Part shown: positions 1 through 64,000 of the stretch, piece after piece | How the letters are laid out: the number at the start of each line of letters is the position of its first letter | Numbering within the stretch: the first letter of the stretch is position 1 | From: Geminicoccaceae bacterium | GTDB lineage: Bacteria; Pseudomonadota; Alphaproteobacteria; Geminicoccales; Geminicoccaceae | Length of the DNA: 64,000 nt | NCBI GenBank assembly: GCA_028279345.1 | Contig: JANQNY010000077.1 | Location: forward strand, 62,001-126,000 | Direction: 5' to 3' | The notes under the pieces: model-generated | The model's database searches: none | What the model saw: the letters and a program-made list of their open reading frames with translations, nothing else | Told to the model about the DNA's origin: nothing | Position numbers and translations under genes: made by a program

Positions 1-2
1 GG

Positions 3-842
3 GAGCGCCTGCACGTCATGCCTTGCTGCGGCGACGCGCTCTCGGCGAAGCTCATCGAGCAGGCGGGCTTTCCCGTCACCTTCATGTCGGGCTTCGCGGT
101 CGCTGCGCACCGGCTCGGCGTGCCGGACACGGGCCTCATCTCCTACGCCGAGGTCGTGGACCAGGGCCGTAACATCACCGATGCCGTGACGATCCCGGTC
201 ATCGGCGACGGCGACACGGGCTACGGCAATGCGCTCAACGTAAGGCGCACCGTGCAGGGCTTCGCCAAGGCCGGCTTCGCGGCGGTTATGATCGAGGACC
301 AGCTCGCACCCAAGCGCTGCGGCCACACGCGCGGCAAGGCCGTTGTCGACCGCGAGGAGGCCCTCGATCGCATCCTTGCTGCGGTCGATGCTAGGAACGA
401 CGGCACCGACATCCTCATCCTCGCGCGCACCGATGCACGAGGCGTGATCGGCCTGGGGGAGGCGATCGAGCGGGCGAACCGCTTCCGCGAACTGGGCGCC
501 GACCTGCTGTTCGTCGAGGCGCCGAAGAGTGCGGCGGAGATGCGGACGATCCTCAAGGAAGCGCCGGGCATCCACATGGCCAACATGGTCGAGGGTGGGA
601 CGACGCCGGTGTTGCCGCCGGCGGAGCTCGAAGCCATCGGCTATCGGCTCGCCGCGCACCCGCTCACCCTCATGGCCGCGGCGATGCAGGCGATGGTCGA
701 CGCGCTCGACGCCTTCAAGCAAGGCCGCCACCCCGACCGCCTGATGGACTTCGCCGAGCTGCGCCGGCGCGTGGGCTTCGACGACTACTACGCGGCCGAA
801 CAGCGTTATGCCGGCGTGCGGCCGCATGTCGACGTCGTGTGA
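3..842 (+). CDS. Isocitrate lyase / PEP mutase family C-C lyase (5' end outside window)
   Basis: A TIM-barrel lyase of the isocitrate lyase/PEP mutase superfamily. The family carries DGDTGYGN (metal binding) and a KKCGH-like loop with the catalytic cysteine. Here DGDTGYGN and PKRCGH are both present, the cysteine being encoded at 318-320. The cysteine favours a lyase (methylisocitrate- or dimethylmalate-lyase-like, or oxaloacetate-cleaving) over a PEP mutase. The substrate cannot be read from sequence. The frame is open to the window edge, and the residues before the ATG at 18 match the family N-terminus poorly, so the true start is probably upstream. The stop overlaps the start region of the methyltransferase gene that follows, indicating an operon. 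Confidence 0.85.
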   Translation, partial: ERLHVMPCCGDALSAKLIEQAGFPVTFMSGFAVAAHRLGVPDTGLISYAEVVDQGRNITDAVTIPVIGDGDTGYGNALNVRRTVQGFAKAGFAAVMIEDQLAPKRCGHTRGKAVVDREEALDRILAAVDARNDGTDILILARTDARGVIGLGEAIERANRFRELGADLLFVEAPKSAAEMRTILKEAPGIHMANMVEGGTTPVLPPAELEAIGYRLAAHPLTLMAAAMQAMVDALDAFKQGRHPDRLMDFAELRRRVGFDDYYAAEQRYAGVRPHVDVV

Positions 843-849
843 GGCTGCG

Positions 850-1770
850 GTGGACCTGAAGGGGCGCCGCGTCGTTCTGCTGGACGGCGGCACGGGGCAG
901 GAGCTGATCAAGCGCCGCGGGCGGCCGGCGACACCGCTCTGGTCGGCACAGGCGCTGCTCGACGCGCCTGAGCTCGTGACCGCGGTCCATGGCGACTTCA
1001 TCGCCGCTGGCGCGCGGGTGATCACGGTCAACAGCTACGGCGTCACGCCGCAGCGCCTCGCGCGCGACGGTGATCCGGCAAGACTGGACGAGATGCTCGA
1101 TGCGGCCGTCGCGGCGGCCGGGCGGGCGCGGGTAGCGGCACCGCATCCTGTCCGCGTTGCCGGGTGCCTGCCGCCGCTCGTCGCCAGCTACCGCGCCGAT
1201 CTGGTCCCCGACGATGCCACCTGCAACGCCGCCTATGCGCGGCTCGCCGAGCGGCAGGGCGTGGGCGTCGACCTGTTTCTCGCCGAGACGATATCCTCGA
1301 TTCGCGAGGGGGTGGCGGCGACGGTGGCGGGCGTGGGCGCGGGGAAGCCGGTCTGGTGCGCGTTCACGGTTGGCGATGAAGGCGGGACGCGGCTGCGCTC
1401 GGGCGAGCCGCTGGTCGAGGCAGCGCAAGCGGTGGCGGCGGCCGGCGCCGAGGCGGTGCTGGTCAACTGCGCCCGGCCCGAGGCCGTGACGGAAGCCGTC
1501 GGCGCGCTGGCGCGCACCGGTCTTCGCGTCGGTGCCTACGCCAACGGCTTCGTGACGGTCGCAGCACTCGTCCCCGGCGGCACGGTCGACCTGCTCCAGG
1601 CGCGCTGGGACTTGGCGCCCGCCATCTATGCGGAGCACGCGATGGGTTGGGTGGGCGCGGGTGCCTCGATCATCGGCGGCTGCTGCGAGGTCGGCCCGGC
1701 GCATCTCGAGGAGCTGCACGGGCGGCTGGTAGGCGCGGGCGCGGAGGTGAGCGCCGATTTGGACGGCTGA
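850..1770 (+). CDS. Homocysteine S-methyltransferase family protein
   Basis: A zinc-dependent methyltransferase of the homocysteine S-methyltransferase (betaine-homocysteine / S-methylmethionine) family. Family marks seen are LLDGGTGQEL near the N-terminus, a VNC motif (Cys about 207) and a GGCC motif (Cys about 278-279). These three cysteines bind the zinc that activates the thiol. About 306 residues is normal length. The GTG at 850 gives the family-like N-terminus and avoids a long overlap with the upstream gene; ATGs at 808 and 826 are in-frame alternatives. The methyl donor is unknown. Co-transcription with the upstream lyase is likely because the genes are 7 bp apart or overlapping. Confidence 0.85.
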   Translation: MDLKGRRVVLLDGGTGQELIKRRGRPATPLWSAQALLDAPELVTAVHGDFIAAGARVITVNSYGVTPQRLARDGDPARLDEMLDAAVAAAGRARVAAPHPVRVAGCLPPLVASYRADLVPDDATCNAAYARLAERQGVGVDLFLAETISSIREGVAATVAGVGAGKPVWCAFTVGDEGGTRLRSGEPLVEAAQAVAAAGAEAVLVNCARPEAVTEAVGALARTGLRVGAYANGFVTVAALVPGGTVDLLQARWDLAPAIYAEHAMGWVGAGASIIGGCCEVGPAHLEELHGRLVGAGAEVSADLDG

Positions 1771-1781
1771 GCGGCTGGCCG

Positions 1782-2036
1782 CTAGATCGACGGTTCCTCG
1801 ACGTCGAGGCGGCGCTCGATGCGTTCGATGCGGGCGCGCAGCTCGGCGATCTGATCGGCCCGCCGGACGCCGTCGCTGACGAGCGTCGCGTAGCTCGCCG
1901 AGAGCGCAGCCAAGTGCTCGCCCTTGCTCTGCAGTTCGGCGCGCATCTCGGCAAGGCCTCGCTCGACCTTCGCGATGCCACCCTGCACCGCCTTCAAGGC
2001 CTCGTAGAGCTGCTCGTTGGTCACCCGCTCGGCCAT
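1782..2036 (-). CDS. Small coiled-coil protein, function unknown
   Basis: A charged protein of about 84 residues. Almost its whole length has heptad-like spacing of Leu, Ile and Ala with many Glu and Arg, in two helical stretches. This predicts a soluble coiled coil that oligomerises. No catalytic motif or membrane segment is seen. The ATG at 2036 is chosen because the extra 15 residues from an upstream ATG at 2081 look non-helical and unlike the rest. It converges on the methyltransferase gene with an 11-bp gap. I do not recognise a named family. Confidence 0.6.
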   Translation of the reverse strand: MAERVTNEQLYEALKAVQGGIAKVERGLAEMRAELQSKGEHLAALSASYATLVSDGVRRADQIAELRARIERIERRLDVEEPSI

Positions 2037-2278
2037 CGCTCTCTCCCAGGTCCGAGTGATGTAGGTGCCGCCGCGGACCACGTCGAGCGACCTTGCCCAG
2101 CGTGAGCCGCAGCTTTATGACGGCGTACCCCAGGGTGCTTGTTGCAGGGCGCATAAGCGCGCAACCCACTGAGTTAAGTAGAAAAATCAACGATTTGGCT
2201 TCGTTTTTGCAATCGGGGCTTCGACCGGCTTCAGCATGGGGAAGAAGGCGCATGGGCAGCAGAAAAGGATAACATTCC

Positions 2279-4036
2279 TCAACCAGCCGCGCCAGCCTCG
2301 GTCTCGGGTGCTGGGCGGCCAACCTTCTCCCGCAAGCGGCCATTACAGAGCCATTCGGCGCGAAGCTCGTCGTGATGCTCCTCCCGGAAAAGAGCCAACG
2401 TCGTCTCCAGAGTCGGTGGCTCCTCTTCCCAGCATGACCAGACGTAGAGTTGAGCGCCCGTCTCCCCATCGCGCGGCAGGATCGTGTTCATATCACCGAT
2501 GGCGTCGTCGAGCTGTGACTGGTACAGCACTGTTGCGGTGAAGTCGGCGAAGCTGAGTACTGAGCCAGCAAGTCTGGCGTGATTGAGCTTTGCGCCCTTT
2601 AGCTCAGCGCCTCTGAGGTCCGTCCCCTGCAGCTGCGCCCCGCGCAGATCTGCCCCTTGCAGCCACACCCCCTGAAGGTCTGCCCCTACGAGGCGCGCCC
2701 CGAAGAGGTCTGCCCCCTCCAGCCGCGCGGGGCTGAAGTCCGCCCTCTCCAGGGGCGCCTCCCAGAGGTCCAGCTCGTCCGCCGACGCCAACGCCAAGCT
2801 GAGGCGCGCTCCCCTTAGCCACGCTCTCCTAAGGACCGCGTCATCCAGCCGTGCCCCGCGAAGGTCTGCCCCCTCCAGTCGCGCTTCGCTCAGGTTGGCT
2901 CCCTCCAGCCTCGCTCTGCTGAGGACCGCCCTCTCGAGCTGTGCGCGGCGGAGGTCGACGCCAGGCAGAAATGCCCGGGCGAGGTCCGCTTCCCGCAGGT
3001 CGGCGCCGCGGCGCTCCAGCTTGGGGAGGTTGGCCAGCGTGGCCGCTCGGCGAATGCGCCAGGCGCTCGCGAACACCGCGCTCTGGCGTTCTTCGTCCCA
3101 CTCGCACGCGTTGTTCTGCTTGCGCGCACACCAAGCGTTGAAGAACGCATCGCGGGCGGCGTCGCGGTCTAGCCAATCGATCGGGCGGTTGACGAGCACT
3201 TCCCCGCGAAGGTCGACCGGCGCGAGCGCGAATAGGGGCCATAGCCGCTCGTCCAGCGCTGGGTAGCGTACCTTGATATCGTCGAAACGTGCGGCCGACC
3301 AGGCCAGCGACGCAACACTGTTCAAGCTAGCGACAGCCCATCCGGTGCCGCCTTCGGTGCGGACGTAAGACAGCACGCCAGCCGTCGGGAGCGTTAGGAG
3401 CAACATGATTGCGCCGAGCATCTGGCCACACCGCCATCGCCAACGCACTGGCGCCAGCTTGCCGACTCGCCAGAGGCTGGCGAAGGCGACGAGTGCGGCG
3501 ACGATTAGCAGCATCCAAAGCGCAAAAGTCAGCACCTCATTGCGCGCCGACATCGACTGCCACCAGAAGCCGGCCACGACGAGGGGCGCGAACAGCCAGA
3601 CGAGCAGCAGCACGACCAGACGGCTGAGCCAGGCGAGGGCATGCGAGTCTGCGCTTCCGTCTGAGCGCATGCGGAGCGCGAAGTCGGTGATGAGGCCGGG
3701 GTGGACGACGCGGCCAAGGGGTTGGCCGAGTAGTTCGGCGGGCACGTGCGCACGGTCGAGCGCCTGCCAGAGTTGGATGAGCTGAAGGTGGAGGTAGACG
3801 TAGAGGGCCGTAATGAGGGCAGGTGCCGCGGCGAAGAAGCTCGTGGTCGGGATGCTGACGCCTACGAGCGGGAGTTGGGTCTGGCGGCCGTAGGCGTAGA
3901 AGTCGGCGTGTTCAACGCCCAGGAGCGTGATGCCGGCGAAGGCAAGTAGGAAAAGGAGCGTGAACCAGGTGGTGCGCGCCTGAAGCGCGATCTCCTTGAT
4001 GTGTTCGAGCGTCCGCTCGGCGGTCCTCTCGTCCAT
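2279..4036 (-). CDS. Membrane-anchored pentapeptide-repeat protein
   Basis: About 585 residues in two parts. The first roughly 260 residues hold about four hydrophobic segments (around residues 21-42, 66-86, 160-200 and 205-225). The C-terminal half, about residues 330-510, is a run of A(D/N)LxxA(R/Q)L pentapeptide repeats, which fold into a right-handed quadrilateral beta-helix. About 30 repeats can be counted, with short breaks. Such proteins can mimic DNA or act as membrane-associated scaffolds, but nothing here fixes a role. A Cys-containing segment precedes the repeats (around NACEWDEE). The gene stands alone, with no obvious operon partner. Confidence 0.85.
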   Translation of the reverse strand: MDERTAERTLEHIKEIALQARTTWFTLLFLLAFAGITLLGVEHADFYAYGRQTQLPLVGVSIPTTSFFAAAPALITALYVYLHLQLIQLWQALDRAHVPAELLGQPLGRVVHPGLITDFALRMRSDGSADSHALAWLSRLVVLLLVWLFAPLVVAGFWWQSMSARNEVLTFALWMLLIVAALVAFASLWRVGKLAPVRWRWRCGQMLGAIMLLLTLPTAGVLSYVRTEGGTGWAVASLNSVASLAWSAARFDDIKVRYPALDERLWPLFALAPVDLRGEVLVNRPIDWLDRDAARDAFFNAWCARKQNNACEWDEERQSAVFASAWRIRRAATLANLPKLERRGADLREADLARAFLPGVDLRRAQLERAVLSRARLEGANLSEARLEGADLRGARLDDAVLRRAWLRGARLSLALASADELDLWEAPLERADFSPARLEGADLFGARLVGADLQGVWLQGADLRGAQLQGTDLRGAELKGAKLNHARLAGSVLSFADFTATVLYQSQLDDAIGDMNTILPRDGETGAQLYVWSCWEEEPPTLETTLALFREEHHDELRAEWLCNGRLREKVGRPAPETEAGAAG

Positions 4037-4125
4037 CTGGCCGCCTCGGTCTTCAACCGCAGCGCGTCACCTTGCGGGCAGGATGACCGGACGGCAATGC
4101 GGACGAAGGACTGTGCCGGGCGCGG

Positions 4126-4506
4126 TCAGTCCACGGTGACGGCGAAGACGAACTTGGGTTTGGCCACCGGCACGTGGCGGCGGACGGGGCGGCGCTGGAC
4201 GCGGAGCCGCGGTTCCGCGTGGTTGTGGCCATAGAAGGCCTTGCCCGACACTGGTCGCCAGCCGCCCTTGCGGTAGAGCGGCCGGTGCACCGGCCGCGGG
4301 GCGAAGCGGTGGCCGTGGACCTTGGCGAAGCGCCGCCGCCGCGCGTGCTGGATGCGGGCGAGCCGTCGTCGTGCTCGCACCGGGGCGGGATAGAAGAGGT
4401 GCCCCCGCGCGCCCCTGCCGCCGGCCTGCGCGTTGCCGGCGAGGCCGACGGCCAGCGCTGCCAAGCCCAGAACCAATGCGCGTCGTGTTGCTCTCGTTCC
4501 GCCCAT
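4126..4506 (-). CDS. Small secreted basic protein, function unknown
   Basis: A 126-residue protein with a clear Sec signal peptide: a basic N-terminus, then a hydrophobic core (residues about 10-24, rich in Ala, Leu and Gly), then AQA as a probable signal peptidase I site. The mature part is very rich in Arg, His and Pro with no other hydrophobic stretch, so it is expected in the periplasm or outside the cell. It could bind nucleic acid, polyanions or metal through its histidines. No family is recognised. The signal peptide is the main reason to call it real, since the region is also open in other frames. Confidence 0.55.
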   Translation of the reverse strand: MGGTRATRRALVLGLAALAVGLAGNAQAGGRGARGHLFYPAPVRARRRLARIQHARRRRFAKVHGHRFAPRPVHRPLYRKGGWRPVSGKAFYGHNHAEPRLRVQRRPVRRHVPVAKPKFVFAVTVD

Positions 4507-4595
4507 CCGACCCTCCGTCGGCCGACCGCTCGTGCCTGCCGACCGCCTGCCCTAAGAACGAAGCACACCAGCCGAGCATAGCGGTCGCGGTGAAC

Positions 4596-6350
4596 TCAAG
4601 AGGCCGTGTTGGTCGCGCGGCGCTTGCGCCTACCGCTCAGCGCGACGGCCACGAGGGCCAGGAGACCCAAGACCGACAGCGCCATGCCCACCCACTCGCT
4701 CCAGTGGAAGGGCAAGGTGACCTCGACGCGCCGCACGTCCGCCGGCACGTCGAGCCGCAAGAGGCCGGATGTCGGCACAGGCGACAGCGGCACTTGTGCC
4801 CCGTCCTCGGTCGTCGCGCGGAGGTGCCGCCAGTAGGGCACCGCGAGGTCCACCGTGCGGGCGTCGCTCGCGCGGTCCGGCAGATTCAGCGTCCAGCGGC
4901 GTGGCGCCACGGTCACGTCGGCATCCGCTGCGTCGGCGCGATAGTCGTCGAGCCGTTCCTCGACGACGACATAGGCCGACCATGGGTCGAGGCCGCGGGC
5001 GCCAAGCTCGGCAAAGATCGGCCTGCCGAACTCGGGCGGCGTGTATTCGAGCGCGCCCAGCATCTTCACGTCCGTGTTCCGGGCGGCCAGGCCCTCGCCG
5101 GCCGCCCGGAACGCGGGTCCGATCGCCCAGCCATTGCCCACCAGCACGAGCACGACGCCGGCTGCGGCCGCGAGCATGGCGCGCCGCTGTCGTCGGGGCC
5201 GCGCGGTGGCGACGGCGCCCACCAGGACCGCCGTGGCGAGCGCCGCCGAGAGGTCGACGAACACCATCAGGCGGAAGGGGAATTGCACGATGGAGATGGC
5301 CCAGGACTCCCAGAACGGGCGTGCGGCGGCGGTCATCAGGAGGGCGCAGACCGCGATCGGGAGGAGCGTCCACAGCACGACGTCGGCGCGCTGGCCGCGG
5401 CGTACGGCCACGCAGGCGAGGGCGGCTGCGGCCAAGGCCCCGGCGATCGAGACGATGATGATCATGACGAGCTGCCGGTCGGGCTCGAACACGCCGTCGA
5501 ACAGGAGCCAGTGCTCGGCCAGGACGTGCGGCACGCGGAGCGCCTCCGGCAAGACGTCGGGTAGGAGGATCAGCGCCGGCAGCCAGAAGCAGGCGGCGAT
5601 GGCGAGGCCGATGAGGCCACTCACGGCGAACCGCAGCAACGCCGGTAGCGCGCGCCTTGGATGGATGATGGCCCAGCCGGCGACGATGACCGCGAAGACG
5701 TGGCTGGCGAGGAAGGCGGTCGGCAGGTGGCAGAGGAGCACGCCCGCAAAGCCGAGCGGGAAGCTGAGCGTCAGGCGCTCGCGGCGCAGCGTCGTGACGA
5801 TCCCGCTCGCGAGGATCGGCAGGAAGGCGTAGGCCGCGAACTCGCCGATCGACTGGCCGATGAACCAGTCGACCGCGAGGTGATAGGGCAGCAGGCCATA
5901 GATCAGCGCACCGACCAGCGCCGGCCCGGCGCCGACGAAACGCCTGGCGAAGCGATGGAAGGTGAACATCGCCAAGGCCCAGAAGAAGCCACCCGCGAGG
6001 GCGAAGACGGTCGACACCGAGCAGTCGACGCAGATGAGGCGCGCTGGTCCCGCGGCGACGAAGAAGGCCAGCGGCGCGTAGAAGAAGAAGTCGAGCCCGC
6101 CCAAGCCGTACCAGAGCGCAGGCAGGTGCCGCGGGTAGAAGGCCCCGTCCGCCAGGGCGGCCTCGAAGGCGGTCGTCCAAGCCATGTTGAAGCTGAAGGA
6201 ATGGCCCAGAGGCGTCGCCAGGAGGGCGAAAAGCGCGGGGCCCACGACGAGCAGCGCCGCCAGAACGAGGGTCGAGACCCGCTTCCCTGTCCGACCCCTC
6301 CGCGCGGCCGGTAGCGCCGCCGGTTCCGCATCGTCCAATACTCGGCTCAT
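4596..6350 (-). CDS. Polytopic membrane protein, PTPS-related / glycosyltransferase-like
   Basis: A 584-residue integral membrane protein with about 10-12 hydrophobic segments. The N-terminal part has the pattern of the '6-pyruvoyl-tetrahydropterin synthase-related' membrane family: a HSFSFN motif in the first periplasmic loop, YPRHLPALWYGLGG, and LLPYHLAVDWF. Members resemble GT-C glycosyltransferases. The C-terminal 130 residues form a soluble beta-rich domain followed by a last membrane helix and a basic tail. A role in cell-envelope glycan assembly is an inference. It lies 23 bp downstream of the DSD1-fold enzyme on the same strand. Confidence 0.75.
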   Translation of the reverse strand: MSRVLDDAEPAALPAARRGRTGKRVSTLVLAALLVVGPALFALLATPLGHSFSFNMAWTTAFEAALADGAFYPRHLPALWYGLGGLDFFFYAPLAFFVAAGPARLICVDCSVSTVFALAGGFFWALAMFTFHRFARRFVGAGPALVGALIYGLLPYHLAVDWFIGQSIGEFAAYAFLPILASGIVTTLRRERLTLSFPLGFAGVLLCHLPTAFLASHVFAVIVAGWAIIHPRRALPALLRFAVSGLIGLAIAACFWLPALILLPDVLPEALRVPHVLAEHWLLFDGVFEPDRQLVMIIIVSIAGALAAAALACVAVRRGQRADVVLWTLLPIAVCALLMTAAARPFWESWAISIVQFPFRLMVFVDLSAALATAVLVGAVATARPRRQRRAMLAAAAGVVLVLVGNGWAIGPAFRAAGEGLAARNTDVKMLGALEYTPPEFGRPIFAELGARGLDPWSAYVVVEERLDDYRADAADADVTVAPRRWTLNLPDRASDARTVDLAVPYWRHLRATTEDGAQVPLSPVPTSGLLRLDVPADVRRVEVTLPFHWSEWVGMALSVLGLLALVAVALSGRRKRRATNTAS

Positions 6351-6372
6351 TGGCCGCTCGCTCCCAATATGG

Positions 6373-7431
6373 CTACCAGACCCGTCCGCGGGCGGCGACC
6401 TGAGCCTCCCCCAGGACGCGACCGCCGCGGACCGTCGTCACGGCGTCGAATAGGTTCGAGACCACGCAGGCGTGGTTCGGCAGGATGCGCACGCGTTCGC
6501 CGACTTCGAGGTCGATCGGCTGCTCGCTGACAAGCCGGCCGTGCTCCTCCGAGAGCTGGTCGATGACGATGTCGTCGCGGCCGAGGACGTGGCCGTAGCC
6601 TGTCATGGTGCGAATGTCGGAACTGAGTGCCTTCGAGCCGGCATCGATGATCGCGCGGTGCGGCGTCGGCACCGACACGACCGTCGCCAGCACTGTAAGC
6701 GCGCAGTCGGCGAGCGTGCAGGTGCTGTCGAGCACGAGCGAGCGGTCCATGTAGACGTACGTGCCCGGCCGATACTCGTTGACAACCGGTGCCTCGTGCG
6801 CGCGCCACATGTCGGGCGAGCCACCGGAGGTCACGACGTCGACCTCGAGGCCGGTGGCTTCCAAGAGCGCCTTCGTCCGGGACAGCAAGCGCTGGGCGCC
6901 GGCAGGGCCACCTGTGCGCGGATAGGTCATGAGCCCACCGAAGATGAGGCCGGGCGCGTCGTCGATCGTGCGGGCGAGCTGGACGGCCTCCTCGGGTGTC
7001 TGGACGCCGCAGCGTGCAGCACCCGTGTCACATTCGACCAACACGCGAAGCGGCGGCCCGTTCCCGAACGCCCCGGAGAGACCGTCGACGACCGTCGGAT
7101 TGTCGGCGACGACGGCCAGGCGCACGCGCTCGGCAAGGTGCCGCAGCCGCCGGAGCTTCGCCTCGCCGAGGATGCCGTAGGTGATGAGCACGTCGTCGAG
7201 GCCGCCGCCCTCGACCATGGCTTCGGCCTCGCTCACCTTCTGGCAGGTGATGCCGACGGCGCCGGCTGCGATCTGGCGTCGGGCGAGGAAGGGCAGCTTA
7301 TGCGTCTTGATGTGTGGCCGCACGCGGAGGCCGTGTCCGTTCGCATAGGCCTGGAAGCGGTCAATGTTGCGTTCGGCGATGTCGAGATCGACGAGCACGG
7401 CCGGCGTGTCGACCTCGGCGTACGCCGTCAT
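6373..7431 (-). CDS. DSD1-fold PLP enzyme (D-threonine aldolase / D-serine dehydratase-like)
   Basis: A fold-type III PLP enzyme of 352 residues: an alanine-racemase-like N-terminal barrel plus a DSD1 C-terminal domain. The PLP-lysine motif RPHIKTHK lies at about residues 39-45, and the Schiff-base lysine is expected at about 42. CQKVSEAE follows, as in D-threonine aldolases. Near the C-terminus ILPNHACVVSNLFD supplies the histidine and cysteine that bind the divalent metal. Likely chemistry is aldol cleavage or dehydration of a D-3-hydroxy amino acid. The ATG at 7431 is used because upstream residues are not family-like. The amino-acid/Na+ symporter gene just upstream suggests linked uptake. 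Confidence 0.85.
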   Translation of the reverse strand: MTAYAEVDTPAVLVDLDIAERNIDRFQAYANGHGLRVRPHIKTHKLPFLARRQIAAGAVGITCQKVSEAEAMVEGGGLDDVLITYGILGEAKLRRLRHLAERVRLAVVADNPTVVDGLSGAFGNGPPLRVLVECDTGAARCGVQTPEEAVQLARTIDDAPGLIFGGLMTYPRTGGPAGAQRLLSRTKALLEATGLEVDVVTSGGSPDMWRAHEAPVVNEYRPGTYVYMDRSLVLDSTCTLADCALTVLATVVSVPTPHRAIIDAGSKALSSDIRTMTGYGHVLGRDDIVIDQLSEEHGRLVSEQPIDLEVGERVRILPNHACVVSNLFDAVTTVRGGRVLGEAQVAARGRVW

Positions 7432-7629
7432 CGGTGGCTCGCGGGTGCGCTCGCCCGGATCCAGCCATTGGCCATTGGCCCGTCTCCCAGTTCGGGCATG
7501 CCCAGGGACGCGACCTGAAGCTTGGCCGATCCGACGGCTGGTGCCCAAGACATATGCGCGCGCTCGCAACTTGCCGACAAGCCCTCAATCTCGAGGGCGC
7601 CCACGGGCAGCGGGCCGCCGTCCGCCCGT

Positions 7630-9060
7630 TCAGCGGACGTCGGTCCACGCGGTCGTGTCGACGTCGAGGTCGGGGAACTTCTCCGGATCGAACACCGGGT
7701 GCTCCTTGCCCTCGGCGAGCTGGCCCCGATAGTCGTTGAGCACCCTGAGCGCCACGGGGAACAGCATGGCGATGGCGACGAGGTTCACCAGCGCCAAGAT
7801 GCCCATCATCGGATCGGAGAAGAAGAAGACGGCGGTTGCCCCGGGCGCCGTGGCGCCGAGGAAGATGATCCCGACGATGGCAACCCGGAGGACCTGCCGC
7901 GCGATGGTGCTGTCGGTGAAGACGGTGAGTGCGTTTTCGCCAAGGTAGTAGTTGTAGATGATGGAGCTGAAGGCGAACAGCAGGATAGCCAAGGATAGGA
8001 AGTACTCGCTCCAGCCGCCGACATGTGAGGCTAGCGAGTCCTGGGTGAGGACCACGCCGTTGATGTCCTGGGCGCCGGCGACATAGACGTCACCGAGCAG
8101 GATGATCATCGCCGTGCAGGTGCAGATGATGATCGTGTCGATGAACACCGAGAAAGACTGGACGATGCCCTGGCTGATGGGGTGGCGCACATAGGCTGCA
8201 GCGGCGACGTTGGGCGCGCTGCCGAGCCCGGCCTCGTTGGAGAAGAGGCCGCGGCGGAGGCCCTGCGCGATGGCCGCCCCCATGCCGCCGCCGACCGCCT
8301 CCTGGAGGCCGAAGGCGTTGGTGACGATAGTGTAGAGCACGCCCGGCACCGAGAAGATGTTGATGAGGATGATCAGCAGCGCCATGCCGATATAGCCGAA
8401 CGCCATGACCGGCACGATGACGTCGGCGACCTTGGCGATGCGCTTGATGCCGCCGTAGAAGATGATGCCGCAGGCGACCGCCAGGAGGACACCGGTCCAC
8501 AGGCGCTCGACGCCAAGGCTGTCGTTGATGGCGCCGGCCACGGTGTTGCCCTGGAAGGCGTTGAAGCCGAGCGCGAAGGCAGCGATGAGCGAGATCGCGT
8601 AGATCACCGCGAGCCACTTGAATTCCTTGCCTAGCCCGTGGCGGATGTACTGCGCCGGCCCGCCGCGGAAGGTGCCGTCCCCTTCGTTGCGCTTGTAGAC
8701 CTGGGCCAGGCTGCACTCGACGAGGCTCGTGCACATGCCGATCAGCGCGATGACCCACATCCAAAAGACCGCGCCCGGCCCGCCGAGCGTGATGGCCACG
8801 GCGACGCCGGCGATATTGCCGCCGCCCACCCGGCCGCCGACGCTGACAAAGAGCGCCTCACGCGAGCTGACATGTCCCTCGGCCCTCGGCTGGCGGCTGG
8901 GCCGCAGCACATCGAACATCCGCGTGAAGAAGCGGAACTGGATGAAGCCCGTGGCGATGGTGAAGAAACAGCCGAGTACGACGAGGAAGGGGATCAGGGA
9001 CCAGCCCCAGGTCCCGTCGCCGATGGCGCCGAAGACCCATTCAATGAATGCCATGTCCAC
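7630..9060 (-). CDS. Alanine/glycine:Na+ symporter (AGCS family)
   Basis: A sodium-coupled amino-acid carrier of 476 residues with about ten hydrophobic helices. Family hallmarks seen are the GRVGGGNIAGVAVAI segment (about residues 75-90), then CTSLVECSLAQVYK, FRGGPAQYI and a later GLFSNEAGLGSAPNVAAAA stretch typical of AGCS carriers. It would sit in the cytoplasmic membrane and import alanine, glycine or a D-amino acid. The PLP enzyme gene lies 198 bp downstream on the same strand and could act on the imported substrate. Confidence 0.92.
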   Translation of the reverse strand: MDMAFIEWVFGAIGDGTWGWSLIPFLVVLGCFFTIATGFIQFRFFTRMFDVLRPSRQPRAEGHVSSREALFVSVGGRVGGGNIAGVAVAITLGGPGAVFWMWVIALIGMCTSLVECSLAQVYKRNEGDGTFRGGPAQYIRHGLGKEFKWLAVIYAISLIAAFALGFNAFQGNTVAGAINDSLGVERLWTGVLLAVACGIIFYGGIKRIAKVADVIVPVMAFGYIGMALLIILINIFSVPGVLYTIVTNAFGLQEAVGGGMGAAIAQGLRRGLFSNEAGLGSAPNVAAAAYVRHPISQGIVQSFSVFIDTIIICTCTAMIILLGDVYVAGAQDINGVVLTQDSLASHVGGWSEYFLSLAILLFAFSSIIYNYYLGENALTVFTDSTIARQVLRVAIVGIIFLGATAPGATAVFFFSDPMMGILALVNLVAIAMLFPVALRVLNDYRGQLAEGKEHPVFDPEKFPDLDVDTTAWTDVR

Positions 9061-9482
9061 CCCTCCGGAACGACTTGTTCACGGAGCCGTAACCTTTGCC
9101 GCAGCGCACGTCCAGGTGGCGCGTCGGCCAGTGCGCCGGCGCCTTCGGAGGAGGCAGGCTAGATGTGCCGTCCCCACCTTCCCGTTCGGACGAAAGGCGG
9201 ATTTGCGTGCCGTGAGCGGTGATGTCCGGTTTCGGTGGTCGAACAGCCGCGTCAGCCCTCGGCGCTTGCGGCAGCGACGCGCCACGAGGAGACATAAGCG
9301 CGGCTCATTTGCAGGGGCCCGATCAGCCTTAACCAGCAGGAGCGCTTTAGCCGGACGAGGGCTCAAGCTGGCGCGCTTAGTGCCTCCGTCGCTCGCTGGT
9401 GCGCCTTCGATGTGTTACCCGAGCGGTGCTGCCGAGACGGTGGCGGCGCTTTCGAATTGTACTCCGGCACTGGGATCGGACG
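9061..9482. other. Intergenic region between divergent symporter and dmeF
   Basis: About 420 bp without a convincing gene. It must carry the promoters of both divergent genes. I did not find a clear -10/-35 pair or a binding site for the RcnR-type repressor that often controls dmeF. A stretch around 9221-9237 (ATGTCCGGTTTCGG) resembles one on the other side of dmeF near 10562 (ATGTCGGCTTTCGG). Such sequences are common in intergenic DNA of some Rhizobiales, so this may be a repeat remnant. Confidence 0.4.
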
Positions 9483-10430
9483 ATGCACTCGCATTCGGTC
9501 GACGATTGGCGGCACGAGCACGACTTTTTGGGTGCCTCGCACGATCGCAACGAACGCCGGACCTGGATGGTCATCGCGCTGACCGCTGCGATGATGGTTG
9601 CCGAGATCGCAGCCGGCATGGCCTTCGGTTCCATGGCGCTCCTCGCCGACGGCTTCCACATGGCGACGCATGCAGGGGCGCTGTCGATCACCGCGCTCGC
9701 CTACCTCTACGCTAGACGCCACACCCGTGACGCCCGCTTCAGCTTCGGCACGGGGAAGCTCGGCGAACTCGCGGGCTTCGCGAGCGCTGTCATTCTGGGC
9801 GTCATTGCGATCCTGATCGGCTTCGAGTCGCTCGTACGCCTAGCGCAACCGGTTGCGATTCGCTTCGATGAGGCGATCGCGGTGGCGGTGCTGGGCCTTG
9901 TCGTCAACCTCGTGAGCGCCTGGCTCCTGCACGATGGAGGGCACCACCACCACGACAGCGCGCACGGCGGACACGACCGTCATCACCACGACCAAGACCA
10001 CAACCTTCGCGCCGCCTACTTCCACGTGCTGACGGACGCACTGACCTCGGTGCTGGCGATCGTGGCGCTGCTAACCGGGCGCTTCTATGGCTGGGTATGG
10101 ATGGACCCGATGATGGGTGTGGTCGGTGCTGTGGTCATCGCGCGCTGGTCGTGGAGCCTCTTGCGTGGCGCAGGCGCGGTGCTGCTAGACACCGTGCCGA
10201 ACCCGGCACTGTCCGAGGCCGTGCGCGCCCGGCTGGAAATCGAGGGCGACCGGGTCTCCGACCTCCATCTCTGGCGCGTGGGCCCGAGCCACTTGGCCCT
10301 CATCGCCGTCATCGTCTCCGACGATCCGCAACCACCCACGTACTACAAAGAAAGGCTGCGGGGTCTGCCCCCGTTCTCCCACGTGACCATCGAAGTCCAC
10401 CGTTGCGCTGAGCACCATTCGGCAGCCTGA
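9483..10430 (+). CDS. dmeF: Cation diffusion facilitator, DmeF-type Co2+/Ni2+ exporter
   Basis: A 315-residue CDF transporter that exchanges cytoplasmic divalent metal for protons. It has six hydrophobic helices. The second carries the metal-site pattern LADGFHMATHAGAL, where DmeF-like proteins have HxxxH/D in place of the zinc-type HxxxD. The fifth carries YFHVLTDALTSVLAI. Between helices 4 and 5 is a histidine-rich cytosolic loop (about 15 His/Asp between residues 155 and 185). The N-terminus is also His-rich. The ATG at 9483 begins the His-containing N-terminus expected of DmeF; upstream in-frame codons look non-coding. No dmeR/rcnR repressor gene lies beside it. Confidence 0.85.
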   Translation: MHSHSVDDWRHEHDFLGASHDRNERRTWMVIALTAAMMVAEIAAGMAFGSMALLADGFHMATHAGALSITALAYLYARRHTRDARFSFGTGKLGELAGFASAVILGVIAILIGFESLVRLAQPVAIRFDEAIAVAVLGLVVNLVSAWLLHDGGHHHHDSAHGGHDRHHHDQDHNLRAAYFHVLTDALTSVLAIVALLTGRFYGWVWMDPMMGVVGAVVIARWSWSLLRGAGAVLLDTVPNPALSEAVRARLEIEGDRVSDLHLWRVGPSHLALIAVIVSDDPQPPTYYKERLRGLPPFSHVTIEVHRCAEHHSAA

Positions 10431-10727
10431 CCCAGCCGCTTCGGCCCAGCCCAGCGAAGCGCGCTCGCACGGCGAACTTCTGAGCGAGTAGGCAGCGCCC
10501 GGCCGTGCCCTTCCAGACACCGGCTTCATTACCGAATTGCGCCGCGCTGGCACTCGGCAGCGATGTCGGCTTTCGGGTTTTCATCAGACGCCATCTAGCG
10601 GCGCCCCCAGTTCCGAACCGCGCCATGAGCGGTCATCCGGCTCGCCGGCGTGGAGGAGCGGGGGTGACCCAACGCGGGCATCGGCATAGGCGCGACGGAT
10701 GGGCTCCAGATGAAGCATCAGCGGACG

Positions 10728-11504
10728 TCAGTCGTCGAACAACGCAACGGCACGAACGAAACCCGCCGAGGCGCGTTTGATTTTCGCTGGAAAGCAGGCG
10801 ACCAGATAGCCCGACGGCGGCAACTGCTCGAGATTGGTGAGCTTCTCCATGTGGCAATAGCCGATCTCGATCGAGGCGCGGTGGCCCTCCCAGATGATCG
10901 ACGGATCGTGCGTCTCGGCCCAGCGACGGGCGGTATGGGAGAACGGCGCATCCCAGGACCAGGCATCGGTGCCCGTCACGCGAACGCCACGCTCGAGCAG
11001 GTAGAGCGTCGCCTCGCGGCCCATGCCGCAGCCGGCCTGCAGGTAGTCGGGCTCGCCGTAGCGCGCGCCGGCGCGGGTGTTGATGAGCACGATGTCGAGC
11101 GGCTCGAGCGCGTGCCCAATCCGCTCGAGCTCGGCGGCCACCTCGTCGGCCGAGACGACATGGCCGTCGGGCAGGTGGCGGAAGTCGAGCTTCACGCCAC
11201 GGCTGTAGCACCACTCGAGCGGCACCTCGTCGATCGTCGCCGCCGGCTCGCCCCGGTTCATCGTCGAATGATGATGGTAGGGGGCGTCGAGATGCGTCCC
11301 GTTGTGGGTCGATATCTCGAGCGTCTCGACCGCCCATCCTTCGCCTCCCGGCAGGTCGCTGGCGTCGAGGCCCGGGAAGAAGCCGGCCATCTGCGCAACG
11401 GTGCTCCTGTGGTCGTGATAGGTGATCTCGGGCAGCATGAAGGGCGGGTCGGAAGCGATCCCGGCTTCGAGGGCAACGGAGAGATCGACCAGGCGTCGCG
11501 GCAT
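10728..11504 (-). CDS. Cyclase-family metal-dependent hydrolase (kynurenine formamidase-like)
   Basis: A 258-residue member of the cyclase/kynurenine formamidase superfamily. The family metal motif HxGTHxDxPxH appears as HNGTHLDAPYH (about residues 67-77), but with Asn in place of the variable residue after the first His. A second histidine-rich patch follows. These enzymes hydrolyse amides, formamides or lactones using Zn or Mn. It is the last gene of a TRAP operon (14 bp after dctM), so it probably acts on the imported compound. The ATG at 11504 is the family-like start; the frame stays open upstream but overlaps dctM. Confidence 0.85.
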   Translation of the reverse strand: MPRRLVDLSVALEAGIASDPPFMLPEITYHDHRSTVAQMAGFFPGLDASDLPGGEGWAVETLEISTHNGTHLDAPYHHHSTMNRGEPAATIDEVPLEWCYSRGVKLDFRHLPDGHVVSADEVAAELERIGHALEPLDIVLINTRAGARYGEPDYLQAGCGMGREATLYLLERGVRVTGTDAWSWDAPFSHTARRWAETHDPSIIWEGHRASIEIGYCHMEKLTNLEQLPPSGYLVACFPAKIKRASAGFVRAVALFDD

Positions 11505-11518
11505 CGGCAAGCCTCTCT

Positions 11519-12829
11519 CTAGTTCGGCACGAGTCCGGTGGCGATGACGGGGAACGCGAGCACGAGCCCGAGCACGACCACCATCATCAGCGCGAAGGGC
11601 AGGGCACCTTTGAAGATGTCGCCGAGGGAGATCGACGCGTCGTCCAGCGTGGATTTGATGACGTAGACCGAGATGCCGAAGGGCGGCGTCAACAGACCGA
11701 TCTCGACCGCCAGCACCGTGACGATCCCGAACCAGATGAGATCGACCCCGAGCGGCTGCACGACCGGCAGCATCAGCGGCACGAGAATCAGCATGATCGA
11801 CGAGCTGTCGAGGATCATGCCCATCACCACCAGCACGAGCACATAGAGGATCATCAGCGCCCAGAATTCGATCTCGGCGGTGGCGACGAAGCTGCCGAAG
11901 CCCGCTGGCACGCCCGAGAATGCGAGCATCCGAGCGTACATCTGGGCGGCGATGATCAAAAAGCAGATGGCGGCCGTGACGAGCCCGGTCTCGACCAACA
12001 CCCGCCAAAGCGCTGCGGGCGACAGCGTGCGCTTGACGAGGCCGATCAGCAGGGCGCCGATCGCGCCCATCGCGCCAGCCTCCACGGGCGTGAAGACGCC
12101 CGCGTAGATGCCGCCAAGGACCAGCAGGATCAGGCCGGTGATGGGCAGGCCGCGGACGAGCAGGTCCCGGCGCGTGAGGGCATCGACGTCGTCACGGTCG
12201 GTCTTGCCGACGAAGCCGGGCGTGAAGCTCGCCATGGCGATGATGCCGATGCCGAACAGGGCGGCGAGCAGGAGTCCCGGTCCGATGCCGGCGATGAAGA
12301 GGTCACCGATCGACTGCTCGGTGAGGATGCCGAAGAGGATCAAGAGCAGGCTCGGCGGGATCATCATCCCCAGGACTGAGCTGCCCGCGACCACGCCCAC
12401 GGCGAAACGCGGCGTGTAACCGTGGCGGATCATCTGTGGCACGGCGATCTTGGTGAACACCGCGGCCGACGCGATCGAGATGCCGGTGATGGCAGCGAAG
12501 ATGGCGTTCGCACCAACGGTGCCGAGCCCGAGCCCGCCGCGCACCCGCCGGAAGAGGCTGTTTGCGACGTCGAAGGCGTCCCGCCCCAGTCCCGCTTCCG
12601 CGACGAGAAAGCCCATCAGCACGAACAGCGGAACGACGCCGAAGAAATAGCTGGCGATCGCGTCGTTGGCCGCCAGGCCCAGCATCGTCGCCGCCAGCCC
12701 GAGCGAACCCTTGATCGCCCAGACGCCGACAAAGGAGCACAGCATCAAGGCGATCGGCACATGGAGCCCGCCCAGCACCAGGAGGCCCATGGCCCCGAGC
12801 GCCGTGAGCCCGATCTCAAAAGGGGTCAT
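11519..12829 (-). CDS. dctM: TRAP transporter large permease (DctM)
   Basis: A 436-residue membrane protein with about eleven hydrophobic helices. DctM features are the re-entrant loops GFLVAEAGLGRDAFD and the SAAVFTKIAVPQMIRHGY / SSVLGMMIPPSLLLILFG stretch, and the C-terminal LLTPPFGISVYVIKS. It forms the cation-driven translocation unit with DctQ. Its start overlaps the dctQ stop by 14 bp, showing translational coupling. Confidence 0.93.
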   Translation of the reverse strand: MTPFEIGLTALGAMGLLVLGGLHVPIALMLCSFVGVWAIKGSLGLAATMLGLAANDAIASYFFGVVPLFVLMGFLVAEAGLGRDAFDVANSLFRRVRGGLGLGTVGANAIFAAITGISIASAAVFTKIAVPQMIRHGYTPRFAVGVVAGSSVLGMMIPPSLLLILFGILTEQSIGDLFIAGIGPGLLLAALFGIGIIAMASFTPGFVGKTDRDDVDALTRRDLLVRGLPITGLILLVLGGIYAGVFTPVEAGAMGAIGALLIGLVKRTLSPAALWRVLVETGLVTAAICFLIIAAQMYARMLAFSGVPAGFGSFVATAEIEFWALMILYVLVLVVMGMILDSSSIMLILVPLMLPVVQPLGVDLIWFGIVTVLAVEIGLLTPPFGISVYVIKSTLDDASISLGDIFKGALPFALMMVVVLGLVLAFPVIATGLVPN

Positions 12830-13370
12830 CGGCGCCCCGATAGCCGAAGCGCCGGGCGATCCGTGCGGCGAACTGGAGCGCCAGCGTCGTGGCGCCGATG
12901 AGGATCATCGCCTTGACCGGCCAGACCGGTGCGGTGAAATCGCCGACCGCACCCACGAACTCGCCCCGCTCGACTGCACGGACGAAGATTGGCCAGGTGG
13001 AGATGACGATCGCCCCGACGACGGCGATCGCGGCGAGATCGAAAACGGTCTCCACCAAACGTGCGAGCCCCGGCGCGCGCTCGGACAGTGGGCGGATGAC
13101 CGCCTCTGCCCGGGTCATGCGCCCGGCGCGCAGCGCCTGCGGGATCTGCAGGAAGACGATCGCAACGATGGAGAGCGTCACCAGCTCGGGCACGCCCGAG
13201 ATCGGCGTGCCGAACAGATTGCGTCCGAGCACGTCCGCGCCGATCAGCAGCATCAGCGCGAAGATCAGGAGCGAGCCGCAGACGTTGAGCGCCTGGGTCG
13301 TCGCATCGAGCAGGCGGAGCGGCAGGGGCTCCGCCCGGCATGCTTCGGCCGGGCGGATCGAGCTGGCCAC
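12816..13370 (-). CDS. dctQ: TRAP transporter small permease (DctQ)
   Basis: A 184-residue protein with four hydrophobic helices and the DctQ pattern: ADVLGRNLFGTPISGVPELVTLSIVA in the first half and an arginine-rich loop before helix 3. The chosen start is a GTG at 13370, one base after the stop of the binding-protein gene. No ATG gives a full-length DctQ, and the spacing fits coupled translation. It bridges DctM and the periplasmic receptor. Confidence 0.88.
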   Translation of the reverse strand: MASSIRPAEACRAEPLPLRLLDATTQALNVCGSLLIFALMLLIGADVLGRNLFGTPISGVPELVTLSIVAIVFLQIPQALRAGRMTRAEAVIRPLSERAPGLARLVETVFDLAAIAVVGAIVISTWPIFVRAVERGEFVGAVGDFTAPVWPVKAMILIGATTLALQFAARIARRFGYRGADDPF

Positions 13371-13371
13371 G

Positions 13372-14430
13372 CTACTCGTTGTCCCAGTCGCGCGCCGGTG
13401 CTGCACCGGCTGCGCGCATCTTCTCCATGTAGAGGGCAAGGATCGCGGAACCCGGCCGCCCCTGGTCGTCGAGCGCCGTCGCCCAGGTCTGGGCGGCGTT
13501 GTCCATGCCATCGGCCCAGGCTTGCCGCATGCCGTCGGGGGCATCCGCGATCGTCGCTCCCTGCTCGGCCATCGTGGCGAACGCGTTGTCGACGGCCGCC
13601 TCAAGCGCGTCGAGATACCAGCCGGAGGTGGCCTCGGCGCCTGCAACGAGCGCCGCCTGCACCTCCGCAGGCAGTCCTTCCCACCAGCGCTCGTTGGCGC
13701 AGAGGGCGCCTGCATATTGGGCGCCAAGGCCGGCCCGGGTGATGTACGGCGCCACCTCGTGGAGCTTCCCTGGCAATGCCGCCGAAGCGAAGACGATGAC
13801 GCCGTCGTACACGCCCGTCTTGAGCTCGTTGTAGTAGGTGGTGAGGTTGCCGGAGACGCCGACGGCGCCGGTTCCCGAGAGCCAGTTGATCGCGGGGCCG
13901 GGTGCCGCGATCTTGCGACCGGCGAGGTCGTCCAGGCCGCTGACGGGGAAGTTGGTCATCAAGAGATAGTCGTCGATGGCGACCGGTGCGCCCAGATACA
14001 CCACGCCGTTGTCGGCGTAGGCTTCGCGCATCCGTTCGTCTTCGACGTGGAGCTCATGCATGAGGTCGCTCACCAGGCGCGCGTCGTCGCTGACGAAGGG
14101 CGTGTAGTAGGTGACGTTCTGCACGGCCAGCTTGGCCGGATCGAAGAGCGACTGGCAGATGCCGATCTCGGCGAGGCCCGCTTCCACGGCTTCCAGTTCC
14201 TCACCCACGCCGGCGATCGAGCCGCCATATTGGGGGGTGAAGACCATCGTATCGCCGTGCTCGGCGAGCTCTGCCTCGACGGTGGGGATGAAGACCTCGT
14301 CGAGCATCTGTACCCAGCGAAACACGCTTGGATGACCGGCGACGATGGTCGCCTGGTAGGTCGCGGCCGCGACCGGTGTGGCCGTCAGGACGAGACAGGC
14401 GGAAAAGCAGGCAAAGCCCAAGCGGTTCAT
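13372..14430 (-). CDS. dctP: TRAP transporter solute-binding protein (DctP)
   Basis: A 352-residue periplasmic receptor of the DctP/TAXI-like TRAP family. A signal peptide is seen at residues 1-22 (MNR, hydrophobic core, PVAAA). The family ligand-anchoring arginine region is around GRKIAAPGPAINWLSG, where an Arg in the GxKIR-type loop usually pairs with a carboxylate. Here the motif is divergent, so the ligand class is uncertain. It is the first gene of dctPQM plus cyclase, transcribed away from the SDR pair. The ATG at 14430 is the only start that leaves a signal peptide. Confidence 0.88.
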   Translation of the reverse strand: MNRLGFACFSACLVLTATPVAAATYQATIVAGHPSVFRWVQMLDEVFIPTVEAELAEHGDTMVFTPQYGGSIAGVGEELEAVEAGLAEIGICQSLFDPAKLAVQNVTYYTPFVSDDARLVSDLMHELHVEDERMREAYADNGVVYLGAPVAIDDYLLMTNFPVSGLDDLAGRKIAAPGPAINWLSGTGAVGVSGNLTTYYNELKTGVYDGVIVFASAALPGKLHEVAPYITRAGLGAQYAGALCANERWWEGLPAEVQAALVAGAEATSGWYLDALEAAVDNAFATMAEQGATIADAPDGMRQAWADGMDNAAQTWATALDDQGRPGSAILALYMEKMRAAGAAPARDWDNE

Positions 14431-14623
14431 GATGTTGTCCTCGTTCACCGAGCGGGTGACCATGCCGCGGCAAGGATCGCGCTCGTGCCTCCCATAGCGC
14501 AGGTGGCTGGAACCTAACCGCTGTGCCTGCGCGTGGCCACGCCCAGCCGCCACCTGCTGCACGGTGACCTTGGCAGGTCGGATCGCACAGCACCGAGGTC
14601 GTCGACCAACTGATAAGCGACCG

Positions 14624-14646
14624 TATAATGTCCGACAAGCCGACAA
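14624..14646 (+). promoter_or_regulatory. Promoter -10 with overlapping operator-like repeat before the SDR pair
   Basis: A perfect TATAAT lies at 14624-14629. It runs directly into TGTCCGACAAG then CCGACAA (14629-14646), a tandem repeat of CCGACAA spaced by 1 nt. Read on the other strand it includes TTGTCGGACA, which fits the TnGTnnnACnA consensus of FadR-type GntR regulators. The position over the expected transcription start suggests repression. The site lies 42 bp before the SDR start codon and about 200 bp from dctP, so it could control both directions. The same sequence recurs at 46591-46608. Confidence 0.5.
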
Positions 14647-14687
14647 TCGGATAGAGAAGAACGAGATACAATCAGGGAGGTAGGGCC

Positions 14688-15458
14688 GTGGGACGCCTCG
14701 CCGGCAAGGTCGCGATCCTGACGGGCGGCGCTTCAGGTATCGGCAAGGCGAGCGCGCTCCGGCTGGCCGCCGAGGGTTGCAAGGTCACGCTCACCGACAT
14801 CGATGAGACGGCTGGTGCCGAAGTGGCCGACGCGATCACGCAGGACGGGGGTGAGGCTGCCTTCATCCGGCAGGACGTCACTGACGAGGCGAGCTGGCAC
14901 GAGGCCTTCGACGCGACGGTCGCCCGCTTCGGCCGGCTCGATGCGCTGGTCAACAACGCCGGTGTGGCCCTCGATCGACTGATCGCCGAGACGACCCTCG
15001 CCGATTGGCGGCGGCTCATGAGCGTCAATCTCGACGCCGTCTTCCTGGGCACCAAGCTCGCCATGGAGGTGCTGCCCGCCTATGGCGGTGGTGCGATCGT
15101 CAACGTTTCCTCGGTGTTCGGCCTTGTCGGCGGTGTCCGGGTCGGCGCCTATTGTGCCAGCAAGGGGGGCGTGCGCCTGTTCACCAAGGCGGCCGCCATG
15201 GAATGTGCGAGCGCCGGCACCAACGTTCGCGTCAACTCCGTGCATCCCGGCTTCATCGAGACGCCGATGATCACCGATGTCATCGCCGACAGCAGCGAGC
15301 CCGAGAAGCTGCGGCGCGTCGTCGAGAACTACATGGCGCTGCGGCGCCTGGGCGACCCCGCCGACGTTGCCAACGCCATCGTCTATCTCGTCTCGGACGA
15401 AGCGGCGTTCGTTACCGGCGCCGAGCTGGTCATCGATGGCGGCATGACCGCACGCTAG
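14688..15458 (+). CDS. SDR family NAD(P)-dependent oxidoreductase
   Basis: A 256-residue classical short-chain dehydrogenase. Motifs in order: TGGASGIG (cofactor loop), an acidic residue in LTDIDE that favours NAD, NNAG, then Ser in NVSS, YCASK (catalytic Tyr-x-x-x-Lys) and a PG motif. The substrate is a hydroxyl/keto compound that cannot be fixed from sequence. The start is a GTG at 14688 preceded by a good ribosome site (GGGAGG). It is the first of two tandem SDR genes divergent from the TRAP operon; the operator-like repeat lies 42 bp upstream. Confidence 0.9.
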   Translation: MGRLAGKVAILTGGASGIGKASALRLAAEGCKVTLTDIDETAGAEVADAITQDGGEAAFIRQDVTDEASWHEAFDATVARFGRLDALVNNAGVALDRLIAETTLADWRRLMSVNLDAVFLGTKLAMEVLPAYGGGAIVNVSSVFGLVGGVRVGAYCASKGGVRLFTKAAAMECASAGTNVRVNSVHPGFIETPMITDVIADSSEPEKLRRVVENYMALRRLGDPADVANAIVYLVSDEAAFVTGAELVIDGGMTAR

Positions 15459-15484
15459 CGAAACGTCGAGCCTTGGGAGCAAGG

Positions 15485-16291
15485 ATGATGAACCGCATCG
15501 ACGGCAAGGTTGCCCTCGTGACGGGTGCCACACGCGGTATCGGTAGCGAGATCGCCCGGACCCTGGCGCGGGCGGGTGCAAGTGTCGTTGCCACCGGCCG
15601 TCGGGAGCCGCTGGGCGAGGAACTCGTGGCCGAGATCGAGGCGTCGGGTGGCACCGCGATGTTTCAGAGGCTCGATGTCACGGACGAAGCCGACTGGCGT
15701 CGCGTGCTGGACGCAACGCTCCAGCGGTTCGGCGGTCTCAGCGTGCTCGTCAACAATGCTGGCGTCATCGTGGTCAAGACGATCGAGGAGACCTCGCTGG
15801 ATGAGGCCAACCAGCTCCTAGCCACCAACCTCACCGGCGTCTTCCTCGGCACTAGGCACGCACTCGGCGTCATGAAAGGCTGCCTGCCGGACGCGGCGGG
15901 CGGCGGCTCGATCATCAACGTCTCGTCCATCGCCGGCATGATCGGCATGACCTACGGTGCGCTCTACTCCATGTCGAAAGGCGGCGTCCGGCTGTTCACG
16001 AAGGCGACGGCGGTCGAGTGCGGCGCGCTCGGCTATCCGATCCGGGTGAACTCCGTGCACCCGACCTTCATCGACACCGACATGGAGGACGAGGCGATGG
16101 AGGGTTATGCGCGCCTCTATGCGGCGCCTGATGCGGCGACCATGCGGACGCGCCTCGCGCGGCTGCACCCGATGGGCCGCTTCGGCACCCCGGACGAGGT
16201 CGCGAAGGCAGTCCTCTATCTGGCGTCGGAGGATTCCGCCTTCGTCACCGGCACCGAGCTGTTGGTCGACGGTGGCTTCACGGCGAAGTAG
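15485..16291 (+). CDS. SDR family oxidoreductase (second of pair)
   Basis: A 268-residue classical SDR with TGATRGIG, NNAGVI, NVSSIAGM and YSMSK. Unlike its neighbour, an arginine pair follows beta-strand 2 (ATGRRE), which points to NADP preference. A roughly 15-residue insertion lies before the second C-terminal helix (MEGYARLYAAPDAATMR). The gene starts 27 bp after the upstream SDR with two consecutive ATGs (15485, 15488). The pair could interconvert a diol/keto intermediate of the compound imported by the TRAP system. Confidence 0.9.
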   Translation: MMNRIDGKVALVTGATRGIGSEIARTLARAGASVVATGRREPLGEELVAEIEASGGTAMFQRLDVTDEADWRRVLDATLQRFGGLSVLVNNAGVIVVKTIEETSLDEANQLLATNLTGVFLGTRHALGVMKGCLPDAAGGGSIINVSSIAGMIGMTYGALYSMSKGGVRLFTKATAVECGALGYPIRVNSVHPTFIDTDMEDEAMEGYARLYAAPDAATMRTRLARLHPMGRFGTPDEVAKAVLYLASEDSAFVTGTELLVDGGFTAK

Positions 16292-17187
16292 GGAGCCCGC
16301 GCCACACCATTCGTCCGTCGGACGTTGTTGTGTTGATGCCGAGGTGCCGCGGTGATCCGTCGGGCGATTGGCGCAACGGCCGACCGCGACGACCATCTCG
16401 TGACGATGCTGGCCCTATGGATCGGCTTCGAGGTAACCCGCATCGTTACCGAGATGGACAGGCCGGTTCTGCGATCGTGGACGCCTTTGCCGGTGTCGTC
16501 AGCGACGCCTCCGCAGCAGCCCAGTATCTCGCCGTCATGGCCGTCGTGATCGTCGACGCCATCGTGACGTTTCGGGGCAGCGGCAGCTAAGGCACCGCCG
16601 CATGCCGATGGTGCCGCCCATTCCGCGCCCGTGCTGCGGCGTCTCTGGACGGCTCTGGGACATGCGCGCATCGAGCCCGCGCGTCCGCCTTCGAAGGCAG
16701 AACGATCGTTTCCGTTGGCGACGCTCCCGGCGAGGTTGCGCCAGGAACGGTCGATCTTGCGTGTCGTCAATGCGCGGCGGACGCACCGATGGCGACTAGG
16801 CCAAGCACTCTCGGGAACGGTTTGCGGTATCTGCGGTGCGAAACGCCTGGGCCACAAAGCGACGTAGTCGGCGCCCAACTGCGGTCAGACGAGTAACAAC
16901 CTGTGGCAGAGCGACTGATCGAGCTGACTACAGAAGCGGTGTGTCAGCGTATCGACTTCAACGACATGCGCGGCGTGACTTAGCTGCGTTCTCCTGCCGA
17001 GCCCCCGGAGATAGCGATGCTGAGAACGCCAGGAGCGATGAGCTGCAGCTCGCATCGGCGCCCCCAGCGGATCATTTTCGAAGGACTCGAGCGCACGAAC
17101 TGACGCCAGTGGCTGGGTGGTGACAATCGAGAACAACGCCAACCAGGTCCAGGCGCAACGGCTCGTTGAGAACGCTCGTGCCGCATG
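16292..17187. other. 896-bp gap without a confident gene
   Basis: No reading frame here has both a good start and family-like protein. Between about 16352 and 16590 two frames in succession give membrane-like segments (TMLALWIGFEV then AVMAVVIVDAIVTF). A small membrane gene broken by a frameshift near 16470 is therefore possible. The rest shows no repeat, RNA gene or recognisable coding sequence. The downstream end abuts the stop of the convergent IclR gene. Confidence 0.3.
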
Positions 17188-18009
17188 TCAAAGCACCCGC
17201 CGGGCACGTCCTCCGATCTGCTCCGTGATCTCAGCGGCGGTGTTGCGGACCGTCGCGCCGACTTCGGCTATGCGCGCATCCGGCAACCGGACGGTTGGCC
17301 CCGATACGGAGATACCGGCGATCGCCTCGCGATGCTCGTTGAAGATCGCGGCCGCGACGCATCGCATGCCGGAGTGGCGCTCCTCATCATCGAACGACCA
17401 ACCGCGCGCTTTGGTGGCGTCGAGATCCGCGAACAGATCGGAGGGTTTCGTGAGGGTCTGGGCAGTGTGCTCCGGTAGGCCGCGGCTCTCGAGGAGCCGC
17501 TCGACCCGCTCGCGTGACAACTCCGCTAGCAGGGCTTTGCCGATCCCCGACGCGTGCATGCTGCCGCGCGTTCCGGGCGGGAAGAAAGCCCGGATCGGAT
17601 TAGGCGTCTCAACCTGGCTGACGAAGACGACGTCTCCCGCATTGGCGATCCCCAGATTGGCCGTCTCGCCTGTCTCCTCCACCAAGCGGCGCATCGCCTT
17701 GCGCGCTGCGTCCACCAGATTCGTCCGTTCGAGAAACGCGCTGCCGATGCGAAACGCTTCGAGCCCGACCGTCCAGTGCTGACTGTCACCGTCGAACGTG
17801 ACGATGCCATGGCGCTCCATCGTCGTCAGCAACCGGTGCGCCGTCGAGGCTGGCATGCCTGCGCGGAGCGCGACGTCGGACAAAGTCGAGGCGCCGGCAC
17901 TGGCAATCAGCGCAAGCAGATGCAGCCCGCGATCGAGCGCCTGCGCGGGCGCCGCTTGGCTCTCGGCGGGATCCTTGCGTGGTCGGCCGCGCGGCCTCTT
18001 GGTCGTCAT
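17188..18009 (-). CDS. bhcR: IclR-family regulator of the beta-hydroxyaspartate cycle
   Basis: A 273-residue IclR-type regulator. It has a basic N-terminal tail (RPRGRPRK), a winged helix-turn-helix at about residues 25-85 (STLSDVALRAGMPASTAHRLL) and an effector domain with the family's MHASGIGKALLA segment. Divergent placement 219 bp from bhcABCD matches the known bhcR arrangement, where BhcR controls the operon in response to glyoxylate. That response is established for the family member in Paracoccus and inferred here. The AT-rich intergenic stretch holds two IclR-like palindromes. Confidence 0.88.
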   Translation of the reverse strand: MTTKRPRGRPRKDPAESQAAPAQALDRGLHLLALIASAGASTLSDVALRAGMPASTAHRLLTTMERHGIVTFDGDSQHWTVGLEAFRIGSAFLERTNLVDAARKAMRRLVEETGETANLGIANAGDVVFVSQVETPNPIRAFFPPGTRGSMHASGIGKALLAELSRERVERLLESRGLPEHTAQTLTKPSDLFADLDATKARGWSFDDEERHSGMRCVAAAIFNEHREAIAGISVSGPTVRLPDARIAEVGATVRNTAAEITEQIGGRARRVL

Positions 18010-18069
18010 TCGGTCCTCCAGCGATCGTCGGTTCGCGTGCCGCTGGAGGATAGCCGGTATGCAAAAAAA

Positions 18070-18104
18070 TTTTCCAGCTCGTTGGCAAGCGAGCTAATGG
18101 AAAA
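18070..18104. promoter_or_regulatory. Candidate BhcR operator 1 (imperfect palindrome)
   Basis: TTTTCCA at 18070-18076 is mirrored by TGGAAAA at 18098-18104. Inner arms GCTCG (18077-18081) and CGAGC (18090-18094) also pair, with three extra bases on the right. The TTTCCA/TGGAAA arms match the general IclR operator style. The site lies 61 bp upstream of bhcR and just upstream of a TATAAT at 18117-18122. Confidence 0.5.
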
Positions 18105-18150
18105 CAAAATAGATTTTATAATCATGTGGTTAGAAGATAAATTTTTATAT

Positions 18151-18165
18151 TGAAAAGTATTTTCA
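18151..18165. promoter_or_regulatory. Candidate BhcR operator 2 (perfect palindrome)
   Basis: TGAAAA, then GTA, then TTTTCA: a perfect 6-bp inverted repeat with a 3-bp centre, the usual size of an IclR-family site. It lies 64 bp before the bhcA start codon and downstream of the TATAAT at 18117-18122. A third half-site TTGAAAT follows at 18172. The surrounding roughly 120 bp is strikingly AT-rich for this window. Confidence 0.5.
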
Positions 18166-18228
18166 GAAAAATTGAAATCTCAACGCGCATGGCATATCCA
18201 TCGGATCAAGCAGGAGGGAGGACGCGCG

Positions 18229-19434
18229 ATGAGAGGACAAAACCCGGTCTTCATTCCCGGGCCGACCAACATCCCGGATCGGCTGCGCTATGCGATGAGC
18301 GTCCAGACGATCGATCATCGCGCTCCCGATTTCATCGAGCTGCTGACCCCGTTGCTGGAAGACCTCAAGAAGGTGTTCAAGACGCGTTCGGGGCAGGTGA
18401 TCGCTTTCCCCTCTTCTGGAACCGGCGGCTGGGAGGCGGCGATCACCAACACGCTCTCGCCAGGGGACAAGGTTGTGGTCGCCCGCTTCGGCATGTTCTC
18501 ACATCGCTGGATCGACCTCTGCCAACGTCACAAGCTCGACGTCGAGGTCATCGAGTGTCCCTGGGGGACGGGCGCCCCCGCTGATCTCTACGCCGAGCGT
18601 TTGGCCGCCGATCGCGACCACAAGATCAAAGCGGTGCTCGTGACGCACAACGAGACCGCCACCGGCGTCCGCTCCGACATCGCCGCAGTGCGGCGCGCCA
18701 TGGACGCCAGCGGCCATCCCGCGATGCTCCATGTGGATTGCGTCTCGTCGCTCGCTTCGATGGATTTTCGCATGGACGAATGGGGCGTCGATCTGGCCGT
18801 CTCCGGATCGCAGAAAGGCTTCATGCTGGCGACGGGGATGGCGATCATCGGCGTCAGCCGGAAGGCGCTCGCCGCCGCCCAGCAGGCGCAGTGCCCGCGG
18901 ACCTTCTTCGACTTCCGCGACATGGCCGGCGCCAATGCCAGGGGCGGGTTTCCCTACACGCCGCCACTGCAGATCATGTACGGGCTGCGCGAAAGCCTGA
19001 ACATGCTGTTCGAAGAGGGCCTGGACAGTGTCTTCGCGCGGCATCGCCGCATCGCCGAGGGCGTTCGCTGTGCGGTGCGCGCCTGGGGGCTCGATCTCTG
19101 CGCACAATCGCCGGAGCTCTACTCAGAGACGGTCAGCGCCATCTACGTGCCGCCGGGCTTCAACAGCGACGCGCTCACCAACCACATCTTCGATACCTAC
19201 GGCGTCTCCTTCGGCGTCGGGCTCGGAGAGATGGCCGGCAAGGCGTTCCGCATCGGCCATCTCGGCTCGTTGACCGACGTCATGACACTGTCGGGGCTGG
19301 CGACGGTGGAGATGGCTATGGCCGATCTCGGCTATCCGGTGGAGCTCGGTTCGGGCACCCGCGCAGCGCAGGAATACTATCGTAAGACGGCCGCGGCCAA
19401 CGCCGAAGACCGCGGTGTGAAGAGGGCGTCATGA
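18229..19434 (+). CDS. bhcA: Aspartate-glyoxylate aminotransferase
   Basis: A class V PLP aminotransferase of 401 residues. In the beta-hydroxyaspartate cycle BhcA transaminates glyoxylate to glycine using aspartate as amino donor. Sequence marks are the N-terminal IPGPTNIPDRLR of the serine-glyoxylate type family, SGTGGWEAA (phosphate-binding loop, about residues 63-71), HVDCVSS with the ring-stacking Asp (about 170), and SGSQKGF with the PLP lysine at about 196. The ATG at 18229 follows a strong ribosome site (AGGAGGGAGGA). Its stop overlaps the bhcB start (ATGA). The four-gene order decides the call over serine-glyoxylate aminotransferase. Confidence 0.92.
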   Translation: MRGQNPVFIPGPTNIPDRLRYAMSVQTIDHRAPDFIELLTPLLEDLKKVFKTRSGQVIAFPSSGTGGWEAAITNTLSPGDKVVVARFGMFSHRWIDLCQRHKLDVEVIECPWGTGAPADLYAERLAADRDHKIKAVLVTHNETATGVRSDIAAVRRAMDASGHPAMLHVDCVSSLASMDFRMDEWGVDLAVSGSQKGFMLATGMAIIGVSRKALAAAQQAQCPRTFFDFRDMAGANARGGFPYTPPLQIMYGLRESLNMLFEEGLDSVFARHRRIAEGVRCAVRAWGLDLCAQSPELYSETVSAIYVPPGFNSDALTNHIFDTYGVSFGVGLGEMAGKAFRIGHLGSLTDVMTLSGLATVEMAMADLGYPVELGSGTRAAQEYYRKTAAANAEDRGVKRAS

Positions 19435-20396
19435 GCAACACGGATGGATTGACGGTCCCTACCTACGAGCACGTCGTCGCGGCGCACGAGCGGATCAAGC
19501 CGTACATCCACGAGACGCCGATCCTGACATCGACCTATCTGAACGGCCTTACCGGCGCTGAGCTGTTCTTCAAGTGTGAGAACTTTCAGAAAGCTGGCGC
19601 GTTCAAGGTCCGTGGCGCTTCGAACGCAGTGCTTGGGCTGAGTGCTGACCAGGAGGAACTCGGCGTCGCGACGCACTCCTCCGGCAACCACGCGCTCTCG
19701 CTCTCCTACGCCGCGGGGCGACGCGGCGTGCCCTGCCATGTCGTGATGCCGCGCACGGCGCCGGAGGCGAAGAAGGACGCGGTGCGTGGCTATGGCGGGC
19801 TGATCACTGAATGCGAGCCGTCGACCTCTTCGCGCGAAGCTGTGTTCGCGGCGTTGCAGCAGCAGACCGGCGCGAACTTCGTACATCCCTACAACGACCC
19901 GCGCGTCATCGCCGGACAGGGCACCTGCTCGCGCGAGCTGATGTCCCAAGTCGACGGCCTCGACGCTGTGATCGCGCCGATTGGCGGGGGCGGCATGGTC
20001 TCCGGCTGCTGCCTCACGCTTTCGGCCATTGCGCCCGAGGTGGAGATCTACGCCGCCGAGCCGGAGCAAGCAGACGACGCCTATCGGTCGCTCAAGGCCG
20101 GCCACATCATCGCCGAAGACGCGCCGCAGACGGTTGCCGACGGGCTCAAAGTACCGCTCAAAGAGCTGACCTGGCATTTCGTGTCGAACCACGTGACCGA
20201 CATTCTGACCGCCAGCGAGCAAGAGATCGTCGACGCGATGAAGCTCACTTGGCAGCGCATGAAGATCGTCATGGAGCCGAGCTGCGCCGTGCCGCTGGCG
20301 ACGATCCTCAAGAACAAACACGTCTTCGCCGGGAAACGCGTCGGCGTGATCATCTCCGGCGGAAACGTCGACTTAGCGAAACTACCTTGGATGTGA
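19431..20396 (+). CDS. bhcB: beta-hydroxyaspartate dehydratase
   Basis: A fold-type II PLP enzyme of 321 residues, serine/threonine dehydratase-like. BhcB removes water from erythro-beta-hydroxyaspartate to give iminosuccinate. Seen are the PLP-lysine segment FQKAGAFKVRGA (Lys about 59), SSGNHALS, and the tetraglycine phosphate loop GGGG (about 185-188). Length equals that of single-domain threo-3-hydroxyaspartate ammonia-lyases, with no ACT domain. The start overlaps the bhcA stop by 4 bp, so translation is coupled. Confidence 0.92.
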   Translation: MSNTDGLTVPTYEHVVAAHERIKPYIHETPILTSTYLNGLTGAELFFKCENFQKAGAFKVRGASNAVLGLSADQEELGVATHSSGNHALSLSYAAGRRGVPCHVVMPRTAPEAKKDAVRGYGGLITECEPSTSSREAVFAALQQQTGANFVHPYNDPRVIAGQGTCSRELMSQVDGLDAVIAPIGGGGMVSGCCLTLSAIAPEVEIYAAEPEQADDAYRSLKAGHIIAEDAPQTVADGLKVPLKELTWHFVSNHVTDILTASEQEIVDAMKLTWQRMKIVMEPSCAVPLATILKNKHVFAGKRVGVIISGGNVDLAKLPWM

Positions 20397-20415
20397 GGTC
20401 GGAGGGAGAACGACT

Positions 20416-21579
20416 ATGAACGCGCCACTTAAATCTGAAGAGCTCGAAGTCGGCTTCGACATCCCCGCCGCCATCGGCATGGATGAGAGCGCGATCCAAA
20501 CGCCCTGCCTGGTGCTCGACCTGGACGCGCTGGAACGCAACGTCGCCAAGATGGGCGCGATCGCCAAAGAGATGGGCGTGCGCCACCGGGCGCACGGCAA
20601 AATGCACAAATCCGTCGATGTGGCGCTCCTGCAGGAGAAGCTCGGCGGCGCCTGCGGCGTTTGCTGCCAGAAGGTCTCGGAGGCGGAAGTCTTTGCGCGC
20701 GGCGGGATCAAGGACGTGCTGGTGTCGAACCAGGTGCGCGACCCCGCGAAGATCGATCGGCTCGCGCGCATACCAAAGCTCGGCGCGCGCACGATCTGCT
20801 GCGTCGACGATCTGGACAACGTCGCCGATCTTTCAAAGGCGGCGGTCAGGCATGGCGTCCAGATCGAGTGCCTGGTCGAGATCGACTGCGGCGCCGGGCG
20901 CTGCGGGGTTACGACCACGCCGGAGGTGGTCGCGATCGCGAAGGCGATCGACGCTGCCGACGGGCTCCGCTTCGCTGGCATCCAGGCGTATCAGGGTGCC
21001 ATGCAGCATCTTGATCTCTACGAGGACCGCAAGGCGAAGATCGACATCGCCGTCGCAATGGTCGCAGATGCGGTCAAAGAACTGCAAGCCGAGGGATTGA
21101 GCTGCGATATTGTCGGTGGTGGCGGCACCGGCTCATATTACTTTGAAGGCACGTCTGGCGTCTACAACGAACTGCAATGCGGCTCCTACGCCTTCATGGA
21201 CGCGGACTACGGCCGCATCCTCGACAAGGATGGCAGGCGGATCGATCAGGGCGAGTGGGAAAACGCGCTCTTCATCCTCACCTCCGTCATGTCCCATGCG
21301 AAGGCAGAGAAGGCGATCTGCGACGCCGGGCTCAAGGCTCAGTCCGTCGACAGCGGTTTGCCGTCCGTTTTTGGCCGCGACGACGTTGAATACGTGAAAT
21401 GCTCGGACGAGCACGGCGTGATCGCCGATCCGCAGGGCGTGTTGAAAGTCAACGAGAAGCTCCGCCTCGTTCCCGGCCACTGCGATCCGACCTGCAACGT
21501 GCATGACTGGTACGTCGGCGTGCGCAGCGGAAAGGTCGAGGCGCTCTGGCCGGTCAGCGCGCGCGGCAAGGCTTACTGA
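20416..21579 (+). CDS. bhcC: beta-hydroxyaspartate aldolase
   Basis: A DSD1-fold (type III) PLP aldolase of 387 residues. BhcC condenses glycine and glyoxylate to erythro-beta-hydroxyaspartate. The PLP-lysine motif is RAHGKMHK (about 58-65), followed by CCQKVSEAE. Near the C-terminus LVPGHCDPTCN provides the metal-binding His and Cys of the D-threonine aldolase family. It starts 19 bp after bhcB. It is a distant paralogue of the enzyme at 6373-7431, from which it differs in the lysine motif (HGKMHK versus HIKTHK) and in a longer N-terminus. Confidence 0.92.
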   Translation: MNAPLKSEELEVGFDIPAAIGMDESAIQTPCLVLDLDALERNVAKMGAIAKEMGVRHRAHGKMHKSVDVALLQEKLGGACGVCCQKVSEAEVFARGGIKDVLVSNQVRDPAKIDRLARIPKLGARTICCVDDLDNVADLSKAAVRHGVQIECLVEIDCGAGRCGVTTTPEVVAIAKAIDAADGLRFAGIQAYQGAMQHLDLYEDRKAKIDIAVAMVADAVKELQAEGLSCDIVGGGGTGSYYFEGTSGVYNELQCGSYAFMDADYGRILDKDGRRIDQGEWENALFILTSVMSHAKAEKAICDAGLKAQSVDSGLPSVFGRDDVEYVKCSDEHGVIADPQGVLKVNEKLRLVPGHCDPTCNVHDWYVGVRSGKVEALWPVSARGKAY

Positions 21580-21608
21580 GCGCGCGCGTCCGGCGGAGGA
21601 AAGTGGTC

Positions 21609-22595
21609 ATGGACGAAGCAAGCGGCGGCGTCCTCGTCGTGTCTGAGGAAGACTGCCAGCGCCTGGTGGGGCGATTGGCGGCGTTTGCGGCCGTCGAGGC
21701 GGTGTTCGCTGCGATGGAGCGGGGCGACGCTCACAATTTCCCAGTCGTGCGCGAAGCCATAGGCCACGCCGACGCGCTCTACGGCTTCAAGTCCGGCTTC
21801 GATCGCGCAGGGCTCGTCCTCGGCGTGAAGTCCGGCGGCTACTGGCCCGGTAATTCGACGAAGGGGCTCACCAACCACCAGTCCACCGTGTTCTTGTTCG
21901 ATCCGGATACCGGCAGGCTCAAGGCGCTCGTCGGCGGCAACTATCTGACGGCAGTCCGCACCGCGGCGTCCTCCGCCGTTTCGATCGCACGGCTGGCGCG
22001 CAAGGACGCGAAGGTGCTGGGCATGATTGGCGCCGGGCACCAAGCCGCCTTTCAACTGCGCGCTGCGGCCGAGCAACGCGCGTTCGAGCGCGTGGTGGCC
22101 TGGAACCGTCGTTCGGAGGCGCTGGCACGCCTCGCCGAGGTGGCCGAGGAGATCGGCCTGCCGTTCGAAAGCGCCTCGGCGGAGGCCGTCGGCGCGCAGG
22201 CGGACGTCATCATCACGATCACCTCGGCCTTCGAGCCGCTGCTCATGGCGGACTGGATCAAACCGGGGGCGCATCTCGCCTGCATGGGGACGGACACCAA
22301 GGGCAAGCAAGAGGTCGACCCGGCGCTCCTCGCCAAGGCGCGCGTGTTCACGGACGAGGTGGCGCAGTCGGTGACGATCGGCGAGGCGCAGCACGCGGTC
22401 GCCGCCGGGCTCCTAGCGGAAAGTGCCGTCATGCCGATCGGCGCGGTGATCAACGGCGCGGACCCAGGACGGCGCTCGGCGGACGAGATCACGCTTTTCG
22501 ACGGCACCGGCGTCGGCCTGCAGGATCTCGCAGTTGCTGACGTGGCCGCGCGCGGCGCGCGCGCGTCCACACGGCCGCAGGTCGTGACCATCTGA
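21609..22595 (+). CDS. bhcD: Iminosuccinate reductase
   Basis: A 328-residue member of the ornithine cyclodeaminase / mu-crystallin family. BhcD reduces iminosuccinate to L-aspartate with NADH, closing the cycle and regenerating the amino donor for BhcA. Seen are the substrate segment FKSGFDR with the conserved Lys/Arg, the NTKGLTNHQS loop, and the dinucleotide motif GMIGAGHQAAF (about 138-148). The ATG at 21609 is preferred over the GTG at 21603 because GGAGGA ends 8 nt before it. Confidence 0.9.
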   Translation: MDEASGGVLVVSEEDCQRLVGRLAAFAAVEAVFAAMERGDAHNFPVVREAIGHADALYGFKSGFDRAGLVLGVKSGGYWPGNSTKGLTNHQSTVFLFDPDTGRLKALVGGNYLTAVRTAASSAVSIARLARKDAKVLGMIGAGHQAAFQLRAAAEQRAFERVVAWNRRSEALARLAEVAEEIGLPFESASAEAVGAQADVIITITSAFEPLLMADWIKPGAHLACMGTDTKGKQEVDPALLAKARVFTDEVAQSVTIGEAQHAVAAGLLAESAVMPIGAVINGADPGRRSADEITLFDGTGVGLQDLAVADVAARGARASTRPQVVTI

Positions 22596-22643
22596 ACGCC
22601 GCTGCGGCGCCATCGTCGTCGCGCGCAAAAGGGAGAAGCCGAC

Positions 22644-23798
22644 ATGGGTGTGAGCGACTGCCACAGCTTCAAGGATTTCCGCGCCCTTGCGAAGCGGCGG
22701 TTGCCGGCGCCGATCTTTCACTACATCGACGGCGCCGCCGATGACGAGGTGACCTATCGCCGGAACACCGAGGCCTATGAGCGCTGCGATTTGGTGCCGA
22801 ACGTGCTGACCGGCGTCGAAGACGTGGACATGAGCGTCACGGTCATGGGGCAGAAGCTGGCGATGCCCGTCTATTGCGCGCCGACGGCTCTGCAGCGGCT
22901 GTTCCACCACGATGGCGAACGGGCGGTGGCGCACGCGGCGGCGAAGCACGGCACGATGTTCGGCGTCTCCTCGCTGGGCACGGTCAGCGTCGAGGAACTC
23001 GCGGCCATGGTGAACACGCCGAAGATGTTCCAGTTCTATTTTCATAAGGATCGCGGTTTGAACGACGCGCTTCTCGAGCGCGCCAAGGCCGCCAAGTTCG
23101 ACGTGATGGCGCTGACGGTCGACACGATCACCGGCGGCAATCGTGAGCGCGATCTGCGCACGGGATTCACGTCGCCGCCTCGCCTGACCCTTGGCAGCAT
23201 ATTGAGCTTCGCGATGCGTCCAAGTTGGGCGCTCAACTATCTCACCCATGAGAGGTTCGATCTGCCGCACCTTTCCGACCAGGTGAACGCGGGCAGCAAT
23301 TTGGCGACCTCCGTCGGCGACTATTTCTCGACCATGCTCGACCAGTCGATGAGCTGGAAGGATGCCGAAGCGCTCTGCGCCAAGTGGGACGGTCAGTTTG
23401 CGCTAAAGGGCGTGATGAGCGTCGCCGACGCCAAGCGTGCCGTCGACATCGGCTGCACCGGCATCATGGTCTCGAACCATGGCGGCCGGCAGCTCGACGG
23501 CTCGCGCAGCCCATTCGATCAGCTGGCGGAGATCGTCGACGCGGTCGGCGACCAGATCGACGTCATCTGCGAGGGCGGCGTCCAGCGTGGCACGCATGTG
23601 CTGAAGGCGCTCTCTGTCGGCGCGAAGGCGTGTTCCGGCGGCCGGCTTTACCTCTACGCGCTCGGCGCCGCGGGCCAGGGTGGCGTCGAGAAGGCGCTCG
23701 GCGCGCTCAGGAGTGAGATCGAGCGCGGCATGAAGCTGATGGGCGTGACAAAGCTCGACCAGCTCACGCGTGAGAACCTGCGCTACCGCGGAGTGTAG
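22644..23798 (+). CDS. FMN-dependent 2-hydroxyacid oxidase/dehydrogenase (glycolate or lactate oxidase-like)
   Basis: A 384-residue enzyme of the L-2-hydroxyacid oxidase family, oxidising a 2-hydroxyacid to the 2-oxoacid with FMN. Active-site residues visible are Tyr of HYIDGAADDE (about 27), the FMN-binding PTALQRLFHHDGE loop, Lys of ALKGVMS (about 255), and His/Arg in SNHGGRQLDGS (about 279 and 282). The segment around residues 165-230 that forms loop 4 is present. It follows bhcD by 48 bp with its own ribosome site (AAAAGGGAGAAG). Position suggests glycolate to glyoxylate feeding of the cycle; lactate or mandelate remain possible. Confidence 0.85.
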   Translation: MGVSDCHSFKDFRALAKRRLPAPIFHYIDGAADDEVTYRRNTEAYERCDLVPNVLTGVEDVDMSVTVMGQKLAMPVYCAPTALQRLFHHDGERAVAHAAAKHGTMFGVSSLGTVSVEELAAMVNTPKMFQFYFHKDRGLNDALLERAKAAKFDVMALTVDTITGGNRERDLRTGFTSPPRLTLGSILSFAMRPSWALNYLTHERFDLPHLSDQVNAGSNLATSVGDYFSTMLDQSMSWKDAEALCAKWDGQFALKGVMSVADAKRAVDIGCTGIMVSNHGGRQLDGSRSPFDQLAEIVDAVGDQIDVICEGGVQRGTHVLKALSVGAKACSGGRLYLYALGAAGQGGVEKALGALRSEIERGMKLMGVTKLDQLTRENLRYRGV

Positions 23799-23977
23799 AT
23801 CACCTAAGCGGTCAACCGCCTCTTGCTCGGTGCCACGTCTTCCGAAGAGGCTCTTGCTCTCCCAGCACCGGCTCTGCTGTCAGATGCTTGAGCGTCGCTT
23901 CCACGGCGCAGTGCCGCCGGTAAGCTACAGAGGATAGGTCTGGCGCAGAAGCTTGGGCTCGTCGACGAGGCAATACC

Positions 23978-24955
23978 ATGAAGATCTGTATCTTCGGCGC
24001 AGGCGCCATTGGCGGCTATATGGGAGCGAAGCTGGCCCAGGCCGGCGCGGATGTGAGCCTTGTCGCGCGGGGTCCGCACCTGGCGGCGATGCGCGAGGGC
24101 GGGCTTACTCTCATCGAGGGCGGCGAGACGGTCACCGTTCCCGTCACCGTTTCGGAAGATCCGACGGAGCTTGGGCCGCAGGACTACGTGATCATTACAC
24201 TCAAGGCGCACTCGGTGCCGTCGGTAGTCGAGAGCGTGCTGCCATTGCTCGGACCGGAGACAACCGTCGTATCGGGCGTGAACGGCCTGCCATGGTGGTA
24301 CTTCCACAAGATTGGAGGTCCTCTCGAGGGCACCCGCCTAGCCTCTGTCGATCCCGGGAACACCCAGTGGGACGGATTCGGCCCGGACCGGGTGTTGGGT
24401 TGTGTTGTCTATCCCGCAGCGGAAGTCATCGAGCCCGGCGTCATCAAGCATATCCAAGGCAACCGTTTCTCGTTGGCCGAGCCGGATGGGTCGAAATCGG
24501 AACGGGCTCTCAGGCTGTCGAAGACGCTGAGCGGGGCGGGACTCAAGGCCCCGGTCCGGCCGAATCTCCGCGACGAGATCTGGGTAAAGCTCTGGGGCAA
24601 CCTCTCATTCAACCCGATCTCGGCGCTCACCCATGCCACGCTCGACGTGGTTTGCACCGATCCCGGCACCCGCGAGGTCGCACGGAACATGATGCTCGAA
24701 GCGCAGGCGATCGCCGAGAAACTCGGCGTCAAGTTCCCGATCGACGTGGATCGCCGGATCCAGGGTGGTGCGGACGTGGGTGCCCATCGCACCTCGATGC
24801 TGCAGGACCTCGACGCCGCGCGACCGATGGAGATCGACGCGCTGGTCGGCTCCCTTCAGGAACTGGGCGAGGTGACCGGGACGCCGACGCCCACCATCGA
24901 TACGGTACTGGCGCTCGTCAAGCTGCGGGCGCGGGTTGCTGGCCTCTACGGCTGA
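23978..24955 (+). CDS. 2-dehydropantoate 2-reductase family protein (ApbA/PanE-like)
   Basis: A 325-residue NADP-dependent ketopantoate reductase homologue. The N-terminal Rossmann motif GAGAIGG (residues 7-13) is clear. The family catalytic lysine segment appears as EIWVKLWGN(L)SFN, with conserved KLWxN-x-x-FNP, and a C-terminal helical domain follows. Sited between the glyoxylate operon and a TTT transporter, it may be a catabolic 2-oxoacid reductase rather than the pantothenate enzyme. That is inference from context only. Confidence 0.85.
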   Translation: MKICIFGAGAIGGYMGAKLAQAGADVSLVARGPHLAAMREGGLTLIEGGETVTVPVTVSEDPTELGPQDYVIITLKAHSVPSVVESVLPLLGPETTVVSGVNGLPWWYFHKIGGPLEGTRLASVDPGNTQWDGFGPDRVLGCVVYPAAEVIEPGVIKHIQGNRFSLAEPDGSKSERALRLSKTLSGAGLKAPVRPNLRDEIWVKLWGNLSFNPISALTHATLDVVCTDPGTREVARNMMLEAQAIAEKLGVKFPIDVDRRIQGGADVGAHRTSMLQDLDAARPMEIDALVGSLQELGEVTGTPTPTIDTVLALVKLRARVAGLYG

Positions 24956-25019
24956 CCGCTCGGACCCGGAGGGACGTACGGCGCAGCGTGCCGAGATGCG
25001 GGTCACGCATGGCAGGCAC

Positions 25020-26531
25020 TCAAGAGCCCCAACGCCCTCTGCGCAACAGCCTCAGGACCGGAAGGAAGATCAACACCAGTGCGACAATCGTGATCGGCCC
25101 GGCGACGGGCCGCGTGAAGAATATCGAAGGATCGCCGGACGACAGCAGCAGTGACTGGCGGAGCGTCGGCTCGGCAATCGGTCCCAGAACAATGGCCAGG
25201 ACGGCTGGGGCGAGCGGATAGTCGAACTTCCGCAGGAAGAATGCTCCGAGCCCAAAAATCACCATCAGCCAGACATCAAACATGTCGCGCGTGGCTGCGT
25301 ATCCGCCGGCGATTGACAAGACAAAGATCATGGGCGCCAGGATGGTGAATGGCATCCGCAGCATCGAGACGAAGAGCGGAATAAAGGCCAAGTTGATCAG
25401 TACAGCCACAAGATTCGAGATGTAGAATGAGCCGATTAGTCCCCAGACGAACTCCGTTTCGTCTACAAACAGTCGTGGTCCCGGCACAAGCCCCCAGATG
25501 ACCATGCCGCCAAGCAGTATGGCCGTCGTCGGCGAACCGGGAATGCCGAGCGTCAGCATCGGCAGCATTGATCCTGTCGATGCGGAATTGTTGGCCGCCT
25601 CCGGCGCCGCCACCCCGTCGGGATTGCCTTTGCCGAAGTCCTCGGGCTTGCGTGAGACCATCTTGGCGACACCGTAGGACATGAGCGATCCGGGCGTCGC
25701 GCCCGCCGCGGGAAGCACACCAACGAAGAAGCCGAGGAAAGAGCCGATGGTAGTGCCCTTCCATGCTCGCGACGCGGCCTCCTTGGTCTCCGAGGCCATT
25801 CCTTTAACCGTCATTCTCGGCGTCGTCGTCGTCACCTCACCGCGTGTCTGCTCGATCGTCCAGAGCATCTCGCCGATGCCGTAGACCCCGATCGCCAGGA
25901 CGAGAAAGCCGATCCCCTGCAGAAAGCCCGTGTTGTCGAAGAGGACCAGCCGCGGTGCGCCTGAGATCTGGTCGAATCCCACCGCGCCGAGGACGAGGCC
26001 AAGGCAAATGGAAAAGATGGTCTTGGGGATGTCGTCGCCACCGAGGCCAATGAACGTGGCAAACGCCAGAAGCATCAGCGCGAAGACTTCAGGCGGACCG
26101 AACGACAGAGCAACGGAGGCGAGAGCCGGCGCAAAAAGCGTGAACAGGATATTGGCGACCGTACCGCCGACGAACGACGCAAGCGCCGCCGTCACCAGAG
26201 CGAAGCTTGCCCGGCCCTGCCGCGCGAGCGGACGCCCGTCGAAGGTCGTCGCAACAGCTGTCGACGCGCCGGGGATGCCGAGCGTTACTGACGAAATCGC
26301 GCCACCATACATCGCGCCGTAGTAGATGGCGGCGAGGAAGATGATCGCCGACGCCGGCGGCACCAGAAACGTAACGGGCAGGAGAATGGCGACCCCGTTG
26401 ACTGACCCCAGGCCGGGCATCGCACCGATGAAGAGACCCACCGTGACCCCAATGAGGATCATCACTAGGTTCAACGGCTGCAATGCGAGCAGCATACCGT
26501 CGCCAAGGAGTGTGAGAACTTCCATTGTCAA
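25020..26531 (-). CDS. tctA: Tripartite tricarboxylate transporter large permease (TctA)
   Basis: A 503-residue membrane protein with about twelve hydrophobic segments. TctA marks are GAMPGLGSVNGVAILLP near the N-terminus and its inverted-repeat partner GVLPAAGATPGSLMSYG (about 270-286), each at a re-entrant loop. The motif APEAANNSASTGSMLP is also typical. It is the translocation unit of a TTT carrier for carboxylates. Its 3' end converges on the panE-like gene with 64 bp between stops. Confidence 0.93.
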   Translation of the reverse strand: MTMEVLTLLGDGMLLALQPLNLVMILIGVTVGLFIGAMPGLGSVNGVAILLPVTFLVPPASAIIFLAAIYYGAMYGGAISSVTLGIPGASTAVATTFDGRPLARQGRASFALVTAALASFVGGTVANILFTLFAPALASVALSFGPPEVFALMLLAFATFIGLGGDDIPKTIFSICLGLVLGAVGFDQISGAPRLVLFDNTGFLQGIGFLVLAIGVYGIGEMLWTIEQTRGEVTTTTPRMTVKGMASETKEAASRAWKGTTIGSFLGFFVGVLPAAGATPGSLMSYGVAKMVSRKPEDFGKGNPDGVAAPEAANNSASTGSMLPMLTLGIPGSPTTAILLGGMVIWGLVPGPRLFVDETEFVWGLIGSFYISNLVAVLINLAFIPLFVSMLRMPFTILAPMIFVLSIAGGYAATRDMFDVWLMVIFGLGAFFLRKFDYPLAPAVLAIVLGPIAEPTLRQSLLLSSGDPSIFFTRPVAGPITIVALVLIFLPVLRLLRRGRWGS

Positions 26532-26565
26532 ACGCCTGCTGTTCTGCCGGGCCCCGGCTCTCGGC

Positions 26566-27069
26566 TCAGTAAATGATTTCGTAGAGAATGTTGAATACGG
26601 GATCAGTGAACGGCAAGCCCGTTGGCATCGTGATGCGCATCGCGCCTTCGAAGAAGAAGAACAGTACGAGCGGCGTCACAAGCGAGATGGACAGGCTTAA
26701 AGCCCACCCGTGGCGACCGAGATACCGGATGTAATAGAAAAGGAAGACGGCAACAGCGCCATACATCGATATGATACTGACGAGGCCGACAAAGACCACG
26801 ATACCGCCGCCGACCAGACCAAGCATTCGCCACCCATAGGCGTCGAGAAGAGGCTCGTCAGATTGCGACGGCGGGCTCGTACGGCGCCACCAGTTGAAAG
26901 CGATTGCGCCACAACACAGCAGCATCACGCCGGAAAGCCAGAACGGCCACGCACCGCCTCCCGGCCCCGTGTCAGCAATGTAGCCGATGGGTAGCTCGGC
27001 ACTCTTCCACATCAGGTAGACGGAGAAGAGGGCCAGAATGCCGACCGTCACGATCTCGCCGACGCGCAT
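26566..27069 (-). CDS. tctB: Tripartite tricarboxylate transporter small subunit (TctB)
   Basis: A 167-residue membrane protein with four hydrophobic helices and the TctB fold pattern (G-P-G-G-G-A-W-P-F-W near the first helix end; FVGLVSIISMYGAVAVFLFYYIRYLG in the second half). It lies 34 bp before tctA and 45 bp after tctC on the same strand, as in a standard tctCBA operon. Confidence 0.9.
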   Translation of the reverse strand: MRVGEIVTVGILALFSVYLMWKSAELPIGYIADTGPGGGAWPFWLSGVMLLCCGAIAFNWWRRTSPPSQSDEPLLDAYGWRMLGLVGGGIVVFVGLVSIISMYGAVAVFLFYYIRYLGRHGWALSLSISLVTPLVLFFFFEGAMRITMPTGLPFTDPVFNILYEIIY

Positions 27070-27114
27070 CTGGCCCCCTGAACCTCCTAAACCATCGGGT
27101 AGGAGCGCTGCGCC

Positions 27115-28083
27115 TCACTCACCGAGCGCGGCGAGCAGCTCCTTGTGGTTCTCGACCTGCAGCGCCCAGTAGTCGCGCTGTTCACCCGCATCCATCCACA
27201 GTGGCGAGAGGCTCTCAGACTCTAGATAGCCCTGCCACTCGTCGCTTTCGTAGATCTGGGCGAAGAGATCTTGATAATAGGCCGCGGCCTCCTCAGACAT
27301 ACCTGGCGCGCCAACGACAGCACGTTGGTTGTAGTAGGAGAAATCGTGACCCAACTCCTTGATGGTCGGAACATCCGGGTAGGCCGGCATACGCTCGTCT
27401 GAGAAAGCGAGCAGCGGTACGAAATCGCCCGCTTCATAGAATCCCTTAGCTTCCGCCGGATTGTTGACGGACGCCATGATCTGCTTTCCCGCGAGGTCCT
27501 TGGCTACCGCACCGCCGCCCTCGTAAGGGATGTACTTGATATCGAGATCATAGGCGCCGGACAGGTAAGCGATGACGATGGAGTCCTCTTGACCTGCGCC
27601 CGTCCCGCCCATCACGAACTCACCGTCCATTGACCTCACCTGCTCGACGAACTCGTCGATTGTGGTGATCCCGGAATCCTTGTGGACCCAAAGCACGAAA
27701 GGATCGACGCCCATCATAGCAATCGGCGTGAAAGTCTGGATGTCGATGCCGAGATTCTCTTGGCGGAGCGGCGTAGTGAAGAACGAGTTGAGCGTCACTA
27801 GGATGGTGTGGTCGGGATCGCTGGCACCGCTAACGTGGATCAGCGCCTCCGCGCCTGAGCCACCGCCCTGGTTGTTGGGCACGAGTGGACGATTGGTGAG
27901 GTCTTTTTGTTCGGCCACCGACTGGATGAATCGGGCAATCTGATCTGCGCCACCACCAGGACCGGCCATGATGACGAAGTCGATAGGTTTACGTGGCTGC
28001 CACTCCTGAGCAACGGCCAGCATCGGTGCCGTAACGATTAAGATAGTGCCGGCTAGTATAAACAAACCCCGTTTCGTGATCAT
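27115..28083 (-). CDS. tctC: Tripartite tricarboxylate transporter substrate-binding protein (TctC/BUG)
   Basis: A 322-residue periplasmic receptor of the BUG family. The signal peptide is at residues 1-25 (MITKR, hydrophobic core, AVAQ). The mature protein opens with the BUG pattern KPIDFVIMAGPGGGADQIAR, where backbone atoms hold a ligand carboxylate. The ATG at 28083 follows AGGAGGA and gives the only sensible signal peptide. The ligand cannot be read; closeness to the glyoxylate operon makes a small dicarboxylate or hydroxyacid attractive. Confidence 0.92.
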   Translation of the reverse strand: MITKRGLFILAGTILIVTAPMLAVAQEWQPRKPIDFVIMAGPGGGADQIARFIQSVAEQKDLTNRPLVPNNQGGGSGAEALIHVSGASDPDHTILVTLNSFFTTPLRQENLGIDIQTFTPIAMMGVDPFVLWVHKDSGITTIDEFVEQVRSMDGEFVMGGTGAGQEDSIVIAYLSGAYDLDIKYIPYEGGGAVAKDLAGKQIMASVNNPAEAKGFYEAGDFVPLLAFSDERMPAYPDVPTIKELGHDFSYYNQRAVVGAPGMSEEAAAYYQDLFAQIYESDEWQGYLESESLSPLWMDAGEQRDYWALQVENHKELLAALGE

Positions 28084-28217
28084 GTTGCGAAGTCCTCCTC
28101 TGTTCTGTTCATTTCGCAGCGCTTTCGGTTGAGCCTGCGGTTCGCCCCGCCCGGTCCTATAACGGAAGCGAAGGGGCGCGTCTTCAACTTTAGCTCGGCT
28201 GGTGGTCAATCACACCC

Positions 28218-29072
28218 TCAATGCACCATGACCACAGGGATGTTGGCTTCATCGACGACGGCCTGCGTGTTCCCACCAAACAGGGTTTCGAGCTCGTGGC
28301 TGTGCCCATAAGCGCCCATCACCAGAAGGCTGGCGTCTAGCTCGATCGACTTCTTGAGGAGCGCCGTCCCGGGGTTGCCATCCTCAAGCCGATGGATCGT
28401 CGCGGCGATCCCGCGGAGGCGGTAGTACGCGAGAAGTTCTTCCGCTGTCGCGTGGTGTGGCTCGCCCTTTCCGCCGGACAAGATCGTGACCGTTTCCGCG
28501 GCGATAGCGAGGTCGAGCGTCAGTCCCACTGCGCGCGACGATTCGAGGGAGCCGTTCCAAGCGACCGCGATCCGAACGCCGAGCTCGGGCGGAGTGGCGC
28601 CGCGCGGCGGGCACATCAAGACCGGCCGGCCAGTACCGAAGAGCCCGGATTTCAGGGAGTTGGTGCCGAGGTTTCTGTCCCGATCCGGCTTGCTGACGAC
28701 CACAAGGTCTGTCAGCCGACCCTTGTGCTTGATCACGTCAGCCATTCGGCCATAGACCTCGATAAATTCGATGGAAGGGGTGTCGCGCCTAGGGCTGCCT
28801 GTCTCCTTGAGGTCGAGCGTACCCGCTAACCGATGTAACTGCTCCCTCACTTCCTGCGCCTGCTGTTCAGCCATTTCCTGCGCCTGCCTTACAATCGTTT
28901 CGCGTGCAAAGGCGGGTAGCGGGACACCGAAAGGCATCAAGTCTTCTGCACGCGTGCGACAGTGGGCCACGACGAGATGCGCCTTGTGCCGCTTTGCGAG
29001 TGCTGCGGCATGTCCGAGCACCGTCTCGGCCATGCCATCGCCGCGCACCGGAACGAGTATCGTACTGAGCAC
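28218..29072 (-). CDS. Universal stress protein, two tandem UspA domains
   Basis: A 284-residue protein made of two UspA folds. The C-terminal domain has the ATP-binding signature MGAYGHSHELETLFGGNTQAV. The N-terminal domain (about residues 1-145) has lost it, ending LVVVSKPDRDRN and then PVLMCPP. The start is a GTG at 29072, supported by GGGGAGG 8 nt upstream and by the VLVP-type first strand (STILVPV). Such proteins respond to starvation or oxidative stress. It stands alone, with 134 bp between it and tctC. Confidence 0.85.
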   Translation of the reverse strand: MLSTILVPVRGDGMAETVLGHAAALAKRHKAHLVVAHCRTRAEDLMPFGVPLPAFARETIVRQAQEMAEQQAQEVREQLHRLAGTLDLKETGSPRRDTPSIEFIEVYGRMADVIKHKGRLTDLVVVSKPDRDRNLGTNSLKSGLFGTGRPVLMCPPRGATPPELGVRIAVAWNGSLESSRAVGLTLDLAIAAETVTILSGGKGEPHHATAEELLAYYRLRGIAATIHRLEDGNPGTALLKKSIELDASLLVMGAYGHSHELETLFGGNTQAVVDEANIPVVMVH

Positions 29073-29847
29073 CGGACCTGTGCCTCCCCAGGCTACGGCA
29101 GCACGCTTGCAGAACAGCGACGCACCGACAACCCACACGTGCCAATGCCACAATGTGCAGGCCGGGACGTGGCCTGCCCCCAACGGAGTAACGCTCCTCA
29201 AGTGTTCGTGCACGACGGATCGCTGATTCAGACGACCTGCCTCGTGAAGGTCGGCTTATGCCGAGGTGCAGGAGACCTCGGCTTTGAGGATTAGGGGATG
29301 AGACGGAAGCGGTATCGGGCTGGGGGCATCGGGAACCTGCGTGGGGCGGAAGTGCTCCGTGGCCGAGGGCGAGATGACGCCATTCGACGCTAGTCATTGA
29401 ACGTCCATTCTGGGTCGATCGTGTTGAAAAAGTCCTCACGCCGCAATTTGACGGCCACGTCTTGGGTCAGGGCCTGTCCGGGTCTTCAAGGTATGGGGCA
29501 TCAAGTATTCGATTGAGCGTTTTTCAACACAGTCGGTCGCACCTAGCCATTGGCCATCGCGCCCGGCGTGTCCGCTGTCCGGAGACCAAGAGTCGGTCCG
29601 GCACCTGAGCGCTTGGTCGGCCTAGGGCCGGGTTAGCCGAGAGCAGGATTAGCCTGCCTCGCTGGCAAGGCCTATGGGTCAGAAGGACTGCGAGCGGACT
29701 TTGGCGAGGTTCGTGCTGACGGCTCTTTTGCGGACAATGCCGCCAAACGGTGAAGGTCGGCTCCTCACTGTTGGTCGATCGGCTACGCGATCCAGTCGTG
29801 ACACAGAGTGGCAGACGCACATGCCAACTCCGGTGTGTGCGAAATCT
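29073..29847. other. 775-bp gap; contains an insertion-sequence or MITE remnant
   Basis: No convincing gene. At 29423-29433 GTGTTGAAAAA is mirrored by TTTTTCAACAC at 29520-29530. These make an 11-bp terminal inverted repeat about 108 bp apart, of the type seen at ends of several transposase families. The rest shows only weak open frames. It separates the stress protein from the convergently oriented HxlR gene region. Confidence 0.45.
29423..29530. mobile_element. Possible MITE or IS remnant with 11-bp terminal inverted repeats
   Basis: Ends GTGTTGAAAAA and TTTTTCAACAC are perfect inverted repeats, and the homology continues imperfectly outward (CGTGTTGAAAAAGTC versus CTGTGTTGAAAAACG). The 86-bp interior has no transposase fragment that I recognise. 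Flanking target duplications are not obvious. It would be non-autonomous. Confidence 0.4.
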
Positions 29848-30357
29848 TCATCGCCTCTCGCCTATTCTCACTGGGATCACTTGAGCGTCAAAAGCCGCTT
29901 GAAGTTCCTCTGCGACTGTTAGTCCATCGTACGTCTTCCGAGCGCCGAGGTACTCGGTGCGCAGCTCGTCCATAAATCGAAACCACATTTCGGGGCCACC
30001 TTCTTCAAGGACTTGTGCTCGGACGGAGTATTGCGGCGTTGAAGGAAGCCAGCGTCGCCCCCAAGCGCCGAGTTGGACGAAGAGTGGCACTAGAGAGATC
30101 GATTTCTCAGTAAGTGAATAGACCGCTTTCTGCTTGTGGGATGGATCGTCTGCCTTCGTCAGCAGGCCGGTGTCTACCAGTTTCTTCAGCCGATCAGCCA
30201 GCAGATTTGAAGAAATCCCCTCGTCGGATGCGGACAAGAGCGCGCCATAGGTCCGTCGATTGCCGAACATAACGTCCCTCAACACGACCAGACTCCATCG
30301 GTCACCGAGCAGTTCGACGGTCAGATTGATCGGACACCCCGAGCGATGGTCGGCCAT
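29848..30357 (-). CDS. HxlR-family winged-helix transcriptional regulator
   Basis: A 169-residue regulator with the HxlR pattern: CPI near residue 8, then LLGDRWSLVVLRDVMFG (helix 1), the recognition region GISSNLLADRLKKLVDTGLLTK, and a wing. The C-terminal extension of about 65 residues is longer than in basic HxlR proteins and may help dimerise. It is divergent from a SnoaL-like gene with 98 bp between starts, and probably controls that gene. Confidence 0.85.
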   Translation of the reverse strand: MADHRSGCPINLTVELLGDRWSLVVLRDVMFGNRRTYGALLSASDEGISSNLLADRLKKLVDTGLLTKADDPSHKQKAVYSLTEKSISLVPLFVQLGAWGRRWLPSTPQYSVRAQVLEEGGPEMWFRFMDELRTEYLGARKTYDGLTVAEELQAAFDAQVIPVRIGERR

Positions 30358-30455
30358 GACGTTGCCGCTGCACTTTCGAAACTAGTTGCACTATCGCAGT
30401 GGACAGGTCACTGTTCAACCACTTGCAAATACGCACTGGCCGAGAGGGGCGCGCC

Positions 30456-31259
30456 ATGGCTGAAGCATCAACCATTGAGGAGAAGGTCCGCGCGGTGTTC
30501 AGCGCCTACCTTGCGCGCGACGCCGATGCGTTTCTGGCGCTGCTCCACCCGGGATTCTCCTTCACGAGCCCCTATGACGACGCCATCGATTGCGACGCCT
30601 TCATGGAGCGTTGTTGGCCAAGCACGCAATCGCTGACGGCTCTCGACTTGAAACAGGTCACGACGGATGGCGAGACGGCGTTTGTGCTTTATGAGTCTGG
30701 CCTCAGCGATGGGGAGACATTTCGCAACGTCGAGCTGTTCACCTTCCGCGATGGCCAGCTCTATGGCGTTGACGTGTTTTTCGGCGACCCGCCTGCAGGA
30801 CATGGCCGCTGGAAAAGCGACGACATCCGCGCCGCGGCGACGGTTCGCAGGCTGATTGAAGATCGCTATCGGGCCATCCGCGCCAAGGACACAGACGCTG
30901 CCATGGCCTTGGTCACCGAGAACATTGTGATGTTCGACGTGGTCGAACCACTCCGCCACACGAGCGCGAAAGCCGTGCGACAACGCGAGCAGGAATGGTT
31001 CGATCGCTTTGAAGGTCCGGTCAGCGTCGAATTGAATGATCTCATCGTGTCGGCCGACGGCGATACGGCGTTCGCTTACAGCCTCAACCGGTACTCGGGC
31101 GATTTCGAAGCCGGCGGCTCAACTGACATGTGGGTCCGCCACACGTCCTGCTACCGGCTGAAAGAGCACGGCTGGCGATTGGTGCACGAGCACCTGTCCG
31201 TTCCGTTCGATCCGCAAACCGGCATGTGGTCACTCGATGCGCAGCCCGGCGAGGTCTGA
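30456..31259 (+). CDS. Tandem SnoaL/NTF2-like domain protein
   Basis: A 267-residue protein with two NTF2-like cone folds. Domain 1 spans about residues 1-120 (VFSAYLARDADAFLALLHPGFSF then FRNVELFTFRDGQLY). Domain 2 spans about 130-260 (IEDRYRAIRAKDTDAAMALVTENIVMFD ... HTSCYRLKEHGWRLVHEH). Domain 2 resembles the SnoaL_3/DUF4440 type with the conserved W-R-I-V-H-E-H-like end. Such folds bind small hydrophobic ligands or act as isomerases or hydratases. The ATG at 30456 follows GAGAGGGG. Its regulator is probably the divergent HxlR protein. Confidence 0.8.
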   Translation: MAEASTIEEKVRAVFSAYLARDADAFLALLHPGFSFTSPYDDAIDCDAFMERCWPSTQSLTALDLKQVTTDGETAFVLYESGLSDGETFRNVELFTFRDGQLYGVDVFFGDPPAGHGRWKSDDIRAAATVRRLIEDRYRAIRAKDTDAAMALVTENIVMFDVVEPLRHTSAKAVRQREQEWFDRFEGPVSVELNDLIVSADGDTAFAYSLNRYSGDFEAGGSTDMWVRHTSCYRLKEHGWRLVHEHLSVPFDPQTGMWSLDAQPGEV

Positions 31260-31468
31260 GCAGACCCCATGCCCGTTTTTGGGCTCAAGACGGTCTTCTG
31301 ACTGGATCGGGTTCATGACGCCAAAAGGCCGAAGGCCGTCCAGGAGCGGGCGGTCGCGCTGAGCAGTCTGGCTGCGTTTGGGCACGGACCTCCCGTCTGC
31401 GGCTCTCGCCGGGTCGCGATCTGAGATGCGGACGTCGAGCGCAGGCCTGTTGATCCGTCGCCGTGTCG

Positions 31469-32263
31469 TCAGCGCAGATACTCGACATTGCCGCAGACAC
31501 TGAGCGATTGGCCGGAGATGCTCTCACCCGCCGCCGAGCAGACGAAGACGGCCATATTGGCGATATCCTGCCGACTGACGAACTTACGCAGCGAGGCGAG
31601 CGCCACATACTCTTCGCGCATCTCGTCGAACGACACGCCGCGCGCCTCGGCCTTGGCCGCGATGACGCGGTCGATGCGCTCGCCGGCGGTGGCGCCCGGG
31701 AGGATGGCGTTGACGCGGATGTTGGAGGGGCCCAGCTCGACGGCGAGCGCCTGGGTCATCCCGACGACCGCCCATTTGGACGCGCAATAGGGCGAGCGGA
31801 GCGGAAAGCCGAGGCGCCCGGCGGCAGACGATAGGTTGACGATCGACCCGCCGCCGGCGGCCTTGAGGAGCGGCACCGCCTTGCGCGCGGCGTAGAAGTG
31901 GCTGTTGACGTTGACGGCGAAGGTGCGTTGCCAGTCCGCGATGGCGATGTCCTCGACCGCTGCGGTCGGGCCCGCCACCCCGGCATTGTTGATCAGCACG
32001 TCGAGCCCGCCGAGCCAGTCGGTCGCTGCCTCCATGAACCGGTCCATCGCCGTGGGATCGGCGACATCGCAGAGCATCGTACCGAAGCCCGGCTGCTCGA
32101 GTCTGCAGGCGTCGAGCGCCTCCTCATCGACATCGCAGAGAAACACCCTGGCGTTATTGGCGAGGAAGCTGTCGGCGATCGCGCGGCCGATGCCGGCGGC
32201 GGCTCCGGTGACGATGACCCGGGTGCCGGGTTTCAGGGGAACGCGGGCGATGTCCTCGGACAT
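31469..32263 (-). CDS. SDR family NAD(P)-dependent oxidoreductase
   Basis: A 264-residue classical SDR: VTGAAAGIG, Asp after strand 2 (LCDVDEEA) implying NAD, NNAGVAGP, NLSSAAGR and YCASK. It ends the minus-strand transport and beta-oxidation run, 132 bp after the BKACE gene and separated from it by a very stable hairpin. A beta-hydroxyacid or hydroxyacyl substrate would fit the neighbourhood. The ATG at 32263 gives the normal SDR N-terminus. Confidence 0.88.
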   Translation of the reverse strand: MSEDIARVPLKPGTRVIVTGAAAGIGRAIADSFLANNARVFLCDVDEEALDACRLEQPGFGTMLCDVADPTAMDRFMEAATDWLGGLDVLINNAGVAGPTAAVEDIAIADWQRTFAVNVNSHFYAARKAVPLLKAAGGGSIVNLSSAAGRLGFPLRSPYCASKWAVVGMTQALAVELGPSNIRVNAILPGATAGERIDRVIAAKAEARGVSFDEMREEYVALASLRKFVSRQDIANMAVFVCSAAGESISGQSLSVCGNVEYLR

Positions 32264-32303
32264 GGTTGGTCTCCTGGTTGTGGTTGCTTTGGCGTTGCCG
32301 TTG

Positions 32304-32374
32304 CCACCCACGCCCCCGCCCTTCCGCCCGATGGCATCGTACGCTCGCGGGCGGAAGGGCGGGGGCGTGGGTGG
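32304..32374. repeat. Perfect 27-bp inverted repeat (very stable hairpin)
   Basis: Arms 32304-32330 and 32348-32374 are exact reverse complements of 27 bp, very GC-rich (CCACCCACGCCCCCG at the outer end), around a 17-nt loop. It lies between the BKACE stop and the SDR start. There is no T-tract on the minus strand, so it is not a textbook terminator. Options are a terminator of another kind, an mRNA-stabilising stem after the BKACE message, or a REP-like palindrome. Confidence 0.9.
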
Positions 32375-32395
32375 TGCCAGCCAGAGGGAACAGCC

Positions 32396-33334
32396 CTAGA
32401 ACGCGACGAGGTCGCCGCCCTTGAGTGCCAGCATGGAGCGTGCCTCAGCGGGGGTCGCGACGTCGAGCGACAGGTCCTCCACGACGCGCCGCACCTTCTG
32501 CACCTGCTCCGCGTTGTTGGCGGCCATGCGGCCCTTGGCGAGGAACAGGCTGTCCTCGAGGCCCACGCGGACATTGCCGCCCATGATCGCGCCCATCGTG
32601 ACGAACGGCATCTGGTGGCGCCCCGCAGCAAGCACCGACCAGACATAGTCATCGCCGAACAGGCGATCCGCGGTCCGCCGCATGAAGACCAGATTGTCGT
32701 GATCGGCGCCGATGCCGCCGAGGATGCCGAAGATCGTCTGGATGAAGAGCGGTGGCTTGACCAAGCCGCGATCCAGGAAGTGCGCCAGGTTGTAGAGGTG
32801 GCCCACGTCGTAGCACTCGTGCTCGAAGCGCGTGCCGCAGCCTTCGCCGAGGTGCTGCAGGATGTACGCGATGTCCCGAAAGGTGTTCCTGAAGATGAAG
32901 GCGTCGGTGCCGCACAGGTAGGGTTCCTCCCAGTCGTGCTTCCACGCGCTGTAGCGGTCCGCCATCGGGAAAATGCCGAAGTTCATCGAGCCCATGTTTA
33001 GGGACGCCATCTCCGGCTGAGCGCGGAGGGCCGCCGCCAACCGTTCCTCGACCGTCATGTTGAGGCCGCCGCCGGTCGTGATGTTAATGACTGCGTCGCA
33101 CTGCTGCTTGATGCGCGGCAGGAACTGCATGAAGACATCGGGGTCGGGCGTCGGCACGCCGGTCTTCGGATCACGGGCGTGGAGATGAATGATCGAGGCA
33201 CCGGCTGCGGCCGCTGCCAGGCTCTGCTCGACGATCTCGTCGGGTGTCACCGGCAGTGCGTCCGACATGGTCGGCGTGTGGATCGCGCCGGTGATCGCGC
33301 AGGTGATGATGACCTTGCGGCGGCCTGGGCTCAT
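32396..33334 (-). CDS. BKACE-family beta-keto acid cleavage enzyme
   Basis: A 312-residue TIM-barrel of the BKACE (3-keto-5-aminohexanoate cleavage enzyme) family. It reacts a beta-keto acid with acetyl-CoA to give acetoacetate and a new acyl-CoA. Zinc ligands are visible in HLHARD (His about 50 and 52) and in the late GGNVRVGLED segment with the conserved Glu; VITCAITGAIHTP opens the barrel. The ATG at 33334 follows a GGAGC ribosome site and matches the family start. Its place after livF suggests it processes the compound imported by the Liv transporter. Confidence 0.9.
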   Translation of the reverse strand: MSPGRRKVIITCAITGAIHTPTMSDALPVTPDEIVEQSLAAAAAGASIIHLHARDPKTGVPTPDPDVFMQFLPRIKQQCDAVINITTGGGLNMTVEERLAAALRAQPEMASLNMGSMNFGIFPMADRYSAWKHDWEEPYLCGTDAFIFRNTFRDIAYILQHLGEGCGTRFEHECYDVGHLYNLAHFLDRGLVKPPLFIQTIFGILGGIGADHDNLVFMRRTADRLFGDDYVWSVLAAGRHQMPFVTMGAIMGGNVRVGLEDSLFLAKGRMAANNAEQVQKVRRVVEDLSLDVATPAEARSMLALKGGDLVAF

Positions 33335-33402
33335 ATCGGGGCTCCTTTCTGGCGGTTCGGCCGGGGCGGCTCGGGCCGGCCGCTCGCGACCGACGGCTGG
33401 GT

Positions 33403-34098
33403 CTACACCTCCATCCACTCGCGGCGGATGCTCGGATCGGCCTCGAGGCCCGCAGGCGTTCCGGCGAAGACGATGCGGCCATGGCCCACGACGTAGAGGC
33501 GCTGCGAGATCTCCAAGGCGATCGTGAGCTTCTGCTCGCAGAGGACGACGGCGATGCCGCGCTTCGCCATCTCCAAGAGCAGATCCTTGACGCGCGTCAC
33601 GATCAGCGGCGCCAGGCCCTCGGTCGGCTCGTCGACCATGATCAGGTCCGGATCGCCCATCAGCGTTCGGCCCATCGCCAGCATCTGCTGCTCGCCGCCC
33701 GAGAGCACGCCGGCGGCCGTGTCGGCGCGGGCCTCGAGTGCCGGGAACAGCTCGAACAGCTCGTCGATGCTCCAGCGTCGCGCCGGCCGGCCGCCCTTGA
33801 GGCCCAGCTTGAGGTTTTGCCGCACGGTCAGCGACGGGAAGATGTCGCGATGCTCGGGCACGTAGCCGATGCCGCGATGGGCGATCTGATGCGGCTTGAG
33901 ACCGATCAGCTCTGCGCCTGCGAAGCGCACGCTGCCCGTGGCCGTGACGAGCCCCATGATCGCCTTGATGGCGGTTGACCGGCCCGCGCCGTTGCGCCCC
34001 ATGAGGCTCACGATCTGGCCTGGCGCCACATCGAGATCGATGCCGGCGAGCACGTGGCTCTTGCCGTAATAGGCGTTGAGGTCGCGCACCTGGAGCAT
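33403..34098 (-). CDS. livF: Branched-chain-type ABC transporter ATPase (LivF)
   Basis: A 231-residue ABC ATPase of the LivF type, with signature LSGGEQQMLAMGR and Walker B LIMVDEPTEGLAP. The Walker A loop reads GRNGAGRST, so the normally invariant lysine is arginine (about residue 40). This substitution is unusual though seen in some Liv ATPases. It abuts livG (start and stop share position 34098). Confidence 0.92.
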   Translation of the reverse strand: MLQVRDLNAYYGKSHVLAGIDLDVAPGQIVSLMGRNGAGRSTAIKAIMGLVTATGSVRFAGAELIGLKPHQIAHRGIGYVPEHRDIFPSLTVRQNLKLGLKGGRPARRWSIDELFELFPALEARADTAAGVLSGGEQQMLAMGRTLMGDPDLIMVDEPTEGLAPLIVTRVKDLLLEMAKRGIAVVLCEQKLTIALEISQRLYVVGHGRIVFAGTPAGLEADPSIRREWMEV

Positions 34099-34853
34099 CA
34101 GTCGGCCTCCACGCCCAGATAGGCCGCCTTGACCTCCGGGTCGGCCTTGATCTGCGCAGGCGTGCCTGTCGCGATGAGGCGGCCGTAGCAGAGCACCGAA
34201 ATCTGGGTCGCCAGATCGAAGACAACCTGCATGTCGTGCTCGACCATCACGAGCGTCTTGTTTTCGGAGAGCTCGTGGATCAGGGCCACCGCGCGCTCCG
34301 TCTCACTGCGGCTCATGCCGGCTGTGGGCTCGTCCATAAGCAGCACGTCGGCGCCGCCGGCCACGGTCATGCCGATCTCGAGCGCCCGCTGCTCGGCATA
34401 GGAGAGGAGGCCTGCCGGCACATCGCGCCGTGCGGAGAGCTGCAAGCGTTCGAGCAGCGCGTCCGCCGCGTCGTGCACGTCGCGGAGCCTCGGGCAGAGC
34501 CGCCAGAAGGCATAGCCATAGCCCATCGCGAAGTAGAGCGCGCAGCGGACGTTCTCGACCACGCTCATGCGGTGGAACATGTTGGTGATCTGGAAGCTGC
34601 GGCTGAGCCCGAGCCGATTGATGCGGTAGGGCGGCAGCCCGGTGATGTCGCGCTGCTTGAGCCGAATGCGTCCGGCAGTCGGCGTCAGGCGGCCGCTCAC
34701 CAGGTTGAAGAGGGTCGACTTGCCGGCGCCGTTCGGGCCGATGATCGCGTGCCGCTCGCCGGTGCCGACCGCCAGGCTCACCCCCTGGATGATGGATGTC
34801 GTGCCGAAGGACTTGTGGACGTCGTCGAGCTCGATCGCCGGGGCCCAGGTCAT
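34098..34853 (-). CDS. livG: Branched-chain-type ABC transporter ATPase (LivG)
   Basis: A 251-residue LivG-type ATPase with an intact Walker A (GPNGAGKST), a Liv-type SYAEQRALEIGM signature in place of LSGGQ, and Walker B VLLMDEPTAGMS. The C-terminal extension typical of LivG (GTPAQIKADPEVKAAYLG) is present. The ATG at 34853 overlaps livM by 4 bp. With LivF it powers LivHM. Confidence 0.93.
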   Translation of the reverse strand: MTWAPAIELDDVHKSFGTTSIIQGVSLAVGTGERHAIIGPNGAGKSTLFNLVSGRLTPTAGRIRLKQRDITGLPPYRINRLGLSRSFQITNMFHRMSVVENVRCALYFAMGYGYAFWRLCPRLRDVHDAADALLERLQLSARRDVPAGLLSYAEQRALEIGMTVAGGADVLLMDEPTAGMSRSETERAVALIHELSENKTLVMVEHDMQVVFDLATQISVLCYGRLIATGTPAQIKADPEVKAAYLGVEAD

Positions 34854-36121
34854 GGTGCGGCCTCCCCCGCCAGCTCGGCGCGCACCTCGGACCAGGCGAG
34901 GCCCACATACGGCAGGGTGCGCCAGAGCAGGGCGCCACCGACCACCAGCGCCGCCAGGCCGGCGAGGGTCGGCCACCAAGATGCGGCGTCGAAGCCGACA
35001 CCCAGGATGCTCATCTCCGAATCGTAGTTCCCCGAGATCGACAGATGGTAGTTGATCTCGACGAGCAGGATCGCCCCAAGCAGCAGGACGAGGGTCGGCA
35101 GAAGTGCCGTGGCGTAGGCCGGCATCAGTCGGTGCATGAGGTGCGCGCGCAGGACGGGCGTGTGCGCCGCCAGCACGCCTGAGATCCCGTTCGGTGCATA
35201 GAGAACGACGATGAGGAAGAATACGCCAAAATAGAACATCCAGGCTTCGGTGTACGCGCTTAGCACGGTGGAAAGTAAGGTGTAGATGACCGCGCCAATG
35301 ACTGGCCCGAAGAAGTAACCGATGCCACCGATATACGCCATCATCAAGACGCTGGCGGAGACGTTGATACCGACGGCCTCGGCCGTGATGATCTCGTAGT
35401 TGATGGCGAACAGGCCGCCGGCGATCCCGGCGAAGAAGCCCGAGAGCGCGAACATCATGAAGCGGATGGTGCGCGGGTTGTAGCCGACGAAGGCGGCGCG
35501 CTCAGGGTTGTCGCGCACGGCATTGGCCATGCGCCCGAGCGGCGTCTCGGTGATGAGGTACATCAGTCCCGCGGAGAGCAGCATCCAGACGACGATCACG
35601 TAATAGACGTCCTGCTGCGGCCCCATGGTCAGCCCGAACAGCACAGGGCCGCTCATGCGGTCGCCGGAGATACCCTCCTCACCGCCGAAATAGCCTTGGA
35701 TGATGTTCGAGCTTGCCGCGACCAGCTCGGCGACGCCCAGCGTGATCATGGCGAAGATCGTGCCTGCGCGTCGCGTCGAGACCCAGCCCAGGGCGAGCGC
35801 GCAGACGAGGCCCATCACGCCGCCGACGAGCGGCAGGAGCGGCACGGGCAAGGGCAGGTCGCCGCCGGTGATCGTGTGCAGCACGTGGAGCGCCGTGAAG
35901 CCGCCGAGACCGAAATAGACGGCATGCCCGAACGACAAGAGGCCGCTCTGTCCGAGCAGCATATTGTAGGACAAGGCGAAGACGACGCCGATGCCGATCT
36001 GGTTCAGGAGCGAGAGGGTGAAGCCACTGCTGACGACGTGCGGCACGGCCGCCAGCACCGCGACGAGCGTGAGCACGGCGATGACGCTCAGCAGCCGCAA
36101 GCCGTGGTTCATTTCGTTCAC
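34850..36121 (-). CDS. livM: Branched-chain-type ABC transporter permease (LivM), C-terminally extended
   Basis: A 423-residue permease with the LivM core (about residues 1-330): ALSYNMLLGQSGLLSFGHAVYFGLGG near the start and the EAA-like RDNPERAAFVGYNPRTIRFMMF loop. About 90 additional residues at the C-terminus carry two more hydrophobic helices (about 340-360 and 385-402), beyond the usual end of LivM. Double starts exist at 36121 and 36112. It is 17 bp after livH. Confidence 0.9.
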   Translation of the reverse strand: MNEMNHGLRLLSVIAVLTLVAVLAAVPHVVSSGFTLSLLNQIGIGVVFALSYNMLLGQSGLLSFGHAVYFGLGGFTALHVLHTITGGDLPLPVPLLPLVGGVMGLVCALALGWVSTRRAGTIFAMITLGVAELVAASSNIIQGYFGGEEGISGDRMSGPVLFGLTMGPQQDVYYVIVVWMLLSAGLMYLITETPLGRMANAVRDNPERAAFVGYNPRTIRFMMFALSGFFAGIAGGLFAINYEIITAEAVGINVSASVLMMAYIGGIGYFFGPVIGAVIYTLLSTVLSAYTEAWMFYFGVFFLIVVLYAPNGISGVLAAHTPVLRAHLMHRLMPAYATALLPTLVLLLGAILLVEINYHLSISGNYDSEMSILGVGFDAASWWPTLAGLAALVVGGALLWRTLPYVGLAWSEVRAELAGEAAP

Positions 36122-36138
36122 GCGCCTCCCTGGCGAGC

Positions 36139-37083
36139 TTAGGCGTCGCGCGTCCCAAATAGGCCGCGTGGACGAGAGATCAGCATCAATACCATGAAGA
36201 GATAGGGAAGAATTGGCGCGACCTGTGACAAGGTCTTGTGCATGAGGTCATTGGCATCTGCTGCCGAAGTCGTGATGCCTACAGTCGCCACCAGGTCGGC
36301 GAGCGAGACGTCGACGGCCACGGCCGTGGTTTGGATGACGCCGAGCAGCAGGGAGGCGACGAAGGCGCCGGTGAGCGAGCCGAGGCCGCCGACGATGATG
36401 ACGACGAAGACGATCGTGCCGAGGGCGCGGGCCATGCCGGGCTCGGTGACGAAGGCGTTGCCGCCGATGACGCCGGCGAGCCCCGCGAGCCCGGTGCCGA
36501 CGCCGAATACGAGCATGAACACGCGCGAGACGTTGTGGCCGAGCGTGTCGACCGTCTCGGGATGCGTGAGCGCGGCTTGGATAATCATGCCGATGCGCGT
36601 TCGCGCGATGATGCCGTAGAGGAACAGCAGCATGCTGATCGACACGAGCATCATGAAGATCTTGTACGCGGAGTAGGAATTGCCGGCGATCTCGAACAAG
36701 GCGAAGTCGAGTTCGCTCGGCACCGAATAGGGCATCGGGTTCCGGCCCCAAATGAGGATGACGATCTCTTCGATCAGCAGTGCCAGTCCGAAGGTGAACA
36801 AGAGCTCGGCGACGTGCCCGTGGCGATGCACGGTGCGCAGGCCATAGCGCTCGATCACCGCGCCGAGACAGCCGACAATGAGCGGGGCGAAGATCAGCGC
36901 GGGCCAAAAGCCGATATGGGTGCTGATCTGATAGGCGAAGTAGGCGCCGAGCATGTAGAACGAGGCATGCGCGAAATTGAGCACGCCCATCATGCTGAAG
37001 ATGAGCGTTAGCCCGCTCGACAGCATGAACAACAGCAAGCCGTAGACTATCCCGTTGAAGAGAAAGAAGAAGGCGGTATCCAA
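36139..37083 (-). CDS. livH: Branched-chain-type ABC transporter permease (LivH)
   Basis: A 314-residue permease with eight or so helices. LivH marks seen are FSMMGVLNFAHASFYMLGAYFAY, the LFTFGLALLIEEIVILIWG segment, and the ALTHPETVDTLGHNVSRVFMLVFG loop that contacts the ATPase. It lies 73 bp after livK. Confidence 0.92.
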   Translation of the reverse strand: MDTAFFFLFNGIVYGLLLFMLSSGLTLIFSMMGVLNFAHASFYMLGAYFAYQISTHIGFWPALIFAPLIVGCLGAVIERYGLRTVHRHGHVAELLFTFGLALLIEEIVILIWGRNPMPYSVPSELDFALFEIAGNSYSAYKIFMMLVSISMLLFLYGIIARTRIGMIIQAALTHPETVDTLGHNVSRVFMLVFGVGTGLAGLAGVIGGNAFVTEPGMARALGTIVFVVIIVGGLGSLTGAFVASLLLGVIQTTAVAVDVSLADLVATVGITTSAADANDLMHKTLSQVAPILPYLFMVLMLISRPRGLFGTRDA

Positions 37084-37156
37084 GATCGTCTCCTCGGCGC
37101 CGGCGGCGCTAGGAAGCGGTGGTGCCCGCTAGGCTGGGCACCACCCATTCCTTCAG

Positions 37157-38395
37157 TCAGCTGGGGCGCTGCATCTCGCAGGTCGTCGGCAGGATGGTGT
37201 CATCGAGCTCGATCCGCTCGTCGGTGACAAAGCCGATGCCGCTGTTCTCGACGTCATGGGTGACGTCGTTGGAAAGGGTCGCCAGGAAGAGCGTCTGGAA
37301 GAGCTGGTGATCCTCCGGGCGCATCCACGCTTCGCCGATGGGCGTGTCGACGCGCATGCCTTCCAGAGCGAAGGCGATGTCCTCGGGATCGGTGCTGCCC
37401 GTGTCGTTGATCGCTTGGGTCAGCATGTCCATCATCGTGCCGAGCCGGTAATAGTACCAATCGAAGTCGGGGTACTGTGCCTTGAAGCTGGTCACGATCT
37501 CGTCCATTTCCGCGTTCGGCACGTTGGCGTGCCATTCGGAGATCTGCTTCACCTTGCCGACACCGGCCTCGCCGATGGCGGAGACGCCGCCCAACAGGCC
37601 CACGTAGAAGGTGAACCACTCGGCCTCGAGGCCGCCCTCTCTGCCGGCTTTGATGAGCAACGACATGTCGTTGCCCCAGTTGCCGGTGACGACGGCATCG
37701 GTGCCGGCCGTCTGGATTTTGGCTACGTAGGGCGAGAAGTCTTTCACTTTGATCAGCGGATGAAAGTCGCTGCCGACGATGTTGATGTCCGGCCGTGCCT
37801 CCGGGAGAAACGCTTCGGCGGCCGCGGCGACGGCGCGTCCGAACGAGTAGTCCTGATTGATCAGATAGACGTCGGTGACGTCTGGCCGGTTCGCCAAATG
37901 CTCGGCGATCGCCGCGACTTTGATGTCGACGTGGGCGTCGAAGCCGAAGTGCCAGAAGCTGCAGCTCTCGTTGGTTAGCGCCGGATCGATGGAGGCATAG
38001 TTGAGGTGGATCACCTCTTCGCCGGGATTGCGGCGGTTGTGCTTGCTGATCGCGTCGACCAGCGCATGCGCCACCGACGAGCCGTTGCCTTGGACGACGA
38101 TCCGGATGCCCTGATCGATCGCCCGCTGTAGAGCGATGAGGCTCTCGGAAGCGTTCACCTTGTTGTCGAAGGGCACGACCTCGTAGGTCATGCCGTCCGG
38201 CAGCGCTTCGGCCTCGTTGAGCCGGTCGGCAAGGAAGCGCAAATGCGCCAGGCCGTTGTTGCCGACATTGGCGAAACCCCCGCTCAGCGGATCGATGTAG
38301 GCGAGCCGCACGGTCTCCGCGGCGGTGAGGGCCGTTGGGGCACCCACCAGGGCGAGGGCCGTCAAGATCCCGGTACAGCGGATGTGTCGGTTCAC
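37157..38395 (-). CDS. livK: Liv-type ABC transporter substrate-binding protein
   Basis: A 412-residue periplasmic-binding protein type 1 receptor with a signal peptide (residues 1-25: a basic start, a hydrophobic LTALALVGAP core, then ALTAAE). The mature start is VRLAYIDPLSGGFANVG. It is longer than amino-acid LivK proteins and closer in style to receptors in aromatic or organic-acid Liv systems. Cysteines in the mature part (NESCSFWHFGFD and TTCEMQ) could form a disulphide. It sits directly downstream of the GntR regulator on the same strand. Confidence 0.9.
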   Translation of the reverse strand: MNRHIRCTGILTALALVGAPTALTAAETVRLAYIDPLSGGFANVGNNGLAHLRFLADRLNEAEALPDGMTYEVVPFDNKVNASESLIALQRAIDQGIRIVVQGNGSSVAHALVDAISKHNRRNPGEEVIHLNYASIDPALTNESCSFWHFGFDAHVDIKVAAIAEHLANRPDVTDVYLINQDYSFGRAVAAAAEAFLPEARPDINIVGSDFHPLIKVKDFSPYVAKIQTAGTDAVVTGNWGNDMSLLIKAGREGGLEAEWFTFYVGLLGGVSAIGEAGVGKVKQISEWHANVPNAEMDEIVTSFKAQYPDFDWYYYRLGTMMDMLTQAINDTGSTDPEDIAFALEGMRVDTPIGEAWMRPEDHQLFQTLFLATLSNDVTHDVENSGIGFVTDERIELDDTILPTTCEMQRPS

Positions 38396-38464
38396 GATCG
38401 TTTCCTTCCTCGGGGTTGAGATCGTTGTGGCTTCCAGGTGCCCGGCAGGCTCGGTCGCGGCGTC

Positions 38465-39253
38465 CTACCTCCCTTTCGCTCGGCCTGCGGGCCGTTTGGC
38501 GCGGGTGCTGCGGCCGCCCGCCACCGCCGTGTCGATCGGCTGGTCGAGGTCGAAGCCGGCCATGGCGTAGCCGCGCTTGAAGTCGATGAAGTGCTTGCGC
38601 ATCCATTCCTCGGCGACCGCACCATTCCCCTCGGCGAGCGCCTCGAACACGCGCCGATGGGCCTCGAGCAGCCGCCCGGGCGCGGGCGGTAGTGCCGCCA
38701 CGATCGCTGCCATGGCGGCATGGCACAGCAAGATCGACGGCTCCTGGCTAAGGACCAGCGCGTTGTTTCGCGTCGCCCGCGCGACCAGCAGATGAAAGCC
38801 GATGTCGAGGTCGACCAGGCGCCTTCCCGCTTCGACGGCGCGGCGCGTCTCCTCGATGTTGTCCTCGATGGCCTGCAGCTCCTCGGGTGTGATGCGCGCC
38901 GCCGCCGAGCGCGCGATCGCGGGCTCGAGGACCATCGAGACTTCCCAAAGCTCCCGGAACGACACGCGGTGCAGCATGAGCGCGCGCTGCACGCGCGAGC
39001 CCAGCTCGTCATAGCGCGGCACCGAGACGAACAGCCGTCGTCCCGCCTCGCGCCGGATCAGGCCCTGCTGCTCCAAGAGTCTGATGCCCTCGCGGACCGT
39101 CGAGCGGTTGACGCCGAAATCGGCGGCGAGCTGCGTCTCCGTCGGCAGGCGGTCGCCGACCTTCATGCTGCCGTCCATGATCCGCTGCTCGATCGCGTCG
39201 GAGACCGTGCGGTAGGCGGGGGCGAGGTCGAGCTTGTCGAAGGTTTGGCTCAT
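38465..39253 (-). CDS. GntR/FadR-family transcriptional regulator (FCD domain)
   Basis: A 262-residue FadR-subfamily GntR protein. The winged HTH is at about residues 10-75 (TQLAADFGVNRSTVREGIRLL), followed by an all-helical FCD ligand domain (about 95-225). That domain has the metal-binding Asp/His pattern in DLDIGFHLLVARATRN and AHRRVFEALAEGN. Proteins of this type bind TnGTnnnACnA. The repeats at 14629-14646 and 46591-46608 fit this, and a half-site CCGACAA lies upstream of this gene at 39288-39294. It probably regulates the surrounding catabolic run. Confidence 0.88.
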   Translation of the reverse strand: MSQTFDKLDLAPAYRTVSDAIEQRIMDGSMKVGDRLPTETQLAADFGVNRSTVREGIRLLEQQGLIRREAGRRLFVSVPRYDELGSRVQRALMLHRVSFRELWEVSMVLEPAIARSAAARITPEELQAIEDNIEETRRAVEAGRRLVDLDIGFHLLVARATRNNALVLSQEPSILLCHAAMAAIVAALPPAPGRLLEAHRRVFEALAEGNGAVAEEWMRKHFIDFKRGYAMAGFDLDQPIDTAVAGGRSTRAKRPAGRAKGR

Positions 39254-39337
39254 GCCGTTCCCCTCGCTCGGACGGGCATGGCGCCAACCGACAAAGGTAG
39301 GCAGGGCGTCGCCGGCGAGCCCGCTCTTTGCTTGCGT

Positions 39338-40192
39338 TCACGCATAGCCGTACCAGCCACGTCCCGTCTTGCGGCCGCGCTCGCCCGCGGCGACCTTCAG
39401 CTTGAGGAGCGGCCGCGGCAGAAAGCGCTCGCCATAGGCGCCTTTGAGAATCTCCTGCACCTGCAGAACGAGGGTGTTGTCGGAGAGATCCATGAGCTGG
39501 AACGGGCCCACCGGATGCCCGAGGCCGAGCTTGCACGCGACATCGATGTCCTCCACGTCGCAGACGTTTTCCTCGACCAGCCGGACCGCCTCGATGAGGA
39601 ACGCGTGCAGCAGGCGATTGACGGCGAAGCCCGGAACGTCGCGCACGCGGATTGGTGTCTTGCCGACCTTGCGCAACAGCGTGCTGATCCGCTCCGCGAC
39701 CGCGTCGGCCGTGGCGATGCCTGCGATCACCTCGACCAGCGGCATGCGTGAGGCCGGTGAGAAGAAGTGCGTGCCGAGGAGGTGCGACCGCCGCGCCGGT
39801 GCGACGCTCGCCGCCAAGGAGCTGATCGGAATGGTCGACGTGTTGCTCGCCAGGACGCACTGAGCCGCGCAGATCGCGTCGAGCCGAGCGAAGAGGGCCT
39901 TCTTGAGCTCCATCTCTTCGGAGATCGCCTCGACGACCACGTCGCACGCTCCGAAAGGCTCCAACGTTGCCGTGGTAGAGAAGTTCGCCTGGAGGCGTTG
40001 AGCGTCGTCGATGGCGAGTTCGCCTTTGGCCACGCTCCGCTCCAGGATGGCGCTGAAGCGGTCAGGAGCGCTGCCGAGCGTCGCCGCGTCCCGATCGGTC
40101 ACGCGGACCTCGTGCCCGGCGATGGCGAAGACCGACGCGATCTCCGCGCCCATCATGCCGGCACCGACCACACCGATCCTCGCATGCTCCAT
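39338..40192 (-). CDS. 3-hydroxyacyl-CoA dehydrogenase family protein
   Basis: A 284-residue single-function enzyme (start ATG at 40192; an in-frame ATG at 40216 adds 8 residues). Motifs in order: VGAGMMGAEIA (NAD loop), SNTSTIPIS (catalytic Ser/Asn), GTHFFSPASRMPLVEVI (catalytic His/Glu), and RDVPGFAVNRLL. All catalytic residues of the family are present. This matters because the FadB-like neighbour at 43265-44887 has lost them. It would oxidise 3-hydroxyacyl-CoA to 3-oxoacyl-CoA for the thiolase. Confidence 0.92.
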   Translation of the reverse strand: MEHARIGVVGAGMMGAEIASVFAIAGHEVRVTDRDAATLGSAPDRFSAILERSVAKGELAIDDAQRLQANFSTTATLEPFGACDVVVEAISEEMELKKALFARLDAICAAQCVLASNTSTIPISSLAASVAPARRSHLLGTHFFSPASRMPLVEVIAGIATADAVAERISTLLRKVGKTPIRVRDVPGFAVNRLLHAFLIEAVRLVEENVCDVEDIDVACKLGLGHPVGPFQLMDLSDNTLVLQVQEILKGAYGERFLPRPLLKLKVAAGERGRKTGRGWYGYA

Positions 40193-40219
40193 GGCGAACT
40201 CCTCACCCGTGCCCATGGC

Positions 40220-42016
40220 TCAGAGGCACTCCGGTCTGGCCGACAGGCACGTGTCGTCGAACCGCTCGAGCAGGGCGGCCCAGTGCTCGATCCGCGGCAG
40301 CTCCCAGGTCATGAAGTACCGGCAGGCTAAGAGCTTGCCCTGGTAGAAGGCCTGTTCTGACGGTGCGGCCGTCGCGAGCGCATGTGCTGCGACGCGGGCC
40401 TGCTCGAGCCAGATCCAGCCGCCGACGACATGGCCCAGGAGCCAGAGGTAGAGGGATGCATTGGCCAGGAAGCGATCGCTCTCATCGGCTCGTTGGCGCA
40501 ACGTGTGGGTCGTTGCGCTGAGCCTGCGGACCGCTTGATCCAGCGCCTCGGCGTAGCCGCTCATCCTCTCGACGGAGCGGGCGGCCTCGATGGTAGTGCG
40601 CATGCGGTCGAGCAGCAGCGTGAAGGCGGCACCATCCTCCAGGGTCACCTTGCGTCCGAGCAGGTCGATGGCCTGGATCCCGTTGGTGCCCTCGTGGATC
40701 GGGTTCAGACGGTTGTCGCGGTAGAAGCGCTCGACCGGGTAGTCCCGGGTATAGCCATAGCCGCCGAGCGTCTGCATCGACTGGTAGCTCGCCTCGAGGC
40801 AGACGTCCGACACCCATGCCTTCACGACCGGCGTCAGGACCTCGAGGAGCAGACGGGCGTCTCCCCGCGCGCTTTCCTCTTCTGCCGTGAAAGCGTCGTC
40901 GACCAGACGCGCGGCGTAGAGGCAGAGCGCCAAGGAGCCCTCGGCGAAGGTCTTCTGCACCAGGAGCATGCGCTTGACGTCCGCATGCTCGACGATCGGC
41001 ACCGGCGGCGAGGCCGGGTGCTTGGCGTGCGCGGGGCGGCCCTGCGTCCGGGTGCGCGCGTAATCGAGCGCGTGCAGATAGCCCGTATAGGCGAGCATGG
41101 CAGCACCCAGCCCCACGGTCGTGCGCGCCTCGTTCATCATGTGGAACATGCAGGCGAGACCGTGGTTCGGCCGGCCCAGCAGGTAGCCGACGCAATCGCC
41201 TCGCTCGCCGAAGCTCAGAACCGTCGAGGTGGTGCCCCGATAGCCCATCTTGTGGATCAGCCCCGCCGTCGCGACGTCGTTGCGCCGTCCGAGCGTGCCG
41301 TCCGCGTTGATCAGGTATTTAGGGACGATGAAGAGCGAGAGGCCAGCGACCCCCGCAGGCGCACCGCGAACCCTGGCGAGCGTCAGGTGGATGATGTTCT
41401 CGGCCAGGTCGTGATCGCCGCCGGAGATGAAGATCTTGCCGCCGGTGAGCCGATAGCTGCCGTCGGCGGCTGGCTCGGCCGTGGTCCGGACATCGGCGAG
41501 TGCCGAGCCCGCCTGCGGCTCGGTCAGTGCCATGGTTCCAAAGAACCGGCCCTCCAGCATTGGCCGGCAGAAGGTCTCGATTTGCGCCGGGCTACCGAAG
41601 CGACGGACGAGGTTCGCAGCACCCTGGGTGAGCAGGAGGTAGCCGGCCGCGGCGGTGTTGGCGGCGGTCACGATGCCGAAGCACGCCTGGAACACCGAGA
41701 ACGGCAGCTGCATGCCTCCCAGCGCCTCGTCCTGCGTCGCCGCGACGAAGCCTGTCTCGACATAGGTGGCGAGGGCCGCGCGCATCGCCGGCAGGCATCG
41801 GACGCCGTCCGCACCTAGCGTCGGCTCGTGCTCGTCGGCCGCTGCGGCGTGCGGCAAGAACCACTCGGTGGCGATGTCGTGCGCCGTGTCGAGCGCCGTA
41901 TCGAAGGTCTCGCGCGAGTGGCCGGCGAACCGTTCGCGCTCTGTCAGCTCCTCGGAGTCCAAGAGTTCATAGAGTAGGAAGCTCAGGTCGCGTCGGTTCA
42001 CCAGCAAGGACGTCAT
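40220..42016 (-). CDS. Acyl-CoA dehydrogenase, long form (DmdC-like)
   Basis: A 598-residue flavoprotein, about 200 residues longer than classical acyl-CoA dehydrogenases, with an N-terminal extension and a C-terminal extra domain (residues about 470-598). Motifs: MALTEPQAGSALADV (substrate/FAD), GGKIFISGGDHDL, and MNEARTTVGLGAAMLAYTGYLHALDYARTRTQGR. This architecture is that of DmdC (3-methylmercaptopropionyl-CoA dehydrogenase) and relatives. The ATG at 42016 matches family starts. It introduces the 2,3-double bond into the acyl-CoA made by the upstream ligase. Confidence 0.88.
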   Translation of the reverse strand: MTSLLVNRRDLSFLLYELLDSEELTERERFAGHSRETFDTALDTAHDIATEWFLPHAAAADEHEPTLGADGVRCLPAMRAALATYVETGFVAATQDEALGGMQLPFSVFQACFGIVTAANTAAAGYLLLTQGAANLVRRFGSPAQIETFCRPMLEGRFFGTMALTEPQAGSALADVRTTAEPAADGSYRLTGGKIFISGGDHDLAENIIHLTLARVRGAPAGVAGLSLFIVPKYLINADGTLGRRNDVATAGLIHKMGYRGTTSTVLSFGERGDCVGYLLGRPNHGLACMFHMMNEARTTVGLGAAMLAYTGYLHALDYARTRTQGRPAHAKHPASPPVPIVEHADVKRMLLVQKTFAEGSLALCLYAARLVDDAFTAEEESARGDARLLLEVLTPVVKAWVSDVCLEASYQSMQTLGGYGYTRDYPVERFYRDNRLNPIHEGTNGIQAIDLLGRKVTLEDGAAFTLLLDRMRTTIEAARSVERMSGYAEALDQAVRRLSATTHTLRQRADESDRFLANASLYLWLLGHVVGGWIWLEQARVAAHALATAAPSEQAFYQGKLLACRYFMTWELPRIEHWAALLERFDDTCLSARPECL

Positions 42017-42056
42017 CGCGCCGTCCACCGGTGGCTGGGGCGCGCTCGTTCCGCCA

Positions 42057-43241
42057 TCACGCGACCTCGAACAGGCCGGCGGCACCCATGCCGCCGCCGA
42101 TACACATCGTGCACACGACGTAGCGCGCACCGCGCCTGCGTCCCTCGATGAGCGCGTGCCCCACCATGCGGGCGCCGCTCATGCCGTAGGGATGGCCGAT
42201 GGAGATGGCACCGCCATTGACGTTGAGGCGCTCCATCGGCAGGTCGAGCCGGTCACGGCAGTAAACGACCTGCACGGCGAACGCCTCGTTGAGCTCCCAG
42301 AGGTCGATGTCGTCCACGCGCAGACCTTGGCGCTCCAAGAGCGCCGGTACGGCGAAGACGGGTCCAATTCCCATCTCGTCGGGCTCGCACCCGACCACGG
42401 CCATGCCGCGATAGATGCCGAGCGGGCTCAGATTGCGCTGTTCGGCGAGCCTCTGGTCCATGACGACGCAGGCCGACGCGCCGTCCGAGAGCTGGCTCGC
42501 ATTGCCCGCCGTGACGGTGCCGTTCGGGCCTGCGACCGGCTCGAGCGAGGCCAGTTTGTCGAATGTGGTGTCGGCCCGGTTGCCCTCGTCCTTGGAAAGC
42601 GTCACGGTTTCGCTCAGCTCGTTACCCGTCGCCGTGTCCGCGACCGCCTTGACGGTGGTGATGGGCGCGAGTTCGTCGGCGAAGGCGCCGCTTGCTTGGC
42701 CGGCGGCCGTTCGCCGTTGGCTTTCGAGCGCATAGGCGTCCTGCGCATCGCGGCCGACGGCATAGCGCCGGGCAACGACCTCCGCCGTCTCGAGCATGCT
42801 CATGTAGATGGCGGGCTTGACGCTCTCGAGCGCTCGATCACGCACCGGTAGAACCGCCTCGGGATTGCTCTGCACGAGGCTGATGGACTCGACGCCGCCG
42901 GCGACCACGATCGACATTCCATCGACGACGACCTGCTTGGCCGCGTTGGCGATCGCCATCATCCCGGACGCGCATTGCCGGTCGACGGTCATGCCGGGCA
43001 CGGTGGTGGGCAATCCAGCGGTGAGGCCCGCCTGCCGGGCGATATTGAAGGCCTGGTGACCGCGCTGGACCGCAGCACCCAGCACGACGTCCTCGACCTC
43101 GGCCGGATCGACGTGGGCCCGCTCGACGGCAGCAGCGATGGCATGCGCGGCGAGGCTCGCGGAAGGAGTGCGGTTCAGCGCACCGCGATAGGCCTTGCCG
43201 ATCGGTGAGCGAGCGGTGGCGACGACGACGGCTTCGCGCAT
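42057..43241 (-). CDS. Acetyl-CoA C-acyltransferase (thiolase)
   Basis: A 394-residue thiolase. The nucleophilic Cys is in DRQCASGMM (about 90), the acid/base His in [17 protein letters not shown], and the second Cys in [10 protein letters not shown] near the end. It cleaves a 3-oxoacyl-CoA with CoA. The ATG at 43241 is 6 nt downstream of AAGGAGG; an ATG at 43247 would sit directly on the ribosome site. It lies 23 bp after the FadB-like gene. Confidence 0.92.
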
Positions 43242-43264
43242 TCGCATCCTCCTTCTAGCCCCGC

Positions 43265-44887
43265 TCAGCAGCCATCGAGCGGATCGCTCGAAGCGGCGAC
43301 TGCCACGAGGCTCGGCGGTGGCGCCGCCGCTGGGAAAGCGTCTCGCCATTGCGCAAGCACGACGCTTGCGCCCCGGCGGCTCACCTGGTGCATCGGTCCG
43401 CCCTCGCGCGCTGGAACGACCCCCGCACGAACCGCCAGGACGTCGATCGCCGCGGCGGTCTCGACCACGCCCGCGTCGATCAGCCCGAAGCCTGCCGCCA
43501 CCAGCGCGAGCAAGCGCCGCTCGGCGGCGTCCGGGTGTGCACGAAGGCAGTCCAGGAGCTCGAGCGAGGCGGCGCGCTCGGCACCCCACTCGGGCACGAC
43601 GGCCCAGTCGTCGCCGGCCGTGAGCCGCAGCGCCGACGCGGCCACGCCCTGGTCGATGCCGATGGGAAAGACGAGCTCGACGAGCCGATCACCCACGCAG
43701 AGGCCGAAGAACCGGTCAGCAGTGGTGAGGACGCGCTCAACTGCCGGCCAATCGTGGGTGTCGCTCAGGATGGCAACGGCGGCGCCCTTAGCTGCGGCTA
43801 GTGTCGCGGGTGCCGTATCGGTGAGCAGAGCCAGGTCGACGGGATCGGAGCCGGCATCTGTCGACGCCTCGATGAGCCTGAGCCCGGTGGCGTCGAGATA
43901 GCTTCTGGCAGCCGCTGAAAGGGGGGTACTGCCGACGACGACGGCACGCCGCCAGCGTCGGGGTGCCACAGCACCAAGGCGTTCGCTCCGGCGCGCCCGG
44001 CGCAGGGCGAAGAAGCCATGGATGAGGGCGCGGCTCTCCGGCGTCTCGTAGCAGACCCAGAACAGCTCGCGTTCCCTGGCCATCGCTCGATCGAAGGGCG
44101 TGGCCCAGGCCATTTCCACGGCATCGATGCAATGGCTGTGCGCGGGGACGGCATCGTCGCGCCGGGTAGTCGCGTCACGTACGGCAGCCAGCACCTCCGG
44201 CTCGGCTACCGGCGCCAGGTCTCGCGTCCGCTGCCACGCGCCGACCGCGGCTAGCGTTGTGGCGCGCGAGACCGCTGCGCCCACTAGGTCGTCCGGCGCC
44301 AGCTCCTCGACGCAGCCGGCGGCGAACGCTTCCTCCGCCGAGAAGAAGCGGCCGCTCAAGATCACGTCGAGAGCGAACGACGTTCCGGCGAGGCGCGGTA
44401 GTCGCTGCGTGCCGCCCGAGCCGGGCAGCAAGCCGAGCTTGATCTCCGGCAGCGCGAACCGTGTGCCGGGCGCGGCGATGCGCCAGTGACAGCCCATGGC
44501 GAGCTCGAGCGCACCGCCTACGGCGACGCCGTTGAGCGCGATCACGACAGGCTTGGGCGAGCGCTCGAACGCGTCGACGACGTCGTTGAGATCGGTCGCG
44601 AAGGCGCCACCCGCGAACTCGGCAATGTCTGCGCCGGCGCTGAAGAGGCGCCCCTCCGCCGCAATGACGACCGCGTCGACGTCGGGGTCGGCGATCGCGG
44701 CGCGGGCGCCTGCGAGCAGCCCTGCCCGGACCTTCTCTGTCAGCACGTTGACGGGCGGGTTTGCGAGGGACAGCAGAGCTACGCGTCCCTGGCGTTCGCT
44801 GCGGACCGCGGGCGCCTGAGCACTTGCCGGCTTGCCGTTCCTCGGCGCGAGCCGATCTTCTTCTCTTGCTCGCTGAACCGCGCTCAT
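43265..44887 (-). CDS. FadB-like protein: enoyl-CoA hydratase fused to a decayed dehydrogenase domain
   Basis: A 540-residue protein. Residues about 35-230 are an enoyl-CoA hydratase/isomerase domain with [13 protein letters not shown] and [20 protein letters not shown] (oxyanion loop). [15 protein letters not shown] carries the Glu position. Residues about 320-520 follow the layout of the 3-hydroxyacyl-CoA dehydrogenase half of FadB/FadJ, but compressed. The Rossmann GxGxxG is replaced by [12 protein letters not shown], the SNTS and HFF(S)P motifs are absent, and only a late GGPM segment is recognisable. That half is probably inactive. The start overlaps the ligase stop (ATGA). The single-function dehydrogenase downstream would supply the missing step. 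Confidence 0.85.
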
Positions 44888-46527
44888 CTGCCGGTGATCT
44901 CGTAATCCGCGTATTGCTTGCGCAATTCGCTTTTGAACAACTTGCCCGTCGCGGTGTACGGCAGGCTGTCGACGAAGAGGACGTCGTCGGGAATCCACCA
45001 CTTCGCGACCTTGCCGTCGTAGAAGGCGAGGATGTCCTCGCGGCTCGCCTCGGCCGACGGTTGCTTCACGCAAAGGAGCAACGGGCGCTCGACCCAACGC
45101 GGGTGCTTGACGGCGATCACGGCCGCCTCCGCGATCGCCGGGTGCGAGACCGCGAGGTTCTCCAGCTCGATCGAGCTGATCCACTCGCCACCGGACTTGA
45201 TCATGTCCTTGGTACGGTCGGTGATGAGCAGATAGCCGTGCTCGTCGATGGTCCCGACGTCGCCCGTGTCGAACCACCGGTCCGCGTCGACCGTCCCTTC
45301 GCCCGCGTGCCGGAAGTACTCCTCGATAACCCAGTGTCCGCGGGTCTTGATGAAGCCGCTGGTCGTGCCATCGCGCGGCAGCATGCGCCCTGCTTCGTCG
45401 ACCGTCTTGATGTCGATGCCAAAAAGGGCACGTCCCTGCTTCTTCTGCAGCTCGAAATAGGCCGGGGAGGGGTAGCGTGCGGTGCCACGCTTGGGGCTGT
45501 TGACGCCCGCGATCGGGCTGAGTTCGGTCATGCCCCAGGCATGGACGACCTTGACGTCGGCGTGCTCGGCGAACTCCTGCACGGTCGTCCGCGCAACGGG
45601 CGAGCCGCCGCAGAGGATTCGCTCCATGCTTGGAAGCCGCGTGCCGGTGGCTTCGAGATGGTGGACCAGATTGAGCCAGATGGTCGAGACGCCGGCCGCG
45701 AAGTTGACGCCTTCTTCGATGATGAGGTCGCAGAGCGACGGCGCATCGAGATAGCGTCCGGGGAGCACGAGCTTGCAGCCGACGGCCGCGGCGGCGTAGG
45801 GGATGCCCCAAGCCATCACATGGAACATCGGCACGACGGGCATCACGGTGTCGGCCGCACCGAATCCAAGCGCGTCCTTCATGCAGGCGGCGTAGGTGTG
45901 GAGGAGGATCGCGCGGTGCGAGTAGAGCACGCCCTTGGGCTTGCCGGTGGTGCCCGAGGTGTAGCAGAGGACCGCGGCCGTTCGTTCGTCCAACGCGGGC
46001 CAGGCGAAGCTGGGCGCGCTCTCGGCGAGGAGCGTCTCGTAGCTGAGGAGGTTTGCACTGGCCACCGGCAGGCTTGCCGGCAGTTGGTCCTGCGGCGCCA
46101 GCACGACGATTGGTGGCAAGTGGTTCAGTGCCGGTGCCACCGCCTCGACGACTGGTAGGAGGTCGAGGTCGACGAGCAGCAGCTTGTCTTCCGCCTCGTT
46201 GATCATGAACGCGACTTGCTCGGCGAACAGGCGCGGGTTGATCGTGTGGCAGACGGCGCCGACCCCCGACACGCCATAGAAGATTTCAAGGTGCCGGTGG
46301 GTGTTCCAGGCCAGGGTCGCGACGCGGTCGCCCAAGCCGATGTCCAGCCGGTGCAACGCAGCCGCTAGGCGCCGCGCCCGGTCGGCGAGCTCGGCGTAGG
46401 TGATGCGATGCCGGTCCTCGGACCTTTCGCCGGTCCTGGTGACGATTTCCTGCTCGGGATGCTCGCGCTCGACAAAGTCGATCAGGCTCGAGATCACGAG
46501 CGGATGCTCTTGCATCAAACCGAGCAC
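44884..46527 (-). CDS. Acyl-CoA ligase (AMP-forming), DmdB/fatty-acyl-CoA ligase type
   Basis: A 547-residue adenylate-forming ligase with the P-loop LCYTSGTTGKPKG, the HAWGMTELSP A5 region, DRWFDTGDVG, DRTKDMIKSGGEWIS (hinge) and the catalytic lysine in TATGKLFKSELRKQ. The start is taken as GTG 46527 (VLGLMQEHPL) because GGGAGG precedes it by about 7 nt and related enzymes begin MLGLMQ. An ATG 12 nt further on is the alternative. It activates a carboxylic acid and leads the run of beta-oxidation genes. The operator-like repeat lies about 64 bp upstream. Confidence 0.9.
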   Translation of the reverse strand: MLGLMQEHPLVISSLIDFVEREHPEQEIVTRTGERSEDRHRITYAELADRARRLAAALHRLDIGLGDRVATLAWNTHRHLEIFYGVSGVGAVCHTINPRLFAEQVAFMINEAEDKLLLVDLDLLPVVEAVAPALNHLPPIVVLAPQDQLPASLPVASANLLSYETLLAESAPSFAWPALDERTAAVLCYTSGTTGKPKGVLYSHRAILLHTYAACMKDALGFGAADTVMPVVPMFHVMAWGIPYAAAAVGCKLVLPGRYLDAPSLCDLIIEEGVNFAAGVSTIWLNLVHHLEATGTRLPSMERILCGGSPVARTTVQEFAEHADVKVVHAWGMTELSPIAGVNSPKRGTARYPSPAYFELQKKQGRALFGIDIKTVDEAGRMLPRDGTTSGFIKTRGHWVIEEYFRHAGEGTVDADRWFDTGDVGTIDEHGYLLITDRTKDMIKSGGEWISSIELENLAVSHPAIAEAAVIAVKHPRWVERPLLLCVKQPSAEASREDILAFYDGKVAKWWIPDDVLFVDSLPYTATGKLFKSELRKQYADYEITGR

Positions 46528-46590
46528 AGCCTGCCTCCCATAGCGCCCGCGGGCGTTGACCCGACATATCCGGCCGCTGTGCTCGCCAGT

Positions 46591-46615
46591 TTGTCGGTTT
46601 GTCGGACAAAAATTA
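46591..46615 (-). promoter_or_regulatory. Operator-like repeat upstream of the acyl-CoA ligase operon
   Basis: On the minus strand TGTCCGACAAA then CCGACAA occupies 46608-46591, identical in 17 of 18 positions to 14629-14646. Its core forms a 13-bp palindrome TTTGTCGGACAAA (46598-46610), matching the FadR-type consensus. A weak -10-like TAATTT (46615-46610) overlaps it, as at the other site. Confidence 0.5.
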
Positions 46616-46927
46616 CGCACGCTGTCGGAGGACGTCAAGCGCCTGCCGAAAGGGTCCGGGCCCACCTACGTCGGATGGCCGGTCACACACGGCGTCGCGC
46701 TTTGACGCTCTGAACCGCGCCATCGAGGGGGCGCGCGGGTGATGTTGGCTCTTGGGAGTATGTCGGCCACGCGAGCGCGAAAGGCCGATGACCGCGCTCG
46801 ATCGACCGCGCAACCATGTGATCTAAAGAGTGCGCCGGCTGCAGACAGCACGCGGCTGCAAGCGTGGCATCACGTCACGGACGGTTTTCTGGCTCGAGTT
46901 CCGACGCGGCGGTGAACGATGGGCGCC
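46616..46927. other. Gap between ligase promoter and recombinase remnant
   Basis: About 310 bp in which I see no gene, repeat or RNA. It separates the catabolic run from the mobile-element zone. No attachment-site duplication or tRNA end was recognised here. Confidence 0.35.
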
Positions 46928-48158
46928 TTATGGCCGTTTCCAGCGATGGCAGCGCTCGTCGTGTATCTGATGTTGCGGGGCAGGGCGGGTTCCATGGGTT
47001 GGACCGCCCAGCTTAGATGCCAGTGGCCCAAGTTCGGCAGCCAAAGGCAAAGCTCGCGGGCAGCAATCGGCAGGTGGGCCGCTACAGGCAACGCTGGTTG
47101 CATGCCCCCGCAACCAACGACACTTGCGAGACCAGCCCGCCCCTAGAGGCGGGCTTCTTGCTGTCGAGGCCCGGACCAGATCCCGCTTCGTCTTCGCCGG
47201 CTGCCGTTCCTCGTCGGCGAGCGCGGCTCGGGCCTCGGCACGGAGGCGGTTGGTCTCGTTGGTGAACTCCTCGCAGAACACGCCGAACAGCGTCGGGTCC
47301 ATGAGGCGTTTGCCGAGAGCGCCGAGCACGCGGCGCTCCAACTCACTCAGGGCGATGGTCTTGCGGTTCGCGCAGGGGCCCTTGTTGCGTGCCGCCGAGC
47401 AGCCGACGTGGGTCGCCGAGAGCACCGACATACTGCCGCCACAGACACCACAGGTTACGAGACCCGAGAGCAGATAGCGGGCACGGCGAACCTCACCCAG
47501 CGCCGCGCCGCGATTGCCCATCTGCGTCATTGCCGCTTCGGCCTGTCGTGCCTTAGCCGCCTTCCAGCGTTGGTCGTCGATAATCCGGAGGTCCGACACG
47601 TCGGTGATGATCACCGCGTCCTCGGAGTTGGGGCGCGATACCCGCTTGCCGGTCTCGGGGTCTTTGACGTAGCGCAGCCGGTTCCAAACCAGCCGACCGA
47701 CGTAGAGCTCGTTGTTGAGGATGCCGGTGCCGCGCCTGGGGTTGCCATGAATCGTCGACGCACTCCAGGTGCCACTATGCGGGCCCGTGACGCCCTCCGC
47801 GTTGAGGATGGCAGCGATCGCGCGTGGCGAGCAGCCTGCGACGTAGTCTTTGAAGATCCGCTCTACGACCGCAGCTTCGATGCTGTTGATTGCGCGCTTG
47901 CCGGTCGTCGGCGTGCCGTCTGGGGCGATGCTGCGATCGACGTCGTAGCCGAAGCAACGCCCGCCGCCGGATCGGCCAGCCTTGACGCGGCCCCGCAAGC
48001 CTCTCCGGGTCTTGTCCGCGAGGTCCTTCAAGAAGAGCTGATTCATCGTGCCCTTGAGCCCGACGTGCAGCTCGCTGATCTCGCCCTCGGCCAGCGTCAC
48101 GATCCGCACGCCCGCGAACGTCAGCCGCTTGAAGAGTGCGGCAACGTCGGCTTGGTCT
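46928..48158 (-). pseudogene. Large serine recombinase remnant lacking the catalytic domain
   Basis: The readable protein begins at GDQADVAALFKRL, which corresponds to the end of the resolvase catalytic domain, so the nucleophilic serine is gone. It continues through the recombinase domain (KDLADKTRRGLRGRV, GGGRCFGYDV), LYVGRLVWNR, and the zinc-ribbon (CGVCGG ... C ... C). Family-like sequence stops near 47165. Beyond that the frame reads through a hairpin (47134-47155) into unrelated residues. At its 5' end it is fused to the tyrosine integrase remnant within a shared GACCAAG at about 48150-48158. Confidence 0.85.
47134..47155 (+). terminator. Terminator-like hairpin
   Basis: AGCCCGCC (47134-47141) pairs perfectly with GGCGGGCT (47148-47155) around a 6-nt loop, followed by TCTTG on the plus strand. 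It falls where the serine recombinase stops resembling its family, so it may be the original terminator of that gene or of a lost plus-strand gene. Confidence 0.45.
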
Positions 48159-49031
48159 CCGCGTCGTCGAGCCGCACCTGCATGCCGTTTGCACCGACCA
48201 CCAGCGATCGGCCCAACTGCAGTACGCAGAAGTTGCGACGACGCAGCGGCATGACGGCGAGAAGGGCCACCATCGTCCCGTCGCGGCGGCGCTTAGCGTT
48301 GGCAAGCGTAGCCGGTTGCTCCGCAGCGCCGGCTTGATCGGCGTACCGCAGCCCGGCTTCGAGCAGCTCGTCGCTGGAAACGATTCGGCCGTCCTTGCGC
48401 TGCTTTGGCGTCTCGAAGACCTCGCGGCGGAGAGTGCGGAGCAGCCGGCGCTGCCCGCCCCAATCGGCGTTCGGTCGATGCGTTGCCAAGATCCGCAGCG
48501 TCTGCTCGGCCATGGTCAGCCGGCTTGTCGGTGCGAGGTGCGCCACCGCTGTCATCCATGAACGGAGGCGCTCACGTCGCTTGGCGCTACACCGAGCCTG
48601 CTCAGGAAGCGAACGAAGCGGCCCAGCGCCGGCGGTAGGGAGGGGTTCTGCAGGGCCAGCAGCTGAGCCCAAAGACTGGTCCACTCGCCCGACAGCGGAA
48701 CCGGCCGGGGCGGCTTGCCCCCGACGCTGCCGGTGCGCGCGAGTGCGGCGCGGACATCGCTGATGACGTTGGACCAGCTCTTCGGCGATAGGCCTGCGGC
48801 GGCCGGCGCGACGGCAGCGATGCGCGGGCGCAACCAAAGTGCGTTGGCCGGCGCTTGATCCAGGGGCCAGCCGATTGCCTTCGCGAGCCGGCGGCGGCTG
48901 GAGATGAGGTCCCGCCGGCGCGTCGGTGTCAGGTCCGAGGCTGTCTCGACGTGCCGGAGCGTATCCGCGAGGGTGGGGGTGTTCGGCGAGACGAAGGCCA
49001 TTGCCAGCTGCTGGGGGTCGAACTTGGTCAT
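48145..49031 (-). pseudogene. Tyrosine recombinase (integrase) remnant, frameshifted and truncated
   Basis: From the ATG at 49031 the first 155 residues form a helical SAM-like integrase N-terminal domain (TLRHVETASDLTPTRRRDL ... FVRFLSRLGV). That frame ends at 48552. The reading continues in another frame from about 48570 (TSRLTMAEQTLRILATHRP ...) to the start of the catalytic domain (VMPLRRRNFCVLQLGRSLVV). It ends at ETKPT where it meets the serine recombinase. The catalytic RHRY region is entirely missing. Confidence 0.8.
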
Positions 49032-49196
49032 CGGGTGGGACTCCGTTGAGACCTCGGTGGTCTCGGGTGGACAAGGGCGGACAGAGCGCCCGGTTCGGGA
49101 GATGCCACAGGCTGCATTGTTTTTCGTTGCGGCCGGGGCCTCTTCCCGACAACCGGCTAACCTGTTGACATCTATGGACATTGATGGACTTGCCGC

Positions 49197-49400
49197 CTAC
49201 GCGGGGCGGCGGTTGCGGTAGCGCTGATGCGCGGCCCGCGTCACCCGCAGCGACCGCCCGCCGGGGCCGATCCGAATGGCCTCCAGCAGACCAGCGGCGA
49301 TCGCCCGGCGCACCGTCTTCTCTGAGCAGTGATCGAGTTCGGCGATGTTCTTAACGGTAAGGAGCGCCTCTTCGGCGCCCCGCTCAGTCTTTGCGCCCAT
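49197..49400 (-). CDS. Small HTH protein, excisionase-like
   Basis: A 67-residue protein with an excisionase/MerR-like helix-turn-helix (LLTVKNIAELDHCSEKTVRRAI) and a basic C-terminus (RYRNRR). Its place just upstream of an integrase remnant and downstream of a 61-residue protein matches a recurrent three-gene recombination module. The ATG at 49400 gives the minimal HTH; it overlaps the upstream gene by 17 bp. Confidence 0.7.
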   Translation of the reverse strand: MGAKTERGAEEALLTVKNIAELDHCSEKTVRRAIAAGLLEAIRIGPGGRSLRVTRAAHQRYRNRRPA

Positions 49401-49569
49401 CGGCGTGCTCCTGGCTCTGGAGACGCCGGGCTTCCCAGCGGTCCCGCGCCGCTTGGCGAGCGAGGACCTGGATGAGACTGCGCAGCAAACGATCCGAAAC
49501 CATCTCCGGCGCAGCAGCATTCGCCACTACGCCCTCAGTGCTTCGTTCCGTCTCCTTACGCCCAGCCAT
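49384..49569 (-). CDS. Small protein of integrase module, function unknown
   Basis: A 61-residue protein whose central segment LLRSLIQVLARQAARDRW resembles short proteins that often precede excisionase-like genes in integrase modules. It has an amphipathic helix and no membrane segment. The overlap with the HTH gene suggests coupled translation. Confidence 0.55.
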   Translation of the reverse strand: MAGRKETERSTEGVVANAAAPEMVSDRLLRSLIQVLARQAARDRWEARRLQSQEHADGRKD

Positions 49570-49690
49570 CGGTGCGACAGTTGCCCGGCGTCATCGGGCA
49601 CACGGTATGTGTGCCCGTCACGCGTCGGCAGCTGGCAGCTGGGCATCACCTTGTGACCCACTCACAAATCAGAGGCGGGTGGATCGGCGC

Positions 49691-50188
49691 TCAGCCGGCG
49701 TCATTGCCGGACTCTTTGGCCTCCGCTGCCCACGCTCGCCGGACGTCTCGAATGCAACGCCACCAGCGGCTGGATAGGGCCTTTGGGCTGACCTCGAAAT
49801 GCTCGCCAACGGGGGCCAGCGCTTCCTTTGCGAACGTGATGAATTGGCTGTCGCAACTGTAGGGAACAGCTTCGACTGCATGGGTCTTGCCGGTCCATCG
49901 AACGAAAAGATCGGCCAGGCCAAAGAGCAGCGTATCGAGCTCGTCGCGTTGTGGGTGGCCAGGACGCACGCGCGTGCGCTCAAAGGATGCCAGATCTCGG
50001 CAAATCGACCGGATGTCTTCCTGTTCGGCCGATGAGAGATCTTCCCAGACCATGAGCTTGAGCGAAGGCTCCCCGCGGCCCGCTTCCCGCCACCGCCGCG
50101 ACCAGCGGTTGCGGAGTTGCGCGTTCAGGCGGAACTTCACTTGGCCTTTGCAGATTGCAGGATCCAGCGGGTTGGGCGCCTCGGCCAT
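49691..50188 (-). CDS. Hypothetical protein, possibly 5'-truncated
   Basis: A charged, Trp-rich soluble protein (165 residues from the ATG at 50188). Segments LRNRWSRRWREAG and SSRWWRCIRDVRRAW look DNA- or RNA-binding. Coding-like sequence continues upstream of the ATG to about 50270, close to the CRISPR repeat. The original gene may have been longer and cut by the rearrangement that removed the array. No family is recognised. Confidence 0.5.
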   Translation of the reverse strand: MAEAPNPLDPAICKGQVKFRLNAQLRNRWSRRWREAGRGEPSLKLMVWEDLSSAEQEDIRSICRDLASFERTRVRPGHPQRDELDTLLFGLADLFVRWTGKTHAVEAVPYSCDSQFITFAKEALAPVGEHFEVSPKALSSRWWRCIRDVRRAWAAEAKESGNDAG

Positions 50189-50289
50189 CGCTTCGAACTG
50201 CGACGCCAGTTCCTTGTGCGTATCGTGCTCCGCAACGAGCTCGTGCCATATCGCCGACCCCTCGCTCGCGTCTCGGCCTATTCGGCCGT

Positions 50290-50321
50290 GTTTCGATCCA
50301 CGCCCCCGCGTAGGGGGCGAC
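50290..50321 (-). CRISPR. Solitary type I-C CRISPR repeat
   Basis: On the minus strand the 32-nt unit starts GTCGCCCCCTACGCG and ends GTGGATCGAAAC. This is the type I-C repeat pattern with its 7-bp stem CGCCCCC/GGGGGCG (50301-50307 with 50313-50319) and an ATCGAAAC handle. It lies in the correct orientation 194 bp after cas2. No second unit occurs in the next 100 bp, so there is no array left, only the leader-proximal repeat. Confidence 0.85.
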
Positions 50322-50515
50322 TGTCTCGTTCCAAGCACCTGGAGCTGCTGAGCAACGGCGCCAGCTGGCGCGAACGTTCCGACTATCGTTGCCGGCAGGG
50401 GCGATCCGCTCCACTGTCCTTCGATCAAACCGGACGATTTCAAAGAGCTGAAGCCGGCGCGAACCTCACGGGGTATGCGGGCACGCTTTTGGTTCGCGCA
50501 CCACTTGGCTTTGGC
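50322..50515 (-). other. Probable CRISPR leader
   Basis: The 194 bp between the cas2 stop and the single repeat is where type I-C leaders lie. Nothing else is coding here. No IHF-like site or AT-rich tract stands out. Confidence 0.45.
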
Positions 50516-50806
50516 TCACACGATCAGCGTGCCGCCGAGATCCGCCGCGGGCTTAGCGCCGACGTGCTCGACACGACGGCGCCAGTTGGTCCCTAGGTGA
50601 CAACAGCGCAGACTGTCGTGCTCGGCATCGATGACGCTCTCCAAGCGCGCCTTGAGACGCGTCCACTGAGCCGGGTCGACTTCGATCTCGAAGACCGAGT
50701 ATTGGACTCGTTGGCCGAAGTCGCGGCAGGCCTTGGCGACGGCCCTCAAGCGGCGGGCGCCGCCGGGCTCGCCGGTGCGTACGTCGTAGGTCACGAGCAC
50801 GAGCAT
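50516..50806 (-). CDS. cas2: CRISPR-associated endonuclease Cas2 (type I-C)
   Basis: A 96-residue Cas2 with the ferredoxin-like fold start VLVTYDV (Asp about 8), the VQYSVFEIEVD strand and a C-terminal strand. In the Cas1-Cas2 integrase it forms the central dimer for spacer capture. Length and motifs look intact. It starts 7 bp after cas1. Confidence 0.93.
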   Translation of the reverse strand: MLVLVTYDVRTGEPGGARRLRAVAKACRDFGQRVQYSVFEIEVDPAQWTRLKARLESVIDAEHDSLRCCHLGTNWRRRVEHVGAKPAADLGGTLIV

Positions 50807-50813
50807 TCAGGGC

Positions 50814-51848
50814 TCACTTCCAGAACCAAGGCGGATAGGCATCGAGATCGCGACGCAGATGCCGCGCCAGCAGCTGGGCTTGCAGAAAGGGCACCAGCCC
50901 GAGCGGCGCCCGCTCGCCGAGGAACGGGTGCTGGCGCTCCTCCCGCTTGCGTGCCTGCCAGGCCTCCAGCACGGTCTTCCGGCCTTCATCCGTGAGCGAG
51001 ACCGCACCGCCGTTGCGGGTCTCGAAGTCCCGCGCCCGCAGCTGGCGGCGGTTGAGCAGCGACAGGGCGAGGCGGTCGGCGAAGGCCGGGCGCAGCTCTT
51101 CCATGAGGTCGAGCGCGAGGCTCGGGCGGCCGGGGCGATCGCGGTGGAGGAAGCCCACCGCCGGGTCGAGGCCGACGCTCTCGGCCGCACTCCGGCAATC
51201 GTGGGTCAAGAGCGTATAGAGGAAGGATAGCAGCGCATTCACCGGGTCGAGCGGTGGGCGACGGGAGCGGCCGGTCCACCTCAGCTCCGGGTCGGGCGAG
51301 CGGATCAGGTAGTCAAAGACGGCGAAGTAGAGCTTGGCCGCTTCACCCTCGGCACCGCGCAGGGCGTCGCTGCCCTCGCCGGCGTACTCGACGCGGCGGA
51401 GGATGTGTGACAGTCGCAGGGTGGCATTTTCGACCGCGCTCCGGGCGTTCCCCTCCATTTCGTCTCCATGATCGCGGAGGGCGCGCATCAGGACATTGCG
51501 CTGGTTGGCGATCTTGCCGCCGACGAGCGAACGGACGATCTCGTCCGGCGCGTCGGACGCGACGTACTGCGCGCGGCGCAGCAGCACGTTGCCCGCGACG
51601 GGCCCTTCGATGCGCGCCTGGAAGCGGCCGTTGCGATCGAGGAGAACGATGGTGATGCCGCCGGCCGCGCAGGCGGCGATCAGCGCCGGCGAGACGAAGA
51701 TCGGGCCAAACGCCACGAGCGAGGCCAGCATGTGGAAGGGCACGCGGGCGCGCTCCGGCCCCTCCACTTCGGCAACCAGGTTCTCGCCGTCCTTGCGCGA
51801 GGACGCGCCTTCGGTCTTCACGTAGACCGTGTTGAGCAGCTTCTTCAC
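50814..51848 (-). CDS. cas1: CRISPR-associated integrase Cas1 (type I-C)
   Basis: A 344-residue Cas1. The N-terminal beta domain opens KKLLNTVYV, as in I-C. The catalytic metal ligands are recognisable: Glu in RGAEGEAAKLYF (about 167/169), His in GFLHRDRPG (about 235) and Asp/Glu in LALDLMEELRP (about 247-251). The start is a GTG at 51848 that overlaps the cas4 remnant stop (GTGA), the original operon coupling. The gene looks functional, but it has no interference partners here. Confidence 0.93.
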   Translation of the reverse strand: MKKLLNTVYVKTEGASSRKDGENLVAEVEGPERARVPFHMLASLVAFGPIFVSPALIAACAAGGITIVLLDRNGRFQARIEGPVAGNVLLRRAQYVASDAPDEIVRSLVGGKIANQRNVLMRALRDHGDEMEGNARSAVENATLRLSHILRRVEYAGEGSDALRGAEGEAAKLYFAVFDYLIRSPDPELRWTGRSRRPPLDPVNALLSFLYTLLTHDCRSAAESVGLDPAVGFLHRDRPGRPSLALDLMEELRPAFADRLALSLLNRRQLRARDFETRNGGAVSLTDEGRKTVLEAWQARKREERQHPFLGERAPLGLVPFLQAQLLARHLRRDLDAYPPWFWK

Positions 51849-52042
51849 GCGTCCGCCTCCGCGCCGCCGAGCGCGTTGCCGATCATTCGGCGCCGCCAGC
51901 GGCTGGCGCTGCGACCCACCACATCCGGCCGGCAGAGCTCTTGGAGCGAGCAGGCGCGGCAGCGCGAACGATGGGGTGTCGGCGGCGGGGTCGATCGCGC
52001 GGCGATGACGGCGGCGAGCTAGGCGATGGTCGCCTCGGTCAG
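51845..52042 (-). pseudogene. cas4: cas4 C-terminal remnant
   Basis: About 65 codons read TEATIA, a TAG stop, then LAAVIAARSTPPP and RCRACSLQELCRPD. The last part is the Cas4 C-terminal iron-sulphur cysteine cluster. The nuclease domain is missing. The fragment is in the same frame as the upstream IS110 transposase, which joins it at about 52043; only the TAG at 52019-52021 interrupts a fused reading frame. The tail overlaps cas1 as in a normal cas4-cas1 pair. Confidence 0.85.
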
Positions 52043-52835
52043 GCGTCCGAGCACGGTTCGGCCGCCAGTGCTGTACTGGCGCGGCACCAAACCAAGCCAG
52101 GTGCCCAAGTTGCGGCCACGGGTGAACGCTTCGCCTGTGCCGATTGCGGCGACCATCGCAGTCGAGATGACGGGCCCGATACCAGGCACGCTCATCAGCC
52201 GCTTACAGTCGCGCTCGCTCTGGCTGATCGCCTCGATCTCGCGCGTCACCGTCTCGATGCGCTCGTCGAGCCACAGCCAATCTTCCCACAGGCCTACGAT
52301 CACATCGTGGATCCGCAGCGAGAGCTCGTCGCTTCGCTGATCGAGGATGATGAAGAGCGAGGTTCTCGACGCGCGGGCACCCGACCGCACGGCAATCCCC
52401 CGCTCGATCAGGACGGCGCGGATCTGATTGATCGTCGCCGTCCGCCGTGACACCAACCGCGCTCGCACCCGATGCAGCGCCTGCAGGTCGAGTTGCGCCT
52501 CCCTCTTCTCGGCGACCGTCCTCAGGTTCGGCCGCAACACGGCTTCAGCGATGGCCTCGGCGTCGTTGAAGTCGTTTTTCTGCCCCTTGGCGAACGGCTT
52601 CACGTAGATCGCCGGGATGATCCGCGGCCTGTGCCCCAGCCGGACGCTGCGGCAGCTTGGCGAACTCACGCTCGAGCGCCAGCCGGCGGATCTTCCGCCG
52701 CAGCACGATCCGCCCCGCCGTGTCGAAGGCGACGACGTGGAAGATCTCCTTGCCGATGTCGATGCCGATCGACGCGAACACCGCCGCCTCGTCACTCGTC
52801 GTCCTACTCGTAGGCTGCTTCTCCTCTGCTCGCAC
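52043..52835 (-). pseudogene. IS110-family transposase, frameshifted and 3'-truncated
   Basis: The ATG at 52835 starts a DEDD-type IS110 transposase: FASIGIDIGKE holds the first catalytic Asp. After LALEREFAKLP about 25 expected codons are deleted and the frame shifts near 52640. It continues with IIPAIYVKPFAKGQKNDFNDAEA and the C-terminal MSVPGIGPVISTAM and LGTWLGLVPRQYSTGG motifs. It ends at about 52043 where cas4 begins, losing the final serine-containing part. Inactive on its own. Confidence 0.85.
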
Positions 52836-53095
52836 GCGATAGCCGTTCGAGGCTATCCCGCTGGGGGAAGCAGCCGGTCCATCCCACTAGCGGAGCTGGA
52901 AGAGCCTTCATGAGGTGGGACTTGATCGCCATGCTCGGACGTCAAGTCGATCCAACCCCCTCTCTGCTTTGAACAACGATGGGGGCGCAAATCTGCCCAC
53001 CGATCGGTCCGAGCGCAGCTGTAGGCAAATGGAATTGTGGAAGCGCTGCCAACCCGGGTGGAGCGGAGCGAAACCGAGGCTGGCGCGGGCGCATC
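52836..53095 (-). other. IS110 upstream flank, possible relic bridge-RNA region
   Basis: 260 bp without a gene. A perfect stem-loop GATAGCC-GTTCGA-GGCTATC (52838-52857) sits just before the transposase start. In IS110-type elements the non-coding end next to the transposase start encodes a structured bridge RNA. That this hairpin belongs to one is inference. Confidence 0.35.
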
Positions 53096-54427
53096 TTAAG
53101 GGTTGCTAGGAGACAGCCTAGGGCGAGGAAGTTCGGCAATTCTCGGATCGCTGAGCATCGCATCGAGCACAGCAAGGGCTGCATCGAAGTCGGCCATGTC
53201 CATCGCCTCATCAGGGTTGTGAGACCCGTTTCGATTGCGAATGAAGAGCATGGCTGCAGGAATGCCGGCCTCAGCATAGACCGCCGCGTCGTGACCCGCG
53301 CCGCTCGGCAGCGTCATGGCGCGGATGCCTGCAAGCGTGGCGGCGTCGGCCATCAACGCATGGAGCGGCTCCGACAAGGGTGCCGGCGCGCTTGTGGTAC
53401 ACTGGCCGAGGTCGAACACGCACCCCGTCTCCGCCGCGATGGCGGCGGACCGCCGGCGCACCTCCGCCTCGGCACGGCGCAAGGTTTCGGCCGACTGGCT
53501 GCGCACGTCGAGGCAAAGGTGCATCTCGCCCGGCACTTTGGAGAAGCCGTGGGCCTCTGGATTGGTGGCGATCTCACCGAAGGTCACGGTGAGGTCCTCC
53601 CCTGCGGCCTCGAAGCAGTCCCACATGTCGTGCAGCGAAACGACAAACCGCGCAGCGGCGAGCCCGGCGTCCTGCCGCAGCGCGCGGGGCATGGCGCCGG
53701 AGTGCGCATATGCACCGTCGATCTTGATGGCGCGGAAGCGGAACGAGCCACGTATCCCCGTGACGAGCCCCACGGAGACCTCTTGCGCAACGAGTGTGGG
53801 CGCCTGTTCGATGTGCGGCTCGATGTAAGCGACAATCTCGGCGGGCTCGTAGAGGCGCGCACCGGTCCGAACCGCGTCCGGGTCGAAGCCGAGGTCCGCC
53901 ATGTGCGCCGCGAGCGAGCGACCGGTGTCAGACCGCTTCACCGTGTCGAGCGCCGCTGCGTCGAGCCGGCCAAGCGCAGTGCGAGACCCGATGTAGCTGT
54001 AGGGAAACCAGCAGCTCTCTTCCGCGCGCAAACAGACCACCCCGAGATCGAAGGGAGGCGTCCGCCCGGCGGCGTGGAGGCTTGCCTGCAGCGCGAGCCC
54101 CATGATGACACCGGCAGCCCCATCGAAGTTCCCGCCATGGGGCACGCTGTCGAGATGCGAGCCGATGAGCACAATGCGCGACCGGTCACCCCCGGGCTGA
54201 ACCAAGTATTGGTTTCCGGCCGCATCGAAGCGGCGTTCAACGCCATGGCGCGCGGCGTGCTGTGCCATGAGGTCGAAGGCGTAGGCTTCCCCATCGCCGT
54301 AAGCGACCCGCGTGACGCCAGGAGGCGTTGCAGTCGCTTCGGCCAAGCTCTCGAACAAGCGCCTTGCCAGGGCGCGACCCGCATCGAGGTGGTCCTGCGA
54401 GACCTTGCGCACCGCGACGGGGGTCAC
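53096..54427 (-). CDS. M20-family Zn-dependent amidohydrolase (N-carbamoyl-amino acid / allantoate type)
   Basis: A 443-residue hydrolase of the hydantoinase/carbamoylase branch of M20. Zinc and catalytic positions are HLDSVPHGGNFDG (His about 91, Asp about 102), RAEES (Glu about 136-137), FSKVPGEMHLCLDVRS, GAGHDA and NRNGSHNPDE (last His). It cleaves N-carbamoyl or ureido bonds, releasing ammonia. The GTG start at 54427 overlaps the aldolase stop (GTGA). Confidence 0.88.
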   Translation of the reverse strand: MTPVAVRKVSQDHLDAGRALARRLFESLAEATATPPGVTRVAYGDGEAYAFDLMAQHAARHGVERRFDAAGNQYLVQPGGDRSRIVLIGSHLDSVPHGGNFDGAAGVIMGLALQASLHAAGRTPPFDLGVVCLRAEESCWFPYSYIGSRTALGRLDAAALDTVKRSDTGRSLAAHMADLGFDPDAVRTGARLYEPAEIVAYIEPHIEQAPTLVAQEVSVGLVTGIRGSFRFRAIKIDGAYAHSGAMPRALRQDAGLAAARFVVSLHDMWDCFEAAGEDLTVTFGEIATNPEAHGFSKVPGEMHLCLDVRSQSAETLRRAEAEVRRRSAAIAAETGCVFDLGQCTTSAPAPLSEPLHALMADAATLAGIRAMTLPSGAGHDAAVYAEAGIPAAMLFIRNRNGSHNPDEAMDMADFDAALAVLDAMLSDPRIAELPRPRLSPSNP

Positions 54428-55212
54428 GCACGCCCCGCCAGCGCCAGCAGTTCGGGCACCGCGGCCCGGGCCGTGTTCAGCACCATCGCCGCGTCGTTCT
54501 GGTACGGCAGCCACATCGCCCCCTTGTCGAGCCACGTCTTCGCTTGGGCTGGGCTCTGCGAGCTGAGGCCAAACGGCATTTTGGCTGCCTTGCAGGCAGC
54601 AAACACCTCTTCGTAGGCTTCCAAAAGGACCGGGCTCTGCATCTCGGCCGGCACGCCGAGGTCTTGGGATAGGTCGTCCGGGCCGATCATCACGGCGTCG
54701 ACGCCCGGCACCTTCAAGATCTCCGGCAACGCGTCGATGGAGGCACGGGTCTCCACCATGATGACCGTCATCGTCTCGGCGTTGAGGCGCTCGATCATCT
54801 CGCGCGGCGGCATTGTCGCGTAGTCGGTGTGCGGGCCCTTTAGGTTCATCGGCCGATGGCCGAGCGGGGTGTACTTGATCCCCTTCATGATGGTTTCGAG
54901 CTGCGCCGCGCTGTCGATAGACGGCAGCAGGAGCCCCTGCGCGCCGGCGTCGAGCGCCCGTGTCAGATCGTGCGGCTTCGACGTGCCCGGCGGCCGCACC
55001 ACCGGCGTGATGCCGCATTCGCGCGCCAGCATCGCCAGCGTCCCGATCTCGCGAATGGTGAAGTCGGTGTGCTCCATCTCGAGGATGAGAAAGTCGAAGC
55101 CTGCAGCGGCCATGACTTTCACCACCCGCGGATGCGGGCACAGCGTGATCCAGGTGCCGAACGCCGGCTTGTTCTGGGCGAACAGCGCTTTGACGCGGTT
55201 GGGCTTGATCAC
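54424..55212 (-). CDS. HpcH/HpaI-family class II aldolase
   Basis: A 262-residue TIM-barrel aldolase. The metal/pyruvate site is seen in FLILEMEHTDF, RPPGTSKPHDLTRALDAGAQGLLLP, MVETRASIDAL and VDAVMIGPDDLSQDLG. It cleaves a 4-hydroxy-2-oxoacid to pyruvate and an aldehyde, or works in reverse. It is 33 bp after the hydroxyacid dehydrogenase gene and overlaps the amidohydrolase downstream. Confidence 0.9.
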   Translation of the reverse strand: MIKPNRVKALFAQNKPAFGTWITLCPHPRVVKVMAAAGFDFLILEMEHTDFTIREIGTLAMLARECGITPVVRPPGTSKPHDLTRALDAGAQGLLLPSIDSAAQLETIMKGIKYTPLGHRPMNLKGPHTDYATMPPREMIERLNAETMTVIMVETRASIDALPEILKVPGVDAVMIGPDDLSQDLGVPAEMQSPVLLEAYEEVFAACKAAKMPFGLSSQSPAQAKTWLDKGAMWLPYQNDAAMVLNTARAAVPELLALAGRA

Positions 55213-55245
55213 GGCGGGCCTCCATGCGGCGCGATGGTGCGGGGA

Positions 55246-56238
55246 TCAAACCGCGGCAGGGTCGGTCGCGAACCGACGCCGCGGCCAGACGCTCTCGTCG
55301 ACGAGATGGGGCGGTTTTCTCCCCTCCAGGACGGCAACCACTTGCTCGGCGGTCTGGACGGCCGTGCGCACGAGCGCCTCTTCCGTGGCCCCGCCGATGT
55401 GGGGGCTCAACAGGATCCCGGGCACCTTCGTGTACGCATGGTCGGCCGGCAGCGGCTCAGCCTCGAAGACGTCCATGGCGGCACCGCGGAGATGGCCTGA
55501 CGACACGGCGTCGATCAGCGCCTGGGCGTCGACGATCCCACCGCGCGCCGTGTTCACCAGCATGGCCCCCTTCTTCATGGCGCGGAACCGGCCGGCGTCG
55601 AACAGGCCCAGCGTTTGCGGCGTCAGACGCTGATGGAGTGACACGACATCGGCTTCGCCAAGGGCCTCGTCGAGATCGGACACCAGCGTGTAGCCGGCAG
55701 CAGCAACCGCGGCGGGATCGGCGCTGGGACTGTAGACGATCACCCGCATGCCGAACGCGGCGGCCGCGATCTCCGCCGTGCGGCGCCCGATGGTCCCGAA
55801 GCCGAGAATCAGCAGCGTTCGACCGGAGAGCTCGACAAAATCGCGGGTGTAGCGATAGTCGAAGTTGCCTTCGCGCACCGCGGCGTCTGCTTCGCGCGTG
55901 CGCTTCGCGAGGGCCATCATCTGTCCAATCGCATGCTCGGCGACGGACTGGACGTTGGCGTGGGGGGTGAAGACGATCGGCAAGCCGATCTCGGCAGCGA
56001 AGGGCACGTCCACCGGGTCGAGACCGATGCCGTGGTTCCCAAGCACCTTCAGCTGCGTTGCTGCTGTCATGGCGCTGCGATCGAAACCGGCATTGCGGGT
56101 GATCGCGGCAACCGCGTCACCCACCTCCTCCGCCACGCATGCCATCGTTGCCTGGCGGGCTTGGCGGACGGTGAGGCCCGCCCCTTCCAGGATCGCGACC
56201 CCTTCCGGATGGATGGGCTGAACGAGCAGGCAAAGCAT
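55246..56238 (-). CDS. D-isomer-specific 2-hydroxyacid dehydrogenase
   Basis: A 330-residue NAD(P)-dependent dehydrogenase: LGFGTIGRR (Rossmann loop, about 148), NTARGGIVD (catalytic Arg), FEAEPLP (Glu) and LLSPHIGGAT (His). It interconverts a 2-hydroxyacid and a 2-oxoacid, possibly glyoxylate/hydroxypyruvate. The ATG at 56238 overlaps the stop of the deacetylase-like gene. Confidence 0.9.
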   Translation of the reverse strand: MLCLLVQPIHPEGVAILEGAGLTVRQARQATMACVAEEVGDAVAAITRNAGFDRSAMTAATQLKVLGNHGIGLDPVDVPFAAEIGLPIVFTPHANVQSVAEHAIGQMMALAKRTREADAAVREGNFDYRYTRDFVELSGRTLLILGFGTIGRRTAEIAAAAFGMRVIVYSPSADPAAVAAAGYTLVSDLDEALGEADVVSLHQRLTPQTLGLFDAGRFRAMKKGAMLVNTARGGIVDAQALIDAVSSGHLRGAAMDVFEAEPLPADHAYTKVPGILLSPHIGGATEEALVRTAVQTAEQVVAVLEGRKPPHLVDESVWPRRRFATDPAAV

Positions 56239-57137
56239 CAGGCGGCCGCGCGGCTCGCGGCCGTGGCGAAGACGTTCTCCGCCTCGCGGGCGCTCACGAA
56301 CGCGCCTCCCGCCGTGGGCACAAACCGCAAGAAGGCCTTGAAGCGGTCCACCCATTCGGGGCGCCCCATGGACCCCGTGTGGAACAGGACATGGACGATC
56401 TGCGCTTGCCCGCACCGTTGCGCCCGCTCGCGGATGACCGACCAGACCCGCGTGTGGTTGTCGAGGTCCGACTGCTCGATCTGCAGGAAGTTGCCGTACG
56501 CGGCGCCCGCCCCGTCGGAGCCGATAGGGATCTCCAAGATGTCGGAGGGCTCGTCGCTGCCGGGGGCGTCCCGCGGATCATCGGCGAGGCGATAGGCGGT
56601 GACGCCACCGCTTGCCCAAACGGCCTCACGTTCGGGCTTGTTGAGACTAGGCAAGCATGACAGGTCGATCGTGATGCCGTGGTCGCGCAATACCCCGTTC
56701 ATAAAGGGCGCGTAGGCAAAGTGGCCTCCCCTGTAGGCCACAGGCGAGAGGCCCGCTTGCGACAGTCGGCGGTGACAATCGGCGAACACAGCTCGCACAT
56801 GGCTCTCTTCACCGAAGCGCACACCGCCGCCCTTGATCTCTTCGTGCAGGTGGACCGCAAGCTCGCCGCCGCGCTCCGCCCATTCTCGATACACCTCCAG
56901 GATTGGGCCTTCGTAATATCCCGTGCGGCAGTAGGTGCCCGAGTGAGGCGTGAGGACGGCGCGCCCGCCGGTGAAATCGGCGATCAAGTGGCCGAGCTCT
57001 CGGGTCTCGCCGACGCTCTTTTCCACATTCGGCGGATCGATGCGGAAGTCGCGCCCGGGGTCGAACGGCGCGAACACGAGCCAGTTCACGTCGATGACCG
57101 GGACCAGATAGACCTCGACGGCTCCGGCAGCCCCCAT
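56238..57137 (-). CDS. Polysaccharide deacetylase-like (NodB-fold) protein
   Basis: A 299-residue NodB/CE4-type barrel relative. Segments TPHSGTYCRTGYY, ELAVHLHEEI and AYRGGHFAYAPFMNGVLRDHGI follow the family order. The usual metal HxxxH is replaced by HLHEE. It may be a divergent hydrolase acting on small amides rather than glycan, as found in allantoin/uracil-type clusters. It is the first gene of the 57.1-53.1 kb operon, divergent from the LysR gene. Confidence 0.7.
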   Translation of the reverse strand: MGAAGAVEVYLVPVIDVNWLVFAPFDPGRDFRIDPPNVEKSVGETRELGHLIADFTGGRAVLTPHSGTYCRTGYYEGPILEVYREWAERGGELAVHLHEEIKGGGVRFGEESHVRAVFADCHRRLSQAGLSPVAYRGGHFAYAPFMNGVLRDHGITIDLSCLPSLNKPEREAVWASGGVTAYRLADDPRDAPGSDEPSDILEIPIGSDGAGAAYGNFLQIEQSDLDNHTRVWSVIRERAQRCGQAQIVHVLFHTGSMGRPEWVDRFKAFLRFVPTAGGAFVSAREAENVFATAASRAAA

Positions 57138-57200
57138 CACGCAGCCTCCCAAAGAGGTGACAGAATTGGGCCATTGGGCCAGAGATGATTGAGAAGGCAA

Positions 57201-57215
57201 ATCGATAAGACTGAT
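57201..57215. promoter_or_regulatory. Candidate LysR box
   Basis: ATC-N9-GAT, a T-N11-A motif, lies 11 bp before the LysR start and 64 bp from the divergent deacetylase-like gene. This is the usual place for an autoregulated LysR site. Based on one motif only. Confidence 0.35.
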
Positions 57216-57225
57216 GGATTGATCG

Positions 57226-58197
57226 TTGAAGGCGAACAATCTCACGCTGCGCCAGCTCAGCGTCTTTGTTGCCGTCGCGGATCACGGCAGCTTCGTCGGC
57301 GCCTCCGGTGCCCTGGGCCTGTCGCAGCCAGCGCTGAGCCAATCGGTGCGCCAGCTGGAGGCCGAGGTCGGCTCCCCGCTGTTCGTCCGAACCACCCGAC
57401 GAGTCCAGCTGACGGGGGTCGGGCTCGGCTTGCTTCCACAGGCGCGCCACATCCTGCGCCAAGTTGATTCCATGGTGGCGAACATCAGCGACATGGTCGA
57501 GCGCCGTCGTGGCCGCGTCGTCCTCGCGTGCCTTCCCTCCGTGGCGTGGCGGATGATGCCGCCCGTACTGGCGAAGAACAGCGAGCTGTTTCCGGGCATC
57601 ACCGTCGTCGTGCGTGACATGAGCATGCGCCTCATGCGGGACGCCCTGCGCAACGGCGAGGCGGACATCGGGCTCGGCAATATGCCAACCGAACGCGATG
57701 GCCTGTCAGCTGTACCGCTCGCCACGGACAGCATGCATGCGGTCTTCCCGAGGGGGCATGCACTCGGGTCGATGACAACCGTGCCCTGGAAGAGGCTCGC
57801 CGAACATCCGTTCGTCACCATGACGCCCGATACGGGCATTCGCGAGATCGTTGACAGCGTCGCCCTGCTGGGCCGCGCAAACCTACGGATCACTGCGGAA
57901 CTCTCCAACCTTGCCACGGTCAACGGGTACGTTCAGCAGGGCGTTGGCGTCTCGGCGCTTCCAGGGCTCGCGCTGCCCAGAGACGACCACCCGGCGCTTG
58001 CGCATCGCCCGCTCGTGGCGCCGGAGCTTTCGCGCACCATCGCCGTGATCTGGCTCAGCGATGTCGGGCTTTCGCCGGCAGCCTCCACCATCCTCACCTC
58101 GTTGAAGGCGGCGGCCGAAGCCGGCGCGGTCCTGGGGGACGGCACGAACTTCTCTTGGCTCGATTTCGACGCAGCGGCAGACGCGGCGCGCGTGTGA
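57226..58197 (+). CDS. LysR-family transcriptional regulator
   Basis: A 323-residue LysR protein. The N-terminal HTH is LTLRQLSVFVAVADHGSFVGASGALGLSQPALSQSVRQLE (shown by its first and last parts around residues 6-45), followed by a periplasmic-binding-like effector domain (about 90-300). The start is a TTG at 57226, since the in-frame ATG at 57214 meets a stop. It is divergent from the amidohydrolase operon and convergent with the molybdenum hydroxylase genes, so it could control either. Confidence 0.88.
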   Translation: MKANNLTLRQLSVFVAVADHGSFVGASGALGLSQPALSQSVRQLEAEVGSPLFVRTTRRVQLTGVGLGLLPQARHILRQVDSMVANISDMVERRRGRVVLACLPSVAWRMMPPVLAKNSELFPGITVVVRDMSMRLMRDALRNGEADIGLGNMPTERDGLSAVPLATDSMHAVFPRGHALGSMTTVPWKRLAEHPFVTMTPDTGIREIVDSVALLGRANLRITAELSNLATVNGYVQQGVGVSALPGLALPRDDHPALAHRPLVAPELSRTIAVIWLSDVGLSPAASTILTSLKAAAEAGAVLGDGTNFSWLDFDAAADAARV

Positions 58198-58207
58198 GGG
58201 CGCCGGT

Positions 58208-60565
58208 TTACCCTCGGGCCGCTCCGAGTGCTTGAAGAACGCGCTCGGGCGTCGCCGGCATTTGGAACAGCTTCGCGCCGCGGGGGGCCAGTGCGTCATT
58301 GATCGCGTTCATCACGGCTGCCGGCGCCCCGGCCGTGCCCGCCTCCCCCACGCCCACAAATCGCGGCGGTGTATCCGGATCCTCTTCGGCGGCACCCGCT
58401 GGGAGGTGAACGATCTGGATGTCCGGGATCTCCAAAGCCGTCGGGACCTTGTAGTCGGCGAGCGAGCCCGAGAGGAGTTGCCCCTGGTCGTCGTAGACGA
58501 GCTCCTCCCAGAGCGCAGCGCCAAGACCCTGGGCTATCCCGCCCTTCAGCTGGCCGTCGACGAACAGCGGATTGGCGATGGCCCCGCAGTCGTGGGCGAC
58601 CGCGTGCCGCACGAGCCGGACGACGCCGGTGTCTGGGTCGACCTCGACGGCACTGAGCTGAACGCCACAGCCGGCGCGGAAGGGCGCGTCAGTGGGTCCA
58701 AAGCTCGCAACTGCCTCCAGCGCAGGTTGGCGCCCCGCCGGGAGCTGGTGCGGGCGAAAGTGGCAGACGGCGGCCAGCTGCTTCAGCGTCATCCGCTCAT
58801 TGCTGTCGTCCCGATCGACGATCGACCCGCCGATGATGTCCAACGTTTCGGGCCCGCACTGCAGGAGCGCCGCCGCCAACGAGAGGATTTCGGCACGAAG
58901 CGTGCGCGCCGCCTGAAAGGCCGCGTGACCGCCGGACGCCAACGAGCGGGACGCCCACGTGCCACCGCCGTGGGTCGTGTTCGCCGTTTCGCCGGTGACG
59001 ATCGCAACGTCCGACAGCGCAATGCCCACTGTGTCGGCGACAACCTGGGCCACGGCCGTCTCCACACCCTGTCCTTGCTCGGTCACGCTGGCGTTCACGC
59101 GAACGGCGCCGGACGGCTCGAGCCGCACGAAGCAGCCGTCGCGCGTCGAAATCTCCGCCCCGCCGTCGCCGTAGAACGCCGGGCCCCGCGCCGTCATCTC
59201 GATGAAGACGGCGTAGCCGAACCCAGCGAGAGCGCCGGACGCGCGCACACGATCTCGCCACACCTCGAGGTCCGACGTCGGAATGGCCGCCGCCAACGCG
59301 TCGAGACACGCGGCATAGCGGAGCGGTTCGAAAGTAGGTCCCAGTGCCGTGCGCTGCGGTCCGTCGTCGACCGAGCGTAGGTGGCGGCGACGAAACGCGA
59401 GGCGATCGACCCCGAGGCGGCGCGCGGCCTCCTCCATCAAGCCTTCGGTCACGGCCGTTGCGATAGGATGTCCGACGCCCCGGTAGTGGCCGGCCATGCC
59501 GAGGTTGGTAAAGACGGCTCGGGACCGCGCGCGCGCCTCCGGCACGCGATAGGGTGCGGCGGTGCACGTGAGAAGAGCCCGCCCTTCGCCCACGCTTGTG
59601 CGCGGGTATTGCGAGTAGGGTCCGATGGCGAGGAGGTCGTCTACGTCCAATGCCACCAGCGAGCCGTCGCTTGCGGCGCCGAGCCGGGCGTAGACGACAT
59701 GATGACGGGCCTGGATGTCACTCGCCATTGATTCCAGCCGATCCGCCAGAAACCGGAGTGGTCGGCCGAGGAGGATGCTCGTCGCCACAACCGCCAACTC
59801 ATCGGCGTAGAGCTGTTGCTTGATGCCAAAGGCACCGCCCACGTCCGGGCACGTGATGTCGATGCGGTGCGCAGGGAGATCGAGGAGCGCCGCGAACGCC
59901 TGTTGCATAGCCGCCGGGCATTGGTGAGAGTGCAATACCGACAGTGCCCCGTCCGACGGATCGAAACTCGCGATGAGGCTGCGCGGCTCCATCGGCACGC
60001 CGGTGTGGCGCGCAAACCGGAAGGTTGCGTCGATGATCGTTTCGGCAGTCGCGAACGTCTCGTCGACGCCTGCCGAGGATGCCTCCATGGCGAGGCAGAC
60101 ATTGTCTGGTGCCGCAACATGCAGGCAGGGCGCGTCAGCGGACACGGCCCGCTCGGGGTCCGACACGACGGGAAGCGGGTCAACGTCCCATTCGATCGCT
60201 TCCACCGCATCCTCGCACGCGGCGCGGCTGTCGCCCACGACGAGGGCCATGGGCTCTCCCACGTGGCGCACGTGGGAGGACGCGAGCGCCGTCTGCTCAG
60301 GCGCGACAAGCGTCTCGAAAAGCGCGTTCGTCCCTCGAAAGGGCCGGACCACGTGCGCGAGATCGGCGTGGGTGAGCACCGCGTCGATCCCCGGGAGGCC
60401 GCGCGCCGCGGCGCAGTCGATGGTCCGGATCGTCGCATGGGCGAAGGGACTTCGGAGGAACGCCACCTCGCGCATGCCGCGGACGGCAAGGTCGCCAACA
60501 TATCGCCCGCGGCCAGCAAGTAGCCGCGGCCAACGCAGGCCGGGCACGGCCCGCGACCCCGTCAC
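58208..60565 (-). CDS. Molybdenum hydroxylase large subunit (xanthine dehydrogenase family)
   Basis: A 785-residue Mo-pterin subunit. Motifs: AGRGRYVGDL at the start, PDVGGAFGIKQQLYADELA (cofactor contact), EQGQGVETAVAQVVAD, and the catalytic Glu in VGVGEAGTAGAPAAVMNAI near the end. It hydroxylates a carbon next to nitrogen in an N-heterocycle, or oxidises an aldehyde or CO; the CODH active-site Cys motif is absent. The GTG start at 60565 overlaps the Fe-S gene stop (GTGA). It is the last of three subunit genes. Confidence 0.9.
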   Translation of the reverse strand: MTGSRAVPGLRWPRLLAGRGRYVGDLAVRGMREVAFLRSPFAHATIRTIDCAAARGLPGIDAVLTHADLAHVVRPFRGTNALFETLVAPEQTALASSHVRHVGEPMALVVGDSRAACEDAVEAIEWDVDPLPVVSDPERAVSADAPCLHVAAPDNVCLAMEASSAGVDETFATAETIIDATFRFARHTGVPMEPRSLIASFDPSDGALSVLHSHQCPAAMQQAFAALLDLPAHRIDITCPDVGGAFGIKQQLYADELAVVATSILLGRPLRFLADRLESMASDIQARHHVVYARLGAASDGSLVALDVDDLLAIGPYSQYPRTSVGEGRALLTCTAAPYRVPEARARSRAVFTNLGMAGHYRGVGHPIATAVTEGLMEEAARRLGVDRLAFRRRHLRSVDDGPQRTALGPTFEPLRYAACLDALAAAIPTSDLEVWRDRVRASGALAGFGYAVFIEMTARGPAFYGDGGAEISTRDGCFVRLEPSGAVRVNASVTEQGQGVETAVAQVVADTVGIALSDVAIVTGETANTTHGGGTWASRSLASGGHAAFQAARTLRAEILSLAAALLQCGPETLDIIGGSIVDRDDSNERMTLKQLAAVCHFRPHQLPAGRQPALEAVASFGPTDAPFRAGCGVQLSAVEVDPDTGVVRLVRHAVAHDCGAIANPLFVDGQLKGGIAQGLGAALWEELVYDDQGQLLSGSLADYKVPTALEIPDIQIVHLPAGAAEEDPDTPPRFVGVGEAGTAGAPAAVMNAINDALAPRGAKLFQMPATPERVLQALGAARG

Positions 60566-61044
60566 GGTCCGGCGTCCTGCCGCCCCGCCGCCGCGTCGGC
60601 GACCGCATCGACGATGGGTTCGTAGCCGGTGCACCGGCAGATGTGGCCGGCGAGCGCCTCGCGGATTCCGTCGCGGGTCGGGCGGGTGGTCTCGGCCAAG
60701 AGCGCGTGCGCCGCGACCAAGATACCGGGCGTACAAAAACCGCATTGCAGCCCGCCGTGACGCGTGAATGCCTCGGCCAGGTTGCGCGTGGCGCCACGCT
60801 CCGAGAGGCCCTCGATCGTCTCAACGGCGCGGCCGTCGGCCGATGCGGCAAGCATAACGCACGAACGGGCGGCGACCCCGTCTATCAAGACAAGGCACGC
60901 GCCGCAGACACCGTGCGCACAGCCAACATGCGTGCCTGTCAGATCGAGCCGCTCGCGGACGAAGTCGACGAGCGTCATGCGCGCCTGGACGGTCTCACGC
61001 ACGGCGCGGCCGTTGACGGTAAGGTCAATGGACACGTGCGTCAT
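60562..61044 (-). CDS. Molybdenum hydroxylase 2Fe-2S subunit
   Basis: A 160-residue protein with both clusters: plant-type ferredoxin cysteines in GCAHGVCGACLVL (about 42, 47, 50) and Cys 62. The helical cluster follows with CGFC (about 101, 104) and CRC (about 136, 138). It passes electrons from the Mo site to FAD. It overlaps the genes on both sides by 4 bp. Confidence 0.94.
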   Translation of the reverse strand: MTHVSIDLTVNGRAVRETVQARMTLVDFVRERLDLTGTHVGCAHGVCGACLVLIDGVAARSCVMLAASADGRAVETIEGLSERGATRNLAEAFTRHGGLQCGFCTPGILVAAHALLAETTRPTRDGIREALAGHICRCTGYEPIVDAVADAAAGRQDAGP

Positions 61045-61907
61045 CGGGTGTCCGCACCTGCTAGAAGGTTGGCCGCCGCGCGCCTGAGCGCCACGCCGGC
61101 CCAGTGCGCTTTCACGCGCGAACCACCGGCGCGGTCAACGCTGTCGCGAGCGACGTCAGCCGCCGCAGTGAGCGCGTCGTCGGACCACCGCTCGGTGCCA
61201 CCCTCGTCGAGCACCGCCGCCGCGCCTTCCAAAAGGAGGGGTTGCTCGGCGACCCCGAACAGCGCGACGCGCGTTGACGCTCGGCCATGCGCGCCCCACC
61301 GCCGGATGACCGCGCAGCCAGCCAAGGCGTAGTCGCACTTGCGGTCGGAAACCTCGTAGAAGCCGAACTGGTCGTTGGCCCCCATGGGCACGACGCTAAC
61401 GCCGCGGACCACTTCGTCGTCCGCCACCGCCGTGATCATGCCGCCGAGGAAGAAGTCCTCCGCAGCGACCTCGCGCGCGCCCCGATGCGACGCGAGGTGA
61501 ATCCGCGCCGACAGCGCCGTGAGGGTGGCCGGGTACTCCGCTGCAGGATCGCCAAGCGCGACGGCACCACCGAGCGTGCCGAAGTTGCGTACGCTGGGGT
61601 AGGCGACATGTTGCGCTGCCACGCGGAGCACCGGCAGCGTGGCGCCGATCCGGCCCTCCCTTTCGAGCGTGCGGTGACGCACGAGCGGGCCGAGCGTTAT
61701 CGCGCCGTTGTCCTCGGTGATCGTCTCTTCTTCGGCGAGGTGGCCAATGTCGATCACCACGCCGGGACGTGCGAGCCGCATCGACAGGAGGGGGACGAGG
61801 CTCTGCCCGCCCGCTAGAAGGCTCGCGTCGACCCCGTACGCGCCCTTCAGTTCGACCGCATGGGCGAGGCTTTCGGCACGCACATAGTCGAACGCCGCAG
61901 GCGTCAT
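61041..61907 (-). CDS. Molybdenum hydroxylase FAD-binding subunit
   Basis: A 288-residue FAD_binding_5/CO_deh_flav_C protein. The FAD motifs LLAGGQSLVPLLSMRLARP (about 31-49) and RNFGTLGGAVALGDPAAEYP (about 112-131) are clear. It overlaps the 2Fe-2S gene and the amidohydrolase gene by 4 bp each, showing a tightly coupled operon. Confidence 0.92.
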   Translation of the reverse strand: MTPAAFDYVRAESLAHAVELKGAYGVDASLLAGGQSLVPLLSMRLARPGVVIDIGHLAEEETITEDNGAITLGPLVRHRTLEREGRIGATLPVLRVAAQHVAYPSVRNFGTLGGAVALGDPAAEYPATLTALSARIHLASHRGAREVAAEDFFLGGMITAVADDEVVRGVSVVPMGANDQFGFYEVSDRKCDYALAGCAVIRRWGAHGRASTRVALFGVAEQPLLLEGAAAVLDEGGTERWSDDALTAAADVARDSVDRAGGSRVKAHWAGVALRRAAANLLAGADTR

Positions 61908-63463
61908 CGGGTCGTTCCTGGCGCGTGGCCCCGTTCGTGGAAGATGCGGTCCTCCCCCACGTCCTGCGACCAGGTCCGCCTGTGAGCCTCGGCGAGATAA
62001 GGTCTGAGACCGTCTACGCGAGCGCTGATGGCCACGAAGTCCTTAGTGAATGCTGGCATCACGTCCCGCACCCGGCGGATGAGGTCGGTCTCGTCGACTA
62101 AGGTGGACCTGCCTTCCTCGATCACTACGCGGCCTTCAACGATCACTGTGCGCACACCGCGCCCTGCCTCCGTGTAGACCAGCTGGCGGACGGCGCTGTT
62201 CAGCGGCACGAAGGACGGATCGCTGAGGTCGATGAGCGTAAGGTCCGCGCGACGCCCAGGCGCGATGGCGCCGAGGTCGTGGTCGCGCCCGATGCAGCCC
62301 GCACCGCCGAGGGTCGCTGCGTGGAACAGACGCTCCGCCTGGGGCGGGCCGGGCTCATGGTCGGCAATCGCCGTCACCATGGCCGCAAACTTCATCGCTT
62401 CGAACATGTTCTGCGCGTCGGAGCACGAGCAGTTGTCACAGCCGAGCCCGTAGCGCACCCCGGCTTCCTGGAGCCGCCGCACGGGCGGAACGCCGCTCTT
62501 CAGCTTGAGGTTTGACAGAGGATTGACCACCACGCGGGTGCCCGTCTCGGCGAGAAGCGAGATCTCGTCGTCGAGGAGCCAGACGGAATGGGCGAGGTTC
62601 AGCCGTGGACCCGCGAGCCCTTGGGCCACGAGCTGCCGCACCAGCGAGCCGCCGTGCTCGGGGCATGCCACGCGCGCCTGCAGCGCCATCGCCTTGGATT
62701 CGTAGAAGTGCGTGAAGACCTGGAGGTCGTAGCGCTCCGCTAGCTCGCGGGTGCGCTCGATGAGGGAGGCTGTGCAGCGCTCTGGCGCGGATGGTCCGAG
62801 CGCCCAACCGATTGTCGGGCAGTGCGCCGACGCCTTGAGGTAGGTGTCCTCGAGGTGGGCGAGCTGGTCAATCTTCGCGTCCGGCTCCGCCGCCGTGGAC
62901 AGGCTGTCGTGGAGCTCCGCCGGGAACACCTCCGGCCAAAAAGGGATCGTCGAGACCCCGCGCCGGTCGGCGTATTGGAGCGCTATGACCGCCCTAAGGC
63001 CGATCTCCTCGTAGGCCTCGATGACCGCCGACAGGTGGTCGGGGTCGAAGGGAAACAGTGTGACCATGTCCTGCACGGTGGTCATGCCGGACTTCAGGCA
63101 TTCGAGCGCACCGAGCAGCGTGCGCACCTTGATCTCCTCGCGCGAGCGCTTCGGGTATTGCGGCGGGAGCGCGAGCAGGCGCCAAGTCTCCAAGGGCTCC
63201 TCTTCGAGGGTGCCTTTGGCGAGGACGTCGTGGGAGTGGTAGTGCGCGTTGACGAACCCCGGCAGTACGAGCCGGTCCGTCGCGTCGATCCGACGGCAGC
63301 CCGCATGCTCCGCAGCCGGTGCGGCAAGGTCCGGCCCGACCGCCACGATCGCTCCATCCGCGATCAGGATGTCCGCCACAGCAGGCTGATGGAGGTCGCC
63401 ATCGGGGACGATGACCTGGCCGCCTGCGATGTGCAGCGGCACCGATGCCAACGTGCCGTTCAT
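61904..63463 (-). CDS. Amidohydrolase of the TRZ/ATZ-guanine deaminase type
   Basis: A 519-residue metal-dependent deaminase/hydrolase of the amidohydrolase superfamily. Metal ligands are HYH in GFVNAHYHSHDV (about 74-76), His of FTHFYESK, and Asp in GLGCDNCSCSDAQNMFEAM. The N-terminal beta sandwich (about 10-65) and C-terminal return (TLIDLSDPSFVPLN) are complete. Deamination or dechlorination of an N-heterocycle is the class reaction. Coupling to the molybdenum hydroxylase genes supports heterocycle catabolism. Confidence 0.88.
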   Translation of the reverse strand: MNGTLASVPLHIAGGQVIVPDGDLHQPAVADILIADGAIVAVGPDLAAPAAEHAGCRRIDATDRLVLPGFVNAHYHSHDVLAKGTLEEEPLETWRLLALPPQYPKRSREEIKVRTLLGALECLKSGMTTVQDMVTLFPFDPDHLSAVIEAYEEIGLRAVIALQYADRRGVSTIPFWPEVFPAELHDSLSTAAEPDAKIDQLAHLEDTYLKASAHCPTIGWALGPSAPERCTASLIERTRELAERYDLQVFTHFYESKAMALQARVACPEHGGSLVRQLVAQGLAGPRLNLAHSVWLLDDEISLLAETGTRVVVNPLSNLKLKSGVPPVRRLQEAGVRYGLGCDNCSCSDAQNMFEAMKFAAMVTAIADHEPGPPQAERLFHAATLGGAGCIGRDHDLGAIAPGRRADLTLIDLSDPSFVPLNSAVRQLVYTEAGRGVRTVIVEGRVVIEEGRSTLVDETDLIRRVRDVMPAFTKDFVAISARVDGLRPYLAEAHRRTWSQDVGEDRIFHERGHAPGTTR

Positions 63464-63501
63464 GGATCAGTCCCGTTCCGTAGAGAGCGGTGCGCGCAAG
63501 G

Positions 63502-63999
63502 TCAGCGGGTGCCCGCGTAGAAGGCGATGCGCTTTTCGAGCGCACCGACCAGGCCGATCAGCGTGAAGGAGAGGACGAAGACCACGATGATGAGCGCCCA
63601 GAACCGCTCCATGAGAAACATGGACAGGTAGGTGTCGAAGAGCCCGCCGAAGCCGATGAGCGCAATGATGATCTGGCCCACGATCACGCCCTTGATGGCG
63701 CGAATGACGGCGAGGCGGATGCCCGTCATGATTTCCGGCATCGCGGCGGGGATGACGATCGTCCAGAGGATGAATGGGCCCGGCGCGCCGAACACGCGGC
63801 CCATCTCGACGAGCGATCGGGACACGTGCAGGACGCCCGCCTGCGTGTCGAGGATGACGACCCACACAGCAAACAGGAACACGGTGGCGACGACGGTCGC
63901 CTCGCCGATCCCGAGGATTGGCATGAGGGCCGGAACGACTGCCGTCAGCGGAGCCGACAGGAAAAGGTTCACCCACATGGAGAGCAGCTGATCCGCGCG
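63502..63999 (-). CDS. ABC transporter permease (5' end outside window)
   Basis: At least 166 residues of an SsuC/TauC-type permease. The EAA loop reads EMGRVFGAPGPFILWTIVIPAAMPEIMTGIRLA, given here in its first and last parts around the middle of the fragment. Four hydrophobic helices are seen. The frame is open past 63978 to the window edge, so that ATG is internal. It probably imports the substrate of the hydroxylase/amidohydrolase operon, starting 38 bp upstream of the amidohydrolase. Confidence 0.88.
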   Translation of the reverse strand, partial: RADQLLSMWVNLFLSAPLTAVVPALMPILGIGEATVVATVFLFAVWVVILDTQAGVLHVSRSLVEMGRVFGAPGPFILWTIVIPAAMPEIMTGIRLAVIRAIKGVIVGQIIIALIGFGGLFDTYLSMFLMERFWALIIVVFVLSFTLIGLVGALEKRIAFYAGTR

Positions 64000-64000
64000 C

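Follow-up and report, generated by a model that had tools for sequence, protein, structure and literature searches.

The bhcABCD operon in the 64,000-nucleotide stretch of Geminicoccaceae DNA that was analysed (the window) ends in a fifth gene, encoding an FMN enzyme that, with a probability of around one half, oxidises L-lactate, possibly takes glycolate as a lesser substrate and hands the electrons to the respiratory chain, all from the tail of a glyoxylate-responsive operon. We infer the preference for L-lactate, a quinone as the electron acceptor and an association of the enzyme with the membrane. The genes and intervals concerned are the following (window coordinates):

17188-18009, minus strand: bhcR, IclR-type regulator, divergent from bhcA (NF045644, 377.9 bits, cut-off 350)
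18010-18228, no strand: bhcR-bhcA intergenic region, holding a forward promoter-like site (consensus match only)
18229-19434, plus strand: bhcA, L-aspartate--glyoxylate aminotransferase (NF045640, 719.1 bits, cut-off 650)
19431-20396, plus strand: bhcB, beta-hydroxyaspartate dehydratase (NF045641, 595.7 bits, cut-off 550)
20416-21579, plus strand: bhcC, 3-hydroxy-D-aspartate aldolase (NF045642, 751.3 bits, cut-off 690)
21603-22595, plus strand: bhcD, iminosuccinate reductase (NF045643, 558.7 bits, cut-off 500)
22596-22643, plus strand: 48-bp gap between the bhcD stop and the start of the FMN gene, with a ribosome-binding-like purine stretch
22644-23798, plus strand: fifth operon gene, for an FMN-dependent L-2-hydroxyacid dehydrogenase that is probably of L-lactate type (PF01070, 430 bits)

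BhcA, BhcB, BhcC, BhcD and BhcR all score above the NCBIfam equivalog cut-offs and bhcABCD stand in order, which identifies the cluster as a BHAC operon. The start of bhcA was placed at the ATG at 18229, which is preceded by the stretch AGGAGGGAGG; the longer open reading frame is 18172-19434. The five proteins, the bhcABCD order and the divergent bhcR are as in Paracoccus denitrificans, but in the window a further catalytic gene is appended, and in that organism glycolate oxidase is encoded apart from the cluster, as glcDEF (PMC11323563). The appended gene starts with an ATG that has a purine-rich, ribosome-binding-like stretch on its 5' side, and its product of 384 amino acids spans positions 1-349 of the 350 of Pfam FMN_dh (PF01070; 430 bits against a cut-off of 24.9). 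No other full-length FMN_dh is encoded in the 4.44 Mb assembly; three further matches score 21-25 bits, and each covers only some 75-95 of the 350 profile positions. A consensus scan found neither promoter nor terminator in the 48-bp gap, and the stretch gave a single forward promoter-like site, at 18082-18110, 5' of bhcA. From the short gap and the conserved gene order, the FMN gene is probably co-transcribed with bhcABCD. The first-pass annotation had described an FMN enzyme of a single subunit, complete in its active site, directly behind bhcD and part of the operon; the open reading frame, the PF01070 match, the residues and the recurrence of the linkage, both treated below, all agree with that description.

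The operon was not extended further downstream. The PanE-like reductase gene at 23978-24955 was rejected as a member, as 179 bp separate its start from the stop of the FMN gene and the same neighbour was found in 0 of 80 related loci above the thresholds used; the transporter-like genes beyond were rejected on account of their opposite orientation. According to the open reading frames, the ketopantoate-reductase-family gene in 23978-28209 faces genes resembling those for tripartite tricarboxylate transporters (the transporter-like frames gave no NCBIfam matches). Elsewhere in the window, at 6373-9060 on the minus strand, a BhcC-like protein (222.8 bits against a cut-off of 690) is encoded beside the gene for an AGCS amino-acid carrier.

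The position of the FMN gene recurs in other genomes. Within a sample of 80 related loci, taken from genome contigs at 75-87% identity and in several cases only 3-6 kb long, bhcD was found directly upstream of the FMN gene in four (L005, L006, L010 and L058). At L026 purine genes separate the FMN gene from a bhc operon some 5 kb upstream, and the available flanking DNA of the remaining 75 loci, short in several cases, holds no bhcABCD gene. A maximum-likelihood tree built with 101 proteins unites the window copy and the four others in one clade (support 99/96). In the BhcD and BhcC trees these genomes are likewise grouped closely, with a few bhc operons lacking the FMN gene interspersed. Compared in pairs, the five FMN genes differ at 48-60% of the fourfold sites (59/124 to 72/121) and at 27-67 of the 384 codons by replacement. 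As about half of the fourfold-degenerate sites differ among the five copies, the bhcD-FMN linkage is, on these sequence comparisons, old and kept, and the operon linkage claimed for the window is thus upheld as a trait of one conserved lineage. The bhc operon itself was probably acquired in this lineage, since BhcC passes its cut-off in just one of the 31 genomes of the order to which the window belongs.

All catalytic residues of spinach glycolate oxidase (Y24, Y129, D157, R164, K230, H254 and R257) are present in the FMN enzyme, and these positions are invariant in the 88 proteins of more than 55% identity (88/88, the window's protein counted). The choice between glycolate and L-lactate has been connected to three other positions, which according to Table 2 of PMC7020209 read T/W/V in glycolate oxidases and M/L/F or M/V/F in L-lactate oxidases. 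In an alignment with spinach glycolate oxidase and LldD the window enzyme reads T81/L111/F228, where the third position was mapped, tentatively, onto V204 of the spinach enzyme because the Nostoc lactate oxidase sequence was absent from the comparison. The plant-type triad is therefore matched by T81 (T78 in spinach) and not by L111 and F228, which replace W108 and V204, while the triad of the cyanobacterial and algal L-lactate oxidases is matched at the Leu and the Phe with Thr in place of Met. The same difference sets the window enzyme apart from the L-lactate oxidase of Nostoc (No-LOX), with which it has Leu and Phe in common, in a comparison that uses the triad published in PMC7020209. One of the three positions would thus be of glycolate type and two of lactate type, and the combination is typical of the close relatives (T in 88/88, L in 83/88 and F in 83/88). 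When the five bhc-linked copies were compared with 76 relatives without bhc genes directly upstream, positions 14 and 119 were the only ones to separate the two sets, and both fall outside the ligand positions that were checked. Because nothing but residues 14 and 119 sets them apart, we read this as the bhc-linked enzymes having kept the chemistry and the substrate class of their non-bhc relatives.

With regard to family, the enzyme is a member of a distinct subfamily with little annotation; it shares about 36% identity with LldD of E. coli, and with spinach glycolate oxidase 39% over the aligned positions. It scores below both LldD models (NF033901 and NF008398; 271 bits against a cut-off of 550 and 301 against 376), and a role as MftD (pre-mycofactocin synthase, TIGR03966) was rejected at 267 bits, far below the cut-off of 470.85. 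LldD of E. coli, and the lldD products of RhaR regulons, share family and catalytic residues with the window enzyme, and LldD also has the internal segment that is largely missing from the spinach enzyme, but the specificity positions of LldD read V/V/L. Spinach glycolate oxidase (1gox) has the family, the fold (TMq 0.83) and all catalytic residues in common with the window enzyme, which differs by an extra segment of some 20-30 residues. Residue 310 is Glu in all 81 closest members and Asp in 16 of 16 more distant relatives, as in the spinach enzyme (D285); it lies in a loop that we take to contact FMN, and Glu310 may be a mark of the subfamily.

A characterised member or reported activity of this exact subfamily was not found, and for that reason the neighbouring genes of the relatives were used as a clue to the substrate. 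They were collected by tblastn with annotated neighbours; a tally of longest open reading frames was dropped as unreliable in GC-rich DNA. In 7 of the 80 loci a gene for a respiratory D-lactate dehydrogenase follows the FMN gene directly (at L066, NF008387 with 919 bits). Further relatives came from 35 plasmid records matching at 60-80% identity, in 16 of which the annotations were inspected. Plasmids of Marivivens and Aestuarium carry operons in the order TRAP transporter, FMN gene, dld; a Methylorubrum plasmid has an L-lactate permease gene followed by the FMN gene, and in Alteromonas and Thioclava plasmids the FMN gene is the last of a rhamnose operon. The breakdown of rhamnose via RhaEW has been described to yield L-lactate, and lldD genes were placed in the RhaR regulons of some Rhodobacterales (PMC3870299). 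Relatives of the window enzyme likewise sit in operons for lactate and for rhamnose. A clear sign of the substrate was lacking in nine of the 16 plasmids (Chelatococcus, Phyllobacterium, S. meliloti, A. macleodii, Rhizobium ACO-34A, two of Microvirga, A. pusense and Burkholderia), of which the A. pusense plasmid has the FMN gene behind an FGGY-type kinase gene and the Burkholderia stretch is unannotated.

The operons at L005 and L006 continue beyond the FMN gene with a TRAP binding protein and a TRAP permease gene, whose products are 74% and 67% identical to their counterparts in the TRAP-FMN-dld operon of Marivivens. The nearest solved relatives of the binding proteins include 2hzk (listed as SmoM, which we take to be the 2-oxo-acid protein TakP), the ketoacid-binding 7ug8 and, at a greater distance, the lactate-binding 2zzv and 7e9y, which suggests an importer for 2-oxo or 2-hydroxy acids. 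Such a pair is absent behind the FMN gene of the window, and the sole similar match in the window is a permease of 34% identity at 11.5-12.7 kb; the contigs of L010 and L058 end too near the FMN gene to show one.

A structure predicted from the single sequence had a mean pLDDT of 40.5, and an AlphaFold2 model built from 41 aligned sequences (mean pLDDT 83.3, pTM 0.87) was used instead. Among solved structures it is matched by mandelate dehydrogenase as well as by glycolate and lactate oxidases. The longest alignment, over 366 residues (Z 45.1, rmsd 2.2), is that with the monotopic membrane protein 6bfg, an (S)-mandelate dehydrogenase, yet the two proteins are 28% identical; human HAO1 (6gmb) ties with it (Z 44.6, 349 residues, rmsd 2.0). 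Because of this tie the modelled fold does not settle the substrate. The segment around residues 183-215, modelled with moderate confidence, is largely absent from spinach glycolate oxidase and aligns with LldD, and the case of the mandelate dehydrogenase suggests that it would bind to the membrane.

Taken as an L-lactate dehydrogenase, the enzyme would bind and deprotonate an L-2-hydroxy acid by means of Y132, D160, R167, H279 and R282, and two electrons would pass to FMN and from there, probably, to the quinone pool. A bhcABCD operon would have taken it up at its end in a single event and kept it since, along with a TRAP importer in two of the genomes. In the presence of glyoxylate the operon would allow several 2-hydroxy acids to be used, glyoxylate being converted to oxaloacetate via the BHAC and L-lactate to pyruvate by the FMN enzyme, with glycolate probably as its weaker second substrate. 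L111 and F228, the unchanged active site, the D-lactate dehydrogenase, L-lactate permease and rhamnose neighbours and the presence of GlcDEF count in favour of L-lactate, as do the likeness of the L005/L006 TRAP proteins to those of Marivivens, the LldD-like segment 183-215 and the alignment with 6bfg. On the other hand, the plasmid relatives with a lactate context form a sister group of 60-70% identity, and in the group above 75% the D-lactate dehydrogenase neighbours are the only clue to lactate. Furthermore, glycolate oxidation would be the better fit for a BHAC operon that BhcR, a sensor of glyoxylate, controls, T81 is of glycolate type, the genomes of L010 and L058 (G414 and G415) have no detectable GlcF, and the relative near bhc in Agrobacterium hints at a real link to glyoxylate metabolism.

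These last points bring in the main rival to L-lactate, a single-subunit dehydrogenase or oxidase dedicated to glycolate, which, with the TRAP importer, would feed glyoxylate into the BHAC and make the operon a self-contained glycolate-to-aspartate cassette able to replace GlcDEF. We consider this possible but doubtful. The adjacency to bhcD in five genomes of one clade, kept despite the 48-60% difference at fourfold sites, would suit it, as would the T81 of glycolate oxidases and the importer genes at L005 and L006, with ketoacid- and lactate-binding proteins among their nearest solved relatives. In the other two of the 16 inspected plasmids, both from Agrobacterium, an FMN gene of a separate tree branch lies about 1.1 kb from bhcR, and as this proximity arose in a separate branch it argues for a second origin and against an accidental link. 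The residues tell against the specificity for glycolate that had been proposed at first, with one of the three published glycolate-determining positions present, two of lactate type and an active site no different from that of the non-bhc relatives; the gene neighbours of the relatives, which point to L-lactate, weaken it further. The same proposal had the FMN enzyme possibly taking the place of the three-subunit glycolate dehydrogenase, and this had to be abandoned for the window genome, since GlcD, GlcE and GlcF are all encoded elsewhere in it, on contig C49: GlcD (551 bits with NF008408, below the cut-off of 897) adjoins GlcE (276 bits, cut-off 284), and GlcF follows about 53 kb away at C49:152413-153672 (461 bits, cut-off 333). 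None of 16 genomes passes the cut-off of TIGR00387, so the GlcD calls rest on the score together with the neighbouring GlcE and GlcF. The glcDE genes (97308-99209) and glcF do not form one operon in this genome (G000), and the readings that come after GlcE we take to be PAS-like and carbonic-anhydrase-like.

GlcD, a GlcE-like match next to it and GlcF also occur in the genomes of L005 and L006 (G412 and G413). In P. denitrificans a deletion of glcDEF was reported to abolish growth on glycolate (PMC11323563), which likewise speaks against a dedicated FMN enzyme. The genomes of L010, L058 and L026 (G414, G415 and G416), which are MAGs of unreported completeness, gave no GlcF match above 35 bits, and their best GlcD-type matches score 359 bits in G414 (where a contig end cuts the match), 232 in G415 and 336 in G416, so that for G414 and G415 a convincing full GlcD is lacking as well. 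In the lineages of L010 and L058 the FMN enzyme may therefore replace GlcDEF. The more far-reaching scenario of an alphaproteobacterial lineage with a seven-gene glycolate cassette (bhcABCD, an FMN glycolate dehydrogenase and a two-gene TRAP importer), in which an enzyme derived from an L-lactate dehydrogenase could supplant GlcDEF and GlcDEF was lost in some members, strikes us as unlikely.

Another L-2-hydroxy acid (e.g. mandelate, malate, tartronate or one of longer chain) could be the substrate, with the place in the operon reflecting a wider pathway, but we give this little credence. The subfamily came without a characterised member, mandelate dehydrogenase 6bfg is the best structural match (with Z tied to that of HAO1), and the Glu310 of the 81 closest members, where all 16 more distant relatives have Asp, would be in line with a different substrate. 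The neighbours of the relatives nevertheless point to lactate, genes for the use of mandelate, malate or tartronate were not seen beside the bhc-linked copies, and T81 is bulkier than the Gly that mandelate dehydrogenase presumably has at the same place.

Compared with the conservation of the linkage within its clade, its spread is limited. BhcD passes its cut-off in 14 of 385 genomes of the class; the FMN gene adjoins bhcD in one of these 14, the window's own, and in neither of two sub-cut-off genomes that were added, and the bhc regions of the class sample, some 5-10 kb to each side, contain no FMN gene (0/13). The family of G415 is represented by 394 genomes, of which 166 carry a bhcD. A search of 80 of the 166 at E<=1e-120, a threshold that would overlook distant FMN enzymes, gave a close FMN relative in four, adjoining bhcD in G415 only. 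In 73 more, searched at E<=1e-40, six had a close relative of at least 68% identity, none on the bhcD contig, and no FMN paralogue was found within 20 kb of bhcD among the matches listed. The family survey thus covered 153 of the 166 bhcD-positive genomes, with many short draft contigs and with at least two genomes apparently duplicated (G481/G183 and G720/G280 share coordinates). Altogether the bhcD-FMN adjacency is rare, with 0 of about 165 bhcD-positive genomes besides two chosen for having it. This rarity, and the lack of the L005/L006 TRAP pair behind the window gene, could be taken for a chance neighbourhood, in which random rearrangement put an FMN gene with its own transcript behind bhcD, but the order is shared by five genomes from several lineages whose copies have diverged strongly at synonymous sites, the gaps are short and the 48 bp hold neither promoter nor terminator, which makes this hardly credible.

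PMC11323563 describes the BHAC as a dominant route by which important groups of bacteria assimilate glycolate, and notes that metabolic engineering makes use of it. A bhc operon that comes with an FMN hydroxyacid dehydrogenase, and in relatives with an importer too, would show how the supply of substrate is coupled to the cycle. If glycolate activity were found, the enzyme would be a one-subunit bacterial partner for the BHAC; if it is a lactate dehydrogenase, the operon would couple the use of lactate to the sensing of glyoxylate, which is unreported in the literature searched. In the openly searchable literature, PMC11323563, PMC7020209, PMC3870299, PMC12214560 and PMC4867895 included, an FMN enzyme in a bhc operon is not mentioned.

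Several related loci deserve mention on their own account. The Agrobacterium plasmid loci (L213 and L214) combine a bhc cluster and the FMN hydroxyacid oxidase of the separate branch with a divergent LldR/PdhR-like regulator and with RidA-like, threo-3-hydroxyaspartate ammonia-lyase-like and electron-transfer flavoprotein genes. At L026, L231, L237 and L242 allantoinase genes lie about 1-6 kb from the bhc operons, in three of the four together with urate oxidase; as these genes stand near bhc operons, they suggest that purine breakdown supplies the BHAC with glyoxylate there. In Pelagibacteraceae (L067, L069, L072, L083 and L084) two FMN hydroxyacid dehydrogenase genes stand in tandem. The second shares 57-61% identity with the query, and behind it come an aminotransferase gene, the gene of a GlcD-like FAD enzyme and TRAP transporter genes. 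Finally, cyanobacterial contigs (L019, L030, L041, L043, L046, L048 and L063; Okeania, Crocosphaera, Hydrocoleum and others) carry copies of 80-82% identity that cluster together among the proteobacterial proteins of the tree, a pattern suggestive of gene transfer.

Follow-up and report, generated by a model that had tools for sequence, protein, structure and literature searches.

The closest described systems are the bifunctional hydratase/dehydrogenases of the MFE1, FadJ and FadB type. In rat MFE1, which is a monomer, helix-10 forms the lid over the hydratase active site. It is physically part of the C-terminal portion of the protein, where domain E is in tight interaction with it (PMC5715344). 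The dehydrogenase site of MFE1 is formed by domains C and D together (PMC10988713). According to the summary of the deletion experiments in PMC5715344, which cites Kiema 2002, a rat MFE1 variant lacking domain C reportedly has full hydratase activity, and constructs lacking D/E reportedly lose it. In the literature that we searched, mostly other than subscription journals, we found no MFE1 that naturally lacks its dehydrogenase.

Here we analyzed a gene of this kind in a 64,000-nucleotide stretch of DNA from a Geminicoccaceae bacterium (the window; Table 1). Judged from its sequence, the gene is a relative of the bifunctional hydratase/dehydrogenases whose dehydrogenase half is no longer functional and for the most part gone. 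A first-pass annotation had described it as a FadB-like fusion; the fusion ancestry holds up, and the closest relatives of the protein are MFE1/FadJ-type rather than FadB proper. Resemblance to FadJ and FadB extends over residues 33-321 (NCBIfam FadJ PRK11154, 139 bits), but this is far under the curated cut-offs (~870-970 bits; 869 for FadJ), and the window protein is without their dehydrogenase half. When compared with rat MFE1 (PDB 2X58, 5MGB, and 3ZW8) and the bacterial enzyme 6IUM, the hydratase, helix-10 and domain E align and both catalytic glutamates are kept, whereas domains C and D and every dehydrogenase motif are absent or can no longer be recognised. The architecture thus resembles that of the engineered rat MFE1 without domain C, as that construct is summarised, in that the NAD domain is gone and the linker helix and C-terminal domain are retained. 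The two differ in that the engineered protein reportedly keeps D/E, while the window protein has lost domain D as well and carries a drifting filler of ~140 residues.

We consider it probable, at roughly 0.68, that the window protein is a natural hydratase-only MFE1 in which domain E has been kept as a buttress of the lid helix. The ancestor would have been a bifunctional enzyme of the MFE1/FadJ type, and the present product a monofunctional 2-enoyl-CoA hydratase, possibly with delta3,delta2-enoyl-CoA isomerase activity as well. Once a separate 3-hydroxyacyl-CoA dehydrogenase in the operon had made the fused dehydrogenase activity dispensable, domains C (NAD-binding) and D could have eroded, with the domain B lid helix and domain E retained and domain E now serving to hold the lid helix on the hydratase active site.

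Table 1. Features of the proposed hydratase-only MFE1-type gene and of its operon, in window coordinates.
Feature	Residues	Position	Strand	Evidence
Hydratase-only MFE1-type protein, whole gene	540 aa	43265..44887	-	ORF list (ATG at 44887, end of frame at 43265) and translation
Domain A, hydratase (crotonase)	32-215	44243..44794	-	Pfam ECH_1 residues 32-213, 6e-34
Catalytic E128	128	44504-44506	-	read from alignments
Catalytic E148	148	44444-44446	-	read from alignments
Domain B, linker/helix-10	216-304	43976..44242	-	alignments; matched to 6IUM and rat MFE1
Eroded middle, at the position of domains C and D	305-448	43544..43975	-	no significant profile match
Domain E remnant	449-515	43343..43543	-	profile match; phmmer to 6IUM and rat MFE1
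GGPM segment within domain E		43391-43402	-	
Acyl-CoA ligase (first operon gene)		44884..46665	-	Pfam AMP-binding 6e-73
Acetyl-CoA C-acyltransferase (thiolase)		42057..43247	-	Pfam Thiolase_N 7e-61; NCBIfam PRK07108 below cut-off
Acyl-CoA dehydrogenase with C-terminal Acyl-CoA_dh_C domain		40220..42130	-	Pfam
Separate intact 3-hydroxyacyl-CoA dehydrogenase (HAD)		39338..40216	-	Pfam 3HCDH_N 6e-55, 3HCDH 1e-25

The hydratase half looks preserved, and the first-pass annotation had noted its oxyanion loop. The Pfam match lies far over its cut-off and assigns the crotonase fold by profile, and both catalytic glutamates are kept, E128 (MFE1 Glu103) within an 11-residue segment and E148 (MFE1 Glu123) within LPEIKLG. 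On the strength of these segments the protein is predicted to hydrate 2-enoyl-CoA. Both helix-10 contacts to CoA are also retained, F292 and R296 corresponding to F271 and K275 of MFE1; among 108 aligned homologues the phenylalanine is invariant, and the basic position is R or K in every one. The salt bridge that joins Glu274 of helix-10 to Arg657 in MFE1 has lost both partners in the window protein, where Glu274 is replaced by L295, so any contact that is kept must be of another kind. Position 657 varies among intact enzymes too. As a separate observation, position 274, the Glu of the FFAER motif, is E in 89 of 96 intact enzymes and D or Q in the others; it is L, A or T in the window protein, in the short forms of gammaproteobacterial family f201 and in the L105 forms, and the other decayed forms keep the Glu.

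The second half is a different matter. We found no Pfam match to 3HCDH_N or 3HCDH in the window protein, even at E 0.1. A 10-residue stretch lacking the motif stands where intact relatives have GxGxxG, and the dehydrogenase catalytic Ser, His, Glu, and Asn are absent from the aligned positions. The loss of these motifs had been read correctly from the sequence at first pass, as had the shortening, for which the earlier figure of about 200 residues was slightly low: after the linker, ~235 residues remain compared with ~410 in intact relatives, a loss of ~175. Residues 305-448, by their position, would derive from domains C and D; when the middle 143 residues were compared with intact second halves, profile against profile, no match was significant. 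By contrast with this middle stretch, domain E is still recognised. Using a profile of 412 positions built from 96 intact second halves, we matched residues 453-515 to positions 321-383 at 6e-10 (300 shuffles reached 0.014 at best), and an independent phmmer alignment placed residues 453-507/515 at the end of both 6IUM and rat MFE1. The GGPM segment, up to which the first pass had followed a FadB layout, is thus real homology. The profile recognises nothing else in the second half, and what remains there is less a single decayed domain than a drifting middle followed by an end domain that has been conserved. AlphaFold2 with a five-row alignment was partly confident in the hydratase and unreliable beyond residue 278, with pLDDT 25-47 in the second half.

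For the leftover domain the first-pass annotation had offered two roles, a structural one and allosteric binding of acyl-CoA with regulation of the hydratase. The latter can draw only on the descent of the protein from an acyl-CoA enzyme, and what has disappeared from it, the domain C motifs and nearly all of domain D, is the dehydrogenase site of MFE1 (PMC10988713); we regard it as very improbable. The structural reading is favoured over it, given that domain E packs against the lid helix in rat MFE1 and evolves slowly in family f201.

We also considered whether the gene could be a normal full-length gene distorted by assembly or by a frameshift. A draft assembly in 87 contigs leaves some room for such an artefact, but a six-frame search of the region found the absent dehydrogenase part encoded in no other frame, excluding a simple frameshift, and similar architectures are found in many genomes, some of them on single-contig chromosomes. 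An artefact is thus hardly credible.

The search for homologues with the same kind of loss was productive. Among 108 hydratase-plus-linker homologues, 96 kept all dehydrogenase motifs and 12 were without the full set; because the second half was fetched partly for short frames, 12 of 108 should not be taken as a frequency. These 12 include the window protein, short forms, and full-length forms in which motifs are lost (L009, L112, L141, L158, and L163). L151, L152, L153, and L173 were left out, being short matches that run off contig ends. Short forms that have lost the NAD domain and kept domain E were found in three settings, where they share with the window protein the arrangement of hydratase, linker and domain E and differ from it in the extent of the loss. 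The first is a conserved family of ~470-520 aa in gammaproteobacterial family f201, present in 34 of 151 genomes and six genera, its aligned members being 48-94% identical to L100. More and less reduced versions occur together within f201, as do hydratase-plus-linker forms and full-length MFE1 (L206 and L207) in which the GxGxxG, Ser, His, and Asn motifs are readable. The annotated f201 locus carries a TRAP/TAXI-type transporter and two acyl-CoA dehydrogenases. The second is a likewise conserved family of ~445 aa (L103 and L258-L267), which we take to be from Rhodobacteraceae, in which the NAD domain is absent. Of 198 genomes, 11 have a near end-to-end match to it, or 13 when two shorter matches are counted, and it shares a clade with intact and dead full-length relatives. 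The third is a single gene, L104, placed in Burkholderiales by its tree neighbours, which has lost the NAD domain and keeps the start of domain D along with domain E.

These natural proteins largely follow the rule of the deletion experiment, in which the NAD domain goes and domain E stays. Domain E is not always needed, since L105 (6885-7823, minus strand), L212, and L213, of ~290 aa, stop directly behind the helix-10 linker, carry no trace of a dehydrogenase and thus consist of hydratase and linker alone. In several of L258-L267, L271, and L277, one or both hydratase glutamates are replaced by Asp or a different residue, with the GGPM region conserved, and the chemistry of these Rhodobacteraceae forms may differ from that of a standard hydratase. 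In the betaproteobacterial L009 (7398-9899, plus strand), an N-terminal MaoC-like domain precedes a fused hydratase/dehydrogenase that has lost part of its dehydrogenase motifs; it would be unusual for one chain to hold two types of hydratase. Searches of viral contigs returned one hydratase-plus-linker ORF and nothing else.

Selection was assessed in related genes, as the window gene has no close homologue from which selection on its own remnant could be measured. Across 111 species pairs of the short f201 genes, we divided the dN of individual regions by the dS of the entire gene; the ratio came to 0.15 in the hydratase, 0.20 in the linker, 0.16 in domain E and 0.44 in the NAD remnant. For L112/L141, a pair of dead full-length genes, omega was 0.16 in the hydratase, 0.25 in domain C, 0.40 in domain D and 0.19 in domain E. 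These values indicate that, in f201 and in L112/L141, domain E is kept best where the remaining dehydrogenase relaxes. They also bear on the possibility that the second half of the window protein is merely decaying, a partial pseudogene in progress with a working hydratase and a remnant without a role. The window gene is a singleton on a long branch of the 108-row tree and its middle stretch matches nothing, as would be expected under such decay. However, the frame is open over 235 codons, and GC3 is just mildly lower in the second half (0.78-0.79, against 0.86 in the hydratase), with codon-position bias persisting, somewhat weaker, to the end. Domain E is recognisable where the remainder is not, and the related short families are old, with domain E under purifying selection. 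We therefore regard simple decay as unlikely and prefer retention of domain E as a buttress of the lid.

The losses do not trace to one event. In a 36-row tree, a single origin was rejected for the short forms of f201 and Rhodobacteraceae (AU p 1e-6) and for those of f201 and L104 (AU p 7e-6), whereas holding the window protein together with f201 was rejected neither there (AU p 0.36) nor in the 108-row set (0.71); the 108-row tree places the window protein weakly with L105. The well-supported branches force at least three losses, and by these trees the hydratase-only reduction would have happened independently at least three times in bacteria. The phenomenon is thus wider than one gene, and represents a variant of a known enzyme kind and not a new kind. 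Tentatively, and at slightly under even odds, we would extend this to a recurrent and stable hydratase-only MFE1 architecture in Proteobacteria, in which loss is stereotyped, catalytic residues going first, the NAD domain and domain D next, and domain E, as a fold prosthesis, usually last. The genes resemble the rat MFE1 deletion experiment repeated by evolution with its intermediates still visible, so that a structural claim on fused enzymes becomes testable in nature and small natural constructs become available for structural work. For metabolic reconstruction it matters that genes annotated as FadB-like or as 3-hydroxyacyl-CoA dehydrogenase may be without dehydrogenase activity.

The genomic context is consistent with a role in fatty acid catabolism, the gene set looking like an accessory beta-oxidation operon. 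The start ATG of the window gene overlaps the stop of the upstream acyl-CoA ligase gene, whose product falls in the NCBIfam 3-(methylthio)propionyl-CoA ligase/long-chain ligase group with a score below cut-off, and 17 bases separate its stop from the start of the thiolase gene. The HAD noted at first pass as intact and 3 kb downstream is indeed so: it begins 3.05 kb downstream and shows GAGMMG, NTST, HFFSP, LVEVI, and NR in its sequence. It is followed in gene order by a GntR regulator and a branched-chain-amino-acid-type ABC transporter. Because the operon carries this separate enzyme, the fused dehydrogenase was likely dispensable. We take this redundancy to be the probable cause of the loss here: a syntenic operon in G063, G191, and G288 already pairs an MFE1 having intact motifs with a separate HAD, 56-57% identical to that of the window. 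Within-operon redundancy is not a general rule, since no homologue of the window's HAD was found nearby in the f201 operons examined.

FadB-type alpha subunits form a complex with thiolase, as the trifunctional enzyme. Domain E might accordingly have been retained as a docking surface for the thiolase or the separate dehydrogenase, whose genes share the operon, rather than as a prop for the fold. Against this, the sequence relatives of the window protein are MFE1-type and rat MFE1 is monomeric (PMC5715344), and the f201 operons examined had no thiolase matching the window's nearby; we consider docking quite improbable.

The operon was likely acquired horizontally, because a recombinase gene adjoins it upstream. 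This gene (46928-48109, minus strand), a hint of a mobile element, encodes Recombinase and zinc-ribbon domains, and no resolvase N-terminal domain was matched in that frame. An MFE-type match at 1e-40 was present in only 1 of 30 other genomes of the order, in a frame of 805 aa, and the best acyl-CoA dehydrogenases of relatives in the order are only 34-43% identical to that of the operon. Downstream of the ABC transporter lie genes for a beta-keto acid cleavage enzyme (BKACE; 32399-33316, minus strand; Pfam 6e-106), which occupies the last 300 codons of an ORF at 32396-34225, and for a short-chain dehydrogenase (31469-32311, minus strand). Both may belong to the same catabolic cluster as the operon.
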